From Haliea sp. E1-2-M8 (GTDB taxonomy: Bacteria; Pseudomonadota; Gammaproteobacteria; Pseudomonadales; Halieaceae), in assembly GCF_030649675.1 (NCBI RefSeq), contig NZ_JAUTDR010000022.1, forward strand, positions 1 through 64,000: DNA of 64,000 bases, in the 5' to 3' direction. The position numbers were made by a program, and so were the translations under genes. Numbering within the stretch: position 1 is the first letter of the stretch; each line of letters starts with the position of its first letter. This document shows, piece after piece, positions 1-64,000 of this stretch. The notes below the pieces were generated by a model, which did no database searches, was not told where the DNA came from, and saw only the letters and a list, made by a program, of their open reading frames with translations.

Positions 1-19
1 CAATCCATTTCTACCGGAA

Positions 20-69
20 CTGTAAACCATGTGTCCGGTATGATCTGTAAAGGATGTCTCCGGTACAGA
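20..69. repeat. 25-bp imperfect tandem repeat at the window edge
   Basis: Two adjacent 25-base units (20-44 and 45-69) share CTGTAAA, then ATGT, then TCCGGTA, and differ mainly at the two bases after CTGTAAA and at the unit ends. A further CCGGAA lies just upstream. Repeated TGTAAA..ATGT..CCGGT blocks resemble the ends of some IS481-type insertion sequences, so this may be the edge of a mobile element lying left of the window, next to the tRNA gene. The repeat is seen directly. The IS interpretation is inference, because no transposase is in view. Confidence 0.5.
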
Positions 70-80
70 CCACGAGTTTT

Positions 81-157
81 TGGCGCGCCTGGCACGATTC
101 GAACGTGCGACCGCCTGGTTCGTAGCCAGGTACTCTATCCAGCTGAGCTACAGGCGC
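81..157 (-). tRNA. tRNA-Arg (anticodon ACG)
   Basis: The minus strand folds as a complete 77-nt tRNA. The acceptor stem GCGCCTG pairs with CAGGCGC and is followed by discriminator G and an encoded CCA. The D arm holds AGCTCAGCTGGATAGAG, the anticodon loop is CTACGAA on a CTGG/CCAG stem, and the T arm holds GTTCGAATC. Anticodon ACG (read as ICG after deamination) decodes CGU/CGC/CGA arginine codons. It stands alone, transcribed from the promoter at 171-199. No terminator with a U-tract is obvious before the window edge. Confidence 0.97.
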
Positions 158-170
158 GTTGAGGGGCCGT

Positions 171-199
171 ACTATAGGTAGCGAATCCTTGTTAGTCAA
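171..199 (-). promoter_or_regulatory. Sigma70 promoter of tRNA-Arg
   Basis: On the minus strand, TTGACT (199-194) and TATAGT (176-171) are separated by exactly 17 bases. The -10 ends 13 bases before the mature tRNA 5' end. The stretch after the -10 is GC-rich (ACGGCCCCTC), the kind of discriminator found at stringently controlled stable-RNA promoters. The match to consensus is strong; stringent control is inferred from composition. Confidence 0.8.
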
Positions 200-222
200 G
201 GGCTTGCAGGGCAAAAATCCGG

Positions 223-1911
223 TCAGGCGCCCAGTACGCCGCCGCCAACAGCGCCCCGCCCCGGGGTATCCACCAGTACGCCCGGATTCATCATGCCGCG
301 GGGGTCCAGCACCGCCCGGGCGCCGGCAAACGCGGCCTGGAACAGGGGCGGCACCTGGCGGTCGTAGCCCTGTGGGCGGTGGTCCCGGCCCACCGCGTGG
401 TGGTGGGTTACCGTACCGCCGAGGGCGGTGACAGCCTCGTTGGCCGCCAGCTTGATCTGGCGCCAGCGGCCGAGCATCGCGGCCATGTCGCCGCTGCCGG
501 TGCCGCGCGCGTAGAAGGTGAAATAGGGTGCCGGGCCGTCCGGGTAGACATGAGTGAAGCGGCAGCTGAGCATGCCCTCGGCACCGGTTGCCTCCCGGAT
601 CGCGCGGCCGACGGCTTCCTGTACACCTTGGTAAAGCGCCTCGAACCGGTCCCAGGTAATCGCGGTTTCGAAGGTATCCGCAATCACCCCGCGCGGAGTC
701 AGGTAGTTGCGATAGTAGGGTGCGCGCAGGAACTGGTTGCGCCAGGCTCCGGCCTCACCCTGGCGGTGTTCGCCCTCCTCTGCGCCAGCGCTGCGCAGGG
801 AGCGCTGCGCCGCTTCCCGATCCCACTCACCGCCGTGGTCGGCCATCAGTTCCAGCGCCCGGGTCAGCCAGGCATCCAGCGGATGGTCCGCGGACTCAAA
901 TGCCAGCACCAGCACCGCACTGGTGCCGTCGCCGACACCGTTGATCAGCGCCTCAACCGGATCCAGCAAGCGGCAATTGCTGGGGAACAGTGCGGCCTGG
1001 CTGATGGCGCGCACAGCGCTGCAGGCGCTGGTCATATCGGCAAAGCGGACACTGGCGGAGGCGCGGAACCGCGGCCGGTCCTGTACCCGCATCCAGGCCC
1101 GGGTGATCAGGCCCAGGGTGCCCTCGGAACCGAGCAGCATCCGGTCCGGCGAGGGCCCGGCGCCAGAGCCCGGCAGCCGCCGGCTTTCCAGCAGGCCACT
1201 GGGCGTCAGCATGCGGATGCTCTCGACAAAGTCGTCGATGTGGGTGTACTGGGTGGCGTAGTGGCCCCCGGCGCGGGTGGCGATCCAGCCGCCGAGGGTG
1301 GAAAACTGGAAACTCTGGGGAAAGTGGCGCAGGGTCAATTGGTGCGGCTTCAGCGCGGCTTCCAGTTCCGGACCGAGGGCGCCGCCTTCAATCAGCGCGG
1401 CGCGGCTACTGCGGTCGAGTTCCAGCACCCGGTTCAGATATTGCAGGTCGATGGAGAGCACCAGCCCATAGTCGCCCTGCACCGCCGTTTCCACCCCGCC
1501 GCAAACGCTGGTACCGCCGCCGAAGGGAATCACCGCGGCTGCGGCACTGTCCGCCCAGGCCAGCAGACCCTCGAGCTGGGCTTCGTCCCGCGGGAAGGCC
1601 ACCCAGTCCGGCGGCCGCGGCACGGCGCGCTGCAACATGCGCACCCCGTCGGCGAAGGACTTGCCGTAGGCGTGGGTCAGGCGATCATACGGTGTTGCGG
1701 AGCAGATCGACGCCAGCGCAACCGGCGGCCGGCCGCGGGGGGCAGGCAGCGAAAACTCTTCCAGCCGCGGCGCCGTGACGGCGGCGGAACCCCCGGTGGT
1801 CAGGGCGACCAGCTCCGTCAGCCGGGTCTCCTCAGCGGGGGCCAGCTCCTCGTCCACATAACCCCAGCCCCAGAAACGCAGCTCCCGGCGGTGGGCGAGT
1901 GACTCAGGCAT
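223..1911 (-). CDS. FAD-binding oxidoreductase, alkyldihydroxyacetonephosphate synthase-like
   Basis: A 562-aa flavoprotein of the GlcD/vanillyl-alcohol-oxidase fold, closest by motif to alkyl-DHAP synthase (AGPS), which swaps the acyl chain of acyl-DHAP for a fatty alcohol in ether-lipid synthesis. The N-terminus has the WGWGY motif (about 14-18). The FAD pyrophosphate loop PFGGGTSV is at 129-136, GVIADTFETA at 408-417 and the active-site triple histidine of THHHAVGRDH at 502-511. Start M42 of the longer frame was chosen because it falls just past the stop of the next gene (1923). An extended start would overlap that gene by over 100 bases. A role in ether lipids is inference; related bacterial FAD oxidases with the same fold remain possible. 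Confidence 0.8.
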   Translation of the reverse strand: MPESLAHRRELRFWGWGYVDEELAPAEETRLTELVALTTGGSAAVTAPRLEEFSLPAPRGRPPVALASICSATPYDRLTHAYGKSFADGVRMLQRAVPRPPDWVAFPRDEAQLEGLLAWADSAAAAVIPFGGGTSVCGGVETAVQGDYGLVLSIDLQYLNRVLELDRSSRAALIEGGALGPELEAALKPHQLTLRHFPQSFQFSTLGGWIATRAGGHYATQYTHIDDFVESIRMLTPSGLLESRRLPGSGAGPSPDRMLLGSEGTLGLITRAWMRVQDRPRFRASASVRFADMTSACSAVRAISQAALFPSNCRLLDPVEALINGVGDGTSAVLVLAFESADHPLDAWLTRALELMADHGGEWDREAAQRSLRSAGAEEGEHRQGEAGAWRNQFLRAPYYRNYLTPRGVIADTFETAITWDRFEALYQGVQEAVGRAIREATGAEGMLSCRFTHVYPDGPAPYFTFYARGTGSGDMAAMLGRWRQIKLAANEAVTALGGTVTHHHAVGRDHRPQGYDRQVPPLFQAAFAGARAVLDPRGMMNPGVLVDTPGRGAVGGGVLGA

Positions 1912-1922
1912 CGGCACGCCTG

Positions 1923-2330
1923 CTAGCGGGTGAAGCCGGTTGCGGAATCCATGTACAGGCGCAGTGGCAGGCTGCCATCGTCGCGCAGGTGGATAATCAG
2001 ACCGTAGTGGTCGTTGTCGTAATCCGCCACCCACTCGTAGCGGAAGTCAGGCAGGATGTCCACCGCTTCGGGCCGGCGGCCGATGACGCGCACCTCTTCC
2101 AGCCCGTCAGAGGCCACCCCGACTCGCTCCTTCGGTATTGCGAGGGTGATTTTGCGTTCGCCTTCCATCGCGCCGGGTTCCACCTTGTGCACTGCAGCAC
2201 CGGACTCCGGGTCCAGGTGGCCCTTGACCAGTTCCAGCCAGCCGGTTTCGGAACTCACGGGCTGTGCCAGCGCGGCGGGCGCAATCGCAATGGCGGCGCA
2301 AAAACAGAGGCTACGGGCGAGACGTGACAT
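1923..2330 (-). CDS. Hypothetical exported protein
   Basis: A 135-aa protein I do not recognise. It begins with a clear Sec signal peptide (MSRLARSLCFCAAIAIAPA, cleavage probably after ALA at about 22). The mature part is acidic and short, without cysteines or a lipobox, so it is probably soluble in the periplasm. ATG at 2330 is preceded by GGAGAATACC. It ends 11 bases before the AGPS-like gene on the same strand, so the two are probably co-transcribed. Divergent from the CorC-like gene across a 134-base gap. Confidence 0.7.
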   Translation of the reverse strand: MSRLARSLCFCAAIAIAPAALAQPVSSETGWLELVKGHLDPESGAAVHKVEPGAMEGERKITLAIPKERVGVASDGLEEVRVIGRRPEAVDILPDFRYEWVADYDNDHYGLIIHLRDDGSLPLRLYMDSATGFTR

Positions 2331-2464
2331 GGTATTCTCCAGTATCGTGCGATCAGGGTTGCGGTGCCGCAATCCAGCGATGATAGCGCAGTTTTTCCAG
2401 TACTGCAGATCCCGCGTACCTATCGCCAAATTCTGGCACCAGAATCGGAGCACAAGCACCCGCC

Positions 2465-3556
2465 ATGGGCCTACTGCTACTCGCCATCTTCCTGGCCATC
2501 GCCATTTCCTTTGTCTGCTCGATCGCCGAGGCGGTGCTGCTCAGCGTGACCACCGCGTATACCAGGGTTCTGGAGCAGGAAGGGAGCCCTGCAGGGCGCC
2601 GTCTGCGGCTGTTGAAGCAGGATGTGGACCGCCCCCTGTCCGCGATCCTCACTCTGAACACCATTGCCCATACGGCCGGTGCCACGGTCGCTGGCGCCCA
2701 GGCCGCAATCGTGTTGGGGAGCAATATGCTGGGGGTGTTCTCCGCGGTTCTGACCTTCCTGATCCTGGTGTTCTCGGAAATCATCCCGAAAACCCTGGGC
2801 GCCTATTACTGGCGCCAGCTGGCACCGGTGGTCGCCATTCTGCTGCAGGGCATGATTATTCTGCTCTATCCCTTCGTGCTGATGTCCAACTGGCTGACCA
2901 GCCTGATTGCGCGCGGCAAACCCATCCGCGGCCTGAGCCGCGAGGAATTCGTGGTAATGGCGGAACTGGGTGAGATCGAGGGTGAACTGGCCGACAATGA
3001 GTCGCGCATCCTGCTCAACCTGCTGTCCCTGCGGGATCAGACCGTGAGCTCGGTGATGACACCGCGGCCGGTTCTGTTCAGCCTGCCACAGGACCTGCCG
3101 GTGGAGGAATTTTTCAATAAGCACGGCGACCAGCCCTACTCACGAATCCCCATCTACGGTGACAACCAGGACGAGGTTACCGGCTTTGTCCTGCGCGGTG
3201 AGTTGATGCAGGCTCAGGCCAAGGGTGAGGTGGACAGGACCCTCCGCGAGTTCCGCCGCCAGTTGCCGGCGCTGGTCGGCGCCATCGATTTGCTGCGGGC
3301 CTTCGAGGAACTACTGGCGAAGGACACGCACATGATGCTGGTAGTGGATGAATACGGCGGCGTCGACGGGGTCATCACCCTGGAGGATATTGTCGAAACG
3401 CTGGTAGGCAGGGAAATCGTCGATGAAATTGACCGCACTGCGGATCTGCAAAAGCTGGCGCGCAGACTGGGCGAGCACAGAAACCGGCAGCTGGGGATAA
3501 CGTCAGCGACTTCACCCAAGGTTGAGCCCCCAGAACCGCCGGCGGACTCCGCTTGA
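2465..3556 (+). CDS. CNNM/HlyC-CorC family membrane protein (DUF21 + CBS pair)
   Basis: A 363-aa inner-membrane protein. Residues 1-180 form the DUF21/CNNM membrane domain, with about four hydrophobic segments and the typical ends SEIIPKTLG and REEF near 100 and 160. Two CBS domains follow at about 195-320, with the pattern VSSVMTPRPVLFSL and MLVVDEYGGVDGVITLEDI. The C-terminal CorC/HlyC accessory domain is short or absent, which is a minority layout. The family has been linked to Mg/Co efflux or resistance and, historically, to 'hemolysin'. Substrate is unknown. ATG at 2465 follows a weak purine stretch (GGAGCACAAG) at good distance. It converges with the lipoprotein gene at 3645. Confidence 0.88.
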   Translation: MGLLLLAIFLAIAISFVCSIAEAVLLSVTTAYTRVLEQEGSPAGRRLRLLKQDVDRPLSAILTLNTIAHTAGATVAGAQAAIVLGSNMLGVFSAVLTFLILVFSEIIPKTLGAYYWRQLAPVVAILLQGMIILLYPFVLMSNWLTSLIARGKPIRGLSREEFVVMAELGEIEGELADNESRILLNLLSLRDQTVSSVMTPRPVLFSLPQDLPVEEFFNKHGDQPYSRIPIYGDNQDEVTGFVLRGELMQAQAKGEVDRTLREFRRQLPALVGAIDLLRAFEELLAKDTHMMLVVDEYGGVDGVITLEDIVETLVGREIVDEIDRTADLQKLARRLGEHRNRQLGITSATSPKVEPPEPPADSA

Positions 3557-3593
3557 AGTGGCAAGCCGCACGCAAACGCAGCCGGATATAACC

Positions 3594-3638
3594 GGGCAAC
3601 GCTCGCCCCAAAAACTTTCGTTCTGGTGAGCGTTGCCC
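3594..3638. terminator. Hairpin between convergent genes
   Basis: GGGCAACGCTC (3594-3604) is perfectly complementary to GAGCGTTGCCC (3628-3638). Three further pairs close the loop to about 17 nt. It lies between the stops of the CorC-like gene (plus) and the small lipoprotein (minus), the position of a bidirectional terminator. There is no U-tract on either side, so it may instead protect 3' ends. Confidence 0.55.
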
Positions 3639-3644
3639 CGTGAG

Positions 3645-4010
3645 CTACTGGTTGTTTACGGAATCGTCGACGGCGTCCTCAGCATCGTCCGCCATTTGCC
3701 CTGCCTCATGCTCGGCATCTTCCATCGCCTGCTTGGACTCGTGCATCATGTCTTCGCCGGCCTGCTTGCTGTCATGCATGGCATCGTCCACGGCGTCAGT
3801 AGCATCGTCCCAGGTGTCGCCGGCTGCATCCATGGCGTCATCAGCCGCTGCAGACAATGAACTGCCAGCTTCTTCGGCTTTTTCGCCCATGGTGCTCACG
3901 GCATCGGAAGCGGACTCCTGTGCTTCCTGGGTGTCGTCTTTGCTGCAAGCCGCAAGACCCAAAGTCATCAGCGCTGCCAGTACTGCGCCCGTTATTTTTT
4001 TCGTACTCAT
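3645..4010 (-). CDS. Small acidic Ala/Asp-rich lipoprotein
   Basis: A 121-aa lipoprotein. The signal peptide MSTKKITGAVLAALMTLGLAAC carries a lipobox LAAC at about residue 22 and is followed by SKDD. The rest is low-complexity and acidic, built of loosely repeated 11-14-residue blocks (DAMDAAGDTWDDATDAV, DAMHDSKQAGEDMM, ESKQAMEDAEHEA). These are predicted to be amphipathic helix or coiled coil, reminiscent of entericidin/YtfJ-like or LEA-like envelope proteins. Asp at +2 after Cys is absent, so outer-membrane sorting is expected. Function unknown. It is monocistronic and ends at a convergent hairpin. Confidence 0.78.
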   Translation of the reverse strand: MSTKKITGAVLAALMTLGLAACSKDDTQEAQESASDAVSTMGEKAEEAGSSLSAAADDAMDAAGDTWDDATDAVDDAMHDSKQAGEDMMHESKQAMEDAEHEAGQMADDAEDAVDDSVNNQ

Positions 4011-4092
4011 ACAATGACCCCTTTAAATTGGTTGTATCGTCGTGTCCCGAGAGGACGCTTTGAGACTACACAGCAATGCGTTTGGAGTAAAG

Positions 4093-4132
4093 TGGCAGCC
4101 TGGCAGCCTGGCAGCCGGGCAGCCGGGCCGCC
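4093..4132. repeat. Five tandem 8-bp units (TGGCAGCC type)
   Basis: Three perfect TGGCAGCC units (4093-4116) are followed by GGGCAGCC and GGGCCGCC. They sit in the 130-base gap between the trHb stop and the lipoprotein start. A microsatellite like this can vary by slippage. Here it lies just downstream of the trHb gene on the minus strand and upstream of the lipoprotein promoter region only if that promoter is distant. No function is visible. Confidence 0.75.
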
Positions 4133-4140
4133 GCAGCCGT

Positions 4141-4569
4141 TCAGCCCGCGACAATATCGGCGTGCATCCTGGCGAGGCGCTGCAGCAGCGCATTCTGGGC
4201 ACCCACCGGGACACCTTCGCGCTCCATGGCCCGGATCAGGTCGTCGACCAGGCTGTTGAACTGGGCCGAAGTGATCCCGAGCCGGCGGTGGGTCTCGGTC
4301 ATGGAATCGCCGCTGTAACGACAGGGGCCATCGGCAACCTCGCACAGCTGTTCCACCAGCTTGTTGCGGAAGCGCTCGATGTCAGTATCCGCAAACAGCG
4401 GCAGCACCAGCGGATCTTCGGCGATTTCCCAGAGCAGGCCGGCGACGATACGATCGACACCCGGCATGCCACCCAGGCGTTCGAACAGGGTGCGCTCGCC
4501 GGGAGCCACGGTGCCACAAGCGACCAGCGCCAGAGTCGCCAACAACAGCAGCGTGCGTACTACCCACAT
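4141..4569 (-). CDS. Group 1 truncated haemoglobin, lipoprotein form
   Basis: A 142-aa protein. Residues 1-18 form a lipoprotein signal ending LALVAC (Cys18). The remainder is a 2-on-2 globin: FERLGG at 29-34 (E-R-x-G-G of helix A/B), F67 in helix E, and THRRLGIT with proximal His94 in helix F. Group 1 trHbs bind O2/NO, and a lipid-anchored copy would act in the periplasm. AGGAG lies 6 bases before the ATG. It is the last gene of the operon with DUF3034 (9-base gap), the EAL protein and the cupredoxin. The envelope location is predicted from the lipobox only. Confidence 0.85.
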   Translation of the reverse strand: MWVVRTLLLLATLALVACGTVAPGERTLFERLGGMPGVDRIVAGLLWEIAEDPLVLPLFADTDIERFRNKLVEQLCEVADGPCRYSGDSMTETHRRLGITSAQFNSLVDDLIRAMEREGVPVGAQNALLQRLARMHADIVAG

Positions 4570-4578
4570 GGGCTTCTC

Positions 4579-5409
4579 CTAGCGGTTCAACTGCAGCGAC
4601 AGATACCAGCCACCCTGCCCGGGCAAGCCGGCAATGCTGCCGAGATCGGTCCAGGCCAGCACTGCGGCAAAGCGCTTGCCGGGAAACCAGCCCACAAACA
4701 CATCCGACCAGTCGTCTTCCGCCACCGCAGCGAGATTGTCGGGTTTCTGCCGGTACTCCACGCCCAAAACCCACTGCCGGTTGAGAAAAATTCCGGCAGA
4801 GGCTTCCAGCTCCAGCTCCCGCTCGTCGCCAAAACCCAGCAAACCTGTCTGGTGAGCAGAAGTTGAACGCAGGGTAATGTTAGCAAACAGATTGCGCCCA
4901 AGCAGACCGTTGAGCCACAGCTTGCTGGCGGCCAGATACATATCCACACCGCTGTCCGCAGACGCGCCCAGCGCGGTCGGCACCGCCATGTCGCGGTTGC
5001 GCTTGTACTGCATACCCAGGCTCAACTGGGGCAGGCGGTTGTACACCAGGTCCCCCGCGAGCCGGACTTTGGCGCCGAACACATCCTGGCTTATGGTAAG
5101 ATCCAGCGGCTCCACCTCCAGATGCTGGCGACTGGCGCTGAACTCCAGCCGGTTCTCGACGCCGACACTCACCGAGCGCACGTCGAGCTGGAAGTCATCG
5201 ACACCGACCCGCGTGAGGGACGCTGCGCCGCCCCACTCGCCGCTGTCGCCATAACCGCTGATCACCGCCCAGGGCACAATGCCGCCGCCGGTCTGGCCCT
5301 CGAAGCTGGTCGCTCCCCCGGTTGCCAGCAGCTTGCTGTTTGCCAGGGTTACCGCGGGGAGGCACAGACACAGCAGGGCCGCGAGGCCGCTTCGAATCCA
5401 CTCAGGCAT
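4579..5409 (-). CDS. DUF3034 family outer-membrane beta-barrel protein
   Basis: A 276-aa protein. It has a signal peptide to about residue 23 (ends TLANS), then the opening LLATGGATSFEGQTGGGIVPWA that typifies DUF3034, then alternating amphipathic strands and a terminal aromatic-rich strand (GGWYLSLQLNR). Predicted outer-membrane barrel of about 10-12 strands with no known ligand. ATG at 5409 overlaps the EAL gene stop by 8 bases, showing translational coupling. The same neighbours (cupredoxin, EAL protein) occur with this family in other proteobacteria, as far as I recall. Confidence 0.85.
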   Translation of the reverse strand: MPEWIRSGLAALLCLCLPAVTLANSKLLATGGATSFEGQTGGGIVPWAVISGYGDSGEWGGAASLTRVGVDDFQLDVRSVSVGVENRLEFSASRQHLEVEPLDLTISQDVFGAKVRLAGDLVYNRLPQLSLGMQYKRNRDMAVPTALGASADSGVDMYLAASKLWLNGLLGRNLFANITLRSTSAHQTGLLGFGDERELELEASAGIFLNRQWVLGVEYRQKPDNLAAVAEDDWSDVFVGWFPGKRFAAVLAWTDLGSIAGLPGQGGWYLSLQLNR

Positions 5410-7756
5410 GCTGCTCCTCCGCCAGCGCCCGCACCTGGGGCGGGGGTTCGGCCAGCCAAACCTGCAGGGCCGCGGCCGTCATCGGGCGGGCCAGGTAGTA
5501 GCCCTGCACCGAATCGCAACCCATCTCCTGCAGCAGCCGCAGGGAGGCGAGATTCTCCACCCCTTCAGCCACTACCTTGAGACCCAGGTAGTGGGCCATC
5601 TCGATCGTGGAGCGGACAATTTTCTGGTCGTCACTGTCCTGGTCCAGGCGCAGAATCAGACTCTTGTCGATCTTCAGTTCCTGCACCGGCAACATCTTGA
5701 GCTGGGCCAGGGAGGAGAAACCGGTACCGAAATCGTCGATCGCCAGGCGGATGCCGGCGATTTCAAATTCGCGGATGTTGGCCAGGGCAACGTCCATATC
5801 GGCCATCATCATGGTTTCCGTCACCTCGATGATTATCGCCGAGCTGTCGAGGCCCGAAGCCTGCAGGGAGTCGATGGCGTGGCGCACAAATCCTGCCTGC
5901 AGGATGTCAGCCCCGGAGAGATTGACACAGACGGCGAGCTCAATGCCGGCACGCTCCCAGTCCTGCAGCTGTCGCAATACCTGTTTCAACACAATCACGC
6001 TGATGTCGGTGATGATCCCGGTCTGCTCGGCGACCGGGATGAATTCATCGGGAAAGACTTCGCCCAGCTCGGGGTCGGTCCAGCGCATCAGTGCCTCGAC
6101 CTGCCCTACCCGGTGTGCACCGAGGTCGTACTTGGGTTGGTAGAACACGGTAAAGTTCTCAGCCTCCACTGCGGCCTGCAGGCGGTGGGCCAGGGTAATC
6201 TGGCGCAGGTGTATTTCATCCTGGCCGATCTGATAAACGGACCAGCCCTCACTGGCGCTGCGGGCGTAGCCCAATGCAATCTGCGCCCGGCGCAGCAATT
6301 CGTCAAATTGCTGCCCATGCTGGGGCGCGAATACAAAACCCATCAGCGGCTCCAGGCGTACGGGCACACCATCAATCAGCAGCGGCGCGGCAAAGTCACC
6401 GCGCAGCTTCAGCACCACGGTATCCACCCCGGCGTGTGTGAGGTCATCGAAAAACAGCAGGATCTGCGAGTCCGCGACTCTGGCCGCGATGTCGCCGCGG
6501 CGCAGGCTGGCATTGATACGCTCGGCAATTTGCTGCAGGACGCTATCGCTGAACCCGCTGCCGTAGAGGTCAGTAAGCTGTTGCAGATTCTCCAGCTCCA
6601 GCAGCCCCATCGCGAACTGATTGCGCTGGGGGCTCTCGCTCAGCCGATTGTTGAACACCGAGTTGATGTAATAGCGATTGGGGAGCTGCGTCAGCATATC
6701 GTGCTGGGCCTGGTGGCGGATGCGCGCTTCCCGCTCGGACACGGTGTCCTGCATCAAATTGAGAGTATCGGCAAGCATGCCAAACTCCGCGCCCGCCGCC
6801 AGATCGATTCGCCGCGAGTAGTTGCCGTCAGTAATGCGGCGGGCGGCGTTGACGAGCGTATAGATCGGCTGGGTGACGCTGCGGGCAATCACCAGTGCGG
6901 TCAAGCCGGCCAGGCCCAGCGCAACAAAACCGATGATCAGCATTTGCTGACGCAGGGGCTGATAATTGTTCAGCGCCTGCTGCAGGGACTGCGACAACAA
7001 TGCCACCAGTTGGTGCCCGTCTTCCTGCAGCAGGTCGACCTCCCGGCTCAGCCAACGCTGCTGCGAGAGACTGCCGGCAAGCTGCACTGCCATGTCGGAT
7101 GAGGAATCGCGAGGCTGCAGACCACCTGTGAGGCTGGCCGGCAGGGTGGACTGCAGCAGCCTGGCACTGCGCCCGGCAGCGTAGCCCACCAGGGTGATAT
7201 CGGCATTGGTAATGGACCGCAGCTCTTCCAGCATGGAGCTGTCGACCGCCGTGCCGAGCCCGACCCAGCCCAGCAGGTCCGGCGCCTGCACGGGCACCAG
7301 TACCAACTGAAACGGTTGCTCGTCGAGCAGGACCAAAGTGGCGGCGGCCTGGGTACTGCCAGCCTCTACCACGGCGCGCGCGCTGTCGGGCAAGCGCTCG
7401 ATCGGGTGGGTGCTCAGCAGCACCTCGCCCTCCCGGGACAACATGAGCACGAAGTCCGCGTTGATGCGCTCGCCGTGGTTGGCGAGCGCGCTGAGCATGG
7501 TGGCCTCCTCCCCCGTGGCCAGCGCACGCTTGAACGCGAAATCTCCGGCCACCAGCTCGGCACGGTTGCGCAGCTGCTCCCGGTCGTCCTGCAACAGGGA
7601 GCGAAACACCCGTTCCACGACCTGAAGCTCGGCACGCACGATATCTTCCACGGCATTGGTCGAGGCGCGCATGACCGCAAGCAGACTGCTCGCCAGCGTT
7701 ACCGCGAGCAGGCCCACAATGAGCAGCAGGAGCTTATTGCGGAAGCTGGTTCGCAT
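5402..7756 (-). CDS. Membrane c-di-GMP phosphodiesterase (HAMP, degenerate GGDEF, EAL)
   Basis: About 784 aa (numbering here from the upstream TTG at 7765). TM1 is at 11-31, a periplasmic sensor domain at 35-272, TM2 at 275-295, HAMP at 296-350, GGDEF at 351-510 and EAL at 525-770. The GGDEF signature is lost (ADSQI at 431-435), so cyclase activity is not expected. The EAL site is intact: E557-A-L, N615, E647, DDFGTG 677-682, K700, E734. It should hydrolyse c-di-GMP in response to a periplasmic cue. The start overlaps the cupredoxin stop. ATG 7756 was preferred over GTG 7759 and TTG 7765, although no strong RBS is seen for any of them. Confidence 0.9.
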   Translation of the reverse strand: MRTSFRNKLLLLIVGLLAVTLASSLLAVMRASTNAVEDIVRAELQVVERVFRSLLQDDREQLRNRAELVAGDFAFKRALATGEEATMLSALANHGERINADFVLMLSREGEVLLSTHPIERLPDSARAVVEAGSTQAAATLVLLDEQPFQLVLVPVQAPDLLGWVGLGTAVDSSMLEELRSITNADITLVGYAAGRSARLLQSTLPASLTGGLQPRDSSSDMAVQLAGSLSQQRWLSREVDLLQEDGHQLVALLSQSLQQALNNYQPLRQQMLIIGFVALGLAGLTALVIARSVTQPIYTLVNAARRITDGNYSRRIDLAAGAEFGMLADTLNLMQDTVSEREARIRHQAQHDMLTQLPNRYYINSVFNNRLSESPQRNQFAMGLLELENLQQLTDLYGSGFSDSVLQQIAERINASLRRGDIAARVADSQILLFFDDLTHAGVDTVVLKLRGDFAAPLLIDGVPVRLEPLMGFVFAPQHGQQFDELLRRAQIALGYARSASEGWSVYQIGQDEIHLRQITLAHRLQAAVEAENFTVFYQPKYDLGAHRVGQVEALMRWTDPELGEVFPDEFIPVAEQTGIITDISVIVLKQVLRQLQDWERAGIELAVCVNLSGADILQAGFVRHAIDSLQASGLDSSAIIIEVTETMMMADMDVALANIREFEIAGIRLAIDDFGTGFSSLAQLKMLPVQELKIDKSLILRLDQDSDDQKIVRSTIEMAHYLGLKVVAEGVENLASLRLLQEMGCDSVQGYYLARPMTAAALQVWLAEPPPQVRALAEEQHA

Positions 7757-8429
7757 CACGGGCAAAGCGCTTCAGCAGGCTCTCCAGTTCAGCATTGCTC
7801 TTGCTCACCTGTGGATCCTCCCAGGCCAGGGGCAAATCCACGGCGAGGGTGGCACCGGGTGGCGCGGCCAGCGGCACAGCCATGGCGGCGTCCAGCTGGG
7901 GATGCCAGACTTGCAGCACCGTGGCGGGCTGCGCACCATCCCAGCTCAGGGTGGCGCGCCCCCGGGCATCGCTGACCACAGCGGTGGCGTCGGTACTGAC
8001 ATAGAGATAGGCCTTCATGCTGTCGTGGATATTGCAACCCAGGGTGACAATACCGGGATTGTTGAAAGCCACGGGCGGCGCATCATTGGCGCGGAACAGC
8101 TTGAGCTCGAAACTGTTGCCTTCGGAAAACGAGTAGACGTGGTGCCGGGTATCGTCACTGTTGGGAAAATTGACCTCGGTGCCGGGGCTGATGGCGCTGA
8201 CATGGGGCAAGAAGCGCCGTTCGCGCTGGTCCACGGAAGCTCCCTGCAGCGGTGGCGCGGGCGCCGATTCGACCCCGGGCAGCGTGAGCACGGCAAACGG
8301 GACCGGCTTGCCATCGCTGCCGGTCAGCTGTACCGACAGTGTCTCCGCCACTACCAGCGGCACGGACCCCAGGAGCACCACCGCCAAACCAAGAGTTGTT
8401 GCCCCCAACACTTTACCCACGTCGCCCAC
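7734..8429 (-). CDS. Exported cupredoxin-like protein ('methylamine utilization protein' type)
   Basis: A 231-aa protein with a signal peptide (about 1-29) and a blue-copper-type beta domain. The predicted type 1 copper ligands are His in DTRHHVYSF (96/97) and Cys132, His135 and Met138 in GCNIHDSM. The C-terminal third (145-215) looks like a small transthyretin/CNA-like beta domain, followed by a short helical tail. GTG 8429 is the longest start; GTG 8420 has a better RBS (AGGTGG). TATAGT at 8455-8450, inside the end of the upstream gene region, could be the operon -10. It heads the operon with the EAL, DUF3034 and trHb genes, and may be the redox or metal sensor partner. Confidence 0.82.
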   Translation of the reverse strand: MGDVGKVLGATTLGLAVVLLGSVPLVVAETLSVQLTGSDGKPVPFAVLTLPGVESAPAPPLQGASVDQRERRFLPHVSAISPGTEVNFPNSDDTRHHVYSFSEGNSFELKLFRANDAPPVAFNNPGIVTLGCNIHDSMKAYLYVSTDATAVVSDARGRATLSWDGAQPATVLQVWHPQLDAAMAVPLAAPPGATLAVDLPLAWEDPQVSKSNAELESLLKRFARDANQLPQ

Positions 8430-8461
8430 CTGCAGCTGATAAACGAGAGACTATACCCGAG

Positions 8462-9661
8462 TCAGGCGAAATCCTGCTTTTCCATCCACGGGATCATACG
8501 CTCAAAAGCCGCTTCGATCCGGTCGATGGAAGTTGAGTAGCTGATCCGCAGGGCGTTGCCGCAGGAATCGCCAAAGGTTTGCCCGGGAATCGTGCAGACA
8601 CCGGTTTCCCTGAGCAGGCGCAGCGCCACGTTGTTGCCATTAATGCCCTCTGGCAGCGAGGGAAACATGTAGAACGCACCCTCCGGCCTGTAGCCTGTCA
8701 GGTACGGGGTCTGGTCAACGAGCTCCATCACCCGGTCCCGGCGGCGGCTGTACTCCGCCAGCATGTTATTGACGAAAGTACGCTCGCCCTTGAGCGCCGC
8801 CACCCCCGCCCACTGACAGGGCGTATTGGCCACGGTAGTGGTGAACATGTGGTAGCGGCGCAGTTTCCTGATCGCGCCCTGGCTTGCAATCAGCCAGCCA
8901 ATCCGCATGCCGGCCATGCTGAAAGTCTTGGAAAAACTGCTGACCACCATCACATGGTCCAGGTCCGAGCAGCAGGACAGGACGCTGGGGAAGGTCTTGC
9001 CGTCGTACACCAGATGATCATAGACCTCGTCGCTGATCACGTAGATGCCGCGATAGGCGGCCTCCTCGACGATGGCTTCGATGGTCTCCCGCGGATACAC
9101 CGTGCCAGTGGGATTGCTGGGAGAATTCAGCACCACGGCGCAGGTATTCTGGTCCATGGCGTCGATCACTTCCTGCGGATCGAGCTGATGATTGTTTTCG
9201 GCGCGGGTGGCAATGCTCTTGACGGTGCCGCCGTTCATGCGGATCAGCGGCGCATACAGCATGAAGGCAGGGTCCGGCACGATAAACTCCCGGCCCGGGG
9301 CCGAGGTGGAGGTCAGGGCCAGATAGATGGCTTCAGTGGCGCCGGTGGTGACCAGGATATTCTCCGGCAGGAGGGCGCGCTGGTAGCGTTCCCCGTAGTA
9401 TTCCGCCAGTGCCTCCAGCAGTTCGGGTAGCCCCGCATCCATGGTGTACCCGGTCTGACCGGCATGCAACGCATCCACGGTGGCATCGACCACATGGCGT
9501 GGTGCCAGCAGGTCGGGTTGGCCAATGGACAGGTGAATGACATCGTCCATGGTCGATGCCAGGTTGACCATCTTGCGGATACCCGGCATCGGAATGGCCA
9601 GTAGCGCCGGATTCCAGATCGGGTCCTCGGACTCGTAAAAATCAATATCCATGTCGCTCAT
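8462..9661 (-). CDS. Class I/II PLP-dependent aminotransferase
   Basis: A 399-aa fold-type I aminotransferase (AspC/KAT-like). The landmarks are GYTMDAGLPELLEAL (substrate loop), NSPSNPTG, SDEVYDHL with the PLP-binding Asp/Tyr, SSFSKTFSMAGMRIGW containing the Schiff-base Lys, and RISYSTS with the carboxylate-binding Arg. Substrate cannot be assigned. ATG 9661 was chosen because it overlaps the amidase stop as ATGA. The much longer upstream extension reads through the amidase in another frame. It forms an operon with the amidase, suggesting degradation of an amide to an amino acid and then deamination (inference). Confidence 0.92.
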   Translation of the reverse strand: MSDMDIDFYESEDPIWNPALLAIPMPGIRKMVNLASTMDDVIHLSIGQPDLLAPRHVVDATVDALHAGQTGYTMDAGLPELLEALAEYYGERYQRALLPENILVTTGATEAIYLALTSTSAPGREFIVPDPAFMLYAPLIRMNGGTVKSIATRAENNHQLDPQEVIDAMDQNTCAVVLNSPSNPTGTVYPRETIEAIVEEAAYRGIYVISDEVYDHLVYDGKTFPSVLSCCSDLDHVMVVSSFSKTFSMAGMRIGWLIASQGAIRKLRRYHMFTTTVANTPCQWAGVAALKGERTFVNNMLAEYSRRRDRVMELVDQTPYLTGYRPEGAFYMFPSLPEGINGNNVALRLLRETGVCTIPGQTFGDSCGNALRISYSTSIDRIEAAFERMIPWMEKQDFA

Positions 9662-11052
9662 GGCAGAGTCCTCGCCTGGGGGGCAGCCTGCTGGTAGGCA
9701 TGGCCCGCGCGCAGGGCAACAGCATCGTTGTAGCGGGCGGCCACCAGTTGCAGGCCGATGGGAAGGCCCTCGCGACAGAAGCCGCAGGGCACGCTCAGGG
9801 CCGGTTGTCCGGTCATGTTGAACGGGTAGGTAAAGGGCGTCCAGGTGGGCCAGCGGGTGCTGGGCCAATCTTCGGGCACCTCGCGGTTTAAGCCGAACGC
9901 CGTGAGCGGCAGGGTCGGGGTCAGCAGCAGATCGTATTTCAGGTGAAACTGCGCCATCCGCTCGCAGAGCTGGCCGCGCTCATCGTTGGCGGCAAGGAAA
10001 TCCAGCACGGTGAGCCGGGACGCCTTGTCCGCAACCTTGACCAGCTGCGGGTCCATCAGCTCCCGCTTGCGGGTACCGATGTCGCGCAGGGCATGGGCGG
10101 TACCGCTGTAGAACAGGTGACCGAAGGCGCCGAGTGGATCACTGAAGCTGGGGTCGACCTCGGTAACCGTCGCCCCGAGATCCCGCAGCACCGCGGCGGC
10201 AGCTGCGACCGCGCGCACTATCTCGGGACTCACGTCGACATGGCCGAGGTTGGGACTGAACGCGATCTTCATCCCCCTGACGCCAGCGCCGAGGTCCGCC
10301 AGGTAATCAATACCCCGCCGCGGCACCGCGTGCACATCGCGCACATCCGGCTCGGACAGGACGTTCATGAGCAGCGCGCAATCCTCCACCGTGCGCGCCA
10401 TGGGGCCGGCGTGAGCCAGGGTACCAAACGGAGTGCGCGGCCAGTGGGGAACCTCGCCGAAGGAGGGCTTGAAACCGACAACGCCACAGAACGCCGCCGG
10501 AATACGAATGGAGCCACCGGCATCGGTGCCCAGAGCCAGCGGCGCCATATTCGCGGCCAGTGCCGCCGCCGAGCCACCGCTGGAACCGCCCGCCGTGCGC
10601 TGGTGGTCCCAGGGGTTGCAGGTGGTGCCGTGCAGGGGGCCGTCCGTCACCGCCTTCCAGCCAAATTCCGGTGTGGTGGTCTTGCCCAGGGGGACGTAGC
10701 CGTGGCGGTCCAGCGCCGCCACTGCCGGCGCCGACTTGCCCAGATGCAGGTTGGGATCGACGGTCTTCGAGCCGCGGGTGGTGGGCCACATGGGGGTCAG
10801 GAACAGATCCTTGATCGCGACTGGCACACCATCCAAAATGCCCTTGGGCTCGCCGCGGCGGTAACGTTGCTCGGACTCCTCGGCGCTGCGCAGGGTGATT
10901 TCGGGATCCACCAGGCAGAACGCATTGATATCGGCATCGATTTCTTCGATTCGGCCCAGGGCGGCAGTGGCGACCTCCACCGGAGAGAGCTCGCCTAGCC
11001 TGTACTTTTGCAGCAGCGCTATGGCACTCAGCGCGTTGATGGACTCACTCAT
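9658..11052 (-). CDS. Amidase (amidase signature family)
   Basis: A 464-aa hydrolase of the AS family (GatA/FAAH/amidase). The Ser-cisSer-Lys triad is visible: Lys in VAIKDLF (about 74), then the Gly/Ser-rich loop TAGGSSGGSAAALAA and GTDAGGSIRIPA with the nucleophile Ser. It is probably not GatA, since no gatB/gatC is nearby. ATG 11052 has AGGAG 6 bases upstream. It is followed by the aminotransferase with a 4-base overlap. Cytoplasmic; substrate unknown. Confidence 0.92.
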   Translation of the reverse strand: MSESINALSAIALLQKYRLGELSPVEVATAALGRIEEIDADINAFCLVDPEITLRSAEESEQRYRRGEPKGILDGVPVAIKDLFLTPMWPTTRGSKTVDPNLHLGKSAPAVAALDRHGYVPLGKTTTPEFGWKAVTDGPLHGTTCNPWDHQRTAGGSSGGSAAALAANMAPLALGTDAGGSIRIPAAFCGVVGFKPSFGEVPHWPRTPFGTLAHAGPMARTVEDCALLMNVLSEPDVRDVHAVPRRGIDYLADLGAGVRGMKIAFSPNLGHVDVSPEIVRAVAAAAAVLRDLGATVTEVDPSFSDPLGAFGHLFYSGTAHALRDIGTRKRELMDPQLVKVADKASRLTVLDFLAANDERGQLCERMAQFHLKYDLLLTPTLPLTAFGLNREVPEDWPSTRWPTWTPFTYPFNMTGQPALSVPCGFCREGLPIGLQLVAARYNDAVALRAGHAYQQAAPQARTLP

Positions 11053-11159
11053 GAATGGCTCCTGTGCGACCCCGCACACTACTCAGCGGCGGTTGTGGCT
11101 GTCAACTGTACTTGGCCGCAATGTGCAGTTGGTCTCGCGGCCGGTGCGTCGCGCCTAAT

Positions 11160-11207
11160 ACCGCTTCGTTCTGTTGGCAGCCTGGCGGCTGCTGCGTCGC
11201 TCCGCCA
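11160..11207 (-). repeat. Structured intergenic repeat, copy A (inverted)
   Basis: Read on the minus strand from 11207: GGAGCGACGC, then GCAGCC-GCCA-GGCTGC (a 6-bp stem with a 4-base loop), then an AACGAAGCGG tail. The stem has A:T where the other copies have G:C or G:T, a compensatory change that argues for selection on structure. The copy faces away from copies B and C across 160 bases with no gene. Confidence 0.7.
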
Positions 11208-11369
11208 CGGGTAGGCTGGTGACCAGGCACGTTGTCGAGCGGAACGGAACAAAGGACCAGAGACCAGTGGGCAAGATCCAGCTCGGAATGCCTCGCCTGA
11301 CCGTCACTGAGACAAAGTCGATAGTGACCGACCCCTGCACCAAGCGTGGATTCGGAGCCCCCGGTTCCC

Positions 11370-11417
11370 GGAGCGACGCCGCGGTCGCCAGGCCGCCACT
11401 CGAACGCAGCGTCCGGG
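11370..11417 (+). repeat. Structured intergenic repeat, copy B
   Basis: GGAGCGACGC, then GCGGTC-GCCA-GGCCGC (the stem has one G:T wobble), then a tail CGAACGCAGCG. It lies 12 bases before copy C, in the same direction. Head-to-tail units of about 48 and 47 bases give a period of 60 bases. Confidence 0.7.
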
Positions 11418-11429
11418 TCGCGCAGCGCC

Positions 11430-11497
11430 ATAGCGACGCTGCGGCCGCCAGGCCGCCTCGCAAACGAAGCAGTCAGGAGTCGGAAATGCGATTTCCG
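11430..11497 (+). repeat. Structured intergenic repeat, copy C, plus adjacent hairpin
   Basis: TAGCGACGCT, then GCGGCC-GCCA-GGCCGC (perfect stem), then the AAACGAAGCAG tail to about 11476. It is followed by a perfect 7-bp hairpin CGGAAAT-GCG-ATTTCCG (11481-11497). It ends 57 bases before the acyl-CoA dehydrogenase start, so it lies in or near that gene's promoter or leader. The whole 11053-11554 interval holds no credible gene. The short frames seen across the repeats are explained by the repeats themselves. Confidence 0.65.
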
Positions 11498-11554
11498 TCG
11501 CTCCCCGGCACCGGCTACACTGTGCGCCTCGGAAAATGAGCCCAGGAGAACGCC

Positions 11555-12778
11555 GTGTACAGCTTCAGTCCCCAGTCCATCGCCTACCAGGAACGCCTCC
11601 AGGCTTTCATGGCGGAGCACATATACCCCAACGAAACCGCCTATGCCGAGCAGCTGCACCACGCGGCTTCGCGCTTTGCCGCCCTGCCGCTGATGGACGA
11701 GCTGAAAGAGAAGGCGCAGGCGGCCGGGCTGTGGAACCTGTTCATCTCGCCCCACGAGGCTGAGTTCGCCGACCACGACGGTTTCAGCAACCTCGACTAC
11801 GCGCCGCTGGCGGAAATGATGGGCCGGGTGCTGTGGTCGCCGGAGGTGTTCAACTGCAACGCCCCGGATACCGGCAATATGGAAGTGCTGATGCGCTACG
11901 GCAATGCCGAGCAGCAGGAACGCTGGCTGCGGCCGTTGCTGGCGGGCGAGATCCGCTCGTCCTATGCCATGACCGAGCCCCAGGTTGCGTCCTCCGACGC
12001 CACCAACGTCGAACTGCGCATTGAGCAGGACGGGGATGACTGGGTGCTGAACGGTCGCAAGTGGTTCATTACCAGCGCCATGTATGAACGCACGCAGATT
12101 TTCATCGTCATGGGCAAGTCGGACCCGGACAACCCCAACCGGCACCTGCAGCAGAGCCAGATCCTGGTGCCGAAGGACACTCCGGGGCTGACCATGGTGC
12201 GCCCGCTTTCGACCCTGGGTTACGACGACGCCCCCCTGGGCCATGCGGAAATCCTGTTCGAGAACGTGCGGGTGCCCGCCGGCAATATGCTGCTGGGCGC
12301 GGGCCGCGGTTTCGAGATTGCCCAGGGGCGCCTGGGGCCGGGCCGCATCCACCACTGCATGCGCCTGATTGGCGCCGCCCAGCGCTCGCTGGAACTGGCC
12401 TGCGAACGGGCCGAGAGCCGCACCACGTTTGGCCGCAAGCTGAGCCAGCACCAGTCCGTACGCGAGGACCTGTCGCGCTGCTTCTCGGAAATCGAGATGG
12501 GCCGGCTGCTGTTGCTGAAAACCTGCCACAAGATGGACGAGTTGACGCCCCAGGGCGCGCTGGACTATATCGCCGCGGCCAAGAGCACGGTGCCACTGCT
12601 GATGCAGAATGTAATCGACCGCTGCATGCAGATCCACGGCGCCGGTGGCCTCACCGAGGACTACATGATGGCAGAGGCCTTCAACTACGCGCGCTGGTGC
12701 CGCCAGGCGGACGGCCCGGACCAGGTCCACCAGATGGCCCTGGGGAAGATGGTGATCAAGCGCTACACCGATGCCTGA
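11555..12778 (+). CDS. Acyl-CoA dehydrogenase family protein
   Basis: A 407-aa FAD enzyme with the three-part ACAD layout: N-terminal helices (1-120), middle beta domain (YAMTEPQVASSDATN around 140-155 and GRKWFITSA around 165-173) and C-terminal helical bundle (RTTFGRKLSQHQ; MQIHGAGGLTEDYMMAEAFN). The Glu/Asp base expected in the last motif region is not assigned with confidence. It resembles the ACAD10/11-like 'acyl-CoA dehydrogenase' group used on branched or long substrates. GTG start with AGGAG 6 bases upstream. It overlaps the HIT gene by 8 bases. Confidence 0.9.
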   Translation: MYSFSPQSIAYQERLQAFMAEHIYPNETAYAEQLHHAASRFAALPLMDELKEKAQAAGLWNLFISPHEAEFADHDGFSNLDYAPLAEMMGRVLWSPEVFNCNAPDTGNMEVLMRYGNAEQQERWLRPLLAGEIRSSYAMTEPQVASSDATNVELRIEQDGDDWVLNGRKWFITSAMYERTQIFIVMGKSDPDNPNRHLQQSQILVPKDTPGLTMVRPLSTLGYDDAPLGHAEILFENVRVPAGNMLLGAGRGFEIAQGRLGPGRIHHCMRLIGAAQRSLELACERAESRTTFGRKLSQHQSVREDLSRCFSEIEMGRLLLLKTCHKMDELTPQGALDYIAAAKSTVPLLMQNVIDRCMQIHGAGGLTEDYMMAEAFNYARWCRQADGPDQVHQMALGKMVIKRYTDA

Positions 12779-13169
12779 GCTACATCCGCAGCTGCTGGCC
12801 GATTGCCATCGCCTGGGCGCGATGGCGAGCGGCGAGCTGTTACTGTCGCGCAATGGCGGCCTGCACTGGTTTATCCTGGTGCCGGATACCGAGATGGCGG
12901 ATCTGCTGGACCTGCCACCCCCACAGTTGCAGCAGGTACTCGCTGACTGCCAGCGGCTGTCCCACTGGCTGAAGCAGGTGCAGGGCTACCCCAAGGTCAA
13001 TTTTGCGGCGCTGGGGAATGTGGTGCCGCAGATGCACCTGCACGTTGTCGGCCGCAGTGAAGACGATCGCTGCTGGCCGCAGCCGATCTGGGGCAATCTG
13101 CCGCCCGGTCCAGTATGGCAACCCGTTGTGCTGGACCTCATCAAACGAGAACTCGGGCTTGACCACTGA
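12771..13169 (+). CDS. HIT family protein
   Basis: A 132-aa histidine-triad-type nucleotide hydrolase/transferase. The signature is VVPQMHLHVVGR (about 81-92). Only two histidines of the usual H-x-H-x-H are present, and the first is replaced by Gln as in some proteobacterial HIT proteins. Length is normal. ATG 12771 lies inside the last codons of the acyl-CoA dehydrogenase, so it is translationally coupled. Substrate unknown (AMP-linked small molecules in the family). Confidence 0.85.
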   Translation: MPELHPQLLADCHRLGAMASGELLLSRNGGLHWFILVPDTEMADLLDLPPPQLQQVLADCQRLSHWLKQVQGYPKVNFAALGNVVPQMHLHVVGRSEDDRCWPQPIWGNLPPGPVWQPVVLDLIKRELGLDH

Positions 13170-13896
13170 AAACGTCGCACTGGTCATCGGAGCCTCGGGC
13201 GGCATCGCTACGGCGGTGGCGCGGCAGCTGCTGGATGATGCGCGCTACAGCACCGTGTTCTGTGTCAGCCGCGCCACCACCCCGCCGGCAGCGTTGGCCG
13301 GAGCGCTGCGCCTGAACTGGCTACCCTGCAGTGGCACAGCCGCTGACATTGCCGCGGTGCGAGCACAACTGGACGATGCTGTCGGCCGGCTGGCCCGGGT
13401 GGTGATCTGCAGCGGCATCCTCCACGACGGCGACCAGGGCCCGGAAAAATCCCTGGAACAGCTGGACCCGGCCTGGATGCAGGAACTGTTCAACGCCAAC
13501 AGCATCACCCCGATGCTGTGGTTGCAGGCCCTGGCGAAGGGCCTGGGGCGCAAGCAGGACTGTGTGATCGCCGCCCTGAGCGCGCGGGTGGGCAGTATTG
13601 GCGACAACAGGCTGGGCGGCTGGTACGGCTACCGCGCCTCCAAGGCCGCTCTCAACATGCTTTTGCAAACCGCCGCGGTGGAACTGGCCCGGCGCGCACC
13701 CGGGACCAAGCTCATCGCCTTCCACCCCGGCACCACCGACACGCCGCTGTCGAAGCCTTTCCAGAGCGGCGTGCCGGAGGGGAAACTGTTCAGCCCCGAT
13801 TTCGTCGCCGGCAGGCTGCTGGCAATCATGGACGCGGCCAGGGCGGACGGTACGCTGTCCTACCTGGACTGGGACGGGCAGACGATCACCTGGTAA
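13159..13896 (+). CDS. Short-chain dehydrogenase/reductase
   Basis: About 245 aa. The Rossmann start is ALVIGASGGIATAVA (TGxxxGIG-like), the active-site motif is YGYRASKAA (Tyr/Lys), with a catalytic Ser in ALSARVGS, and a C-terminal HPGTTDTPLSKPF loop. It resembles CsgA-like SDRs. No ATG exists near the N-terminus. TTG 13159, which overlaps the HIT stop by 11 bases, is the best-placed start, and the RBS is weak, so the true start could shift by a few codons. Third gene of the acyl-CoA dehydrogenase operon. Confidence 0.82.
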   Translation: MTTENVALVIGASGGIATAVARQLLDDARYSTVFCVSRATTPPAALAGALRLNWLPCSGTAADIAAVRAQLDDAVGRLARVVICSGILHDGDQGPEKSLEQLDPAWMQELFNANSITPMLWLQALAKGLGRKQDCVIAALSARVGSIGDNRLGGWYGYRASKAALNMLLQTAAVELARRAPGTKLIAFHPGTTDTPLSKPFQSGVPEGKLFSPDFVAGRLLAIMDAARADGTLSYLDWDGQTITW

Positions 13897-13950
13897 TGGC
13901 GTGCTATCCTGCAACCATCGCCGATAACAACCACCAAAGGGAGTTCCACC

Positions 13951-14583
13951 ATGCTCGTCGTCCACCACCTCAACAACTCGCGCTCCCAGCGCGTCCTCTG
14001 GCTGCTGGAAGAGCTGGAGCTGCCCTACAAGATCGTGCGCTACCAGCGCGACGCCGAAACCAATCTCGCGCCCCCGGACCTGGAGGCAGTGCACCCGCTG
14101 GGCAAGTCGCCCCTGCTTGGCGACGGCGACCGGGTGATCATCGAATCCGGCGCCATCATCGACTATGTGCTGCGCCGCCACGGCGGTGGCCGCCTGCTGC
14201 CCAAAGCGGGCAGCGACGAGCACGAGCAGTACCTGCAGTGGCTGCACTACGCCGAGGGTAGCGCCATGCTGCCGTTGATGCTGCGCATGTACACGTCGCG
14301 CCTGCCGGACCAGGGCGCTGCGCTGCAGCCGCGGATCAACGACGAACTGGAACGCCATCTCGGCTACATCGATGCGGCGCTGGAAGGGGTCGAGTGGCTG
14401 GTTGGCAACAGTTTCTCCGGCGCCGATATCCAGCTCTCCTTTGTCGCTGAAATCGCGCCCCTGCTGCACACGCTGGAGCCCTACCCCAACCTGGCGGCTT
14501 TCCGCGACCGCATCCACGCCCGCCCGGCCTACAAGCGCGCCCTGGAGCAGGGCGGCGAATACGCGTTCGGCCCCGCCAGCTAA
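13951..14583 (+). CDS. Glutathione S-transferase
   Basis: A 210-aa cytosolic GST. The N-terminal thioredoxin-like domain has HHLNNSRSQRVLWLLEELEL (catalytic Ser region 7-12), the cis-Pro GKSPLL motif and ESGAIIDYV. The C-terminal helical domain (about 88-205) has FSGADIQLSF (the conserved N-capping Asp). AAGGGAG lies 8 bases before the ATG. Follows the SDR by 54 bases and may share its transcript. Confidence 0.92.
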   Translation: MLVVHHLNNSRSQRVLWLLEELELPYKIVRYQRDAETNLAPPDLEAVHPLGKSPLLGDGDRVIIESGAIIDYVLRRHGGGRLLPKAGSDEHEQYLQWLHYAEGSAMLPLMLRMYTSRLPDQGAALQPRINDELERHLGYIDAALEGVEWLVGNSFSGADIQLSFVAEIAPLLHTLEPYPNLAAFRDRIHARPAYKRALEQGGEYAFGPAS

Positions 14584-14791
14584 ACGAACTACGCTCCCGG
14601 GAGCCAGCGGTGCGTCGCGGCTCTCTTGAGTACAGCCCACTGCAAAAACCGCCAGCGTCAGCAGCAGCCAGCGGCCCCAGTGCCCCGATCCTGTCGACTT
14701 GAATGTCACTGCGTTCTCGACCTCCACCCGGCGAACCGCTATCCTCCAAGCTTGCCTGCAAGACCTTCCCTGACACAAGTCTGGAGTCATT

Positions 14792-15622
14792 TTGGAACTG
14801 GTTGTTTTCGATCTCGACGGTACCCTGCTCAACAGCCGCTCACATATCAGCGACTACACCCGGGACACCCTGCACCTGCTGGCGCAAAACGGCATCGCCT
14901 ATACCGTGGCGACCGGGCGCACCCTGCATGCGGCGCGCGATATTCTGGAGGGGCACAGCTTTACCCTGCCACAGGTCTACAAGAACGGCGCCATGATCTG
15001 GTGCCCGCAGGCGGCGGACTACAGCCATACCACCTTCCTGACCCAGGGCGAAATCGAGCGCGTCCTGACGGTCGTCATGGAGCAGGATGTGACGCCCTTT
15101 ATCTTTACCCTCGCACCCGGCAACTATCACGCCATCTACCACACTCCGCTGCGCAACGACGTGGAGCGACGCCTGGCGGCGGCGTTCAACAAGCGCTCCG
15201 AGGTGGATGTACTGCCCGCGGAGATGATGCCGGCGGATGCGGACATCACCAACGTCAGCGCCCTCGGCAAGCCTGCCGCCATCGCGGCGGTCGCGCGGAT
15301 GGTGGAGGGTGCGGACAATCTCGTGGCCTACAGCGGCGATGCGCTGGAGGGCTCGGCACTGAAGTGGATCGACGTTCATCACATCAATGCCAGCAAGGGC
15401 AACGCCGTGACGCAGTTAAAGGAGGATCTGGGGGTAAGCAGGGTGCTGTGCTTTGGCGACAGCGACAACGACCTCAGCATGTTCGCCCTGGCCGATGAGT
15501 CCTATGCCCCGGACAACGCCAAACCCTATGTCAAGGATGTGGCGACCGCGGTAATCGGCCACCACGACGAGGATGGCATCGCACGCTTCCTGCGCCAGCG
15601 CTTCGAGCTGCCGGAGAACTAG
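14792..15622 (+). CDS. Cof-type HAD phosphatase
   Basis: A 276-aa HAD-IIB hydrolase: motif I VFDLDGTLLN (5-14), motif II ATGR, motif III Lys in NASKGNAV, motif IV GDSDNDLSMF. Probably a sugar-phosphate or flavin/nucleotide phosphatase. The start is a TTG with GGAG 6 bases upstream; no in-frame ATG precedes motif I. Its stop codon shares the palindrome CTAG with the stop of the convergent gene at 15619. The 208 bases before it hold no gene. Confidence 0.9.
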   Translation: MELVVFDLDGTLLNSRSHISDYTRDTLHLLAQNGIAYTVATGRTLHAARDILEGHSFTLPQVYKNGAMIWCPQAADYSHTTFLTQGEIERVLTVVMEQDVTPFIFTLAPGNYHAIYHTPLRNDVERRLAAAFNKRSEVDVLPAEMMPADADITNVSALGKPAAIAAVARMVEGADNLVAYSGDALEGSALKWIDVHHINASKGNAVTQLKEDLGVSRVLCFGDSDNDLSMFALADESYAPDNAKPYVKDVATAVIGHHDEDGIARFLRQRFELPEN

Positions 15623-16266
15623 TAGCCGGCCTGCGCCAGCTGTATTGCGCCGCTGACATCCACCTGCAGCACCAGCTGCAGCCCGTGCCTCTGGTCACCG
15701 ACCTGCTCGCCATTCAGCAGCAGATGGGTGCTCACCGGATAGACACCCTGGGGCAGACCCTCGGGCAACTTGAAAGTGAACTCACTGGTGAAGGCACCAC
15801 CGTTGGCGGTGCTGGACCCCGGCGCCTTGGTCATGCTGTTGAGGGCGACACTGTTGTCGTCGTTATCCCAGATGGTCATTTTTTCTTCGATATTGGCGCC
15901 GGTACCGCTGGTCCCCGGCACAACCTCGATGTGGGATTTGACCCGCACCTCGGTGCCCGGACGCACGGATGTTCCCGGCAGAACCTCGCTGCGGTAGGCG
16001 CTCACCTTGGGGTTGACCGGCAGGCTGCCGGTCTCCTTCTCGAATTCAGAAGACACTTCGCGGTCTGACTTCACCTGCACGGTGGTGTAGCCAATGATCA
16101 TGTTGCGCACCGTGTCACGGGTGGTCTGGATCACCACATCCTTGGCGGTATTCTCCGCAGTGCGCTGTACGGAATCCACCAGGTCCTTGAAAAAGTTGGC
16201 CTGGCTGGCATTGGCAACACCCAGGCCGAGACCGATGGTGATGGCAACTCTGGTAAGCGTTTTCAT
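15619..16266 (-). CDS. Hypothetical exported protein
   Basis: A 215-aa protein I do not recognise. It has a signal peptide (MKTLTRVAITIGLGLGVANA, cleaved at about 20), then a helical stretch with NTAKDVVIQTTRDTVRNMI, then a beta-rich domain (85-215) with a TGGAFTSEFTFKLPEG segment that resembles an Ig-like or chaperone-usher-type sandwich. ATG 16266 has a GGAGACACAC leader. It lies 51 bases after the kinase gene on the same strand, so it may be co-transcribed with it. Terminal 4-base overlap with the HAD gene. Confidence 0.7.
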   Translation of the reverse strand: MKTLTRVAITIGLGLGVANASQANFFKDLVDSVQRTAENTAKDVVIQTTRDTVRNMIIGYTTVQVKSDREVSSEFEKETGSLPVNPKVSAYRSEVLPGTSVRPGTEVRVKSHIEVVPGTSGTGANIEEKMTIWDNDDNSVALNSMTKAPGSSTANGGAFTSEFTFKLPEGLPQGVYPVSTHLLLNGEQVGDQRHGLQLVLQVDVSGAIQLAQAGY

Positions 16267-16317
16267 TGTGTGTCTCCTCGCAGCCGGCTGGACTGCTGTT
16301 ATGACTGCAACCATAGC

Positions 16318-18321
16318 CTATTGTATGGAAATATTCATTTTCGCCTTGTTCTGCGCCCCGTCCGCCTTCTGGATCAGGGCGCTGGCGCCCGGATGCCGCG
16401 GGATGATGGCCAGTGCGGATTCTGACTTGGCAATGGTGCAACTGTAGTTCTTGCGCTGGAAACAATCCTCGGCCTCTTGCAGGAAAGCGGCCACGGTTTG
16501 CTCGCGAAAGCGCTGCTGTTCCCGACCGGCGGCGGCTGCCTGCTCCAGTTCCAGCGCGCCGGCATTGCCGGGGTCTGCCGATTTGAGCTGAGCGGCCCGG
16601 TCGTCGGCGCAGGCGAAGTCGTTCATCCGCAGGCAGGCGCGGCCTTCCGCCAACAGCAGCCCCAGGCGCTCCTCGCGATCACGGGCGGCCGCCATCAGCG
16701 CCTCGGCCATGCCGTCCACCTGGCGCTGGGTCTCCGCAAGTTCCCCGGGCTCGGCTCCGGCTTCGCGGGCGCTGGCCAGGCCTGCCCGGGCGCAGTCGAT
16801 ATCATCCCCCGCGATACAGGCGCTCGCCTCCTGCAGGTGCCTGGCAATCGTCTGGCGAGCGACTTCCCGGTCCACCCGCTGCAGCAGCAGAATAGCCTGG
16901 GCCTGACCCGGCACCAGATCCAGCAGGGCGCGCAGCCGGCTGCCGGCGCAGTCGTAATCGGCCGCCTCAAAGCAGGCCTCGGCATCGGCCAACCGGGTGC
17001 TGACCAGTTGCTCCTGTTGGGCCTCTGCCTGGGCCTCCTCCGCCGCTGCCAGCAACTGGCCAGCCTCGGAATTCTGCGGCGCCAGGCTGCGTACCACCAG
17101 CGCATTCTCGATCGCGCACTTGTAGTCGTCGCTGTAGAAACAATCCTTGGCAACCTGCATCCGGCTGTCGATCGCCCGCTGTTGCTCCTCCTCGGCCTGA
17201 AGTTGCTGGTAGTACAACCAGCCACCGGCGGCGACTACCAGCACCAGCCCCAGCGCAACGATTGCCTTGATGTTACCGCCGCGCTTCGCTGGCAGCATGG
17301 CATTGCGAAAGGCGTCAATGGTTGCCGGGCGTCGGCTCTTCTCCGGACTCAGGGCCGCGCTGAGGGCCTGCCATTCACGGTTGTTGAGCAGCGCCGGACG
17401 CGCCGGCTTCATGTTTGCCGCCAGCGCGTCCGCCGCGCTCTTGCGGTCGTAGGGGTGTTCACCTGTGAGCATGATGTAGAGCACACAGGCCAGGGCATAG
17501 ACGTCATCGCTGAAACTGGGCGGCTCCCCCCTGGCCATCTCCACGGTGGCGTAGGCGGGTGTCAGCGCGCCCAGGTCGCCGGCGTCATAGTCGTGGCTGA
17601 CCGCGCTTTTGTTGGCGGCCCGGGCGATGCCGAAATCCAGGATCTTTACCGTGCCGCCGGTGGTGACAAAAATATTGCCGGGCTTGAAGTCGGAGTGGAT
17701 CAGGCCGCGCTTGTGGGCGTAGTCCAGGCCGGAGCAGAGATCGTTGAAGTAGCGCATCGCCACTTCCTTGCTGAACGGCGCTTCCAGCCGCAGCAGGCTG
17801 TCCAGCGGGTCGCCCTTGAGCAGCTCCATGGTCATGAAAATGGTGGCGCCGTCACGGTCGAAGTCGTGCACGGTGACGATGTTCGGATGCGCCAGCTTCT
17901 GCGACTTCACCGCCTCCTGCTGCAGGGAGACAAACGCCTGGGGATGATCCTTGAAATTTTGCCCCAGGACCTTGACCGCAATATAGGGGTTGCGGTCCTC
18001 CGCTTCGACCTTGCGCAGGTCGCGGGCCTTGTACACCAGCCCCATGCCGCCCTCGCCCAGCACATCTTCCAGCACGAAGCGTTTTTTCAGCAGGCGGCCG
18101 CTTTCGGAGCGCGCCTTTTGCGCCAGCTGGCGGGCCTGGTCAAATCCGGCCGAGGTCTGGGTGGCACTCTGGTACTCGGTGTAGTCGCCCGCCGGGGCCT
18201 CGGGCTCCGGTGCCTGTTCACCCGGGAGCGAACCCTCTGGATTGATCTCGGTGGCATCGGCGTCTGGCGTCCCGGCCCTCTTGCCGGAATCTGGATCCTG
18301 CCTGTTGTCACTGTCTCCCAA
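16318..18321 (-). CDS. Transmembrane Ser/Thr protein kinase with five paired-cysteine periplasmic repeats
   Basis: 667 aa from TTG 18321. The cytoplasmic kinase domain (about 80-345) has GEGGMG 89-94, Lys117, HSDFKPGN (non-RD, 209-216) and DFG 229-231. TM is at 352-370. The periplasmic part (385-667) consists of five repeats of 52-61 residues, each with C-x7-C: 394/402, 450/458, 502/510, 563/571, 620/628. They look like TPR-type helical hairpins pinned by disulfides. TTG 18321 has AGGGGAG at 9 bases. A further TTG at 18366 is less likely because TATACT at 18382-18377 would make it leaderless. Partners are unknown. Confidence 0.88.
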   Translation of the reverse strand: MGDSDNRQDPDSGKRAGTPDADATEINPEGSLPGEQAPEPEAPAGDYTEYQSATQTSAGFDQARQLAQKARSESGRLLKKRFVLEDVLGEGGMGLVYKARDLRKVEAEDRNPYIAVKVLGQNFKDHPQAFVSLQQEAVKSQKLAHPNIVTVHDFDRDGATIFMTMELLKGDPLDSLLRLEAPFSKEVAMRYFNDLCSGLDYAHKRGLIHSDFKPGNIFVTTGGTVKILDFGIARAANKSAVSHDYDAGDLGALTPAYATVEMARGEPPSFSDDVYALACVLYIMLTGEHPYDRKSAADALAANMKPARPALLNNREWQALSAALSPEKSRRPATIDAFRNAMLPAKRGGNIKAIVALGLVLVVAAGGWLYYQQLQAEEEQQRAIDSRMQVAKDCFYSDDYKCAIENALVVRSLAPQNSEAGQLLAAAEEAQAEAQQEQLVSTRLADAEACFEAADYDCAGSRLRALLDLVPGQAQAILLLQRVDREVARQTIARHLQEASACIAGDDIDCARAGLASAREAGAEPGELAETQRQVDGMAEALMAAARDREERLGLLLAEGRACLRMNDFACADDRAAQLKSADPGNAGALELEQAAAAGREQQRFREQTVAAFLQEAEDCFQRKNYSCTIAKSESALAIIPRHPGASALIQKADGAQNKAKMNISIQ

Positions 18322-18414
18322 ACTGCACGCTCCCCTGTTACTGCTTTCGGCCACTTGGCGGGCCAATAATTGAGTGAGTATAGATTTATGCCGCGCAGGC
18401 TGCTACCACCCGTA

Positions 18415-20097
18415 TCAGGGCCGCATGTTTGCCACCAGCTTGGCGACCGCAAGCTCGGCCGCGTCGGTAAACGGAGACAGCACCAGGTCTGCGCCCTTGT
18501 CGTGGAGGCCCTCAATATCCTGGCTGTAATGCGACGCCAGCGCGATCCGGCCCTCGAACTGGCGGCCCCTGAGGCCGTTGAGAATCAGCAGCCGCGGGTC
18601 TTCATGGGTGACGCCAAGATCGTGCTGGGGCAAGGCACAGACGACCCACTTGACGCCCTGCAGCGGCAGGCTGGCCATGAACTCCGGGTCTGCGGCATCG
18701 CCATAAAGCGCCTGCTTGCCCCAGTCCCGAAACCGGCGCACGACCTCGGGGTTGAAATCCACCCCCAGCACGCTGTAACCCTGTTCTTCGAGAAAGCGGC
18801 TGATGGCCATGCCGTAGCGCCCGAGGCCAAACACCACGACATCGTAGCCGCGGTCGTCGACCTCCTGGTCCGCCAACGAGGCCTCCCGCTGGGGGTTGTC
18901 ACGCTCGAAGATTCCCAGCACCGGCTCCAGCAACCGGTACAGCAGATGCGACCAGGTGATCATGTACACGGACAAGGCGATGGTGATCAGGCCGACCAGG
19001 GTCACCAGGCCCAGCGCCTCGGCATCCACATGCCCCAGGGTCATCCCCATGGCCATGAAAATCAGGGAAAACTCGCTGATCTGGGCGACGGTCAGACCTG
19101 CCAGAAAACCGGTGCGTTTGCGATAGCCCAGCACACCCATGATCACCATTACGATCAGCGGGTTGCCTACCAGGACGAATAACGAGAAGACCAGTGCCGG
19201 ACCAATCTGGGCACCCAGCAGGCTGAGGTCCAGCTGGGTCCCGAGGGATATGAAGAAAAACAGCAGCAGGAAATCGCGCAGGGACCCCAGCCGCGCCACG
19301 ATCGCCTCGCGATAGGGGGTGGAGGCCAGGGAAATGCCCGCCAGCAGGCCGCCCAGCTCCTTGCTGAAACCGAGGTAGTGGCCCGCCGCCGCCAGCAGCG
19401 CGGCCCAGGCAATGGCAAAGGTGACCATAAGCTCCTGCGAGTGCGCGATGCGCCCCACCAGCGGTGTCGCCAGGTAGCGAATAAACAGCAGCACCAACAG
19501 CAGCATTGCTGCGCCGTTGACCAGGATACCGGCCACCCGTGCCAGGGCGTCGCCGTTGTCGCCCTCTGTGGCGCCGATGCCGAAGGAGGACAGGACCATC
19601 ATCGCCAGCACCACCACCAGGTCCTGCACGATCAGGAAGCCGATGGCGATGCGCCCGTGCAGGGAATCGACCTCGCGTTTGTCCGACAGCAGCTTGACGA
19701 TAATGATGGTACTGGAAAAGGTCAGTGCCACTGCCACATAGAGCGCGGCGGTCACACTCATGCCCAGGGCCAGGGCAATCAGGAAGCCAAACAGCGAGGT
19801 GAACAGCACCTGCCCCAGCCCGGTTGCGAGGGCCACCACGCCGAGGGTGCGGACCAGCTTCAGGTCCAGCTTGAGCCCCACCAGGAACAGCAGCACGGCA
19901 ATACCGAGTTCCGCCATCAGCTCGATATTGTCGTGTTCCTGCACAATATCCAGCGCCGATGGCCCGGCGAGCACGCCGACCGCGATAAAACTGACCACCA
20001 TGGGTTGGCGCAGCTGCAGGCCGATAAAGCCCACAAAGGCAGCCAGTGCCAACAGGGCTGCCCATTCGTAGAAAGGTGAGCTGTTGATCAACTCCAT
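18415..20097 (-). CDS. Kef-type monovalent cation:proton antiporter with RCK/TrkA-N domain
   Basis: About 560 aa. Residues 1-380 form a CPA2 membrane domain of roughly 12 TM segments, including SSTIIIVKLLSD and the HxxGFLIVQDL motif typical of KefB/KefC. The region 405-560 has a Rossmann NAD-binding fold (VVVFGLGRYG...GVDFNP). Probably K+/H+ or Na+/H+ exchange at the inner membrane, gated by nucleotide. ATG 20097 sits 9 bases after GAGGG; the ATG at 20106 is too close to that RBS. Divergent from the cytochrome operon across 82 bases. Confidence 0.9.
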   Translation of the reverse strand: MELINSSPFYEWAALLALAAFVGFIGLQLRQPMVVSFIAVGVLAGPSALDIVQEHDNIELMAELGIAVLLFLVGLKLDLKLVRTLGVVALATGLGQVLFTSLFGFLIALALGMSVTAALYVAVALTFSSTIIIVKLLSDKREVDSLHGRIAIGFLIVQDLVVVLAMMVLSSFGIGATEGDNGDALARVAGILVNGAAMLLLVLLFIRYLATPLVGRIAHSQELMVTFAIAWAALLAAAGHYLGFSKELGGLLAGISLASTPYREAIVARLGSLRDFLLLFFFISLGTQLDLSLLGAQIGPALVFSLFVLVGNPLIVMVIMGVLGYRKRTGFLAGLTVAQISEFSLIFMAMGMTLGHVDAEALGLVTLVGLITIALSVYMITWSHLLYRLLEPVLGIFERDNPQREASLADQEVDDRGYDVVVFGLGRYGMAISRFLEEQGYSVLGVDFNPEVVRRFRDWGKQALYGDAADPEFMASLPLQGVKWVVCALPQHDLGVTHEDPRLLILNGLRGRQFEGRIALASHYSQDIEGLHDKGADLVLSPFTDAAELAVAKLVANMRP

Positions 20098-20179
20098 GGC
20101 AATCATCCCTCAAGCGCCCGCTTTGTGGCAAAACCCCAAAAGTGCTACAAAGCGGTTCTGATCTCCAAAGGTGCAAACA

Positions 20180-21946
20180 ATGACCATTAAACGGGCCGCC
20201 CTGACACTGCTTCTGCTGGTCACCAGCTACAGTCACGCGGCAAGCTTTGTCGTTACCGACCCCACTGGCGAGCCTGTCGGTCCCGCGATGATTACCGCCA
20301 GCCCGCTGACGGTGCCAGAGAGCGACCTGAGTGACAATGGCTACGCGCCCCATGGGGTCACTAATCGAGCCGCGGTTACGCTCACCCGCTTTACCGATAG
20401 CGCAGGCCGCGCCAGCTTTGCAACCAGCCTCGAAAACCACAGCATCCGGGTCCGCGCCCAGGGTTTTGTCGATGCCACCGTGACCGTTGCAGCGGAGGAT
20501 GCGGAAACCGCCGTCACCCTGCAGCCCATGTCCCGCGAGCAGTTGATCGCCAGTTTCCCCTCCAACGTCTGGCTGTCACAGCTGAACTTCGGCGGCGATG
20601 CGGAACTGAAGAAGACGTTCCAGCTGAATTGCGCCTTCTGCCACCAGCAGGCCTCGCCCTTCATGCGCAACGAGCGCACAGTGGCCCAGTGGCTCAGCGT
20701 ATTCGAGCGCATGAACGGCTATGGCGCAAGGCTTCCCAACGAGGACCACCAGCGCATTGCGGAGCTGCTGCAAACGGAGTTGCGGGAGCTGCGCGAGAAT
20801 CCGCAACAGGTACCCGAGCCCCGGGAGTGGGAGCCCTACCTCGCGGACTACAGGATGACCGAGTGGCCCATCGGCGACGGCTTTTCGCAGATGCACGACT
20901 TCCTGCTGCACCCCAACGGCATGGTCTATGTCGGTGACAACCTGTTCGACCGCATTTATGAAGTCAACCCGGCAACCGGTGACTACACCGTGTACAAGGT
21001 GCCCCACCGGGAGGGCGACAGCGTCGGCGGCATTCTCGGCAACCGCTTCACGGTATTCCCCAAGATGGACAACACCATGGGCGTGCACTCCTTTGCCTAC
21101 TCCAGACGCGACGGCAACATCTTCATCACCCCGTCCATGCAGCAGGCGCTGCTGGAGTTCAACCCGGAGACCAAGGCCTTCACCATTCACGAGATGGACG
21201 CAGGCTTCTATCCGCACACCATCCGCACCGACGACCAGGACCGGGTCTGGTTCACCCTGGCCCTGTCCTCCCAGGTGGCCCGCTTCGACCGCGACAGCGG
21301 CGAGTTCACGCTCTACGACCTCCCTGCCCGCAACATCCGTGAGTGGCTGGTGCTGAAATCCCTGCCGCTCATTTTCTGGATGGATCCGGAGCGGCGCCCG
21401 CAACCGGCGCCGGACCGCGAGGGCACGGGCCTGCCCATGCCCTATGGCATCGATGTGGCGCCGGATGGCCGGGTCTGGGTCGCGCGGCTCTATGCCAATG
21501 ACCTGGCGGTCATCGACCCCGCTACCGACGAAGTGACCATGATCGACTTCCCCTTTGCGGGCCCGCGACGCCTGCGGGCAGATGCCGAGGGCAATCTGTG
21601 GATCGTCGCCTTCCAGGATTCCCTGCTGGTGAAGTACGACCCGGCGACCGCCATCTTCACCGACTACCCGCTGCCGGTGATCAACGAGATACCCTACGCT
21701 CTCAATGTCGACCGCGAACGGGGAGTGGTGTGGGTCAACGGCAACCAGTCCGACACCGTCATGAGTTTCGACATCGCCAGCGAGGCCTGGCGCGTATTCC
21801 CGATGCCGCGACAGCGCTTTTTTACCCGGGATATCGAGGTGGCGGAGGACAGCGGCGCGGTCTACACCAGCAACTCCCACTTCCCCACCTGGCAGACCGA
21901 GGGCGGCGTGCCGACGCTGCTGCGCATTACACCGCTGGCGGAGTAG
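20180..21946 (+). CDS. Cytochrome c / virginiamycin B lyase-like beta-propeller protein
   Basis: 588 aa. Signal peptide 1-20. The carboxypeptidase-regulatory-like beta domain (22-115) has GRASFATSLENHSIRV. The class I haem c site is C151-A-F-C154-H155 with Met178 as a possible sixth ligand. From about 210 a seven-bladed streptogramin-lyase-type (Vgb) propeller follows. Probably a periplasmic electron carrier or sensor of the PQQ enzymes downstream; lyase activity is not implied. ATG 20180 with AAAGGTG at 7 bases is preferred over GTG 20171. Overlaps the next gene by 1 base. Confidence 0.85.
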   Translation: MTIKRAALTLLLLVTSYSHAASFVVTDPTGEPVGPAMITASPLTVPESDLSDNGYAPHGVTNRAAVTLTRFTDSAGRASFATSLENHSIRVRAQGFVDATVTVAAEDAETAVTLQPMSREQLIASFPSNVWLSQLNFGGDAELKKTFQLNCAFCHQQASPFMRNERTVAQWLSVFERMNGYGARLPNEDHQRIAELLQTELRELRENPQQVPEPREWEPYLADYRMTEWPIGDGFSQMHDFLLHPNGMVYVGDNLFDRIYEVNPATGDYTVYKVPHREGDSVGGILGNRFTVFPKMDNTMGVHSFAYSRRDGNIFITPSMQQALLEFNPETKAFTIHEMDAGFYPHTIRTDDQDRVWFTLALSSQVARFDRDSGEFTLYDLPARNIREWLVLKSLPLIFWMDPERRPQPAPDREGTGLPMPYGIDVAPDGRVWVARLYANDLAVIDPATDEVTMIDFPFAGPRRLRADAEGNLWIVAFQDSLLVKYDPATAIFTDYPLPVINEIPYALNVDRERGVVWVNGNQSDTVMSFDIASEAWRVFPMPRQRFFTRDIEVAEDSGAVYTSNSHFPTWQTEGGVPTLLRITPLAE

Positions 21947-23850
21947 TGGCAGTGGCTGCAACGAGACTGCCGGGGCTGTTGCTGGCACTGTGTGCAAGCA
22001 GCGTCGCAGCCAGCGACTGGCCGGTGTATGGCGGCGACGCCGGGGGCCGGCACTACAGCGCTCTGGACCAGATCAATCGCGATAACGTGGCCCAGCTTGA
22101 GGTCGCCTGGGTATTTCGCAGCGGCGACAGTGCAAGCTTCGGCGACGAAGCCATGGCGCAGACCTCTACCCAGAGCACGCCCATCCTGCTGCCCGAGGCG
22201 GCGGGCGCCAGCCTGGTGTACTGCACGCCCTTCAACCGTGTCATTGCGCTGGACCCCGGCAGCGGCGAGCAGCGCTGGGATTTCGACCCGCAGATCAACC
22301 GCGGCGGCGACCGCCCCTTCCGCTGCCGCGGCGTCAGCTACGCCGAGGACCCGGCAGTAACCGCCGGCGCTCACTGCCGGCATCGCCTGTTCCTGGCTAC
22401 CCACGACCGCCAGCTGTGGGCGCTGGATGCGGGCGATGGCAAACCCTGTGCCGGGTTCGGCGACAAGGGCCGGGTTGCGTTGTACGGCAGCAGCGGGCAG
22501 CCACCGGGAGAAGTCAGCAATGCCTCCGCCCCCGTGGTTGCCAACGGCGTGGTGGTCACCGGCTCCACGGTGATCGACTTTACCCGCGCCACCACGCCGC
22601 GGGGTGTGGTACAGGCATTCGCCAGCCACAGCGGCGCGCCGCTATGGCAGTTCGATCCCCTGGCGGGTCACCCCGACAGTGGCAGCGCCAATGTCTGGGC
22701 GCCGATGTCGGTGGATGCGGCGCACGGCCTGGTGTACCTGCCCACCAGTGCGCCCTCCCCCGACTACTACGGTGTCGCGCGCCCGGGAGACAACCTCTAC
22801 GCCAACAGTGTGGTCGCCCTGGACCTGGCCAGCGGCGCCCGACGCTGGCATTTCCAGCATGTGCGCCACGACCTCTGGGACTACGACACCCCGGCTCAGC
22901 CCATCCTGTTCGACTGGCAGCGGGATGGGGTGCGGGTGCCCGCGCTGGCGCAGCTGACCAAGCAGGGTTTCGTGTTCGTGCTCAACCGGCTCACCGGGGA
23001 GTCCCTGTGGGAAATCACCGGGCAACCGGTGCCCCCGTCGCAGATTCCGGGCGAGGTCACTGCGCTCACCCAGCCCAAGCCCATCGCCCCGCCGCCCCTG
23101 GTGGACGGCTTCCTGATGCCCAACGATGCCTGGGGACTGACCCCGGTGGATCGCGCCCACTGTCGGCGCCAGCTCGAAGCGCTGCACAACCTGGGGCTGT
23201 TCACTCCCATCAGTGAAACCCTCACCCTGATGTACCCGGGCAGCCTCGGCGGCGCCAACTGGGGTGGCGGTGCCCTGCTGGCGGACCGGGGTGTGTTGCT
23301 GGTGAACGTCAACAACGTCGCATTTACCGGCCGCCTGCTGCCCGCTGCCGAAAACGCTGCCGAGCGCGAACTGCCGGCGGCGGGCAAGCGCTTTCGGGTA
23401 ACCATGGCCGGCACTCCCTGGGCGGTCGAGATGGAAAGCCTGCAATCCTTTCTGGGCTTGCCCTGCAATCCGCCGCCCTGGGGCAAGTTGCTGGCGGTGG
23501 ATCTGTACGGCGGTCGAATCCTCTGGGAAACCGCACTCGGCTCAGTGCACGAAATGGGCCCGGTCAAGGCGCCCTTCCACATCGAGTGGGGCACGCCCAA
23601 CCTGGGGGGCGGCGTCGCCACCGCCGGCGGGCTGTTTTTTATCGGCGCCACCATGGACCGACAATTCCGCGCCTTCGACACTGACAGCGGCGCCACCCTC
23701 TGGCGCCATACCCTGCCAGTAGATGCCACCGCCACGCCCATGACCTACAGCTATCGGGGCCGGCAATACCTGGTGATCAACGCCGGCGGCCACCACATGT
23801 TCAACCGCGGCAGCGGCGACTACCTTTACGCGTTCGGGCTTCCACAATGA
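21946..23850 (+). CDS. Periplasmic PQQ-dependent dehydrogenase (glucose/quinate dehydrogenase-like)
   Basis: 634 aa with a signal peptide to about 22. A full eight-bladed quinoprotein propeller follows: WPVYGGDAGGRHYSALDQI at the start, RCRGVSY, GHPDSGSANVWAPMSVD, and HVRHDLWDYDTPAQP. These match membrane-bound glucose/quinate dehydrogenases (Gcd/QuiA), but the N-terminal membrane anchor of those enzymes is missing. There is no haem motif, so electrons must pass to the cytochromes encoded on each side. Substrate unknown. GTG 21946 abuts the previous stop, with GTG 21952 also possible. ATGA overlap with the next gene. Confidence 0.88.
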   Translation: MAVAATRLPGLLLALCASSVAASDWPVYGGDAGGRHYSALDQINRDNVAQLEVAWVFRSGDSASFGDEAMAQTSTQSTPILLPEAAGASLVYCTPFNRVIALDPGSGEQRWDFDPQINRGGDRPFRCRGVSYAEDPAVTAGAHCRHRLFLATHDRQLWALDAGDGKPCAGFGDKGRVALYGSSGQPPGEVSNASAPVVANGVVVTGSTVIDFTRATTPRGVVQAFASHSGAPLWQFDPLAGHPDSGSANVWAPMSVDAAHGLVYLPTSAPSPDYYGVARPGDNLYANSVVALDLASGARRWHFQHVRHDLWDYDTPAQPILFDWQRDGVRVPALAQLTKQGFVFVLNRLTGESLWEITGQPVPPSQIPGEVTALTQPKPIAPPPLVDGFLMPNDAWGLTPVDRAHCRRQLEALHNLGLFTPISETLTLMYPGSLGGANWGGGALLADRGVLLVNVNNVAFTGRLLPAAENAAERELPAAGKRFRVTMAGTPWAVEMESLQSFLGLPCNPPPWGKLLAVDLYGGRILWETALGSVHEMGPVKAPFHIEWGTPNLGGGVATAGGLFFIGATMDRQFRAFDTDSGATLWRHTLPVDATATPMTYSYRGRQYLVINAGGHHMFNRGSGDYLYAFGLPQ

Positions 23851-25799
23851 AAAAAGTACTGTTGCTTATATTGCTGCTGAGCGCCGGCCTCGCGGCCTGG
23901 CTCGGCAGCGAGGGTTTCTTCCAACACCCGGCGCGAACCGTCGAGACCCTGGCCATGCGCCACGCCGACAAGCTGCCGCTGGCATATTTCGGCGGTCGCC
24001 TGTACCAGCAGCACTGCGCCGACTGCCACCAGAATCCGGCCATGAAAGCACCTACCCGCCAGGCCCTGGGCAACCTCTCGCGGGAAGGCATCATGGTATC
24101 GCTGGAGTTCGGCAAGATGCAGCCCATGGCGACGCACCTGAGCAAACAGCAGCGGGGCCTGATCGCCCTCTACCTGACCGACTCCGCCGAGGGCGTGTAT
24201 GACTGGATAGACAGTATTGCCTGCACGGAAACCGACGCCAGCGACCGTACTGTGCGGATTGGCCACTGGGGCCTGGGGCCGGACAACCGCCGCTTCCTGA
24301 GCACCGCGGAGGCGGGCATCGACCGCGGCAACATCGGTTCCCTGGAACTGGCCTGGAGCCTCGCCCTGCCGCGGGTCACGGACATGCGCTCCCAGCCCGC
24401 CATTATCGGCGACACGCTGTACCTGGGCGACCGCGCCGGCATGCTCTATGCGCTGGACCGGAAGACCGGCTGCGTGCGCAGGCATACGGAGGTCATGGCC
24501 GGCGTGCGCTCCGCAATCACCGTCGCCGAGCTTGCGGACGGCCGCCGCCTGCTGGTATTCGCCGATTCGCTGGCCAACCTGTTCGCCCTGGACCCGGAAA
24601 CCCTGGACATTGTCTGGCAGGGCTCGGCCCGGGTATTCGACACCTCGGTGGTCACCGGCTCCATCAGTTTTCACAACGACCGCCTGTATGTACCGGTGTC
24701 CTCCTACGAGGTTGCGGTGGCGGGCAGCCCGGACTACCCCTGCTGCCGATCCCACGGTGCGGTGCTGGCCCTGGACGCCGGCAGTGGCAAGCAGCTGTGG
24801 GCCTGGCATGCCACCCCCGACGCCACCCTGCAGGGCCAGAATGCGGACGGCGTGGACTGGTACGGGCCCTCGGGCGCAGTGGTATGGACCACCCCCGCCA
24901 TCGACCCCGCCCGCAACCGGCTCTACGTCGGCACCGGCCAGAACCTGTCCCGGCCCGCCACCGGCACCAGCGACGCCATCGTCGCCCTGGACCTGGACAG
25001 CGGTGAGCCGGCCTGGATTTTCCAGGCCACCGCCGATGACGTCTGGAATGCTGCCTGCCAGAACGCTGGCGCCAACTGTCCACAGCAGCCGGGACCGGAC
25101 TTCGACTTCGGCGCCTCGGTGATCATCGCGGATCTCCCCGACGGCAGCCAGCTGCTGCTGGCGGGGCAGAAATCGGGGGCAGTCCACGCCCTGAACCCGG
25201 ACCCGGCGAGTGCCGCGGGAGAGCGTCTGTGGTCACGGCGTGTCAGCCAGGGCACCACCAATGGCGGCATCCACTGGGGCATGGGGCTCGCCGGCACGCG
25301 TCTGGTGGTGCCGGTCGCGGACCCGGAGCGGGACCTTCCCGGCTATACGCCGGCACCGGGCCTGTACGCCCTGGATAGCACCAGCGGCGCCCTGGAGTGG
25401 CAGCATCCGGTCAGCCGCGATTGCGATTTCCCTGCCGGGCACCGGCCCCTGGTGGGTCTGGCCCAGGTCCGCGCCGGTGGCGGCCAGCCGCTGGCGGAAC
25501 AGTACCGGTGCTCGTTTTACTACGGGCTTTCAGCCGCGGCCACGGTGACGCCAGAGCTGGTCTTCAGTGCCGGCCTGGACGGCCGGGTGCGGGCGTTTGA
25601 CCTGGCCACGGGCGAAGTGCTCTGGGAAACCGCCACCGCAGTGCCGCTCACTGCCAGCAATGGGCTTGAGGGCCACGGTGGCGCGATAGATGTGGGCGGG
25701 CAAGTGGTCGCGGACGGCTGGCTGTATGTGCTCTCCGGCTACAGCATGTTTGGCCAGCTGCCGGGCAACCTGCTGCTGGCCTACCGGGTCGGGCAATAG
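23847..25799 (+). CDS. Quinohaemoprotein, polyvinyl-alcohol dehydrogenase-like
   Basis: 650 aa. A signal/anchor at 1-19, then a cytochrome c domain with C57-A-D-C60-H61 and Met91/Met94 as candidate sixth ligand, then a PQQ propeller from about 135. Vicinal Cys299-Cys300 in DYPCCRSHGAV matches the disulfide that touches PQQ in alcohol and PVA dehydrogenases. The fused haem marks it as the electron outlet of the operon. It likely oxidises a secondary or polymeric alcohol; substrate is inference. Its stop is 2 bases before a strong palindrome. Confidence 0.87.
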   Translation: MKKVLLLILLLSAGLAAWLGSEGFFQHPARTVETLAMRHADKLPLAYFGGRLYQQHCADCHQNPAMKAPTRQALGNLSREGIMVSLEFGKMQPMATHLSKQQRGLIALYLTDSAEGVYDWIDSIACTETDASDRTVRIGHWGLGPDNRRFLSTAEAGIDRGNIGSLELAWSLALPRVTDMRSQPAIIGDTLYLGDRAGMLYALDRKTGCVRRHTEVMAGVRSAITVAELADGRRLLVFADSLANLFALDPETLDIVWQGSARVFDTSVVTGSISFHNDRLYVPVSSYEVAVAGSPDYPCCRSHGAVLALDAGSGKQLWAWHATPDATLQGQNADGVDWYGPSGAVVWTTPAIDPARNRLYVGTGQNLSRPATGTSDAIVALDLDSGEPAWIFQATADDVWNAACQNAGANCPQQPGPDFDFGASVIIADLPDGSQLLLAGQKSGAVHALNPDPASAAGERLWSRRVSQGTTNGGIHWGMGLAGTRLVVPVADPERDLPGYTPAPGLYALDSTSGALEWQHPVSRDCDFPAGHRPLVGLAQVRAGGGQPLAEQYRCSFYYGLSAAATVTPELVFSAGLDGRVRAFDLATGEVLWETATAVPLTASNGLEGHGGAIDVGGQVVADGWLYVLSGYSMFGQLPGNLLLAYRVGQ

Positions 25800-25801
25800 C
25801 G

Positions 25802-25832
25802 GGGGACAGGTCTCGCAGCGAGACCTGTCCCC
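25802..25832. terminator. Long palindrome after the PQQ operon
   Basis: GGGGACAGGTCTCGC (25802-25816) is fully complementary to 25818-25832, with one unpaired base in the centre. It lies directly after the quinohaemoprotein stop. No U-tract follows, so it is either a bidirectional terminator or a REP-type repeat (see the twin palindrome at 25843). Confidence 0.7.
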
Positions 25833-25842
25833 ATTCTATAAA

Positions 25843-25869
25843 GGGTCAGGTCCCAACGGGACCTGACCC
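25843..25869. repeat. Second palindrome, overlapping the RND gene stop
   Basis: GGGTCAGGTCCC (25843-25854) pairs perfectly with GGGACCTGACCC (25858-25869) around AAC. It shares the core (T/A)CAGGTC with the palindrome at 25802. The stop codon of the convergent RND gene (25846-25848) lies inside it, so the last codons of that protein are repeat-derived. The pair looks like a small REP/BIME-type cassette. Confidence 0.7.
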
Positions 25870-28269
25870 CCTGTTTTCCCGGGGTGACAGCAGCCAGGCC
25901 AACGCCGGCAGGAACAACAGCGCCCCGAGCATGTTCCAGAAAAACATGAAAGTGAGCATCAGCCCCATATCGGCCTGGAACTTGATCGGCGAGAATATCC
26001 AGGTGCCCACCCCTACCGCCAGGGTAAGGCCGGTAAAGGCTACCGCCGTGCCGCTGGATTTGAGCGCGTAGAAATAGGCATTCTCCAGTGCCTCGCCGCT
26101 GCGCAGATAAGACTGTAGCGAAGAGTAGATGTAAATACCGTAGTCCACCCCGATACCCACACCCAGGGCAATCACCGGCAGGGTTGCCACCTTCACCCCG
26201 ATACCCAGCGCGGCCATCAGGGCCTGGCCGAGGACGGAGGTCAGCATCAGCGGCACAATAATGCAGGCAGTGATGCGCAGGGAGCGGAAGTTCAGCAGGC
26301 ACAGTGCGATCACCACTCCGTACACCCACAGCAGCATCTTGGTCTGGGCCTCGCGGATAACAATGTTGGTCGCCGCTTCGACGCCGGCATTGCCCGCCGC
26401 CATCTTGAACTGGAGGTCGTCGCTGTTGTAGGTGTCGGCGAACTCGGCCACCGCGGCCACCACGCCGTCCAGGGTATCTGCCTTGTGATCGTCGAGGAAC
26501 AGAATAACGGGCACCATGGAACAGTCGGTATTGCGCAGCATGTTGGGCGCGCTGCTCAGGGAATTGTTGAGGATAAAGCGGTTGCGACTGATTTCATGCC
26601 ACTTCGGGCTACCCTCGTTCATACCCTGGATGGCGAGTTTGGATACATCCACCAGAGACATGGCGGACTGCACCCCGGGCACGGTTTCCATCACCCCCTG
26701 AAAATAGTTCACTGCCGAGATGAATTCGTAGCTGCCGCACTGCTGTACGCCGGTGCTTGCCATGACCACGAACACATCCGTACTGGTGGAGTAGTTGCGG
26801 GTGAGGAAGGCGTTGTCCTGGTTGTAGCGTGAATCCGGGCGCAATTCCGGCGCACCCGGGTCGAGATCGCCGATCTTCTGGAACTGGCCGAAGTACAGCC
26901 CGATGGCAAACAATACTGTGCACACGGCGAGGATGGTCAGCGCGGGGCCGCGGCGGGTGGTTTTGGCCAGCAGCCGCCAGTGGCTGTAGTGGCTGTTTTC
27001 CTTGCTGGAGCGGTAGCTGACGCAGCGGTCGGTAATACCGGTGTAGGTAAGCACCAGCGGCAGCAGGATGAGGTTGGTCAGCACGAGTACCGCAATCCCC
27101 GTGGCGGCCACCACGGCCAGCTCCTGAATCACCGGGATGTCGATGACCCGCAGGGTGAAGAAACCCACGCCGTCACTGAGCAGGGCCACGAAACCGGGCT
27201 TGGACAGGCGAATGAAGGTCAGCCGCGCCGCCTCCAGCCGGGGCGCCTTGAGGTAGACCAAATTGCCAAAACGATTGATGATCTGCACCGAGTGGCTGAC
27301 GCCCACCGCAAATACCAGGAACGGCACCAGCATCGAATACGGGTCCAGCCCCATGCCCATGAGCTTGAGCAGACCCAGCTGCCAAATCACGGCCACTGTG
27401 GAGCACAGCAACGCCGCGGAAGTGAGCCAGCCGCAGCGGGAGTAGGCAAACAGCATCACCGCGGTGATCACAAATGCCACCAGGAAAAATAGCCCCACCA
27501 GGGTGGCGCCCGCAATGAGGTCACCAATCAGCTTGGCGAAGCCGGTGATGCGGATATTGATGTTGTCCATCTCGTACTTTTTCCGCACCCGGTCCTCAAG
27601 GTCGAGGGAAAGGCGGAAGTCCGACGCGTACTTTTCCCGCACCAGTTCCTCGAGGTCGCCGGCAAACTGAGCGTAGTCCAGGCGCTCGCCGGTGGTGGGG
27701 TCGGTCTCAATCAGGGGCGCGACGATAATGGTGGATTTGAAGTTGTTGGCAACAATGCGTCCGATCTGGCCGGACTTGAGGACATTCTGGCGCAGCTCAT
27801 CCAGGGCGCGCTCGCTGCCGTCGTAGTCATCGGGGATCACCGCGCCGCCGACAAAGCCCTCTTCCGTAACCTCCATCCAGCGCGTGTTGGGAGTCCACAG
27901 GGACTGCAGCGCAGAGCGGTCGACGCCGTTGATGTAAAATACTTCGTCGGTGATGCGGCGCAGCAATTCCTGGAACTCGGCGGTGAAAATGTCGCCCTCT
28001 GTGGTCTCGACAATGATCCGCACCGAGTTGCCCAGACCCTTGAGGTCGTTCTGGCGGTAGAGGAAATTCTGGATGTAGGGGTGCGATATCGGCAGCATCT
28101 TCTCGAAGCTGGCGTCGGGTTTTAGCTGGCTGGCCTGCCAGGCGAAAAACGCGGTCGCCAGCGCAAACAGCAGAATCAGGGGCAGGCGCGCGCCTATCAA
28201 CAGAGTGCCCAGCCGCGGGCGAAGTTTGCCGTCTTCCGGTTCTAGCTGAATGCTTTCGTGGTCGGTCAC
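25846..28269 (-). CDS. MMPL/RND family exporter
   Basis: 807 aa, twofold RND architecture of the COG1033/MMPL type: TM1 at about 28-46, a periplasmic loop to about 235, five TMs, TM7 near 440, a second periplasmic loop and a final TM bundle. GVGIGVDYGIYIYS carries the conserved Asp in the second half. Likely exports a lipid or hydrophobic compound using the proton gradient. The GTG start overlaps the YCF48-like gene stop as GTGA. Its C-terminus runs into the palindrome at 25843. Confidence 0.88.
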   Translation of the reverse strand: MTDHESIQLEPEDGKLRPRLGTLLIGARLPLILLFALATAFFAWQASQLKPDASFEKMLPISHPYIQNFLYRQNDLKGLGNSVRIIVETTEGDIFTAEFQELLRRITDEVFYINGVDRSALQSLWTPNTRWMEVTEEGFVGGAVIPDDYDGSERALDELRQNVLKSGQIGRIVANNFKSTIIVAPLIETDPTTGERLDYAQFAGDLEELVREKYASDFRLSLDLEDRVRKKYEMDNINIRITGFAKLIGDLIAGATLVGLFFLVAFVITAVMLFAYSRCGWLTSAALLCSTVAVIWQLGLLKLMGMGLDPYSMLVPFLVFAVGVSHSVQIINRFGNLVYLKAPRLEAARLTFIRLSKPGFVALLSDGVGFFTLRVIDIPVIQELAVVAATGIAVLVLTNLILLPLVLTYTGITDRCVSYRSSKENSHYSHWRLLAKTTRRGPALTILAVCTVLFAIGLYFGQFQKIGDLDPGAPELRPDSRYNQDNAFLTRNYSTSTDVFVVMASTGVQQCGSYEFISAVNYFQGVMETVPGVQSAMSLVDVSKLAIQGMNEGSPKWHEISRNRFILNNSLSSAPNMLRNTDCSMVPVILFLDDHKADTLDGVVAAVAEFADTYNSDDLQFKMAAGNAGVEAATNIVIREAQTKMLLWVYGVVIALCLLNFRSLRITACIIVPLMLTSVLGQALMAALGIGVKVATLPVIALGVGIGVDYGIYIYSSLQSYLRSGEALENAYFYALKSSGTAVAFTGLTLAVGVGTWIFSPIKFQADMGLMLTFMFFWNMLGALLFLPALAWLLSPRENRGSGPVGT

Positions 28270-29405
28270 AGGGGCTCTGCCTCACTCAGGGGTAACAGGC
28301 CAGCCATGCCCACCAGCAGGATGTCACCGCTGGCCGTCTGCACGGCAGAGGACAGGCTGGAGCGGGACGGATGGCGCCAGCCACGCAGACCGCCGCCGTC
28401 GGCTTTGGTGGCCAGCACCAGGCCGCCGGAACCGACCATCAGGACCTGGCCGTCCGCCAGCTTTGTGCCCCCGTACAGGCTGTAGCGCTCGGGGTTATCG
28501 ACTTCCTCCCAGCTCACGCCTCCATCCAGGGAGCGGAACACATGACCGCGGAGCCCGTAGGCGTAGAGTTTTCCCCCAAGCACGGCAATGCCGAACAGGC
28601 TGCCGTCGTAGAGATCGTCCACCCGCTCCCAGCTGCTACCAGTATCGCCGGAGTAGTACAACAGGCCCGCTTCGCCACTCAGGTAGAGGCGCCCGTCCGC
28701 ACCTGCGGCGAGTGCGTAGTAATGATAGCGGTACGCGTTGTCGATACCGGCAATCGCTATCTCCCAGTCGCTGCCGCCGTTATGCGTGCGGTACAGCATG
28801 CCGTAGGCGCCCACCGCAAAACCGTTGCTGGCGTCCAGGAACAACACATCCAGGAAGGGGTCGGCGGGGCCAATGTCGATGGCATCCGAGGCGTCTTCCA
28901 CGGCAAACCTGGCGTCTTCGAGGGCATATTCCAGCTCTTCCAGCTGCGCCTCGTCCTCCGTCTCCGCCAGCGCGTCTTCGAGCATCCCTACGCGCTTCTG
29001 TGACCACGCCAGGTACTGCCGATTGGCGTCGTTGCCGTCAAACTGCAAGCTCCAGCTTTCGCCGCCGTCATTGCTGTGCAGGATTGTGCCGCCATGACCC
29101 ACGGCCCAGCCCAGCTCCGGCTGCGGGAAGTGCAGCGCGGTCAGGGCGACGCTGACCGGCACCGGAGCCTGGCGCCAACTGGCGCCGTCGTCATCGCTGA
29201 GGATAATCACGCCGCGCTCTCCCACGGCTACCAGGCGGTCGCCAGCACGGGCGATATCGAGCAGTTGCATGCTGGTGGGATCGTCAAAGGTCACCGCCGG
29301 CAGGAAAGCGAAATCCTCCGCCGCGCGCAGCTGCGCGGGCAGGAGGCAACAGAGGGCCAGTGCGGCGAGGCCAAGCGGCCGCGCCAGAGCGTTCAGGCAA
29401 GCCAT
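28266..29405 (-). CDS. YCF48/BNR-repeat exported protein
   Basis: 379 aa. The signal peptide ends LRAAEDF (about 27). BNR/YCF48 propeller blades follow with ...DDGASW, NDGGESW, HNGGSDWEIA, GDTGSSWERV and LDGGVSWEEV. An insert at about 125-165 is strongly acidic and helical (LEDALAETEDEAQLEELEYALEDA). YCF48 proteins assist assembly in photosystems, but here it is a periplasmic partner of the RND exporter. ATG 29405 begins 10 bases after the DUF1329 stop, with no strong RBS. Confidence 0.83.
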   Translation of the reverse strand: MACLNALARPLGLAALALCCLLPAQLRAAEDFAFLPAVTFDDPTSMQLLDIARAGDRLVAVGERGVIILSDDDGASWRQAPVPVSVALTALHFPQPELGWAVGHGGTILHSNDGGESWSLQFDGNDANRQYLAWSQKRVGMLEDALAETEDEAQLEELEYALEDARFAVEDASDAIDIGPADPFLDVLFLDASNGFAVGAYGMLYRTHNGGSDWEIAIAGIDNAYRYHYYALAAGADGRLYLSGEAGLLYYSGDTGSSWERVDDLYDGSLFGIAVLGGKLYAYGLRGHVFRSLDGGVSWEEVDNPERYSLYGGTKLADGQVLMVGSGGLVLATKADGGGLRGWRHPSRSSLSSAVQTASGDILLVGMAGLLPLSEAEPL

Positions 29406-29415
29406 GGCGGTATGC

Positions 29416-30780
29416 CTAGCGCCGGCCGGCCCGGCGCAGGGCGGCCGGGGTGAAGTCCTCGAAATCACCGACGTAGCCGAAATCGTACTGGTAGCCGCTC
29501 TCTTCGTTGTCCAGGCCGATAACCACGTAGCGGCCAGAGATCAGGTCGTGCAGGGATTCAGCCGCAATCCAGGGCACATTCACCTGGTAGTGCTGGACCT
29601 TGTGGCCTTCCTTCACCCGCCACAGTTCGCCGCGGCCGTCGTAGTGGTCCACCACCGCGATCTGCCAGGTATCCTCGTCCACGTAGAAGGTGCGACGGGC
29701 ATAGATATGGCGGGCATCTTCCTTCAGCGTGGCCTCCACCACCCAGACCCGGTGCAATTCGTAGCGCAGGTACTGCGGATCCATATGCCCGGGTTTGATG
29801 ATGTCCGTGTAATCGAGATCGCCACGGCGCAGGGCATAGGCGTTGTAGGGGATGTACAGCTCCTGCTTGCCCACCAGCTCCCAGTTGTAGCGATCGGGAG
29901 CGCCGTTGAACAGGTCGAGGTCGTCCGCAGTGCGCAGACCATCGGCGGCGACGCCGGGGCCGTCATAGGCGATGCTGGGCGCCAGGCGTACCCGCCGCTG
30001 GCCGGCATTGTAGACCCAGGCGGAACGGGGCTCCTTCACCTGGTTCAGGTTCTCGTGCACCAACAGGACGTCCCCCTCCAGCCGCGCCGGCGCCAGGATG
30101 CGCTGCAGGAACACGAACAGGCGGTTCGGGTAGGGGTTGCCCGGGAAGCGGTTGGCGAAGATGGCCTCCTCCTCGAACAGTACGGGGGCGAAGGCGCCGT
30201 TGGCCTGCACCGGCGCCTGGATGTAACGGCGCTTGACCCCCTGCGGGGTGCGGTAGCGGGTGATATGGTTCCAGATCACTTCCACCCCACTGTCGGGAAT
30301 GGGGAACGGTATGCTGGCCCGGAAATCCATCAGGCCATTGCCACCGGCGACCAGGTCGGTCTTGGTCGCCCACTCCTTGATCAGCTCGTATTCACTCTCG
30401 GGAAGGTTGGCGCTGCGACGAGTGGGATAAACAGGCATCTTGTAGGTGTCGGGGTAGCGGCGGAACATCGCCACCTGCCCCGGGGAGAGGTTGTCGGCAT
30501 ACTGCCCGACGTTTTCCGCGGTGATGGTAAACAGCACCTCGTCTTCCGCGAAGGGATTCACCAGCCTCTCGCCTTCAGTATAGCCAGCGGGAAACTCGGT
30601 TATCCCCCCCTCCCAGGGCGGGATACTGCCGTCGGCGTTGCCGGCGCGCTCGGCGCCAATGGGAGTCAGTTCCTCGCCGCCCAGACGGGCAGCCTGCTCG
30701 GGGCTGACTTTCGCCAGTGCCAGGCTGCCGCCCAGACCCAGAATGGACGCGAGGCCCAAGGCTATCAGTCTCTTGTTCAT
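29416..30780 (-). CDS. DUF1329 family exported protein
   Basis: 454 aa. Signal peptide MNKRLIALGLASILGLGGSLALA (cleaved at about 23), then the DUF1329 opening KVSPEQAARLGGEELTPIGAERAGN, and SIPPWEGGI. The fold is LolA/LolB-like, so a periplasmic lipid carrier is the usual suggestion (inference). It has AAGGAG 7 bases before the ATG. Sits 24 bases after DUF1302 and 10 before the YCF48-like gene; these genes typically occur together with an MMPL exporter. Confidence 0.9.
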   Translation of the reverse strand: MNKRLIALGLASILGLGGSLALAKVSPEQAARLGGEELTPIGAERAGNADGSIPPWEGGITEFPAGYTEGERLVNPFAEDEVLFTITAENVGQYADNLSPGQVAMFRRYPDTYKMPVYPTRRSANLPESEYELIKEWATKTDLVAGGNGLMDFRASIPFPIPDSGVEVIWNHITRYRTPQGVKRRYIQAPVQANGAFAPVLFEEEAIFANRFPGNPYPNRLFVFLQRILAPARLEGDVLLVHENLNQVKEPRSAWVYNAGQRRVRLAPSIAYDGPGVAADGLRTADDLDLFNGAPDRYNWELVGKQELYIPYNAYALRRGDLDYTDIIKPGHMDPQYLRYELHRVWVVEATLKEDARHIYARRTFYVDEDTWQIAVVDHYDGRGELWRVKEGHKVQHYQVNVPWIAAESLHDLISGRYVVIGLDNEESGYQYDFGYVGDFEDFTPAALRRAGRR

Positions 30781-30804
30781 GCAGTGCTCCTTGTTATCTG
30801 ACGT

Positions 30805-32667
30805 CTAGAAGGCGACGGAAAAACTCAGCGAAACGAAATCCCGGTCTGTGAATTCATCATAGTCTGCCCCAAAGAAACTGGTATAGGAAATATCAGCGCG
30901 GTAGACGTTCAGGTAATCCGCCGTGACTCCCATGCTCAGGGCAATGCGGTCCTCGATGAAGTTCGGTGCCGGCGAGGTGCCCTTGACGTCGTGGGACCAG
31001 GCAACGTTCGGAGTAAGGTTGATGCCGGCAACGACATCCGTGTACTCCAGCCCCGCGCGCACCCGATAGCCCCAGGAGAAGTCTTCGGTGAAGCCTTCGC
31101 TGGTGCAGTAGTCGCTGTTGCTGTTGGGTCGAATTCCGGCAAACGCTTCTGCTGCCGGGTGCGAGTCGCAGGACACGGGGGAGCCGGGCCACAGCGCAAA
31201 CTGGCTGCTGAAGGGCTCGAAGTCACCCACCCCGAAGCTGGGCGAGCGCCCGTAGTTGATGTCGTCTTCCATGCCCCCAAGGAACACCGCACCCACCTCG
31301 GCGGCAAAGGAGAGCCGCTGGGCGCCGAACACCTGCTCGAAAAACTTGATGAAGGTCATCTGCGCCTGAGTATAGGAAACATTGTCGTAACCCGCCACGT
31401 AGCCACCCGGGCCCGCCGCCAGTACCCGCGGCAGCATCCGCGACCACTCCGCCGGGGTACCCAGGGCCACAGCCTGCAGCAGGTCGGTGGTATTGATCTG
31501 CAGCGGGAAGTCCGGCCGGTGACTCAACTCACCGGAGACGGCCCAGGTGCCAAGATTGGTGGCAAAGGTCAGGCCCCAGAGCTCGATGTCCTCGGGAAAC
31601 TCGAAGAAATAGTCGGGATTGGCGCCAAAATTGACCGGCAGGCCGAAGGCGACGGTGGCGTTGTTGGCGCTGAAAATCGGCGTGCGGCTGTGGTAATTCA
31701 TGTAGTACAGGCCGAATTCGGTGTCATTGAAGGCCTCGGAATAGTAGCGGAATGCGAGGCCCCACTGCCCGGAATCCGACGCCTCCACATCGCCACTGCG
31801 GGGCAGGATCAGGCCCGCAGCCTCCGCGGAACCGTCGGCCACCGCGTTGGATATGGTCAGGTAGTCACAGCCACCGCCGTAGGGATCCGCCGCGTTCCAG
31901 TAGGTCCCGCACTCATCGAGGATGGTGCGCTGCCAATCGTACTGGACAAAAGCCTCCAGGCTGAGGTCGCGCGTCACGCCATAGTTGGCGTAGACCAGGC
32001 CCACCGGCAGCAGGGCCTCCTTGATCTCCGAGCCAGGCTTGCGCAGCGCGGTTACATCGAAGGGGTTGATTACGTTGATGCCGTTCTGGATGAAGGTGCT
32101 CTCGCCCCAGCTCAGGACCATGTTGCCGGCGCGCAGCTCGAGCGGGTTCTCGCCTACTTCAAAGCTGCCGAACAAATAGTAATCGAGGAACTCGACACCG
32201 CGATAGCGCGCCAGGCGCTCAAAGTCGGAGGTATCCAGCTTGCGGTTGGGGATGTAGCCGTTGGCGGCGTGGCCGTGGGGCACATCGCTGGTGCCCACCT
32301 CGTGGTCGTACCAGTATTTCAGGCGGGTGAAAAAGCCGTAGTTGTCCCGGGTCAGCTCCAGATCGTGAATACCCCGGAACTGCAACGAAAACAGATCGCC
32401 CTGGTCATAGTTCAGGTTGCCGTCGTCAGCGGTACTGGAGGAGGCGCGGCCCTTGCCATCGGCAGTATTGCCCGGCGCCAGCAGGCCGGCGTCGGGGCTT
32501 TCCGCCCGCCAGCTCGCGCCGATCGAGAGATTGGAGGAAAAATTCGCTTCAAAGGGGCCGAGGTCGAAGGTCAGCGCCGACGCTGGCGCCGCAAAACCCG
32601 CGACCACCAGGGCGGCGAGTAGCGGTGACCGGGTTTTGCAGGGGTTACAGCCAGGCAGTGCTTTCAT
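30805..32667 (-). CDS. DUF1302 family outer-membrane protein
   Basis: 620 aa, first gene of the four-gene export cluster. Signal peptide to about 32, then LTFDLGPFEANFSSNLSIGAS, RLKYWYDHE and a C-terminal strand ending in Phe (FVSLSFSVAF), all signs of an outer-membrane beta-barrel of FadL-like size. Likely the channel for the compound handled by DUF1329 and the RND protein. Four cysteines in loop regions could form two disulfides. GGAGAAGAGAAC precedes the ATG. Divergent from the aspartic protease across 120 bases. Confidence 0.9.
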   Translation of the reverse strand: MKALPGCNPCKTRSPLLAALVVAGFAAPASALTFDLGPFEANFSSNLSIGASWRAESPDAGLLAPGNTADGKGRASSSTADDGNLNYDQGDLFSLQFRGIHDLELTRDNYGFFTRLKYWYDHEVGTSDVPHGHAANGYIPNRKLDTSDFERLARYRGVEFLDYYLFGSFEVGENPLELRAGNMVLSWGESTFIQNGINVINPFDVTALRKPGSEIKEALLPVGLVYANYGVTRDLSLEAFVQYDWQRTILDECGTYWNAADPYGGGCDYLTISNAVADGSAEAAGLILPRSGDVEASDSGQWGLAFRYYSEAFNDTEFGLYYMNYHSRTPIFSANNATVAFGLPVNFGANPDYFFEFPEDIELWGLTFATNLGTWAVSGELSHRPDFPLQINTTDLLQAVALGTPAEWSRMLPRVLAAGPGGYVAGYDNVSYTQAQMTFIKFFEQVFGAQRLSFAAEVGAVFLGGMEDDINYGRSPSFGVGDFEPFSSQFALWPGSPVSCDSHPAAEAFAGIRPNSNSDYCTSEGFTEDFSWGYRVRAGLEYTDVVAGINLTPNVAWSHDVKGTSPAPNFIEDRIALSMGVTADYLNVYRADISYTSFFGADYDEFTDRDFVSLSFSVAF

Positions 32668-32787
32668 GTTCTCTTCTCCTGCTGGTTATGATTACGCGTT
32701 ATCAGCATTCACCGGACAATTATGGACGATTGTAGGCATTGCTGCGTTGTCAAGGATCAATATATCGGCGCGTGCTAAGGTAAGCCC

Positions 32788-33315
32788 ATGAGCGATGATA
32801 CTGTAGAGCAGAAGCGGCTGGGAACCACCATGCAGGTACTGGCATGGGTGGTGTTGATGGCCCTGCTCGCGGCCTGGTTCAACGACCTGCTGGGACGGCG
32901 ACACAACCCGAATCAGGTGCTGGAAACCCGCTATGCGGAGGGCGGCATCCGTGAAGTGGTCCTGCAGCGCAACCGCTTCGGCCACTACGTTACCAGCGGC
33001 CAAATCAACGGCGAACCGGTTGTGTTCATGCTGGATACCGGTGCCACCGGGGTTGCGATACCCGAGGCCGTCGCCCGCCGCCTCAACCTGGTGCGGGGCC
33101 GGGCCTATCGCACCCAGACCGCCAACGGTGTCGCCATCTCCTACGCCACCAGCCTGGACCGGGTCAGTGTCGGCGAGATCGCTCTGGGCAATGTCAGAGC
33201 CGGGATTGTGCCGGGCCTGCAGACCAGTGAAATCCTGCTCGGCATGTCGTTCCTGAAACACATTGAATTCACCCAGCGCGGCGACCAGCTTATACTGCGG
33301 CAACCCCCCGGCTGA
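32788..33315 (+). CDS. Retropepsin-like (clan AA) aspartic protease, membrane anchored
   Basis: 175 aa. TM helix at 14-31 near the N-terminus, then a single aspartic protease domain with VFMLDTGATGVAIP (active Asp-Thr-Gly at about 81-83), the flap region around 105 and EILLGMSFLKH as the structural psi loop (TIGR02281-type). It should act as a homodimer in the periplasm. Substrate unknown. ATG 32788 has a weak leader (AAGGTAAGCCC). Followed 8 bases later by the FMN-type protein. Confidence 0.87.
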   Translation: MSDDTVEQKRLGTTMQVLAWVVLMALLAAWFNDLLGRRHNPNQVLETRYAEGGIREVVLQRNRFGHYVTSGQINGEPVVFMLDTGATGVAIPEAVARRLNLVRGRAYRTQTANGVAISYATSLDRVSVGEIALGNVRAGIVPGLQTSEILLGMSFLKHIEFTQRGDQLILRQPPG

Positions 33316-33323
33316 GGACGCCC

Positions 33324-33794
33324 ATGCCCACGACCCTGAAAGGCCCCTGGAGCCGGCGCGAGATCGAGCAGTTCCTGGAGGACTCCCGCTTTCCCCTGCG
33401 CCTTGCCTGCACCAGCCGCGACGGCTACCCGCGGGTGGTGTCGGTGTGGTACGCCCACGTGGACGGGGCACTACTCTGTGTGTCGCACCGCAAGTCTGCG
33501 CTGGTCAAGCTGCTGGAACAGGATTCGCGGGTAGGCTTTGAAGTCTCCCCCAACGCCCCGCCCTACCACGGGGTGCGCGGCCAGGGCAGGGTCAGCCTGG
33601 CACCGCTCGGTGACCACGATGTACTGGAAACCCTGCTGGACCGCTACCTGGGGCAGCAGGAGTCCCGGGTCGGCAACTGGCTGCTGGCGCGCAAGGATGA
33701 GGAAACGCTGATCACCTTGTACCCCGAGCGCATGTTCAGCTGGGACTACCGGCAGCGCATGGCGGATGTCAGCGCGGGTCGGGCACCACAATAA
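33324..33794 (+). CDS. Pyridoxamine 5'-phosphate oxidase-like FMN-binding protein
   Basis: 156 aa with the split-barrel fold: LACTSRDGYPRVVSVWYAHVDGALLCVSHRKSA (flavin site), then VGFEVSPNAPPYHGVRGQGRV. Such proteins reduce F420/FMN-type or haem substrates; the substrate here is unknown. It ends inside the 3' end of the convergent universal stress protein gene, with 26 bases overlapping. Confidence 0.87.
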   Translation: MPTTLKGPWSRREIEQFLEDSRFPLRLACTSRDGYPRVVSVWYAHVDGALLCVSHRKSALVKLLEQDSRVGFEVSPNAPPYHGVRGQGRVSLAPLGDHDVLETLLDRYLGQQESRVGNWLLARKDEETLITLYPERMFSWDYRQRMADVSAGRAPQ

Positions 33795-34521
33795 CCGGCA
33801 CCGGGATCCGCGCCAGCAGATCCGGGTCCTCGCCCGTCAGTTGCCGCAGTTCCGCCCGGTGCAGCAACAGGGCGCCGTTGCGGGCATTGGCCAGATAGCG
33901 CTCCAGACTCAGCGCATCCTGTAGCTGCAGGCGCTCGACCCCGTCGCACAGGGGCAATGCCAACAATTCCTCCGGTACCGGTTCGGACAACACCCGCAGG
34001 GGTCCGCTGCGCGGCGGGTGGCGTTCATCGTGAATCAGCACGGTACAGGGCGCCTGCAGGATCAGGGCGCGGCAGTTGGAACCCAGGCGCAACCCGCCGC
34101 AGTGAGCGGACAATCCCGCCTTGCCCAACACCAGCAGGTCCCCCGGGCCCGCCAGGGCCAGGGCGGCGTTGACCACCCGCCCACGACTGACCTGCAGGGA
34201 GTGCGCCAGATCGCGCCCGGCTACCGCTGCCTCCAGCGCCCGGGTCGCTTGCTGCAGCTGGCGCGCCACCGTTGCCTCCATCTGCGCCAGCGACAGCGGC
34301 CGCGCCAGACCGGAGCGGGCGCCCACCTCGCGGGCGAAAGGGAATGCCGCCGAATGCAGCAGGTCCTGATCCTCCACGTACAGGGCTACCAGCTCGGCCC
34401 GGCGCAGTGCAGCGAGCTCCACCGCCGCCTGTAACGCCGCCAGACTGTGGCGCGAGGCATCCAGCAGGGTCAGTACCCGGACATCCGTGCGCCGGCGCCG
34501 CGGAGCGGGTTCAGCGTTCAT
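33769..34521 (-). CDS. Universal stress protein family protein
   Basis: 250 aa, a tandem UspA-like protein. The first domain (10-165) has RVLTLLDASRHSLAALQAA, and the ATP-binding-type GxxG-9-GS motif is recognisable in LGKAGLSAHCGGLRLGSN. The C-terminal half is a shortened second domain ending IPVPVIVVPDPR. ATG 34521 has GAGG 9 bases upstream and lies in the 21-bp repeat at the end of the Lon-like gene (11-base overlap). It is probably cotranscribed with that protease and would respond to stress. Confidence 0.8.
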   Translation of the reverse strand: MNAEPAPRRRRTDVRVLTLLDASRHSLAALQAAVELAALRRAELVALYVEDQDLLHSAAFPFAREVGARSGLARPLSLAQMEATVARQLQQATRALEAAVAGRDLAHSLQVSRGRVVNAALALAGPGDLLVLGKAGLSAHCGGLRLGSNCRALILQAPCTVLIHDERHPPRSGPLRVLSEPVPEELLALPLCDGVERLQLQDALSLERYLANARNGALLLHRAELRQLTGEDPDLLARIPVPVIVVPDPR

Positions 34522-36919
34522 GCTCATCGTCCTCATGCCGGTGCTCATCGTCCTCATGCCGATGCTCCTCGTCACTGTCGTGATCGACTTTGGCCGCCTT
34601 GATCGCCGCCGCAAACAGCGCCAGGCGCTCCCCCACCAGGCGTTCCAGCACGGCAGTATCGGTGCCGGTGAGCAGCCCCAGGGCCTCGTCGACATGGCGA
34701 ATCGGATAGATGCGGAAGCGCCCCTCGGCAACCGCAGAGCGCACCTCTGCCTTGAGCATCAGGTGCTCCACATTGCTCGCTGGCAACAGCACCGCGTGCC
34801 CGCTGACCGCGCCGCGCGCGCGGCAGACGTCGAAGAAGCCCTCGATCTTTTCATTGACGCCGCCGACCGCCTGCACTTCGCCGCGCTGGTTCACTGATCC
34901 GGTGACCGCGAAGGACTGGTCCAGCCCCACCCGGGCGATGGCCGACACCAGGGCACAGACTTCCGCCACCGATGCGGAGTCTCCTTCGACACCGCCGTAG
35001 GACTGTTCGAACACCAGGCTCGCCGACAGGGACAGGGGAATATCCGGCGCATAGCGATTGGCCAGGTAACGGCCGATGATCATTACCGCCTTGGAGTGGA
35101 TGCGCCCGCCCATGCGCGCCTCGCGCTCGATATCGACCAGCTGGCCACCGCCGGGGCGCGCGGTCGCGGTGATACGGGAGGGCTGGCCGAAGGCAAAATC
35201 GCCCAGGGTCATTACCGACAGGCCATTGACCTGTCCCACGACGGAGCCGCTGGTGTCGATCATGATGGTACCGCGGTGGATCATCTCGTGGCTTCGCTCG
35301 CGCAGGCGGCTGGCGCGCCAGAGTTGCTGGGTCACCGCCTGTTCCACATGGGCGCGGCCAATAACGCTGGCGCCGGACTCGCCGGCCCAGTGCTGCGCCT
35401 CCAGCAGCAGATCCCGCAGTTCGCGCTGACGCGCGGTGAGCTTGCGCTGGTCATCCGCCAGGCGGCTGGCGCGCTCGATTACCGCGGCCACGCCGCCCCG
35501 GTCCAGCGGCAGCAGGCCCGCCTCCCGGGCCAGGGTGCCGATCATGCGCGCGTACATGACCTGGTTGGCGGGGTCCCGGTCCAGCTCGTCTTCCAGGTCC
35601 GCCTGCACCTTGAACAGCTCCAGGAACTCGGGGTCGTGCTCGCAAAGCAGGTAGTAGAACAGGCGCTCTCCCAGCAGCACGACCTTGACATCGAGCGGAA
35701 TCGGCTCCGGTTCCAGACTGACGGTGCTGATCAGGCCGTAGGCCTGCTCCAGGGACTCGGTGCGGATCTCCGCCGCCCGCATGACCCGCTTCAGGGTCTC
35801 CCAGGCGCCCGGCTGGGTGAGCACCCCGCGGACGTCAATCAGCAGGTAACCACCGTTGGCGCGGTGCAGGGCGCCGGCGCGGATCAGGGAGAAATCAGTG
35901 ACCAGGGTGCCGTTGTGCACGTGGTGCTCGGTGCGACCCACCAGATGCTGGTGACTGGGCAGATCCTGGTAAATGACCGGCGCGCCCCGGCAGTCGCTGT
36001 TGTCCACCAGCAGGTTGATCTGGAAGCGGCTGAACACCGCCTCCGGTGACACCTCGGGGCTTTCGGCCAGGAACACACTGACGTGGGACAGAATCGCCTC
36101 GCGGCAGGCCTGCAGGTGGGCCATCACCCCGGCCTGCTCCCGATAGCGGTCCTCCAGCTCCGCCAGCGGCGAGCCAATCGCTGCCTGCAGCATTTCCGCG
36201 TTCAGGGCATCCGCCTGGTGGCGCAGCTCGCGCGCCAGCAGTGGCATCTGGCGGATGGCCTGGGTAAGCTTGCGCTGGAGAATGTCGACCGTGCCCTCTA
36301 TGCGCTCACGGTCTTCCTTGGGCAGCGCACGAAAAGCCTCCGGGGACATCATGCTGTCACCTTCCGCCTTGTCATCCACCGGGGCAAAGGTGAAGCCGTT
36401 GGGCGTCGACACCAGCAGGATATCCTGCTCCCGGGCCTCCCGGCGGATGGCCTCGATGGCGTCGCGCTGGCGGTCACCCATGGCCTGGTTCATTTCCTGC
36501 AGCCGGTTCTGGTATTCCTCGCTCTCGAACAGGGCGGGTATAGCCGTCTTCAACTCATCGACCAGCTGGCTCAGATCAGTATGCAATTGCTGCCCCATTC
36601 CCGCCGGCAGGGCGAGGTGGAGCGGACGCGAAGGGTCATCGAAATTGTAGCGGTAGGCCCAGTCCCCGGGCGGGGTCTCGTTTTGGGCGCGGGCGTTGAG
36701 AAATTGCGCCACCAGCTCGTGGCGGCCGTGGCCGGGATCACCCAGCACGTAGAGGTTGAAGCCGTCACTGCGGATCGCGGTGCCGAAACTCAGGGCATCC
36801 CGGGCCCGGTCGTGACCGTACAACAGGTCCAGCGATTCCAGTTCCGTAGTGGTATCGAACTGAAACCCTTCTCCGCTGCAGGTGCGGTAGACCTGCTCCG
36901 GTGCCAACGGTTCGAGCAT
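34511..36919 (-). CDS. Lon-related ATP-dependent protease (LonB/AAA_32 type)
   Basis: 802 aa. The N-terminal domain (1-300) is atypical, the AAA module shows the degenerate Walker A GDPGHGRHE (60-68, Arg for Lys), LLIDVRGVL as Walker B-like strand (359-367), and the Lon proteolytic domain at about 540-765. Catalytic Ser648 is in EGDSAS and Lys691 in GGVNEKIEG. The C-terminus (779-802) is a His/Asp/Glu tail encoded by a DNA repeat. AAGGAG precedes the ATG 8 bases upstream. Cytoplasmic quality control; no dedicated partner is visible apart from the coupled Usp. Confidence 0.92.
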   Translation of the reverse strand: MLEPLAPEQVYRTCSGEGFQFDTTTELESLDLLYGHDRARDALSFGTAIRSDGFNLYVLGDPGHGRHELVAQFLNARAQNETPPGDWAYRYNFDDPSRPLHLALPAGMGQQLHTDLSQLVDELKTAIPALFESEEYQNRLQEMNQAMGDRQRDAIEAIRREAREQDILLVSTPNGFTFAPVDDKAEGDSMMSPEAFRALPKEDRERIEGTVDILQRKLTQAIRQMPLLARELRHQADALNAEMLQAAIGSPLAELEDRYREQAGVMAHLQACREAILSHVSVFLAESPEVSPEAVFSRFQINLLVDNSDCRGAPVIYQDLPSHQHLVGRTEHHVHNGTLVTDFSLIRAGALHRANGGYLLIDVRGVLTQPGAWETLKRVMRAAEIRTESLEQAYGLISTVSLEPEPIPLDVKVVLLGERLFYYLLCEHDPEFLELFKVQADLEDELDRDPANQVMYARMIGTLAREAGLLPLDRGGVAAVIERASRLADDQRKLTARQRELRDLLLEAQHWAGESGASVIGRAHVEQAVTQQLWRASRLRERSHEMIHRGTIMIDTSGSVVGQVNGLSVMTLGDFAFGQPSRITATARPGGGQLVDIEREARMGGRIHSKAVMIIGRYLANRYAPDIPLSLSASLVFEQSYGGVEGDSASVAEVCALVSAIARVGLDQSFAVTGSVNQRGEVQAVGGVNEKIEGFFDVCRARGAVSGHAVLLPASNVEHLMLKAEVRSAVAEGRFRIYPIRHVDEALGLLTGTDTAVLERLVGERLALFAAAIKAAKVDHDSDEEHRHEDDEHRHEDDEHER
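34521..34573 (-). repeat. 21-bp tandem repeat encoding a HEDDEHR tail
   Basis: Two 21-base units (34521-34541, 34542-34562) differ by one base, followed by a partial third. They encode HEDDEHR repeats of the Lon-like C-terminus and contain several ATG codons in the frame of the next gene. In-frame slippage would change the tail length by 7 residues. Confidence 0.85.
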
Positions 36920-36972
36920 GGCAGAACTCCTTGTCTATGGAATTGCTGCCAGATCATAACAGGGACCGATGC

Positions 36973-37260
36973 TCAGATGGCGAGTTCCAGCTTGCGCGCC
37001 ATCTTGGCTTCCAGTTTCTCGTTCAGTTTGTCCGAGATCTCCTCGGCCGAAATCACCAGTTCACGCTCCACGGACCGTGCCTGAGCCTTCTCACCGGTGG
37101 CAGCCAGGGTCGGCTCCCAGGTCTCGATCAGCGGCGCTTCGTTCAGTGCCAGGATAGTACCGGCCTGATCCTGCCCGGCTGTCTGCGCGAAAGCGGTGCT
37201 GCCGAGGGCAGCGGTCAGCGCCAGGGTGGCCAATCTGACTGTTACAGCCAACGTATTCAT
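36973..37260 (-). CDS. Small exported protein
   Basis: 95 aa, unrecognised. Signal peptide MNTLAVTVRLATLALTAALG cleaved near AFAQT (about 25). The mature part is about 70 residues, helical at the end (EISDKLNEKLEAKMARKLELA) with no cysteines, and may associate with membrane or dimerise as a coiled coil. CAAGGAG lies 7 bases before the ATG. Ends 53 bases before the Lon-like gene start on the same strand, so the two could be cotranscribed. Confidence 0.68.
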   Translation of the reverse strand: MNTLAVTVRLATLALTAALGSTAFAQTAGQDQAGTILALNEAPLIETWEPTLAATGEKAQARSVERELVISAEEISDKLNEKLEAKMARKLELAI

Positions 37261-37556
37261 TACTGTTCTCCTTGAGGGTAGCGACGGGGCGGATTATCCA
37301 CCCTGTAATCGTCCGTGTGTTACGACATTGCACACATGGTAACACATATACCCATACGGAAGGATTTCGGATCATGAACAGTTTCTTACAAGCGCCGGAT
37401 ATTGAACGGTAAAAATCTCGACCCATTCTCGTTACCAGCCTTATCTAGCTGTTTTTTAATAATTTTATTAAATATAAAGCGGCGGATCAGGAGAGTGTGA
37501 AAATTACCGGAGCCGGCCTGCCGCAAAGTGTTACCTCAGACAGACGGCCGGGGCGA
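37261..37556. other. Intergenic region with an AT-rich island
   Basis: No gene is seen in this 296-base gap. It holds one AT-rich block at about 37450-37478 (TTTTTTAATAATTTTATTAA), very unlike the surrounding GC-rich sequence. It could mark a regulatory region or an older insertion scar. No clear promoter for the small exported protein could be identified. Confidence 0.5.
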
Positions 37557-38906
37557 TCAGCGGTCCGCAGGTAGCGCAACCAGCAACTGCCCCAGTCCCG
37601 CGGAAACCGGGTACTCCCCCTCGGTCCAGCCCAGTCGTACCAGCACCGCCCCGCGGGAGGGCACAATCATCACCACCTGACCCCGGTTGCCCTGCATGGC
37701 GTAGGCATCCGCCGGCAGGTCCGGCCAGCGCAGGCTGTCGCCGCCGGCGTTGAGCCAGAGCTGGTAACCGTAGCGCGGGTCATTGACGCTGGGGTTGGGC
37801 CGGATTGCGCGCGCCACCCAGTCTGCGGACAGCAGCTGCTCACCGTTGACGCGGCCCCGGCCCAGCAACAGCTGGCCCAGCCGCGCCCAGTCTCGCGCGG
37901 AACTGTAAATGTAGGAGCTGCCGACCAGCACACCGGAGGGGTCGATTTCCAACAGCGTCTGGCGCAGGCCCAGTGGCTGCAGCAGCTCCCGGTGGAGAAA
38001 ATCCAGCTGCGCCTGGGGGCCACCAAGCCGGTCGTGAAGATACTTCGCCAACAGGTTGGTGGTGCCCGAGGAATAGGAGAAGGTCGTGCCCGGCTCGTGC
38101 GCGAGGGGGCTAACCATGGCTACAGCGGCCGCGCTGTGGGCCTGGAACAGCATGCGGGTGGAATCGCTGCCCGGCGCATAGGTTTCATCCCAATCCAGCC
38201 CCGAGGTCATCTGCAACATTTGCTGCAGGGTCACCTCCCGGCGCTCATCCCCGGCCCAGGCGGCAAACAACGGTAGCGGCGGGTCCACCGGCAACCGGCC
38301 CAGCGCCTCCATGCGCCCGAGCAGGATTGCCACCACGCTCTTGCCCATGGACCAGCCCAGCAGTGGCGTGTCCGGCCCGTAGCCCTCCGCATAGCTCTCC
38401 GCCACCAGCTTGCCATCCTGCAGCACCAGCAGCGCCCGGGTCTGCAGGCCCGCGGCCTGATCCGCGGCCAGCAGCCCCGTCACCGCCGCCTGCAGCGCAG
38501 TGTCCTGCAACCGCGCCGGTGCCAATACCGGCGCGGCGCCCGCCCAGTCATCATTGGCAACCAGCGTGTCCAGCGGCGCCGTATCGCCGATATCCAGGGA
38601 GCAGCCGAGGCCGGGGCGCCAGGTGGCGCTGGTGGCTGCCAGGCCGAACAGGGAGGCCTCGGCCCGGTTGTCGCCGAATTCCAGAGTGAGCCGGCGGTTG
38701 ATCGGCGTATAACTGGCGAGATCGTCAATGATCTGCCCGTGCTCCTGGCCGCTGACAAAGTAACCAGAGCAGCCGAGCTTGGCGCCCATACCGGTCGCCA
38801 CCGCCAGCGCGTCCCCCAGACGCCAGAGAGAAAAGCCCAGCAGCGAGGGTGCCGCCAGCACCGCTACGGTCAGCACCAGCACCATCAGCACCAGCAATTT
38901 CTTCAT
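37557..38906 (-). CDS. Serine hydrolase, class C beta-lactamase/DD-peptidase family
   Basis: 449 aa. N-terminal signal/anchor (1-25), then a penicillin-binding-protein-type fold with SMGK (S-x-x-K nucleophile, about 186), a Y-S-S motif at about 275 (FSYSSGTTN) in place of Y-x-N, and a G-Q-V segment near 415. Resembles EstB/6-aminohexanoate-dimer hydrolase relatives, so esterase or amidase action in the periplasm is as likely as beta-lactam resistance. GGTGAG precedes the ATG. Divergent from the AddB-like gene across 128 bases. Confidence 0.87.
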   Translation of the reverse strand: MKKLLVLMVLVLTVAVLAAPSLLGFSLWRLGDALAVATGMGAKLGCSGYFVSGQEHGQIIDDLASYTPINRRLTLEFGDNRAEASLFGLAATSATWRPGLGCSLDIGDTAPLDTLVANDDWAGAAPVLAPARLQDTALQAAVTGLLAADQAAGLQTRALLVLQDGKLVAESYAEGYGPDTPLLGWSMGKSVVAILLGRMEALGRLPVDPPLPLFAAWAGDERREVTLQQMLQMTSGLDWDETYAPGSDSTRMLFQAHSAAAVAMVSPLAHEPGTTFSYSSGTTNLLAKYLHDRLGGPQAQLDFLHRELLQPLGLRQTLLEIDPSGVLVGSSYIYSSARDWARLGQLLLGRGRVNGEQLLSADWVARAIRPNPSVNDPRYGYQLWLNAGGDSLRWPDLPADAYAMQGNRGQVVMIVPSRGAVLVRLGWTEGEYPVSAGLGQLLVALPADR

Positions 38907-39034
38907 CAGAATCTCACCTGTATTGTGCGAACAAGCGCACAGAATAGGCCAGTCGGGCGGCGGAATAAACGCATTGCTTGAGCAACGGGAGCATTCCAGT
39001 ACACTGCTTGCACAGCCTGCAACGAGAACCTTTC

Positions 39035-41728
39035 ATGGCCGCAGCCGCGCCCGGCCCGCTTGTCATCACGCTCAGCCTGGCGGGGGATGGACCGCAACCC
39101 GTGCCCACAGCGCCCGCGTTGGGTCGGGCGAGCCTGGGGCCCGGCGCCATGTTGCGCGCGCTGGAAACCCGGCTCGGCATTCCCGCCACTGACACACCCT
39201 TCAGCACCCGCCTGATCCAGTATCTCGCCTGCGTCGATCAGTGCGACCACCCCGCCGCTTTCTACCATGCTTCCTGGCAGGCAGACCCGTTTGCGGTGGC
39301 CCGCAGCCTGCTGCAGTGGCGGGACCAGTGGTACCTGGCCGGCTGGAGCGGCAGTTTTGCCAGCGCTGGGCCGGGGCGCCTGGCCGACATGGCGGCCATT
39401 GAAGAAGTGGCCGCCAGCGCCGTAGAACCCGGCCTGGGCCAGCGCTTGCAGCGGGTGCTGGAGCTCCTGCCCACGCACAATCCGGCTATCGCGGCGGTGC
39501 ACCTGCTGGACCCGCTCGGGGATTTCCCGCCGCTCTGGCAGCGCCTGCTGCGGGCGCTGCCGACAGACCTGACCGAGGCTGCCGAGCCCGGCGCCCAGGG
39601 AGCCGCGGGCAGTGACCTGAGGCGGGTGCAGGAGCGGCTGCTGGCCGCCGGCTCCGAGCGCGCCAAAGTCAGGTTGACCGGGGATGGCAGCCTGCGGGTG
39701 CTGACCGCGGATTCCCCCCGCGGTAGCGCACCGCTGGTTGCGCGGCTGGTCCGCCAGCAGCTCGCGGCCAACCCCGGGGCCACACTCGCGGTCCTCGCCG
39801 AACAGCGCGGTGACCAGTTGGACGAGGCGCTGGAAGCCAGCGGCGGCGCACGCCTGGGTTTCGGCAGCGCCTCGCCCTGGCGGCCGGTATTCCAGCTGCT
39901 GCCGCTGGCCTGTGAACTGCTGTGGCAGCCGCTGAATCCAACCGCCCTGTTCCAGTTCCTGTCCCATCCAGTGGGGCCACTGCCGCAGCCCGTGCGGCGG
40001 ACCCTGGCGCGCACCGTGGCGGCGGTGCCCGGCATCGGCAGCCCGGCCTGGGAAAGCGCGGTGGCCGACTGCCTTGCGGCGGCCGAAGATGGCCAGATTC
40101 TGGAGGAAGCCATTGCCTTCTGGCTGCAGCCGGAACGGTTCGCGCCGGACAGCGGGGTACCGGGGGCGCAGCTCGCGGCCCGCGCCCGGCGGGTGGCCGA
40201 GTGGCTGTTGCGGGCCCGCGAAGCCAGCACGGACCCGGCCCAGCACACCCTGTACAACACCGCCATCAACCAGGCCCAGGAACTGGTGAAGGCGATTGAA
40301 CGTCTCGCGGCAGCCGGCCGCGACCGGCTGACCCGGGACAATGTCCTGCGTCTGATCGAGGACGTGCGAGGCAGCGGCAGCGCGGTGACCGATCGCTGTG
40401 CGCAGACCGCGCCCGGAGCAGGCAACGCCCTCGCCACCGGCCAGGCCGGGAGTTTCACGGCGCCGGTGGATCGGGTGCTGTGGTGGGACTGCCAGGCCTC
40501 CGACCGGGTCCAGCGCTGGCCCTGGTCCCGGCGCGAGTGCGCGGCCCTGGAGGCCGCCGGGGTCAATCTGCACAGCGAGGCGGCGCGGCTGGACTGGCTG
40601 GGCCGGGCCTGGCAGCGGCCCCTGCTCAGTGCCCGCGCGCAATGCACCCTGGTGCTGCACAGTGATGCCGCGCAGCACCACCCGGTGTGGGATCTGTTGA
40701 GCAGTATCTGCGACGGCCTGCCTGTACTCGCGGCAGCGGACCCGGGAAGCGCGGCGCTGCTGCAACTCCCGCACAGTCCGTTGCCGGCACGTACACTGCC
40801 GCCCCTGGCCCGCTGGTGGCAACTGCCCGCTGGCACCGCGATACCCGCGCGCGAAGCGGAATCCTATTCCTCCCTGGACGCCTGGATTCACAGCCCCTAT
40901 CAATGGCTGCTGCGCTACGGCGCACGGATCCAGCCGGGTTCCCTGGCCAGCGTCAGCGATGGTTCCACCCTGAAAGGCAATCTCGCCCACCGCCTGCTGG
41001 AACTGTATTTCCGGGCCCACCCGGAGGTGCAGACAATCAGGGGCAATGATATCGCCGCCTGGGTGGACACTCACTGCTACCCGCTGCTGGAACAGGAGGG
41101 AGCACTGCTGCTGGAAGCCGGACGCCAGGCCGAGTGCGAGCGCTTCATCACCGTGCTGCAGGAGGGCCTGGTGGCGCTGGTGGCGCACCTGCAGGAGGCC
41201 GGAGTCGTGGCGGTGCAAATGGAACAGGAACTGCAGGGCAGCTTTACCGGCGGCAAGCTGACCGGATCCATCGACCTGCTGGCCCTCACCGGCGACGGCC
41301 GCGAGGCCGTGGTCGACATCAAATGGGGCGGACGCAAATACCGGCGCCAGTCCCTGCTCGACGGCAGCTTCCTGCAGCTGGCGGTATACGCGCAGTTGCG
41401 GCGGGCAGCGGGCGCCAGCCACAGCCCCTGCCTGAGCTATTTCATCGTCAGCGATGCGCACATGCTGAGCCTGAACCACACTTTCTTCCCCGGGGCGGAG
41501 AATGTCACACCGTCGGCTGACACCAGCCCCGCGGACTACTGGCACCGCTTCGAGCACACCTGGCACTGGCGCAGGGCCCAGTTTGACCGCGGCCTGGTCG
41601 AAGTCACGGTGGCCGGCACCGAACCCGACGCCGGCTCCAGCCCCGGCGAGGACGGGCTGCCCATACCAGACACCAGCGACAGCTTCAGCGACTACCGGGC
41701 GCTGACCGGCTGGGATGACAACGCGTGA
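39035..41728 (+). CDS. AddB-like PD-(D/E)XK nuclease family protein
   Basis: 897 aa. The long N-terminal part looks like a helicase-fold scaffold without a visible Walker A. The C-terminal region (about 645-840) is a RecB-type nuclease: GSIDLLALTG...AVVDIKWGG (D and D-x-K) then QLAVYAQL (Q-x-x-x-Y). The family pairs with a UvrD-like partner for double-strand-break end resection. ATG 39035 was chosen because it begins the conserved region; RBS weak. Its GTGA stop/start overlap with the next gene shows coupling. Confidence 0.78.
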   Translation: MAAAAPGPLVITLSLAGDGPQPVPTAPALGRASLGPGAMLRALETRLGIPATDTPFSTRLIQYLACVDQCDHPAAFYHASWQADPFAVARSLLQWRDQWYLAGWSGSFASAGPGRLADMAAIEEVAASAVEPGLGQRLQRVLELLPTHNPAIAAVHLLDPLGDFPPLWQRLLRALPTDLTEAAEPGAQGAAGSDLRRVQERLLAAGSERAKVRLTGDGSLRVLTADSPRGSAPLVARLVRQQLAANPGATLAVLAEQRGDQLDEALEASGGARLGFGSASPWRPVFQLLPLACELLWQPLNPTALFQFLSHPVGPLPQPVRRTLARTVAAVPGIGSPAWESAVADCLAAAEDGQILEEAIAFWLQPERFAPDSGVPGAQLAARARRVAEWLLRAREASTDPAQHTLYNTAINQAQELVKAIERLAAAGRDRLTRDNVLRLIEDVRGSGSAVTDRCAQTAPGAGNALATGQAGSFTAPVDRVLWWDCQASDRVQRWPWSRRECAALEAAGVNLHSEAARLDWLGRAWQRPLLSARAQCTLVLHSDAAQHHPVWDLLSSICDGLPVLAAADPGSAALLQLPHSPLPARTLPPLARWWQLPAGTAIPAREAESYSSLDAWIHSPYQWLLRYGARIQPGSLASVSDGSTLKGNLAHRLLELYFRAHPEVQTIRGNDIAAWVDTHCYPLLEQEGALLLEAGRQAECERFITVLQEGLVALVAHLQEAGVVAVQMEQELQGSFTGGKLTGSIDLLALTGDGREAVVDIKWGGRKYRRQSLLDGSFLQLAVYAQLRRAAGASHSPCLSYFIVSDAHMLSLNHTFFPGAENVTPSADTSPADYWHRFEHTWHWRRAQFDRGLVEVTVAGTEPDAGSSPGEDGLPIPDTSDSFSDYRALTGWDDNA

Positions 41729-44700
41729 GCGCCAGGATCCACTTCATCAGCGCCGGCGCCGGCAGCGGCAAGACCTTTCGCCTCACCGGGGAGCTGCGCG
41801 ACCGCCTCGCCGCGGGGCAGGTGCAACCCGCCGGTGTGATCGCCACCACCTTTACCCGGCTGGCGGCCGGCGAGCTGCAGGAGCGCGTGCGCCGGGCGCT
41901 GATTGAAGCCGGCGAGCACGGCACTGCCCTGCGCATGGAGCAGGCCCTGATCGGCACCGTCAACGGGGTCTGTGGTGAACTGCTGCGGCGCTTCGCCTTC
42001 GAGGCCGGCATGCCCCCGGAACAGCAGGTAATCGACGAAGCCCAGGGCAACGTGCTGTTCTACCAGGCCATGGAGCAGGCCCTGGCCGGCGCCCGGCCGC
42101 GCCTGCGTAAAATGAACGCCTTGAGCCACCGGCTGCAGATCGTGGACCAGCGCAGTCGCCAGCAACTCTGGCGCCAGGAAGTCAAAAAGATTGTCGACGC
42201 GGCCCGGGCCAACAACCAGTCCGCCGCGGATATCCGCGACCTCGGCAGCGCCAGTGCCGCCGCCCTGTTGGCGCACTTCCCCACCGCGACCGCGCGGGAC
42301 CTGAACGCCGAGCTGCTGGCTGCGGTCAACCACGCCCTGTTCGAACTCGATACCGACCACGACCGTACCCAGGCCACAGCGGATTATCTGTCGCGCCTGC
42401 AGCAGGCCCAGGCGGCGTTGATCAAGCGCACCCTGACCTGGCCCGAGTGGATCGGCCTGGCCAAGGGCAAGACCGGGGCCAAATCCCGCGCCATCGCCGA
42501 ACCGGTGAGCGCGGTCGCGGCTCAATTTGAGCAGCACCCGCAGCTGCAGGCGGACCTGCGGGACTTCTGCAGCGAGGTCTTCGCCATTGCCGCCGCCAGC
42601 CTGGATACCTACCAGCAGCTGAAAAACCGCAAGGGGCTGATCGATTTTGTCGACCAGGAGCAGTGCCTCTACCAGCTGCTGGACCACCCGGAGGTGGCGG
42701 CTGTGCTGCGCGAGGAGTTGCAGCTACTGCTGGTGGACGAGTTCCAGGACACCAGCCCGATCCAGCTGGCGCTGTTCCTGAAGCTGTCAACGCTGGCGGA
42801 CGATGTCATCTGGGTCGGCGACATCAAGCAGTCCATCTACGGGTTCAGGGGTGCGGATCCGGCGCTGATGGATGCGGTGGTCGCGCGGATCGGGGAACAG
42901 GGTTCGGCGCCCGAGGTGCTGCCCCAGTCCTGGCGCTCCACCCCCGCTCTGGTGGCCTACAGCAACGCCCTGTTTGCGCCCGCCTTTGCCGACACCCTGA
43001 CGGCGGAACGGGTGACCCTGCAGCCCGCCCGGCCGGCGGCGGAGGTTCCCCCCGGGCCCGCAGTGGAATGCTGGCACCTCGAGGGGCGCAACAAACCCGA
43101 ACGGGCCGCCGCACTGGCGGCCGGGGTGCAGGCGCTGCTGGCCAGCGGGCGCCAGGTGTGCGACAAGGACAGCCGGCAACTGCGCGCCATTCGCTGTCGC
43201 GATATCGCCATACTCTGCCGCACCCACAGCAATCTCGCTGCCATCGCGGCGGCGCTGGCAACGGCGCGATTGCCGCTCCGCTACCAGCGCCCGGGGCTGC
43301 TGGCGACCCCCGAAGGCTGCCTGGCCATGGCCTGCCTGCGGCGCCTGATCGACCCGGCGGACACCCTGGCCTCGGCGGAAATCATCAGCCTTACCGAGTG
43401 CAGCAACCCGGAACACTGGCTCAGTGAACGGCTGGCCTGGCTGGCGGACCCGGAGGCAATGCCCCACCGCTGGCGCGAAGATGGCACTACCGGCCCGCTG
43501 TCGGCACTGGCCGAAGCCCGCGCCCGGGTGCGTTTCCTGACCCCGGTGGAAACCCTGCGCCTGGCGCTGGATGCGGGCGAGGTGGCACAGTCAGTGCACC
43601 GCTGGGGGCCCACCAGCCAGCGCAGCCAGCACCGGCTCAACAACCTCGCAGCGCTGCTGGCCCACGCCGAAGACTACCTGGAGCAGTGCCGGGCCCAGCG
43701 CGAACCGGCCACCGCCAGCGGCCTGGTGCTGTGGCTGCAGGCGCTGGCGGACGCCGAGGAAGATACCCAGGCCAACGGCGGCGACGAAGACGCCATCCAG
43801 CTGGTCACCCACCACGGCGCCAAGGGCCTGGAGTGGCCGCTGGTTATTGCCATGGATCTGGCCAGTGAACTGAAACCGCGGCTGTGGGGCCTGACGGTGC
43901 TGCCTTCGGTGCAGCCGGTGAGCCTGGATGATCCACTGGCCGGGCGCAGCCTGCGTTACTGGCCGGCATTTTTCGGCAACAACAGCACCGGCATCGCGGT
44001 GCTGGACACCATCGACGCCAGCCCCGAGGGGCAGGCCGCACTGGCGCGGGAAATCCAGGAGGCGAAACGGCTGCTGTACGTGAGCCTGACCCGGCCGCGG
44101 GATGCCCTGATCCTGACCCGGGAGGGCAAGAGCAGTGGCGGGCCGTGGATGGACACCCTGGGCGCGGAGTGGATGCTGCCCACCTGCGAAGAACTGCCCT
44201 TGCCTGACGGGCCCACCATTGCGGCGCGCTTTCTGGCACTCGCGGCGGACAATCACCTGCCGTTGCAATCCCCTTACCAGCCCGAGTGGCCGGACACCCC
44301 TGCCCCCGAGCCGACGCTGCTGCCCCTGCGCCAGAGCCCGTCCGCCTTCCCGCCCCTGGCGGACGCGAGAATTGGCGAGGAAATAACGCTGGGCGAGCGA
44401 CTGCCGCTGGAGCGCAACTTTGACCCGGCCACACTGGGTTCGGCCCTGCACGCGGTGATCGCCTGCCGTCTGCTGGGGCACGCGGACAGCGCGCGCATTC
44501 TCGCCGAGCACGGGGTGGAAGAAATCATTTCCAGCGCCGCCGCCGACCAGTGCAGCGACCGCCTGCTCGCTGCGGTGGCAAAGCGCTTCCAGCCGACCGC
44601 TCTCTATCCCGAGCACCCGGTCCGCTTCATCAATAGCGACGGCCAGATCGTCGACGGCTGGATCGACCTGCTGCTGGAAACCCCGGAGGGCTACATCATC

Positions 44701-44877
44701 ATCGACCACAAGGCTTCACCGCGGGCCCGCGGCGACTGGCAGGAGGTCGCGCTCGGCTATTCCGGCCAGCTCCGGGCCTACGCCGAGGGCGTGACCCGCG
44801 CCAGCGGCAGACCGGTGCTGGCAACCTGGATCCATTTCGGCGTCACCGGGGGCCTGGTCGAAGTGTGTCTGCCATGA
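41725..44877 (+). CDS. UvrD/AddA-like helicase-nuclease
   Basis: 1050 aa SF1 helicase. Walker A SAGAGSGKT (9-17), motif II VDEFQDTSP, motif III GDIKQSIYGFRGADP, motif V HHGAKGLEWP, motif VI LYVSLTRPRDALIL. The C-terminal PD-(D/E)XK nuclease has DGWIDLLLETPEGYIIIDHKA. Together with the preceding gene it looks like a compact AddAB-type DNA-end processing complex, a RecBCD counterpart. It is shorter than typical AddA. GTG start inside the previous stop. Confidence 0.9.
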   Translation: MSARIHFISAGAGSGKTFRLTGELRDRLAAGQVQPAGVIATTFTRLAAGELQERVRRALIEAGEHGTALRMEQALIGTVNGVCGELLRRFAFEAGMPPEQQVIDEAQGNVLFYQAMEQALAGARPRLRKMNALSHRLQIVDQRSRQQLWRQEVKKIVDAARANNQSAADIRDLGSASAAALLAHFPTATARDLNAELLAAVNHALFELDTDHDRTQATADYLSRLQQAQAALIKRTLTWPEWIGLAKGKTGAKSRAIAEPVSAVAAQFEQHPQLQADLRDFCSEVFAIAAASLDTYQQLKNRKGLIDFVDQEQCLYQLLDHPEVAAVLREELQLLLVDEFQDTSPIQLALFLKLSTLADDVIWVGDIKQSIYGFRGADPALMDAVVARIGEQGSAPEVLPQSWRSTPALVAYSNALFAPAFADTLTAERVTLQPARPAAEVPPGPAVECWHLEGRNKPERAAALAAGVQALLASGRQVCDKDSRQLRAIRCRDIAILCRTHSNLAAIAAALATARLPLRYQRPGLLATPEGCLAMACLRRLIDPADTLASAEIISLTECSNPEHWLSERLAWLADPEAMPHRWREDGTTGPLSALAEARARVRFLTPVETLRLALDAGEVAQSVHRWGPTSQRSQHRLNNLAALLAHAEDYLEQCRAQREPATASGLVLWLQALADAEEDTQANGGDEDAIQLVTHHGAKGLEWPLVIAMDLASELKPRLWGLTVLPSVQPVSLDDPLAGRSLRYWPAFFGNNSTGIAVLDTIDASPEGQAALAREIQEAKRLLYVSLTRPRDALILTREGKSSGGPWMDTLGAEWMLPTCEELPLPDGPTIAARFLALAADNHLPLQSPYQPEWPDTPAPEPTLLPLRQSPSAFPPLADARIGEEITLGERLPLERNFDPATLGSALHAVIACRLLGHADSARILAEHGVEEIISSAAADQCSDRLLAAVAKRFQPTALYPEHPVRFINSDGQIVDGWIDLLLETPEGYIIIDHKASPRARGDWQEVALGYSGQLRAYAEGVTRASGRPVLATWIHFGVTGGLVEVCLP

Positions 44878-44894
44878 GCACTGGACAACTCTGC

Positions 44895-44924
44895 TTGACG
44901 CCCCGCGTCGGCATCGGGTCTACT
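44895..44924 (+). promoter_or_regulatory. Possible promoter of the membrane protein gene
   Basis: TTGACG (44895-44900) and TCTACT (44919-44924) are 18 bases apart and end 39 bases before the ATG at 44964. It is a moderate match in a GC-rich context. Confidence 0.4.
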
Positions 44925-44963
44925 CCGTGAAAAATCCAATAAAGCCTGTGGGGAAAACCGCGC

Positions 44964-45938
44964 ATGAAAGACTTCAATATCGGAGAAATCATCGGCCTGC
45001 TGCTGCGCACCACGCCGTTCCTGATTTTTCGCTTTCTGATCTACTTCGGCATTACCCTGGGCTACGTCCTGGTGACCGGGACCGGCGCGGGCATGGGCTA
45101 TGGCATCGGCGCCATCGCCGGTGACAGCGCTGCCGGCGGCATGTACGGCGGCATTGCCGGCTTCGCCATCGCCGGTGCGATCATGTACTTCCTGCGCGAA
45201 TACCTGCTCTACATGGTCAAGGCCGGGCATATCGCGGTGCTGGTGGAGCTGCTGGAAGGCAAGGAACTGCCCGGCGGGCGCTCCCAGATCGACCACGCAC
45301 AGCAGGTGGTGCGCGAGCGGTTCGCGGAATCCTCGGTGCTGTTCGGCCTCGACCAGCTGATCAAGGGCATCCTCAAATCCTTCAACCGGATTTTCTTCAC
45401 CGTCGCCACCCTGCTGCCGATTCCCGGCGCCGGGGGCCTGGTCAAGTTCCTGAACACCGTGCTCAATCTGTCGCTGACCTATCTCGATGAAGTGATCCTG
45501 GCCTACAACATTCACACCCGCGCGGAGAATCCCTGGGACGGCAGCAAGACGGCGCTGGTTCTGTACGCGCAGAACTACAAGGCCTTCCTGAAAAACGCCT
45601 TCTGGCTGGCCTTCCTGATCTGGGGCCTGACCCTGGTGATCTTCCTGCTGATTCTGGCTCCGGTGGCTGCCCTGGTCGCCTGGTTCCCGGGCGCCGCCGG
45701 CCCGCTCAGCCTGGTGATTGCGCTGGTCTTTGCCTGGGGCATCAAGCAGGCGGTGATTGAACCCTTCGCCATGACCGCGCTGATGCAGGTGTTTTTCAAG
45801 GTCACCCAGGGGCAGCAGGCCAACCCCGAGTGGGAAGCAAAACTGGACAGCGCCTCCGGCAAATTCCGTGAACTCAAGGACAAGGCCGCGAACTGGCACA
45901 AGCCCAACGCGCCGGCCGCCGAAACCTCTCAAGTCTGA
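44964..45938 (+). CDS. Hypothetical multi-span membrane protein
   Basis: 324 aa, unrecognised. About five hydrophobic segments: 16-38, 40-70 (Gly-rich: GTGAGMGYGIGAIAGD), 128-150 region, 205-235 and 240-260. A helical charged tail follows (EWEAKLDSASGKFRELKDKAANW) on a probably cytoplasmic side. Transport of a small molecule is possible but not shown by any motif. It is followed by the MAPEG gene after a 26-base gap, so they may be co-transcribed. Confidence 0.7.
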   Translation: MKDFNIGEIIGLLLRTTPFLIFRFLIYFGITLGYVLVTGTGAGMGYGIGAIAGDSAAGGMYGGIAGFAIAGAIMYFLREYLLYMVKAGHIAVLVELLEGKELPGGRSQIDHAQQVVRERFAESSVLFGLDQLIKGILKSFNRIFFTVATLLPIPGAGGLVKFLNTVLNLSLTYLDEVILAYNIHTRAENPWDGSKTALVLYAQNYKAFLKNAFWLAFLIWGLTLVIFLLILAPVAALVAWFPGAAGPLSLVIALVFAWGIKQAVIEPFAMTALMQVFFKVTQGQQANPEWEAKLDSASGKFRELKDKAANWHKPNAPAAETSQV

Positions 45939-45964
45939 ACCTCCACTTAGCAAAGGACGAAACA

Positions 45965-46396
45965 ATGACAACAGCAATCCTCGCCCCCGCCGCCCTGCTC
46001 GCAGCCTGGTCTCTGGTCATCCTGACCTGGATGGCAGCTACCCGCCTGCCCGCCCTGAGCAAGGCGGGTCTCGACCTGGCCAAACCGATGCCCGGCGGGC
46101 GCCGCGGGGCGGACCTTGAAGGCGTCTTGCCGGACAGCGTCAACTGGAAGGCGCACAACTATACCCACCTGCATGAGCAGCCCACCGTGTTCTATGCCCT
46201 GTGCGGCATCCTCGCCATCAGCGGTGCCGGCACCGGCCTGGCGCTGCAGCTGGCCTGGGCCTATCTCGGCTTGCGGATCGCCCACAGCCTGGTGCAGGTC
46301 ACCATCAACTACGTGCCGGTGCGCTTTTTGCTGTTCCTGGTGTCGTCGCTGGTCCTGGCGGGCATGACGTACTTTGCCATCACGGCAACGCTGTAG
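45965..46396 (+). CDS. MAPEG family membrane protein
   Basis: 143 aa with four TM helices: about 5-25, 72-90, 96-112 and 118-138. It has the MAPEG signature pattern NWKAHNYTHLHEQPTVFYAL and R-I-x-H-S-L. Members include eicosanoid/glutathione enzymes, but bacterial ones are mostly uncharacterised. RBS AAAGGACGAAACA before the ATG. The following GTG begins directly after its stop. Confidence 0.85.
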   Translation: MTTAILAPAALLAAWSLVILTWMAATRLPALSKAGLDLAKPMPGGRRGADLEGVLPDSVNWKAHNYTHLHEQPTVFYALCGILAISGAGTGLALQLAWAYLGLRIAHSLVQVTINYVPVRFLLFLVSSLVLAGMTYFAITATL

Positions 46397-47539
46397 GTGA
46401 GTGCCCGCCTGACGTCACTGTACCGCCTCGCCTCCATCGCCGCGCTGCTGCTGGCCGGTGGCAACGCCTGCGCCAGCCCGGCCTTCAGCCCGGCCACCAC
46501 GCTACCCGCGGGGCAATGGGCGGGGCACAGCGCGGAACTGTGTGAAGTCGCCGCGGCAACCGCGGACTACCTCGCGCGGGGCAGGGCCTACGACCCGGCC
46601 GCCATTCACGGCGGTACCAGCGCGCTGTTGCAAACGTCGCCACAGCGGATCCGGGAAACCCTGGAGTTCGTCTGTGCAGTGCAGCAGCAGGATCAGGCCC
46701 GCGGCCAACCCTCCCGCCTCAGCGACCCGGCCTTTATCCAACAACATTTCGAGCTCCTGCGCTGGCACCCGGACCGGGCCAGGGCCGCCACCCTGGCGGC
46801 CGGTAAACCGCTGCTGCAGCGGCTGCCCGAAGACCGGCTGCTGCTGACCAAGTACTACGTGCGGGTGGCGGATGGCAGCGCCCAACAGAGCGCAGCCACG
46901 CCCCACGCACTCTACGGCCTGCCCTTCGATGAGGCCGAGTTGCCGCTGGCGGAAGCCGACGCGCAGCGCGACAGCATCACCCGCTATCGCTACGGCAAGC
47001 AGCGCGTGGTGGCGCTGGAGACCAGCCCCGAAAGCGCCAACAAGATGGCTGCCCTGGCCCCGCCCCTGATCTGGCTCAGCCGCGCTGATCTGGAAGGCGC
47101 CTTGCTGCAGGGTACCGCGGTGGTCGAAGACGAACGCGGACAGCGCCGCTACTTCAACGTGCACCGCAACAACGGCGTGGCCTACGACCGCAGCCGCAAG
47201 CCCGAGGCGCAAGAGCGTTACTGGTATTTCAAGGAAGTGCCCGGGGTCCTCGGCTACGGCAAGGATGCGGACTACAAGATTCCGGTAAGGCCGCTGGTCA
47301 CCGTGGCCGGCGATATTTTCCAGCTCGGCCTCGGTCGCCTGGTGCTGCTGCGGGCGGAGGAAGCGGGCCAGCCCACCTTTCGCCTGACCGTGCTCGCCGA
47401 CACCGGCGGCGCCTTCCACGACAACCTCTACCAGCTGGACTGGCTCAGCGGCTACTACCGCGGCTGGGACGACTACCACGCGGCCAACCGCCAGATCAGC
47501 GACTATGCGGAAGCGTGGCTGCTGCTCAAGCGGCAGTAA
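46397..47539 (+). CDS. Exported protein with 3D-domain-like C-terminus
   Basis: 380 aa. Signal peptide to about 25. The body is of unknown function. Near the C-terminus RLTVLADTGGAFHDNLYQLDWLSGYYRG resembles the 3D domain of MltA-type lytic transglycosylases (D-x-G-G-A-F and an L-D pair), so peptidoglycan cleavage is possible. Other domains of MltA are not evident. GTG start immediately after the MAPEG stop. Confidence 0.62.
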   Translation: MSARLTSLYRLASIAALLLAGGNACASPAFSPATTLPAGQWAGHSAELCEVAAATADYLARGRAYDPAAIHGGTSALLQTSPQRIRETLEFVCAVQQQDQARGQPSRLSDPAFIQQHFELLRWHPDRARAATLAAGKPLLQRLPEDRLLLTKYYVRVADGSAQQSAATPHALYGLPFDEAELPLAEADAQRDSITRYRYGKQRVVALETSPESANKMAALAPPLIWLSRADLEGALLQGTAVVEDERGQRRYFNVHRNNGVAYDRSRKPEAQERYWYFKEVPGVLGYGKDADYKIPVRPLVTVAGDIFQLGLGRLVLLRAEEAGQPTFRLTVLADTGGAFHDNLYQLDWLSGYYRGWDDYHAANRQISDYAEAWLLLKRQ

Positions 47540-47550
47540 TCCCCGCCCAT

Positions 47551-47582
47551 AAAAAAACGGCGGTGCATTACGCGCCGCCGTT
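47551..47582 (-). terminator. Intrinsic terminator of katG
   Basis: On the minus strand AACGGCGG (47582-47575) pairs with CCGCCGTT (47563-47556) and is followed at once by seven T (the run ends at 47551). It sits 20 bases past the katG stop. Read in the plus direction it has no U-tract and so would terminate the MAPEG-3D transcript only weakly. Confidence 0.85.
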
Positions 47583-47602
47583 ATAGCTTGCTGCCAGTTC
47601 GA

Positions 47603-49840
<2,238 letters not shown>

Positions 49841-49987
49841 CTATGCGAGTGAACTTGTTGTCTGTTTGCCCAGTGGTAAAGGTGTCGTGTATCAATATCA
49901 CACACCACTTAAGGCTACCTTAGCCGCAAAGTTTTGCAAATCACACTTAAACCGAAGTTTACATTCCATAAAACTGAACATGGTCCG

Positions 49988-51295
49988 TCAATCCTCCACC
50001 CGCTTGAGATCCCCCGGGAAATGCACTCCCGCGCGCCAGTAGTGGAACGCGGCCCAGAGATTGGCCATGGAGCAGATCAACAGCGCCCAGCGCAGGGAAT
50101 CCACGCCGTAATGCGGCGCCAGCAGGTCGCTGAGCACCCCCACCACCGAGGGCCCGAAGGCGAGGCCGACAATGTTGATCACGAACAACAGAATGGCCGC
50201 CGCGACACTGCGCATGCGCAGACCCACCAGGGTCTGGGTCTGGGCGAACGTGGTGGCCTGGTAGAAGTTGCCCAGCAGCACGGGGATGATCAGAAACAGC
50301 AGGGCAAAGGTCACCGAGTCGGAAAGGAACACGCCCACCCCGGCCGGCACGGCGATCAACAGCGCCACCGCCACCACCCACAGATACCAGCGCGCGTCGC
50401 GTTCACCGAACCGGTCCGCGAGCCGCCCGCCGAGGACGATGCCGATGCCCCCGGGAATGCCGAAGATCAAGCCCAGCCAGGTGCCGATCTCGCCGGAAGA
50501 CAGTCCGTGGCTGCGCGCAAGAAACGCCGCCGCCCAGGAAATCAGCCCGTAGCCGACGAACGCGGAGATACCGCCGCCCAGGGCCATGTGGATAAAGGAC
50601 CTGCGGCCCAGCAGGTAGCGGAATACGGCGCCGATGGCGGGCTGCTGCGCGCCTGGGTCCGCCGTGGCCCGCTGCTCGGACATGCCCCGGTCCGGCTCGC
50701 GCACCGTGAAACGGATCAACAGCGCCAGCACGATGCCGGGAATGCCGACCACGAAGAACGCCACCCGCCAGCCAAACCACTCGTTCATCCAGCCGCCGAC
50801 AAAAAAGCCGAACAGAATGCCGACAGGAATGCCCAGGGAGTAGATGCCCAGCGCAGTCGCGCGCTGATTGGGGGGATAGTAGTCCGCCAGCATGGAATGC
50901 GCCGGCGGCGAGCAGCCCGCCTCGCCCACGCCGACGCCAATGCGGTAGGCCAGTAACTGCCAGTAGTTCTGGGCCAGGCCCTGGGCCGCGGTGAACACGC
51001 TCCAGATGCCCACTGCGGCGGCAATCAGGTTGCGGCGGTTGGCGCGGTCGGCGTAACGGGCGATGGGAATACCCATCAGCGTGTAGAACACGGCGAAGGC
51101 GAGCCCGGTCAGCAGGCCCATGGCGGTATCCCCGACCCCGAGCTCCAACCGGATCGGTTCCACCAGAATGCCGAGAATCTGCCGGTCGATAAAATTGAAG
51201 GTGTAGGCAATAACCAGAATGGTCAGCACGTAGCGACGCGTGCCGGCGCCAAAGGATTCCGACGGCGCCACGGCACCCGGGCGGATATCTGTCAA
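49988..51295 (-). CDS. MFS transporter
   Basis: 435 aa, 12 TM segments in two halves; the loop after TM2 carries GIPIARYADRANRRNL, the classic MFS motif A form. Best guess is an ACS-type or aromatic-acid exporter, substrate unknown. TTG start has GGGAG 8 bases upstream. Separated by 98 bases from the next MFS gene on the same strand. Confidence 0.87.
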   Translation of the reverse strand: MTDIRPGAVAPSESFGAGTRRYVLTILVIAYTFNFIDRQILGILVEPIRLELGVGDTAMGLLTGLAFAVFYTLMGIPIARYADRANRRNLIAAAVGIWSVFTAAQGLAQNYWQLLAYRIGVGVGEAGCSPPAHSMLADYYPPNQRATALGIYSLGIPVGILFGFFVGGWMNEWFGWRVAFFVVGIPGIVLALLIRFTVREPDRGMSEQRATADPGAQQPAIGAVFRYLLGRRSFIHMALGGGISAFVGYGLISWAAAFLARSHGLSSGEIGTWLGLIFGIPGGIGIVLGGRLADRFGERDARWYLWVVAVALLIAVPAGVGVFLSDSVTFALLFLIIPVLLGNFYQATTFAQTQTLVGLRMRSVAAAILLFVINIVGLAFGPSVVGVLSDLLAPHYGVDSLRWALLICSMANLWAAFHYWRAGVHFPGDLKRVED

Positions 51296-51393
51296 GACGG
51301 CTTCTCCCTGCAGTGTTATAGATTATGTGCTGGTGGAGTTGCGATACTCGCGCTCTGCACAATACCTGTGACGGTCCGTCAGGGGAAGAGCGT

Positions 51394-52584
51394 TCAGGCC
51401 ATGGCGTGGCTACTGGTGCCGCGCAGGGCCATAAACCCCAGGCTCACCAGGGAACAGGCGAACATGCACAGAGTCACGGCCAGCAGAGTTTGCGGTAACA
51501 GCGTGCTGAGCCCGCTGGCGATGCCACCCAGGCTGAAAGTGGCGGTGCCCATCAGGGCTGCTGCCGAACCGCTGCTGGCCGGGAAATATTCCAGGAAGCC
51601 GGCCTGGTTGTTGGGGCTCATGGCGCCCAGGGCACCGGCGTAAAGCATCATCCCCGGCAGGAACGCGAACACCGGGCCATCCAGCAGGGCAACCCCCAGC
51701 AACCAGACCGCGGCCGCTGCCTGGGCCACGGTAGCGCCACGGAGGATCTGTAGCGAAGGCATGCTGTTTAGAAGCACGCGGTTCAGCAGGTTGCAGCCGA
51801 ACATGGCGACAATGTTGCAGGCGAACAACAGGGCGAAGGCATCGCGCGATTGCCCGTAATGGACCTGATAGATGAAGGCGGACCAGGTTACAAAGATGAT
51901 CAGGCCACCGAAGCCCGCGGTCTGCCAGCCGATATGCGGCAGCGCCCGGCGCTCGCTCAGTACCCCCAGGTACCGTGCCACCATGCTGATACCGCCCGGC
52001 CCAACCGGCGGCCGGCGCGGCCCCTTGAACACCGTGACCGTTAACAGCGGCAGCAGCAACAGGGCGTAGATACCGAGAAAGACGAAGATGATCCCCCAGT
52101 CACCGAGGCGCAGCAGCAGCGTGCCGATGGTCGGGGCGATCGCCGGCGCCACGATGGCCACCAGGCCGATCATCGAGAACAGCTTGGCGGCCTGCAGTCC
52201 GTTTACCCGATCGCGGACCAGGGCCGGTATGGAGACCGCGGTGAAGCCGCCGCCGAGAGCCTGCACCACCCGGCCCAGCAGCAGCGATTCAATGGTCTGT
52301 GCCTGGGAGAGAAAGAAGCTGGCGCCGGCAAACAGCAGCAGCCCCGTGACCAGCACCCGGCGGCGCCCGAAGCGGTCAGACAGCGCGCCGCCCACCAGTT
52401 GCCCCAGGGCTATCGCGAACATATAGACCGAAATGGACAGGGAAACCACGTTGATTTTCACGCCCATGGCGGCCGCAATGTCGGGAAACGCGGGCAAATA
52501 AGTGTCGATGGCGAAGGGCCCGAGCATCATGGTGAAGCCAAGGGCAAACACGATCGCCAGCGGCGTATGCTGGGACTGGGTCAT
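51394..52584 (-). CDS. MFS transporter, Bcr/CflA drug-resistance subfamily
   Basis: 396 aa with 12 TM. The opening ([20 protein letters not shown]) and the loop [12 protein letters not shown] are diagnostic of Bcr/CflA (DHA1) proton-driven drug efflux. Substrate unknown. A 7-bp hairpin CCCACCC/GGGTGGG (52611-52628) sits 27 bases upstream of the ATG in its leader. Confidence 0.9.
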
Positions 52585-52610
52585 GCGGGTTCCGGATGGT
52601 GTTCAGCGAA

Positions 52611-52628
52611 CCCACCCGCAGGGGTGGG
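52611..52628. promoter_or_regulatory. Leader hairpin of the Bcr/CflA gene
   Basis: CCCACCC (52611-52617) pairs with GGGTGGG (52622-52628) with a GCAG loop. On the minus strand TTTTGG precedes and TTCG follows. It could be an attenuator of the transporter or just a stable 5' structure. Confidence 0.35.
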
Positions 52629-52778
52629 CCAAAAGCCAACAGTATAGCACGCTCGAAAAACTCACTATCTGGAGATTCAGCAACAAATGCCTTGTATACG
52701 CAGGACCCCAGGCCAATTATCGAGACACACCTCAGTCTGCCGAAGCAGTACACAACGGCCTCTATAAAGGACGACATT

Positions 52779-54533
52779 ATGAAAAGACTAGCGCTTGCTG
52801 TCGCAGTTGCACTGCCTCTCTCAGTAATGGCCGAGCCCGCAAACAACACCAGCCACGCCAGCTATATCGTCATGCTAAAACCCGGAAATGCGGCTGCAGG
52901 TGGCGTCGCAGCCAGGATCGCCCGAAACAGTGGCGGTCGCGTCGGCTATGTCTATGAAAATGTCCTGCAGGGTTTTTCCATCAGTGTGCCCGCCGCCGCT
53001 GTCGCGGGCATCCAGCGCAACCCGAATGTACTCAGCATTGAACCGGACTTGGCCGTAACGACCTTCGACCAGCTTGTACCGACCGGCATAGATCGCAGTC
53101 TGGCTAATTATCAGGCGCTTTCCCTAAACTCTACCGATGACTACCGGGTAGATGCGGATGTGGCAGTTCTGGACACCGGAATAGACGTGGACCACCCGGA
53201 TCTGAATATCGTGGGTGGCGCCAATTGCCTCTACACGACGGGCGGTGGCACGGCGTACTGCGAGGATGCGGAAACCGGTGACGATGACCATTACCATGGA
53301 ACACATGTCGCAGGCTCGATCGCCGCGCTGGACAACGGTATTGGTGTGGCAGGAATCGCTCCGGGCGCCCGTTTGTGGGCTATCAAGGTGCTTGATTCTC
53401 AGGGGTCCGGAACACTATCCGGCATTATCGCCGGCATCGACTGGGTCGTCGCCCAGGGCAGAATCGAAGTTATCAACATGAGCCTCGGCGGTAGTGGCAG
53501 CAGCAATGCCATGAACAAGGCCGTCGCCAATGCGGTGAAGAGCAACGTGACTGTCGTTGTTGCCGCGGGCAACAGCAATGCGGACGCCGCAGGCTTCACC
53601 CCGGCCAATGCGCCCGACGCAATCACCGTATCCGCGCTGGCCGACTTTGACGGCCTGCCGGGCGCACTGAGTGCTCCGACCTGTCGGTCCGACCGGGACG
53701 ACTCTCTCGCCGACTTCAGCAACTGGGGGGCGGTGGATATCGCGGCGCCCGGTGTGTGTATTCTGTCGACCATTCCCGTTGAGCAGGGCAGTTATGGGAC
53801 GATCAGCGGCACATCGATGGCAGCGCCGCACGTAGCCGGTGCTGCCGCCATCCTGGCCAGCAACGGTCAGGGGCCTTCCGCCATCCGTACGACTCTGCTC
53901 ACCAGCGGCAACTATAATTGGGTCGATGATTCCGGAGATGGCGTAAAAGAGCCACTATTGGCAATCAGCAACTTCACGCCCGATTTCGTCGCAACCGACG
54001 GCGGTGGTGACGAGCCGAGCAGCCCCGAGGAGCCGAACAGCAATCCGGTTGCCAGCTTCAGCACAAACTGTAGCGACCTTAGCTGCAGCTTCGACGGCTC
54101 GGCCTCCACGGATGACGGCTCCATAACGGCCTATGAATGGACCTTCGGCGATGGCTATACTGCCAACGGGCAGTCCGTGACCCACGCTTACAGTACCGAA
54201 GGTACCTACAACGTTGTCCTGACGGTCGTGGATAATGAAAGTGCAACCGGCACCTCCCGTGAGGAGGTCACTGTCAGTGCAGCGAGCAGCGCGAGTATCA
54301 ACTTGACAGCCACCGGCTACAAGCAACGTGGCGTCCAGAAGGCTGATCTCACCTGGGGCGGTGCGACCACAGAGATGGTCGCTATCTACCGTGATGGCAG
54401 CATCGTCGCTACTCCATCCAACAGTGGAGCCTACACAGACAACATTAATCAGCGCGGCGGCGGCAGTTATAACTACTCGGTCTGCGAAGCCGGCACCACG
54501 ACCTGTTCTTCCACTGTCGTTGTCACTTTTTGA
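52779..54533 (+). CDS. Secreted subtilisin-like serine protease with PKD domain
   Basis: 584 aa. Signal peptide 1-18. Inhibitor I9 propeptide 27-93 ([10 protein letters not shown]...VLSIEPD). S8 catalytic domain 124-400 with Asp132 (VLDTGID), His173 (HGTHVAG), oxyanion Asn265 and Ser346 (GTSMAAPH). PKD domain 422-500 (YEWTFGDG). C-terminal 505-584 is an FN3/IPT-like beta domain ([13 protein letters not shown]) with a disulfide pair Cys569/Cys576. It is an extracellular protein-degrading enzyme. AAAGGA lies 8 bases before the ATG. Confidence 0.93.
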
Positions 54534-54753
54534 CGCCGGCTTCACACCCGGGTCAACACCTTTGCCACAAAAGCGCCAGCGGCCGCGTGCCGGCGCTGGT
54601 CGCCTCCGGCATGTACCTGTCACTGGCGGTGGAGGTATGGTGCGCCGAATGATTTACATGGATACGCGTGCAAGAGTTGCGTAGAGTAAAGCCTGCGCCA
54701 CGAGGGCCACTGGACCGGAGCGCCGGTCCGAAACTTTGATCAAGGAGCTATCC

Positions 54754-54933
54754 ATGAATGTAGAAGTAGGTGGCCTGCTGGGCCTGATCTGGCTGGCATT
54801 GGTTATCTGGGCCATCATCAAGGTGGTGAAGAGTTCTGCGAGCGATCTCGCCAAAGTACTGTGGATTCTGCTCCTGCTGCTGGCACCGGTAGTCGGGCTG
54901 ATTATCTGGGCGCTGCTGGGTCCCAAGGGGTAG
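54754..54933 (+). CDS. Tiny PLDc_N-type membrane protein
   Basis: 59 aa with two TM helices (about 6-25 and 36-55). The pattern LWILLLLLAPVVGLIIWALLG is the PLDc_N/DUF5652 element known at the N-terminus of cardiolipin synthases and as free-standing small proteins. AAGGAG lies 6 bases before the ATG. A 7-bp hairpin GGACCGG/CCGGTCC (54712-54729) stands in its leader. Its 3' region contains the 45-bp repeat described at 54954. Confidence 0.8.
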   Translation: MNVEVGGLLGLIWLALVIWAIIKVVKSSASDLAKVLWILLLLLAPVVGLIIWALLGPKG

Positions 54934-54953
54934 CAGGTTCGCCCAGCACCTCC

Positions 54954-54998
54954 GCCCGGCAGGGCGGGTCGGAACGGCACACCCTCCCCTGCCAGCTC
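54954..54998. repeat. 45-bp near-duplicate of glycosyltransferase coding sequence, copy 1
   Basis: Identical at 41 of 45 positions to 57435-57479. On the minus strand it still reads ELAGEGVPFR with the frame kept but two Leu changed to Pro. It lies in the 3' untranslated part of the small membrane gene, so a plus-strand read-through transcript would be complementary to the glycosyltransferase mRNA. Partial overlap with a 6-bp hairpin CCGCCC/GGGCGG (54952-54967). Confidence 0.8.
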
Positions 54999-55048
54999 AG
55001 GTCGCGCTGGCGGGGGTTTAGCATGCGGAACCCGGCATTTCCGGTGCC

Positions 55049-55339
55049 CTACTCCGGGGTCAGGGTAATCTCGATATTGCCGCTGATGGTGAGTTTCATG
55101 CCGGCGGCTGCGGCCTCGGCAATCAGTGCGGCCATGTCCCCCTTGGTCTGGCGCAGTTCACTGATGCGCCTGGCCGACGCGGGGTCGGTTTCACCAAAGC
55201 GCTCCCGGCGACTCCAGTTGTTGCGCTGATGAAAGCTGATCTTGTCCTCTATCAGCGTCATCAACAGCTGGTTGGCCTCTTCCGGATAAAACACCCCGTT
55301 GATCAGCCGGTAGCTCCGCGTGTCTGCCTCGTTTTTCAT
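55049..55339 (-). CDS. Small hypothetical protein downstream of ilvD
   Basis: 96 aa, unrecognised, no signal or TM. Sequence is hydrophilic with an N-terminal basic and helical half and a C-terminal beta-like end (GMKLTISGNIEITLTPE). AAGGAAGAGCGC precedes the ATG. It starts 10 bases after the ilvD stop and is probably on its transcript. Good coding character; function not known. Confidence 0.7.
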   Translation of the reverse strand: MKNEADTRSYRLINGVFYPEEANQLLMTLIEDKISFHQRNNWSRRERFGETDPASARRISELRQTKGDMAALIAEAAAAGMKLTISGNIEITLTPE

Positions 55340-55349
55340 GCGCTCTTCC

Positions 55350-57023
55350 TTACAGGTATTTGTCAGTGACCGCGCCTTCCGATGCCGACGCCACGGTTTT
55401 GGCGAATTTCGCCAGCAGGCCGCGAGTGTAGCGCGGGGGCGGTGGCTGCCAGCGAGCAAGGCGCGCCGCTATCTCGGCCTCAGTCAGCTGGACGTCAATG
55501 CGCGACGTTTCCGCATCAATCAAAATGCCGTCGCCGTCCTCGACAATGGCGAGCGGGCCACCCTCGCTGGCTTCCGGCGTAATGTGCCCGACCACGAAAC
55601 CGTGGCTGCCACCGGAAAAGCGGCCGTCGGTGATCAGGGCGACATCGGCGCCCAGGCCCCTGCCCATGAGTGCCGAGGTGGGGCTCAACATCTCGCGCAT
55701 GCCGGGCCCGCCGCGGGGCCCCTCATAGCGAATCACCAGGACATCGCCCTTTGTTACGCGGCCGTCGAGAATCGCCTGCAAAGCCTCCTCTTCGGAATGA
55801 AACACCCGCGCCGTGCCGGCAAAACGCAGGCCTTCCTTGCCGGTAATCTTGGCCACCGCGCCTTCGGGCGCCAGGTTGCCGCGCAGGATCATCAGGTGGC
55901 TGTTGCGCTTGATCGGGTTGTCGAAGGCGCGAATGATATCCTGCGAGGCCGGGTAAGGTGCCACCTCCGCCAGGTTCTCGGCGAGGGTGTTGCCGGTCAC
56001 GGTGAGGCAGTCGCCGTGCAGCAGCCCGCGCTCCAGCAACATTTTCAGCAATGGCTGGATGCCACCAATGGCAATCAGCTCCGACATCATGTACTTGCCG
56101 CTGGGCCGCAGATCCGCGAGCACGGGCACTTTCTCGCCCACCCGCACGAAGTCGTCGAGGCTCAGTTCCACCTCTGCCGCATGGGCCATGGCCAACAGAT
56201 GCAGCACCGCGTTGGTGGAGCCGCCGAGGGCGATGACCGTGGCGATCGCATTCTCGAAAGCCTCCCGGGTCATGATATCCGAGGGCTTGATGTCGCGCTC
56301 CAGCAAGGCCAGCACAGCAGCCCCCGCGCGCCGGCAGTCCTCCGCCTTGGAGCGGGACACCGCCTCCTGTGCCGAGCTGTTGGGCAGGCTCATGCCCAGC
56401 GCCTCAATGGCGGACGCCATGGTATTCGCAGTGTACATGCCGCCGCAGGAGCCCGGACCGGGAATCGCGGTCTCCTCGATCTGCTTCACCTCAAGCAGGC
56501 TCAGGTCACCGCGCGCGTGCTGGCCCACCGCCTCGAACACCGAAATAATGTCCGTATGATTTGCCCCGGGCTGGATCGTGCCGCCGTAGACAAACACCGC
56601 AGGCCGGTTGAGCCGGGCGATGCCGATCATGCAGCCCGGCATGTTCTTGTCGCAGCCGCCGATTGCCACCAGGCCGTCAAAGCCTTCGCAGCCGCCTACC
56701 GCCTCTATCGAGTCGGCGATGATCTCCCGCGACACCAGCGAGTACTTCATCCCTTCCGTGCCGTTGGCAATGCCGTCGGAAATGGTGATGGTGTTGAATA
56801 TCACGCCCTTGGCACCGGCCGCATCCGCACCGGCACAGGCCTCGTCGGCGAGTGCGTTGATATGCATGTTGCAGGGCGTGACCATGCTCCAGGTGGAGGC
56901 GATACCAATCTGCGGTTTGCGGAAATCCTCGTCGGTAAAGCCCACCGCACGCAGCATGGCCCGGGCGGGTGCTTTCTCGATGCCATCCACGACCTGGGAT
57001 GAGTGTTTACGTGTGTCTTTCAC
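55350..57023 (-). CDS. ilvD: Dihydroxy-acid dehydratase
   Basis: 557 aa, [4Fe-4S]- or [2Fe-2S]-dependent dehydratase of isoleucine, leucine and valine synthesis; converts 2,3-dihydroxy-isovalerate or -methylvalerate to the keto acid. The cluster cysteines lie in [17 protein letters not shown] and [12 protein letters not shown]. Other motifs: [28 protein letters not shown] and [10 protein letters not shown]. Length is normal. The ATG has a weak RBS. Upstream on the same strand is the glycosyltransferase (18 bases). Confidence 0.97.
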
Positions 57024-57041
57024 AGTGTACGGACCTCCGGA

Positions 57042-58115
57042 CTAATGAGTGTTTATACGAAGCGCCTCCGCCCACAGCGGCGCCAGACGGTCGGCATACC
57101 AGGGCGAGACATCCACGGCGGGCGGCAGGCCACCTGCAAGCCAATCCCGCAGGCGCACGGCAAGGGCCTGCTGGTCGCCCTCGGGGTAACGACAGGCCGG
57201 GGGATACTGTTCCGGGTAGCACAGGGCATCCGGCACCAGCGGCCGGGCACCGGCGCTCGCAGCCTCCAGCATCGCCAGCCCCTGGAACTCGTGGCGCGCG
57301 GTGCTGACAGCGATGCTCGACCGGCCCAGCAAGGCCCGATACTCCGCCAGCGGCAGCCGGCCGTCGGCGACAATTCGCTCCGGCAGCGCCTCGCGCAGCC
57401 GCGCCAGCGCCGGCGGCACCCGGCGCGGACGCTTGCCCAGCAGGGCGAGCCGGAACGGCACACCCTCCCCTGCCAGTTCGATCATTGCCTCGGCGAATAG
57501 CTCCGGCGCCTTGTCGTGCTCCCAGCGGTGGTTCCAGAGTACCAGCTGGGGATCCCGCTCCGCCGCAGCGGGCACTGGTTCGATGGGCACCGGACACAGG
57601 GCACACTTCTGTTTTAGCCGTTCTACAATGCCGGGCGGCACCGCATCCGGCATTTGCGCCAAGAGCTCCGCGACGCCCCGCAGGTAGCTGTCGCGGTTGA
57701 AGGCGGAATTGAACAGCAGCCGGTCCGCTGCCAGCCCCCCGTAGAGCTGGACCATGCGCGGCTCCAGCCAGTGGCTCTGGCGGTCGCTGAGTGGATAGGC
57801 AAACTGGTTCTCGTGGAAATAGTAGCGCGCCGGCACTCCGGCCAGGTGCGGGTGCAGGCCCTTCAGGGTCGCCAGGTCCACCATCGAGGTGGCCAGCAGC
57901 AGGTCCGGCGGCTCGGCTGGCAGCGCATCCAGCCAGGACAGGGGGTTGCCGCGGATGCGCCAGGCGAAGTGGCGCCCGGGCAGCTCCAGCCGCTGCCAGT
58001 CCACCTGGGTCTGGGACGCCAGCAGCCAGTCCGCCCAGGCGGCGTGGCTGTCGGCGCGATAGGCGGAGAGGAGCCAGAGCTTAGGGCGGCGGGCCTGGGC
58101 TGCTCTGTCGGTCAT
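57042..58115 (-). CDS. Glycosyltransferase of the GTDC1/DUF3524 family (tRNA-queuosine mannosyltransferase-like)
   Basis: 357 aa GT-B protein. N-terminal DUF3524 with AYRADSHAAW (18-27) and the hallmark YYFHENQFAYPLSDRQ (98-113). The C-terminal half is a GT4 nucleotide-sugar domain (WNHRWEHDKAPE; FQGLAMLEAASAG). The animal homologue transfers mannose onto queuosine of tRNA-Asp; function in bacteria is inference. ATG 58115 overlaps the preceding SDR stop as ATGA. Residues ELAGEGVPFRLALLG are duplicated at 54954. Confidence 0.85.
   Translation of the reverse strand: MTDRAAQARRPKLWLLSAYRADSHAAWADWLLASQTQVDWQRLELPGRHFAWRIRGNPLSWLDALPAEPPDLLLATSMVDLATLKGLHPHLAGVPARYYFHENQFAYPLSDRQSHWLEPRMVQLYGGLAADRLLFNSAFNRDSYLRGVAELLAQMPDAVPPGIVERLKQKCALCPVPIEPVPAAAERDPQLVLWNHRWEHDKAPELFAEAMIELAGEGVPFRLALLGKRPRRVPPALARLREALPERIVADGRLPLAEYRALLGRSSIAVSTARHEFQGLAMLEAASAGARPLVPDALCYPEQYPPACRYPEGDQQALAVRLRDWLAGGLPPAVDVSPWYADRLAPLWAEALRINTH
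57435..57479. repeat. 45-bp repeat, copy 2 (inside the glycosyltransferase gene)
   Basis: Same orientation as 54954-54998, 41 of 45 identical. This copy is the functional one because it lies in the intact glycosyltransferase reading frame. Confidence 0.8.
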
Positions 58116-58969
58116 ACCGGATACTGGAACCCGACACTCTCCTCGGTAACGCGCCACAACCGCGCCGCCGCCTCATCATCCCGCGCCCAGGGCTTGGGCC
58201 GCACCGGCTTGCAGTCGACAAAGTATTCCCCGCTGACCCCCGCTACCTCATCACTGCTGCACAGGTAGATGGAGGTCTGCGCGCCTTTCTCGGGGGAGCG
58301 GAAAAATGGCTTGAGCAGGAGGGGCACCACGCGGCTCACCAGGCCGCCGTTCTGCTTGCCCAGCGAGGTGGATACGGCACCCGGATGCAGGCTGTTCACC
58401 GTCACCGGGTAATCCGCCAGCCGCTGCGCGAGGCTGCGGGTGAACAGGATATTCGCCAGCTTGGAGCGGCCGTACTCGCGGAAGGTCTTGTAGCCCTGCT
58501 CCGCGTGGAGATCATCAAAGCCCATATCGCGCACGAAATGGTGGGCCGCGGAGGCGACGTTTACGATGCGCGCGCCGGGCACCTCCTGTATCGCAGGCAG
58601 CAACAGCCCGGTCAGCAGGAAAGGCGCGAAGTGGTTGACCGCCAAGGTTTCCTCGAACCCATCCACCGTGGTCCGGCGGCTGGTATTCACCACCCCGGCA
58701 TTGTTGAGCAGGACATCAATCGGGCGCCCCAGCGCCAGGCACTCCTGCGCCGCCTGGCGCACGCTGGCAAGGCTGGCCATGTCCATCTCCACCACTATCG
58801 GCGCCGCACCGCCCGCGGCCGTGATCTCCCCTGCCAGCGCCGCGCCCTTCTCCGGGCTGCGGCACAGCAGGGTCAGCGTGGCGCCCTGTGCGGCCAGGGC
58901 GAGCGCCGTGGTGTGGCCAATCCCCGCGGTGGGGCCTGTGATCAGGACATGCTTGCCTTGCAGGGTCAT
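58112..58969 (-). CDS. Short-chain dehydrogenase, retinol-dehydrogenase-like
   Basis: 285 aa. Rossmann motif TGPTAGIG (12-19), NNAG, catalytic Ser in VASAAHH and YGRSK (Tyr/Lys), then HPGAVSTSLG. The sequence groups with RDH11/WWOX-type SDRs acting on lipophilic alcohols. ATG 58969 has GGAGGC 8 bases upstream. A good -10 (TATAAT at 59009-59004) lies 35 bases before it. Coupled to the GT by the ATGA overlap. Confidence 0.9.
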   Translation of the reverse strand: MTLQGKHVLITGPTAGIGHTTALALAAQGATLTLLCRSPEKGAALAGEITAAGGAAPIVVEMDMASLASVRQAAQECLALGRPIDVLLNNAGVVNTSRRTTVDGFEETLAVNHFAPFLLTGLLLPAIQEVPGARIVNVASAAHHFVRDMGFDDLHAEQGYKTFREYGRSKLANILFTRSLAQRLADYPVTVNSLHPGAVSTSLGKQNGGLVSRVVPLLLKPFFRSPEKGAQTSIYLCSSDEVAGVSGEYFVDCKPVRPKPWARDDEAAARLWRVTEESVGFQYPV

Positions 58970-59003
58970 GGTGGGCCTCCTGGCCGTGTGATCCGAGCGA
59001 CTG

Positions 59004-59009
59004 ATTATA
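59004..59009 (-). promoter_or_regulatory. -10 box of the SDR/glycosyltransferase operon
   Basis: TATAAT in perfect consensus on the minus strand, 35 bases before the SDR ATG. The -35 is poor (CTGCAG-like at 17 bases upstream). It probably also drives the glycosyltransferase and possibly ilvD. Confidence 0.5.
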
Positions 59010-59151
59010 GAGGTATGACCCTGAGGCTGCAGCCATTCACCGGGGGGCAGCAAAACCAGCCCACCTACGGCGGCCGCACCTTGCGCGCGATAGGCTCCAA
59101 CAACTCGACTTCGGCAACCCACAGGTCATGGTCCGATGGAACCCACTGCCC

Positions 59152-60555
59152 CTAAAAATCTTCTGGCGCCAAAATCTCCGCGGAAACCCCGTTCAGGCGA
59201 ATGTCAAAGCAGCCGCGATGTAACTGACGGTGGTGGAATCGGCACAGCGTCACCAGATTGTCCAGCCGCGTTTCTCCGCCCTCCGCCCAGTGCTGGATGT
59301 GGTGGGCATCCACATACTCCGATTCCTGGCAGCCGGGATACTGGCACACGCCGTCCCGCTCGCGCAGGGCGCGTCGAATAGGCCCAGGCACAATCCGCGA
59401 TTTTCTGCCCACGTTCAGCACCTTGCCGGCGTCGTCTTCCAATACGGTGACCAGGGACGCATCGCAACTCAGCCGCCGCGCGGTAGCGGGCGACAGCCAC
59501 GGTTTATCCTCGAAGTGCGCCCGCCCATGGCTGCAACACACGCCCGAGCGCTGTTCGCGCAGGGTGTTGATGTCCACGTGCATCACAACCTGGCATCGCT
59601 CTGCCCCCTTCAAGCCCTGCAAGCCCTTGTAGTCCGGCCCCGTGGCTAAAAAGTGCTCCACCATGGTCACCAGTGCATCGGCACGCACCTGGTTCATGTG
59701 CTGCGAAAAAGTTTCAGCGGAAATTTTTTCCTCCGCCCGCGCGTAGGCAAGATGGTCCGGCAACGCCTCACTCACGCTGATTTCAGAGTTCGTACCCGCC
59801 TTTGCTTCATTGCGCTGCAGAATCTTCCGCGCCACCGCCTGCATGCGCGCCTTCTGCTTGGCCTGCCACTCCTCCTTGCGCTCCTCCTCCAGCGGCCGGG
59901 CCACGGCCTGCAGGGCCTTCATGACGAGTTGGCCCTGCTCCGGTGGCAACTTGGCATGGATGATCCACATGCCATCCTCGTCCTGAAACCAGTAGAGCTC
60001 GCGGGCCAGCTCGCGGATGGCTTCGGCATCCAGCGACGGCGTGGCGTCACTCTCGGCTGCATCGCCGGCATGGCCGGCAGCGGCACCCTCTTCAGGCTCC
60101 CATTCCAGCAACCCCGCCAGCCCCGGCTCCGCGACGGGTTCGTATCTACTCACCAGCTTCTCCAGGTGACCAGCGCTGTTCTGCTGCGCCAGGTGCACCA
60201 TAAACCCCTCATTCTCAGGCGTGGCCACGCGGGTAATGGCGCGCACCTTGGAATAGGAAATACCACCCTCCGAGAAGGCCTCGTTTATCTCGGAAAGCGC
60301 TTCCAGTTGCCGCGCCACCCGCACCTTCTCCCGCGCAGCGCCCAGGGTGATGCCGCAATGGGCCACCAGCCAGTGGGCGCAGGAGCGCATCGTTCCCTGT
60401 TCGCGCCAATCGCCCCGGCGATCAAACTCGGCGATCATCCGCAACAGGTGGTGATTCGCTGCATTCATCTGCGCCCAATGGAGAGTGATCGCCTGACCCA
60501 GCTGCGCCCCATTTAACCGCTGCGGCCGATCTTCCACAATCGCTGGCATGCCCAT
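59152..60555 (-). CDS. DUF222-HNH endonuclease family protein (13E12 type)
   Basis: 467 aa from the ATG at 60555 (60549 also possible). The N-terminal DUF222 domain (about 20-340) has HWLVAHCGITLGAAREKVR, and DLVVHxDxxTL-like HVDINTL. The C-terminal HNH module (about 400-460) is CQYPGCQESEYVDAHHIQHWAEGGETRLDNLVTLC, with paired Cys and the His-Asn-His site. Probably a DNA nuclease, possibly mobile or repair-linked. A LexA-type box lies 13 bases upstream of the start, so it should be SOS induced. An extension upstream of 60555 was rejected because it crosses that box. Confidence 0.85.
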   Translation of the reverse strand: MGMPAIVEDRPQRLNGAQLGQAITLHWAQMNAANHHLLRMIAEFDRRGDWREQGTMRSCAHWLVAHCGITLGAAREKVRVARQLEALSEINEAFSEGGISYSKVRAITRVATPENEGFMVHLAQQNSAGHLEKLVSRYEPVAEPGLAGLLEWEPEEGAAAGHAGDAAESDATPSLDAEAIRELARELYWFQDEDGMWIIHAKLPPEQGQLVMKALQAVARPLEEERKEEWQAKQKARMQAVARKILQRNEAKAGTNSEISVSEALPDHLAYARAEEKISAETFSQHMNQVRADALVTMVEHFLATGPDYKGLQGLKGAERCQVVMHVDINTLREQRSGVCCSHGRAHFEDKPWLSPATARRLSCDASLVTVLEDDAGKVLNVGRKSRIVPGPIRRALRERDGVCQYPGCQESEYVDAHHIQHWAEGGETRLDNLVTLCRFHHRQLHRGCFDIRLNGVSAEILAPEDF

Positions 60556-60568
60556 GACAAAGCCCCAA

Positions 60569-60588
60569 TACTGTATGTATAACCAGTA
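60569..60588 (-). promoter_or_regulatory. LexA (SOS) box upstream of the HNH gene
   Basis: The 20-base site TACTGT-ATGTATAA-CCAGTA matches the E. coli LexA consensus (TACTGTATATATATACAGTA) at 17 of 20 positions. The core is CTGT-N8-CCAG; the CCAG half-site is also used at E. coli recN and uvrB. It overlaps the promoter region (TTGGCT at 60600, TACAGT at about 60577) and ends 13 bases before the ATG. Confidence 0.75.
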
Positions 60589-61080
60589 TTTTAGCCAAAC
60601 CGCACTGCCACCCCAAGGACCGAATTTCATCAAATTCGGCCACCCGGCAAAATAGGGTCAAGCCAGCACGAGATATCGGTAAAAGGCTGCTGTTAACGCT
60701 TGCCTGACTGCCGGTTAATGGCACCCATTCGCGGACAACCCGAAACCCAGCAACCGCCCCGTCACCCCCAGCAACAGCGCTTTCACACGGAGGTCTGCGC
60801 GCAGGCGGGTGGAGTCGAGCAGGGTCTCCCGGGCAATCGCAGGCACGTGGGTGCCGGCCTGGCGACCGTGAACGACGAGGGGAGGAAACGGAGAAACGCC
60901 GCGAACGGCAGGCAACGCTGTCAAGGGGCACCTCTTAAGTGCTTTGCGAAATGCGGCCGCACAAGCTGGATCTCAAATGCCCGGTTCGTCACCTGAGCCA
61001 CACAACCGCCCAAAATGGCGAATCGGGGCGGGAGGTCAATAGCGTTAAGGCTTCGACTACCCCAGTAACTTGACGTTTTG
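60589..61080. other. Intergenic region with no confident gene
   Basis: About 490 bases. A 69-codon minus-strand frame at 60715-60924 has no RBS and a low-complexity look (RETLLDSTRLRADLRVKA); it may be a piece of a degraded gene or spurious. The region near 61060-61080 carries TTGACG repeats belonging to the promoter of the toxin-antitoxin pair. Confidence 0.4.
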
Positions 61081-61081
61081 A

Positions 61082-61102
61082 CGCTATAGCGCTTAAACGC
61101 TA
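61082..61102. promoter_or_regulatory. Likely antitoxin operator
   Basis: A perfect 10-bp palindrome CGCTATAGCG (61082-61091) is followed by CTTAAA and CGCTA, giving a second inverted repeat TAGCG-6-CGCTA (61087-61102). It is 37 bases before the antitoxin start and next to TTGACG elements. RelB-type antitoxins bind such sites to autorepress. Confidence 0.6.
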
Positions 61103-61138
61103 CAGTGCCTGGTGGACAACCTTTCGAGGCGGATGCCG

Positions 61139-61372
61139 ATGACAACTTCCACCAAGCGTTCCACCATTTACTTTGACCGGGACATACACGCCGCTTTACG
61201 GCTGAAGGCAGCTCACTCCAACAAGTCACTATCTGAACTGGTTAATGACGCCGTCCGGGCCTCACTGGCCGAAGACCAGGAGGATCTCGCGGCTTTTGAA
61301 GACAGGGTAAATGAACCGAAAATCACCTATGAAACGCTTCTCAACGACTTGAAGAAGCATGGCAAGCTATAA
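61139..61372 (+). CDS. RelB/CopG-type antitoxin
   Basis: 77 aa. The N-terminal ribbon-helix-helix has STKRSTIYFDRDIHAALRLKAAHSNKSLSELVNDAV; the acidic tail (EDLAAFEDRVNEPKITYETLL) should bind the toxin. ATG 61139 has GAGG 9 bases upstream; the ATG at 61133 is too close to it and the GTG at 61112 has none. Overlaps the toxin gene by 14 bases. Confidence 0.9.
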   Translation: MTTSTKRSTIYFDRDIHAALRLKAAHSNKSLSELVNDAVRASLAEDQEDLAAFEDRVNEPKITYETLLNDLKKHGKL

Positions 61373-61616
61373 ACTGCTGTTTCGGAAATCGGTCGCTCGC
61401 GATCTTCGCTCGGTACCGCAACGCGACCTGAAACGCATCCTCGCCCGTCTGGAAGCCCTGGCGGAAGACCCGAGGCCCAAAGGCTGCGAAAAGCTTTCCG
61501 GGCAAGAGCGCTATCGCGTCCGCCAAGGCCTGTATCGGATTATTTATGAGATCAGTGACTCGGTGCTGACGGTGACCGTTGTGAAGGTGGGCCATAGTCG
61601 CCATGTTTACCGGTAA
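61359..61616 (+). CDS. RelE-type toxin
   Basis: 85 aa ParE/RelE-fold mRNA interferase: YKLLFRKSVARDLRSVP, EDPRPKGCEKLSG, and YRVRQGLYRIIYEI with the ending VKVGHSRHVYR. RNA cleavage at ribosomes is expected. It is translated by coupling to the antitoxin. The pair stands alone between the HNH gene and DUF3127. Confidence 0.92.
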   Translation: MASYKLLFRKSVARDLRSVPQRDLKRILARLEALAEDPRPKGCEKLSGQERYRVRQGLYRIIYEISDSVLTVTVVKVGHSRHVYR

Positions 61617-61631
61617 GCGGTCCGCTCAGCC

Positions 61632-61997
61632 CTAGAACGGAATATCGTCATCCCCATAACCCGGATCCCCATCCTGACCCGGCATGCCCTGCTGGTAGCT
61701 GTCATACTCCGCAGCGGGTACGGTTGAGGCATCGGCCGCAGATATCTTCCAGCCCTGCAGGTTGTTGAAGTAGCGCCCGTTGTATTCCCGGCCGCGAATG
61801 TCGAAGGTGACCGTGACTTCCTGCCCCGGCTGCAGGCCATCCAGCAGGGCGATCTTGTCCTGCACGAATTCCAGGTTGATCTCCTGCGGATACTTGCCAT
61901 CCTCGACGATGACCACCATTTCGCGCTTGGTAAAGCCGCTGTTGAAGGTTTGCGGTTCCTGGATGAGCTTGATCTTGCCGGTCAAATCGTAGGCCAC
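61632..61997 (-). CDS. DUF3127 family protein (single-stranded DNA-binding-like)
   Basis: 121 aa. DUF3127 core KREMVVIVEDGKYPQEINLEFVQDK and VTFDIRGREYNGRYFNNLQGWKI form an OB-fold. The C-terminus is acidic (PGYGDDDIPF), very like the SSB tail DDDIPF. This suggests a protein-recruiting role at DNA. GTG 61997 has AAGGAG 8 bases upstream; the N-terminal extension in frame is not conserved. Converges with the RelE gene across 15 bases. Confidence 0.87.
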   Translation of the reverse strand: MAYDLTGKIKLIQEPQTFNSGFTKREMVVIVEDGKYPQEINLEFVQDKIALLDGLQPGQEVTVTFDIRGREYNGRYFNNLQGWKISAADASTVPAAEYDSYQQGMPGQDGDPGYGDDDIPF

Positions 61998-62023
61998 GCG
62001 GCGGGTCTCCTTGTGTAGTGATT

Positions 62024-62071
62024 GCGGGGCCCGGTGCGGGCCCCGCTGGCGTTTCCGCGAAAACGCGAAAC
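62024..62071. promoter_or_regulatory. Two hairpins in the DUF3127 leader
   Basis: GCGGGGCCCG-GTG-CGGGCCCCGC (62024-62046) is a perfect 10-bp stem. Next is GTTTCCGCG-AAAA-CGCGAAAC (62051-62071) with one bulge. On the minus strand they precede the DUF3127 RBS by about 20 bases. They may form a leader structure or terminate transcription from upstream. No U-tract. Confidence 0.55.
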
Positions 62072-62241
62072 AGGACGGAAGCTTGCGCAGTCCTGCAACC
62101 AGAGTCAATGGGCGTGCCCGTACCGAGCAGCGCCACAGTACCTGAAATGACAAGCTCCAGGGCCTTTGTGGACATGGTGCTCCCCAGCCGGTGGCGTAGT
62201 ATCTGGCAGACACCGCCACAACAAACGCCAGGGGAAGGAAC

Positions 62242-64000
62242 ATGCTTCAACCATACCATTGCGGGATTCGGACCCGCAGCGTCCGCATCTCGCTGGCGAT
62301 GGCCATGGCCAGCGGCTTGAGTCTCGGTGTCAATAACGCTGGTGCGGCGCTGGAAGAAATCGTCGTCACCGCCCAAAAGCGTCAGGAAAGTTTGCAGGAT
62401 ACTCCGATTGCGGTCTCCGCCTTTACCGCCACGGCAATTCAGGACAAGGGCATCCAGAATATTGCGGAAGTCGCCGCCTTTACACCGAATCTGGTGTTCG
62501 ACACGACCTCCCCGGTCAGCGGCCTGTCCTCCGGCGCGGTGGTGTTTATCCGCGGTATTGGTAATACCGACTTCAGTCTGACCACCGACCCGGGAGTAGG
62601 CACCTATATCGACGGTGTCTACATGTCCCGCTCCGCCGGCGGGGTGCTAGACGTGCTGGACGTTGAGCGGATCGAGGTGCTGCGCGGGCCTCAGGGCACG
62701 CTGTTCGGCCGCAATACCATCGGTGGCGCAATCAGCATTACCTCGCGCAAGCCGGCCGATACGCTGCAGGGCACGCTGGAACTCACGGCCGGCAACTTCG
62801 AACGGCGCGACGCTCGCGGTTCCATCGATGTCCCGCTGACGGCGCGCCTGCGTTCCACCTTCGCAGTCTCGAGCAAGCAGCGCGACGGGTACGTGGACCG
62901 GGTGCTGGTCGGCGACAAGCTGGGCAACGAGGATCAGCTGGCACTGCGCGGCACCCTGGTGTTCGAGGCCAGTGACGCATTGGAGTTCCAATTCAGCCTG
63001 GATCACACTCGCATCGACGAACAGAGCGCCGGCTCCAGCCTGGTGGCCTTTACGCCCGGCGCGGGCACCGTGGGCTGGAGCCTGGCCAACTTCGGCGACG
63101 TGGGCCAGGGCCTCGCTGCACTGTCCCAGTATGTGACGACCGACCGGGACCGCAGCTTCGCCACCGGGCGCAATGGCACTCAGCTGGATATCACTGGTGG
63201 CTCGCTGATCAGCTCGCTGCGCCTGGGCAACGCAGACCTGAAGTACACCGTTGCGCTCAGGGAAACCGAGGGCGAGTTTTTCCGCGACCCGGACAACTCC
63301 CCCGAAGTGATCACCGAGACCCTGAACCCGGACTATGAGCACCGTCAGCTCAGCCATGAACTGCAGCTCACAGGCAGCGCCCTGGACGATCGCCTGCAAT
63401 ATATCGCCGGTCTGTACTACTTTGAAGAAGAAGGTACCGACAATGTGTTTGTCCCGGTGCACCTGCCGACTCCAGACCTGAGCGCTGGCTTTCCGGCGGT
63501 GATCAGCAACTTCGCCGACGTGGATAACAACAGCGAGGCAGCCTACCTGCAGCTGGGCTGGTATCTGAACGACCGCTGGTCGGTGACCGGTGGTGTGCGC
63601 CACACCCGGGACGAGAAGCGCTTCGATTACACCCAATATATCGGCGCCGATCTAGATGGGGGGCCACTGCCTTTCTTCCCCGGCGCGGTCAACGAAGACG
63701 GTATCTTCAGCCCCGGCCTGGCGCCACTGGTGGGCAACGGCAGCGGCTCCACCCGCGATGCGTTCGAGGAAACCACCTACAAGCTGGGGCTGGAAGCGAC
63801 CCTGGATGACGGCACCCTGCTCTACTACAGCTTTTCCCAGGGATTCAAAAGCGGCGGCTTCGTGCTGCGCTACGTCGAGGCTGTGCCGGAAATTCGCAGC
63901 TTCGAACCGGAAACCCTGGACAGCCACGAACTCGGGCTGAAGTGGCAAAGCCCGGATGATCGCTTGCGACTCAATGCGGCGATCTTTCATGCCGACTACG
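62242..64000 (+). CDS. TonB-dependent receptor (partial, runs off the window)
   Basis: At least 586 aa, cut by the window end. Signal peptide (about 1-36). The TonB box EEIVVTAQKR is at 38-47, the plug domain at 50-165 includes DTPIAVSAFT, PGVGTYIDGVYMSRS and VLRGPQGTLFGRNTIGGAI. Barrel strands follow with ELQLTGSA, YYSFSQGFKSGGF and ETLDSHELGLKW. It imports a large substrate (siderophore, vitamin or sugar) across the outer membrane. GGGGAAGGAAC precedes the ATG. Divergent from DUF3127. Confidence 0.93.
   Translation, partial: MLQPYHCGIRTRSVRISLAMAMASGLSLGVNNAGAALEEIVVTAQKRQESLQDTPIAVSAFTATAIQDKGIQNIAEVAAFTPNLVFDTTSPVSGLSSGAVVFIRGIGNTDFSLTTDPGVGTYIDGVYMSRSAGGVLDVLDVERIEVLRGPQGTLFGRNTIGGAISITSRKPADTLQGTLELTAGNFERRDARGSIDVPLTARLRSTFAVSSKQRDGYVDRVLVGDKLGNEDQLALRGTLVFEASDALEFQFSLDHTRIDEQSAGSSLVAFTPGAGTVGWSLANFGDVGQGLAALSQYVTTDRDRSFATGRNGTQLDITGGSLISSLRLGNADLKYTVALRETEGEFFRDPDNSPEVITETLNPDYEHRQLSHELQLTGSALDDRLQYIAGLYYFEEEGTDNVFVPVHLPTPDLSAGFPAVISNFADVDNNSEAAYLQLGWYLNDRWSVTGGVRHTRDEKRFDYTQYIGADLDGGPLPFFPGAVNEDGIFSPGLAPLVGNGSGSTRDAFEETTYKLGLEATLDDGTLLYYSFSQGFKSGGFVLRYVEAVPEIRSFEPETLDSHELGLKWQSPDDRLRLNAAIFHADY

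Follow-up and report, generated by a model that had tools for sequence, protein, structure and literature searches.

A conserved four-gene set joining a blue-copper protein and its dCache receptor to a DUF3034 barrel and an exported globin: a candidate trans-envelope sensor

Gene organization of the locus

Between positions 4141 and 8429 of the window (the whole 64,000-nucleotide stretch from Haliea sp. E1-2-M8 that we analysed), a check of the sequence placed four genes, all on the minus strand (Table 1). Their products are a predicted secreted blue-copper protein (herein Cup), an inner-membrane receptor, a DUF3034 protein, and a truncated haemoglobin. The initial annotation had described these genes as overlapping or tightly spaced, and this is indeed so, with the Cup and receptor genes overlapping by 23 bases, the receptor and DUF3034 genes by 8, and the DUF3034 and globin genes lying 9 bases apart. 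Such tight spacing is kept in about 102 loci. The receptor reading frame is open further upstream, to a TTG at 7765. Upstream of Cup, an aminotransferase gene runs in the same direction and has its stop at 8462, leaving a gap of only 32 bases. A scan for sigma-70-like promoters found none against 1.2 expected, and our promoter and terminator scans together gave nothing that exceeded shuffled sequence. With a same-strand gene this close and no promoter found, transcription here may start further upstream.

Table 1. Features of the four-gene locus and of the encoded domains and motifs.
Feature	Position	Strand	Remarks
Secreted blue-copper (cupredoxin-like) protein Cup, predicted	7734..8429	-	231 aa, GTG start
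Cup copper loop C-N-I-H-D-S-M	8016..8036	-	Cys, His, Met spacing; includes Cys132 and Met138
Inner-membrane receptor, TM-dCache_3-TM-HAMP-degenerate GGDEF-EAL	5402..7756	-	ATG start
Receptor sensor part (profile A7)	6908..7747	-	49/59 profile matches adjoin Cup
Receptor GGDEF domain, motif A-D-S-Q-I in place of GGDEF	6254..6709	-	
Receptor EAL phosphodiesterase domain	5483..6184	-	checked catalytic residues intact
DUF3034 outer-membrane beta-barrel	4579..5409	-	PF11231, E 1.9e-97
Lipid-anchored group 1 truncated haemoglobin	4141..4569	-	PF01152, E 4.9e-15; lipobox LVAC

Features of the four proteins

Cup has a signal-like N-terminus, contains the motifs RHHVYSF and GCNIHDSM, and gave no match in Pfam or NCBIfam. 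Profile searches linked it weakly with copper nitrite reductases (E 7e-4 and 0.0027) and with a blue-copper protein (E 0.028). The four type-1 copper ligands (His/Cys/His/Met) are invariant in 24 of 24 aligned Cup rows, and over all loci examined the His is kept in 175/175 and the Cys/His/Met in 174/174, the single gap coming from a split hit (L065). Together, the weak matches and the invariant ligands suggest that Cup is a cupredoxin-like, type-1 (blue) copper protein, with a Cys/His/Met spacing that we take to be that of amicyanin-type sites.

The receptor matches dCache_3, HAMP, GGDEF, and EAL in Pfam, and a Foldseek search with its model returned only EAL-domain proteins among the 50 matches listed. 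Eight positions of the EAL metal-binding and catalytic set could be tallied in 137 domains, where seven are conserved in 137/137 and one in 136 with a gap; for the ninth (Gln) no position could be assigned in that tally, and all nine are invariant in the 27 rows of alignment A4. Instead of the GG[DE]EF of an active diguanylate cyclase, the window receptor carries ADSQI. The GGDEF motif is degenerate in 103 of 130 receptors and intact in the other 27, so some relatives may be active cyclases.

At 326 bits against a curated cut-off of 25, the DUF3034 protein belongs to PF11231, a family for which Pfam gives no described function and which our literature search met in two papers, with a single mention in each. 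Its predicted model is a 12-strand β-barrel (mean pLDDT 74, with residues 2-48 unreliable), and the fold of this barrel weakly resembles that of channels like FapF, the COG4313 channel, and KdgM/NanC.

The globin is assigned to the group 1 truncated haemoglobins by its PF01152 match and its proximal F8 His, a residue found in 138/138 globins. Here, the tally left out five rows below 115 bits (L239-L242 and the fragment L040) and includes near-copies as well as two clade members lacking DUF3034 (L237 and L238). Position B10 is apolar in 137 and positions E7 and E11 in all 138, both residues of a conserved Cys pair are present in 136, and every one of the 138 has an export-type N-terminus. At 134 bits or more, the globin clade occurs in 41 genomes, which comprise precisely the 39 with DUF3034 and two more, and the next match falls to 89.6 bits. 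Among the close outsiders L239-L242, B10 is apolar in three of four, with Tyr in its place in L241, and both cysteines are present in two of four, so such traits extend somewhat beyond the DUF3034-linked clade.

On these features, the proteins are predicted to be much as the initial annotation had named them: a copper-type periplasmic protein, an inner-membrane c-di-GMP phosphodiesterase with a periplasmic (dCache_3) domain, an outer-membrane barrel, and a lipid-anchored haem protein.

Conservation and co-occurrence

Of 398 genomes sampled from the phylum, 39 carry DUF3034, and in all 39 a secreted truncated globin adjoins it. The exact order copper protein-receptor-DUF3034-globin occurs in 23 of these genomes, while six keep all four genes split divergently, and five hold the DUF3034-globin pair alone, four of them with Cup elsewhere and one (G078, whose degenerate second copy, L040, was left out of this 39-genome table) without Cup. 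Counted by locus, the four-gene order is present in 74 of 80 named loci, spanning 22 named genera and 10 families, and DUF3034 and globin are adjacent in 120/120, one of these being degenerate. Carriers include Chromatocurvus halotolerans (L070), Shewanella marisflavi (L082), and Stutzerimonas stutzeri (L136). Cup (at least 100 bits) is carried by 38/39 DUF3034 genomes versus 14/359 others (Fisher 3e-40 over the 398 genomes, uncorrected for relatedness). Moreover, 50 of the 52 genomes having either the A7 sensor or Cup also have the other, and 46 of the 49 adjoining sensor matches lie within 200 bases of Cup. Viewed from Cup, 47 of 57 matches (at least 100 bits) stand beside a sensor and 10 have no receptor alongside, and in five Cup loci the sole partner is a porin-like protein of about 400 aa. 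Within the class of G281, searching for Cup yielded 5/78 genomes, every one already found before, and viral contigs searched with the Cup protein held no relative.

A blue-copper protein is thus paired with a dCache-type sensor, and DUF3034 almost obligately with a secreted, often lipid-anchored globin; in most carriers, the two pairs are joined. The flanks are not widely shared: our search around the window and L031-L149 found no conserved fifth gene, and no flanking gene family was common to more than five genus labels. The gene-neighbourhood check proposed with the initial annotation hence came out in favour of a set conserved across many genera and families, and its view of the four genes as a single system is well supported. 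Our literature search found no description of the four-gene system, and the excerpted text of an iron-oxidiser paper mentions truncated haemoglobins and EAL proteins each on their own, without presenting this set (PMC3770913).

Alternatively, Cup-receptor and DUF3034-globin may be two independent modules whose association reflects only operon inertia or a common regulation, with no physical link for signalling between them. The five genomes with DUF3034-globin alone would fit this, as would the many loci with Cup-receptor lacking DUF3034-globin and the varying relative orientation of the two pairs. In addition, kinase-linked DUF3034 proteins and globins each form one tree group, so that this association may have arisen once (the trees leave out 65 near-copies among 137 DUF3034 proteins and 45 among 138 globins). 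Yet the adjacency persists across classes, survives inversion in the six divergent genomes, and is met again next to receptors whose outputs differ, and we judge independent modules unlikely, while regarding them as the most serious of the three alternatives that we weighed.

Exchangeable receptor outputs

While the receptor in the window ends in an EAL domain, the cytoplasmic output is exchangeable. In 67 further Cup loci, the output is EAL in 23, a Ser/Thr kinase in 23, a hybrid histidine kinase in three, and a class III cyclase in two, with no recognised output in four and no recognised receptor in 12. As to sampling, 27 of the 33 Cup matches not beside DUF3034 were fetched, the six left out being G233 (contig end) and G042, G280, G365, G111, and G355 (70 bits or less); for the order of G154, in which 75 genomes bear Cup, 40 loci from 36 of these genomes were chosen by hand to cover different families, and their proportions should not be read as frequencies. 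The histidine-kinase cases involve remote Cup relatives (99-113 bits), and two of these have another gene in between. On the Cup tree (from which L065 and 28 near-copies of 174 were left out), output type is explained by only four changes, and swaps were therefore few. The sensors of kinase-type receptors are only remotely similar to the EAL-type sensor (22-84 bits), and that of L264 falls below threshold yet matches dCache_3. We note that dCache_3 is a common domain, which tempers this likeness.

Here, the new observation is that Cup tracks the periplasmic sensor of the receptor rather than c-di-GMP chemistry. DUF3034-globin likewise occurs beside kinase-type (6) and output-less (4) receptor versions, which assigns it to the sensory side. 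In 31 of the 67 extra loci, including 15 of the 23 kinase loci, neither DUF3034-globin nor the porin-like protein of about 400 aa lies within 6.5 kb. Twelve EAL loci have this porin-like protein and no globin, and the globin is accordingly not needed by every Cup-receptor pair.

These loci bear on a reading in which the set handles copper and haem, with the barrel serving as a channel for uptake, haem and copper being stored or ferried in the periplasm by the globin and Cup, and the receptor only reporting supply to lifestyle control. Partly compatible with a sensor, it is favoured by the presence of two secreted metalloproteins with nearly invariant ligands and by the weak channel resemblance of the barrel. 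Against it, 15 loci pair Cup with a Ser/Thr kinase receptor and have no barrel or globin nearby, no further family beside the set, transporters included, is common to more than five genus labels (the families being counted unannotated), and type-1 copper sites usually serve electron transfer. We consider such a role improbable, and a little more so than independent modules.

Comparison with known systems

Mycobacterial HbN-type group 1 truncated haemoglobins (PDB ID: 1idr, and mutants) share the fold family and proximal His with the globins of the set. In HbN, a B10 Tyr is accompanied by a polar E11, and this B10 Tyr/E11 Gln pair is linked to oxygen binding and NO dioxygenation. Unlike HbN, the globins of the set lack this pattern and combine an export-type N-terminus, a Cys pair, and apolar B10, E7, and E11. 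A detoxifying role, with globin and Cup removing periplasmic NO, peroxide, or another oxidant as their main job and the receptor coupling stress to c-di-GMP, is also partly compatible with sensing. A haem protein plus a blue-copper electron carrier would suit it, and remote Cup relatives in L233 and L236 adjoin a di-haem cytochrome c peroxidase/MauG-type protein. Nevertheless, the distal pocket is without the B10/E11 pair, and Cup mostly stands beside a sensor whereas many Cup loci have no globin. Nor is denitrification a common thread: among the carriers, which alone were examined, strong NirS matches (PF02239, above 400 bits) occur in 6/39 (G298, G174, G389, G246, G320, and G000) and NirK (TIGR02376) exceeds its cut-off in 3/39 (G213, G340, and G070), weaker matches (16/39 and 24/39 genomes in all, E 0.001) not being counted as nitrite reductases. 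With either enzyme clear in only 9/39 carriers, we rejected a denitrification link; NO from home-made denitrification is not a general stimulus, and detoxification is to us the least probable alternative.

MtrCAB-type porin-multihaem cytochrome conduits have multiple CXXCH haem motifs; none occurs in the four translations, and an electron conduit of this kind was rejected. In NspS-MbaA-type systems, a periplasmic partner protein is encoded beside a transmembrane GGDEF-EAL receptor. A candidate partner gene adjoins the receptor gene in the window too, though it encodes a predicted copper protein instead of a solute-binding one and an outer-membrane pair is added. NbdA and MucR are MHYT-domain copper gas sensors, such sensors being in some cases coupled to EAL enzymes. 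MHYT is a transmembrane domain, of which Pfam found no match in the four proteins, and copper in the window is instead predicted to reside in a separate secreted protein. In the excerpted account of CoxC, an MHYT-domain copper gas sensor, copper is part of gas sensing (PMC11347149).

The layout of the four proteins also resembles that of YfiBNR of Pseudomonas aeruginosa, with its YfiR-family periplasmic protein and OmpA-like YfiB. According to the cited excerpts, YfiBNR likewise unites an outer-membrane lipoprotein, a periplasmic middle protein, and an inner-membrane c-di-GMP enzyme responsive to periplasmic signals (PMC4655355, PMC3375315, PMC4887326). Identity with YfiBNR was rejected, Cup being without a Pfam match and the lipoprotein being PF01152; Pfam and NCBIfam gave no YfiB- or YfiR-type match among the four proteins, and the YfiN profile covers only the shared HAMP/GGDEF part of the receptor, far below the YfiN cut-off. 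Moreover, the window set differs in having a globin as lipoprotein, a blue-copper middle protein, an added barrel, and a phosphodiesterase whose output is swappable.

Proposed function

We propose, with a probability of roughly 0.6, that the four genes encode a trans-envelope sensor, of redox or gas signals, with c-di-GMP hydrolysis as its output in the window; the set may, as the initial annotation suggested, sense a redox gas or metal. The barrel and globin would meet a small redox-active or haem-binding ligand at the outer membrane, and the ligand, or the redox state of the globin, would be handed on to Cup. In one redox or metal state, Cup would dock on the dCache domain of the receptor, and the HAMP helix would relay the change to switch the EAL domain. 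The c-di-GMP level would then change, most likely falling, and the cell would leave or not enter the sessile state. That the set lowers c-di-GMP, as first suggested, agrees with the intact EAL residues and mostly degenerate GGDEF, but c-di-GMP is only one of several outputs, so its input side characterises the set better.

More broadly, we give about even odds to a new class of trans-envelope signalling machine, in which a dCache receptor reads a two-metal relay made up of the secreted globin, seated on the outer-membrane barrel, and the blue-copper protein in the periplasm, and in which one sensory head has in the course of evolution been joined to outputs of four kinds (c-di-GMP phosphodiesterase, Ser/Thr kinase, histidine kinase, or cyclase). 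If true, a domain of unknown function would gain a function and an exported bacterial haemoglobin a role, and this would, to our knowledge, be the first known case of a blue-copper protein as a receptor input. With the same sensory head on four output chemistries, one stimulus could be traced in environmental bacteria through c-di-GMP, phosphorylation, and cyclic-nucleotide signalling alike.

The four-gene set

The initial annotation had read this region as four overlapping or tightly spaced genes for a copper protein, a c-di-GMP phosphodiesterase, an outer-membrane barrel and a haem protein, and all four were borne out on the minus strand, from 8429 to 4141, with neighbouring genes overlapping or nearly touching.

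Features of the four-gene set and its immediate flanks in the window
Feature	Coordinates	Strand	Description
Aminotransferase	8462 to about 9664	minus	Class I/II
Gene 1 (Cup)	8429..7734	minus	Secreted cupredoxin-like blue-copper protein, 231 aa
Gene 2 (receptor)	7756..5402	minus	Transmembrane; dCache_3 (E 1.5e-10), HAMP, GGDEF, EAL
Gene 3 (DUF3034)	5409..4579	minus	PF11231; predicted 12-strand barrel
Gene 4 (globin)	4569..4141	minus	Group 1 truncated globin with lipobox
Small lipoprotein	3645-4010	minus	Acidic, Ala/Asp-rich (lipobox LAAC); downstream of globin, outside the conserved set

Pfam and NCBIfam scans gave no match for the Cup of the window, and the Cup profile found weak matches to copper nitrite reductases and one blue-copper protein. 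The ligands of Cup (His, Cys, His, and Met) are invariant over the examined loci, with one split hit excepted. In the receptor, ADSQI stands in place of the GGDEF motif, the inspected EAL residues are intact, and the AlphaFold2 model has a mean pLDDT of 87. The DUF3034 model (mean pLDDT 74, with an unreliable N-terminus) has as its nearest solved folds FapF and, lower down, a COG4313 channel, which at a TM of about 0.5 and about 10% identity indicate a barrel and little beyond. Upstream, the aminotransferase gene ends 32 bases before Cup, and read-through transcription into Cup is possible in the window's genome.

In layout, with an outer-membrane lipoprotein, a periplasmic protein, and an inner-membrane c-di-GMP enzyme, the set resembles YfiBNR as outlined in excerpts of three papers (PMC4655355, PMC3375315, PMC4887326), yet it is not a member of that system. 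Among the titles and abstract openings of the open-licence literature, we found no description of the four-gene set, and one may have been missed; two papers of that literature each mention DUF3034 a single time.

Conservation and gene order

DUF3034 is present in 39 of the 398 genomes sampled across the phylum, representing 28 of the 213 genera. Of these carriers, 23 keep the order Cup–receptor–DUF3034–globin, three with an additional receptor preceding Cup, and in six, all members of a different class of the phylum, Cup–receptor is divergent from DUF3034–globin. DUF3034–globin–Cup is seen in two, single genomes have Cup–DUF3034–globin, receptor–DUF3034–globin, and DUF3034–globin–Cup–receptor, and five have the DUF3034–globin pair alone. 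The proposal that the set would recur across genera held, with the four-gene order kept in 74 of 80 named loci (22 named genera, 10 families, and 6 orders), these being the best-scoring of at least 579 loci and so biased towards the window's relatives; one of them, L125, is identical in DUF3034 sequence to locus L049. DUF3034 and globin are adjacent in 120 of 120 loci, including L040, a degenerate second copy with stop codons in genome G078. The Cup stop lies a median of 6 bases from the receptor's first helix (102 loci), and clustering of the flanks gave no family common to more than five genus labels.

As individual variants, loci L041 and L042 have one Cup gene flanked by two dCache-GGDEF-EAL receptors (EAL-Cup-EAL-DUF3034-globin), L073 (Pseudohaliea rubra) has an in-frame stop inside the matched range of its DUF3034 stretch, and L136 (Stutzerimonas stutzeri A563/77) has two globin matches after DUF3034.

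Co-occurrence in reverse searches

Across the 398 genomes, the globin profile matched at 134 bits or more in 41, namely all 39 DUF3034 carriers together with G154 and G328, with the next match at 89.6 bits; the clade globins of these two genomes without DUF3034 are at L237 and L238. The Cup profile matched 60 genomes, 52 of them at 100 bits or more, and a profile of the receptor's periplasmic sensor, built from Cup-linked receptors and searched beyond them, also matched 52. Cup was present in 50 of the 52 sensor genomes, and the sensor in 50 of the 52 genomes whose Cup match reached 100 bits; of the 39 DUF3034 genomes, 38 had Cup and 37 had the sensor. Fisher values for these co-occurrences ignore the relatedness of the genomes. 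Of the sensor matches, 49 of 59 adjoin Cup (46 within 200 bases), eight of the other ten being in genomes with Cup elsewhere, and 47 of 57 Cup matches at 100 bits or more have the sensor alongside.

Exchange of receptor outputs

Here, we gathered 67 extra Cup loci, comprising 27 of the 33 first-sample loci away from DUF3034 and 40 hand-picked from the order to which G154 belongs, in which 75 of 200 genomes have Cup. GGDEF-EAL is the output of the downstream receptor in 23, a Ser/Thr kinase in another 23, and a class III cyclase in two (L225, L226). Three more (L233, L234, L276) have a hybrid histidine kinase beside a remote Cup relative, in two with another gene between. Four (L266-L269) have a sensor-like protein, found with a profile of the kinase-type sensors, without recognised output. 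These four are membrane proteins beside Cup and DUF3034-globin with no HAMP or output domain recognised when all were scanned and L269 also inspected by eye. The remaining 12 lack a recognised receptor; among them, the contig of L274 ends within a dCache_3-like frame, L282 has a weak kinase trace, and in L281 a pyruvate dehydrogenase gene follows. For a selection of 49 downstream frames, which included a few read in the wrong frame, Pfam tallied HAMP 42, dCache_3 32, Pkinase 21, EAL 20, and cyclase 2. The sensor is the part common to the receptors, and the output is not. Output types require four changes on the Cup tree, and kinase-linked DUF3034 proteins and kinase-linked globins each form one group in their trees, so the swaps are real but few.

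Placement of the barrel and globin

DUF3034–globin occurs in 17 of the 67 extra loci (5 EAL, 6 kinase, 4 output-less, and 2 unassigned), in convergent orientation beside the six kinases. A porin-like protein some 400 aa long, its barrel-likeness coming from weak sub-cut-off Pfam matches or none, occurs in 19 others (12 EAL, 2 kinase, and 5 receptor-less), and a further 400-aa protein, at L276, passes the Porin_4 cut-off. Neither DUF3034–globin nor the porin-like protein lies within 6.5 kb in 31 of the 67, 15 of which are kinase loci. Since Cup is repeatedly, if not invariably, accompanied by a barrel across different output types, we place DUF3034–globin on the putative sensory side of the system. 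At L218, L219, L222, and L224, Cup accompanies a protein of about 400 aa without a Pfam match over cut-off, and the receptor is absent.

The globin pocket

HbN has functional roles ascribed to B10 Tyr and E11 Gln. Both residues are absent from the 138 clade globins: 137 have Leu, Val, Ile, or Met at B10, and all are apolar at E7 and E11; an apolar B10 is also seen in three of four close outsider globins. The proximal His is kept in 138, CD1 Phe in 137, and both cysteines in 136; all 138 have a hydrophobic export-type stretch ahead of the domain, and 98 have a lipobox pattern. Judged by these residues, a pocket that lacks a hydrogen-bond donor would prefer NO or CO to O2, or suit a redox function, and the cysteine pair would fit a periplasmic disulfide.

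Stimulus and signal path

A clear NirS or NirK was found in 9 of the 39 carriers, including the window's genome (PF02239, G000:C12), so NO made by the cell itself is no general stimulus, and the candidates that remain are external NO, CO, oxygen, peroxide, copper, and other redox compounds. At loci L233 (4684-5754) and L236 (6061-7191), a remote Cup relative directly adjoins a di-haem peroxidase/MauG-type gene, a second case of Cup adjoining a haem redox protein. Alongside the parts, residues, order, co-occurrence, and output exchange observed for the set, we infer a direction for its signal, in which the globin would pass an electron or ligand to Cup, Cup would dock on the receptor's sensor, and the receptor output in the window would cause c-di-GMP to fall.
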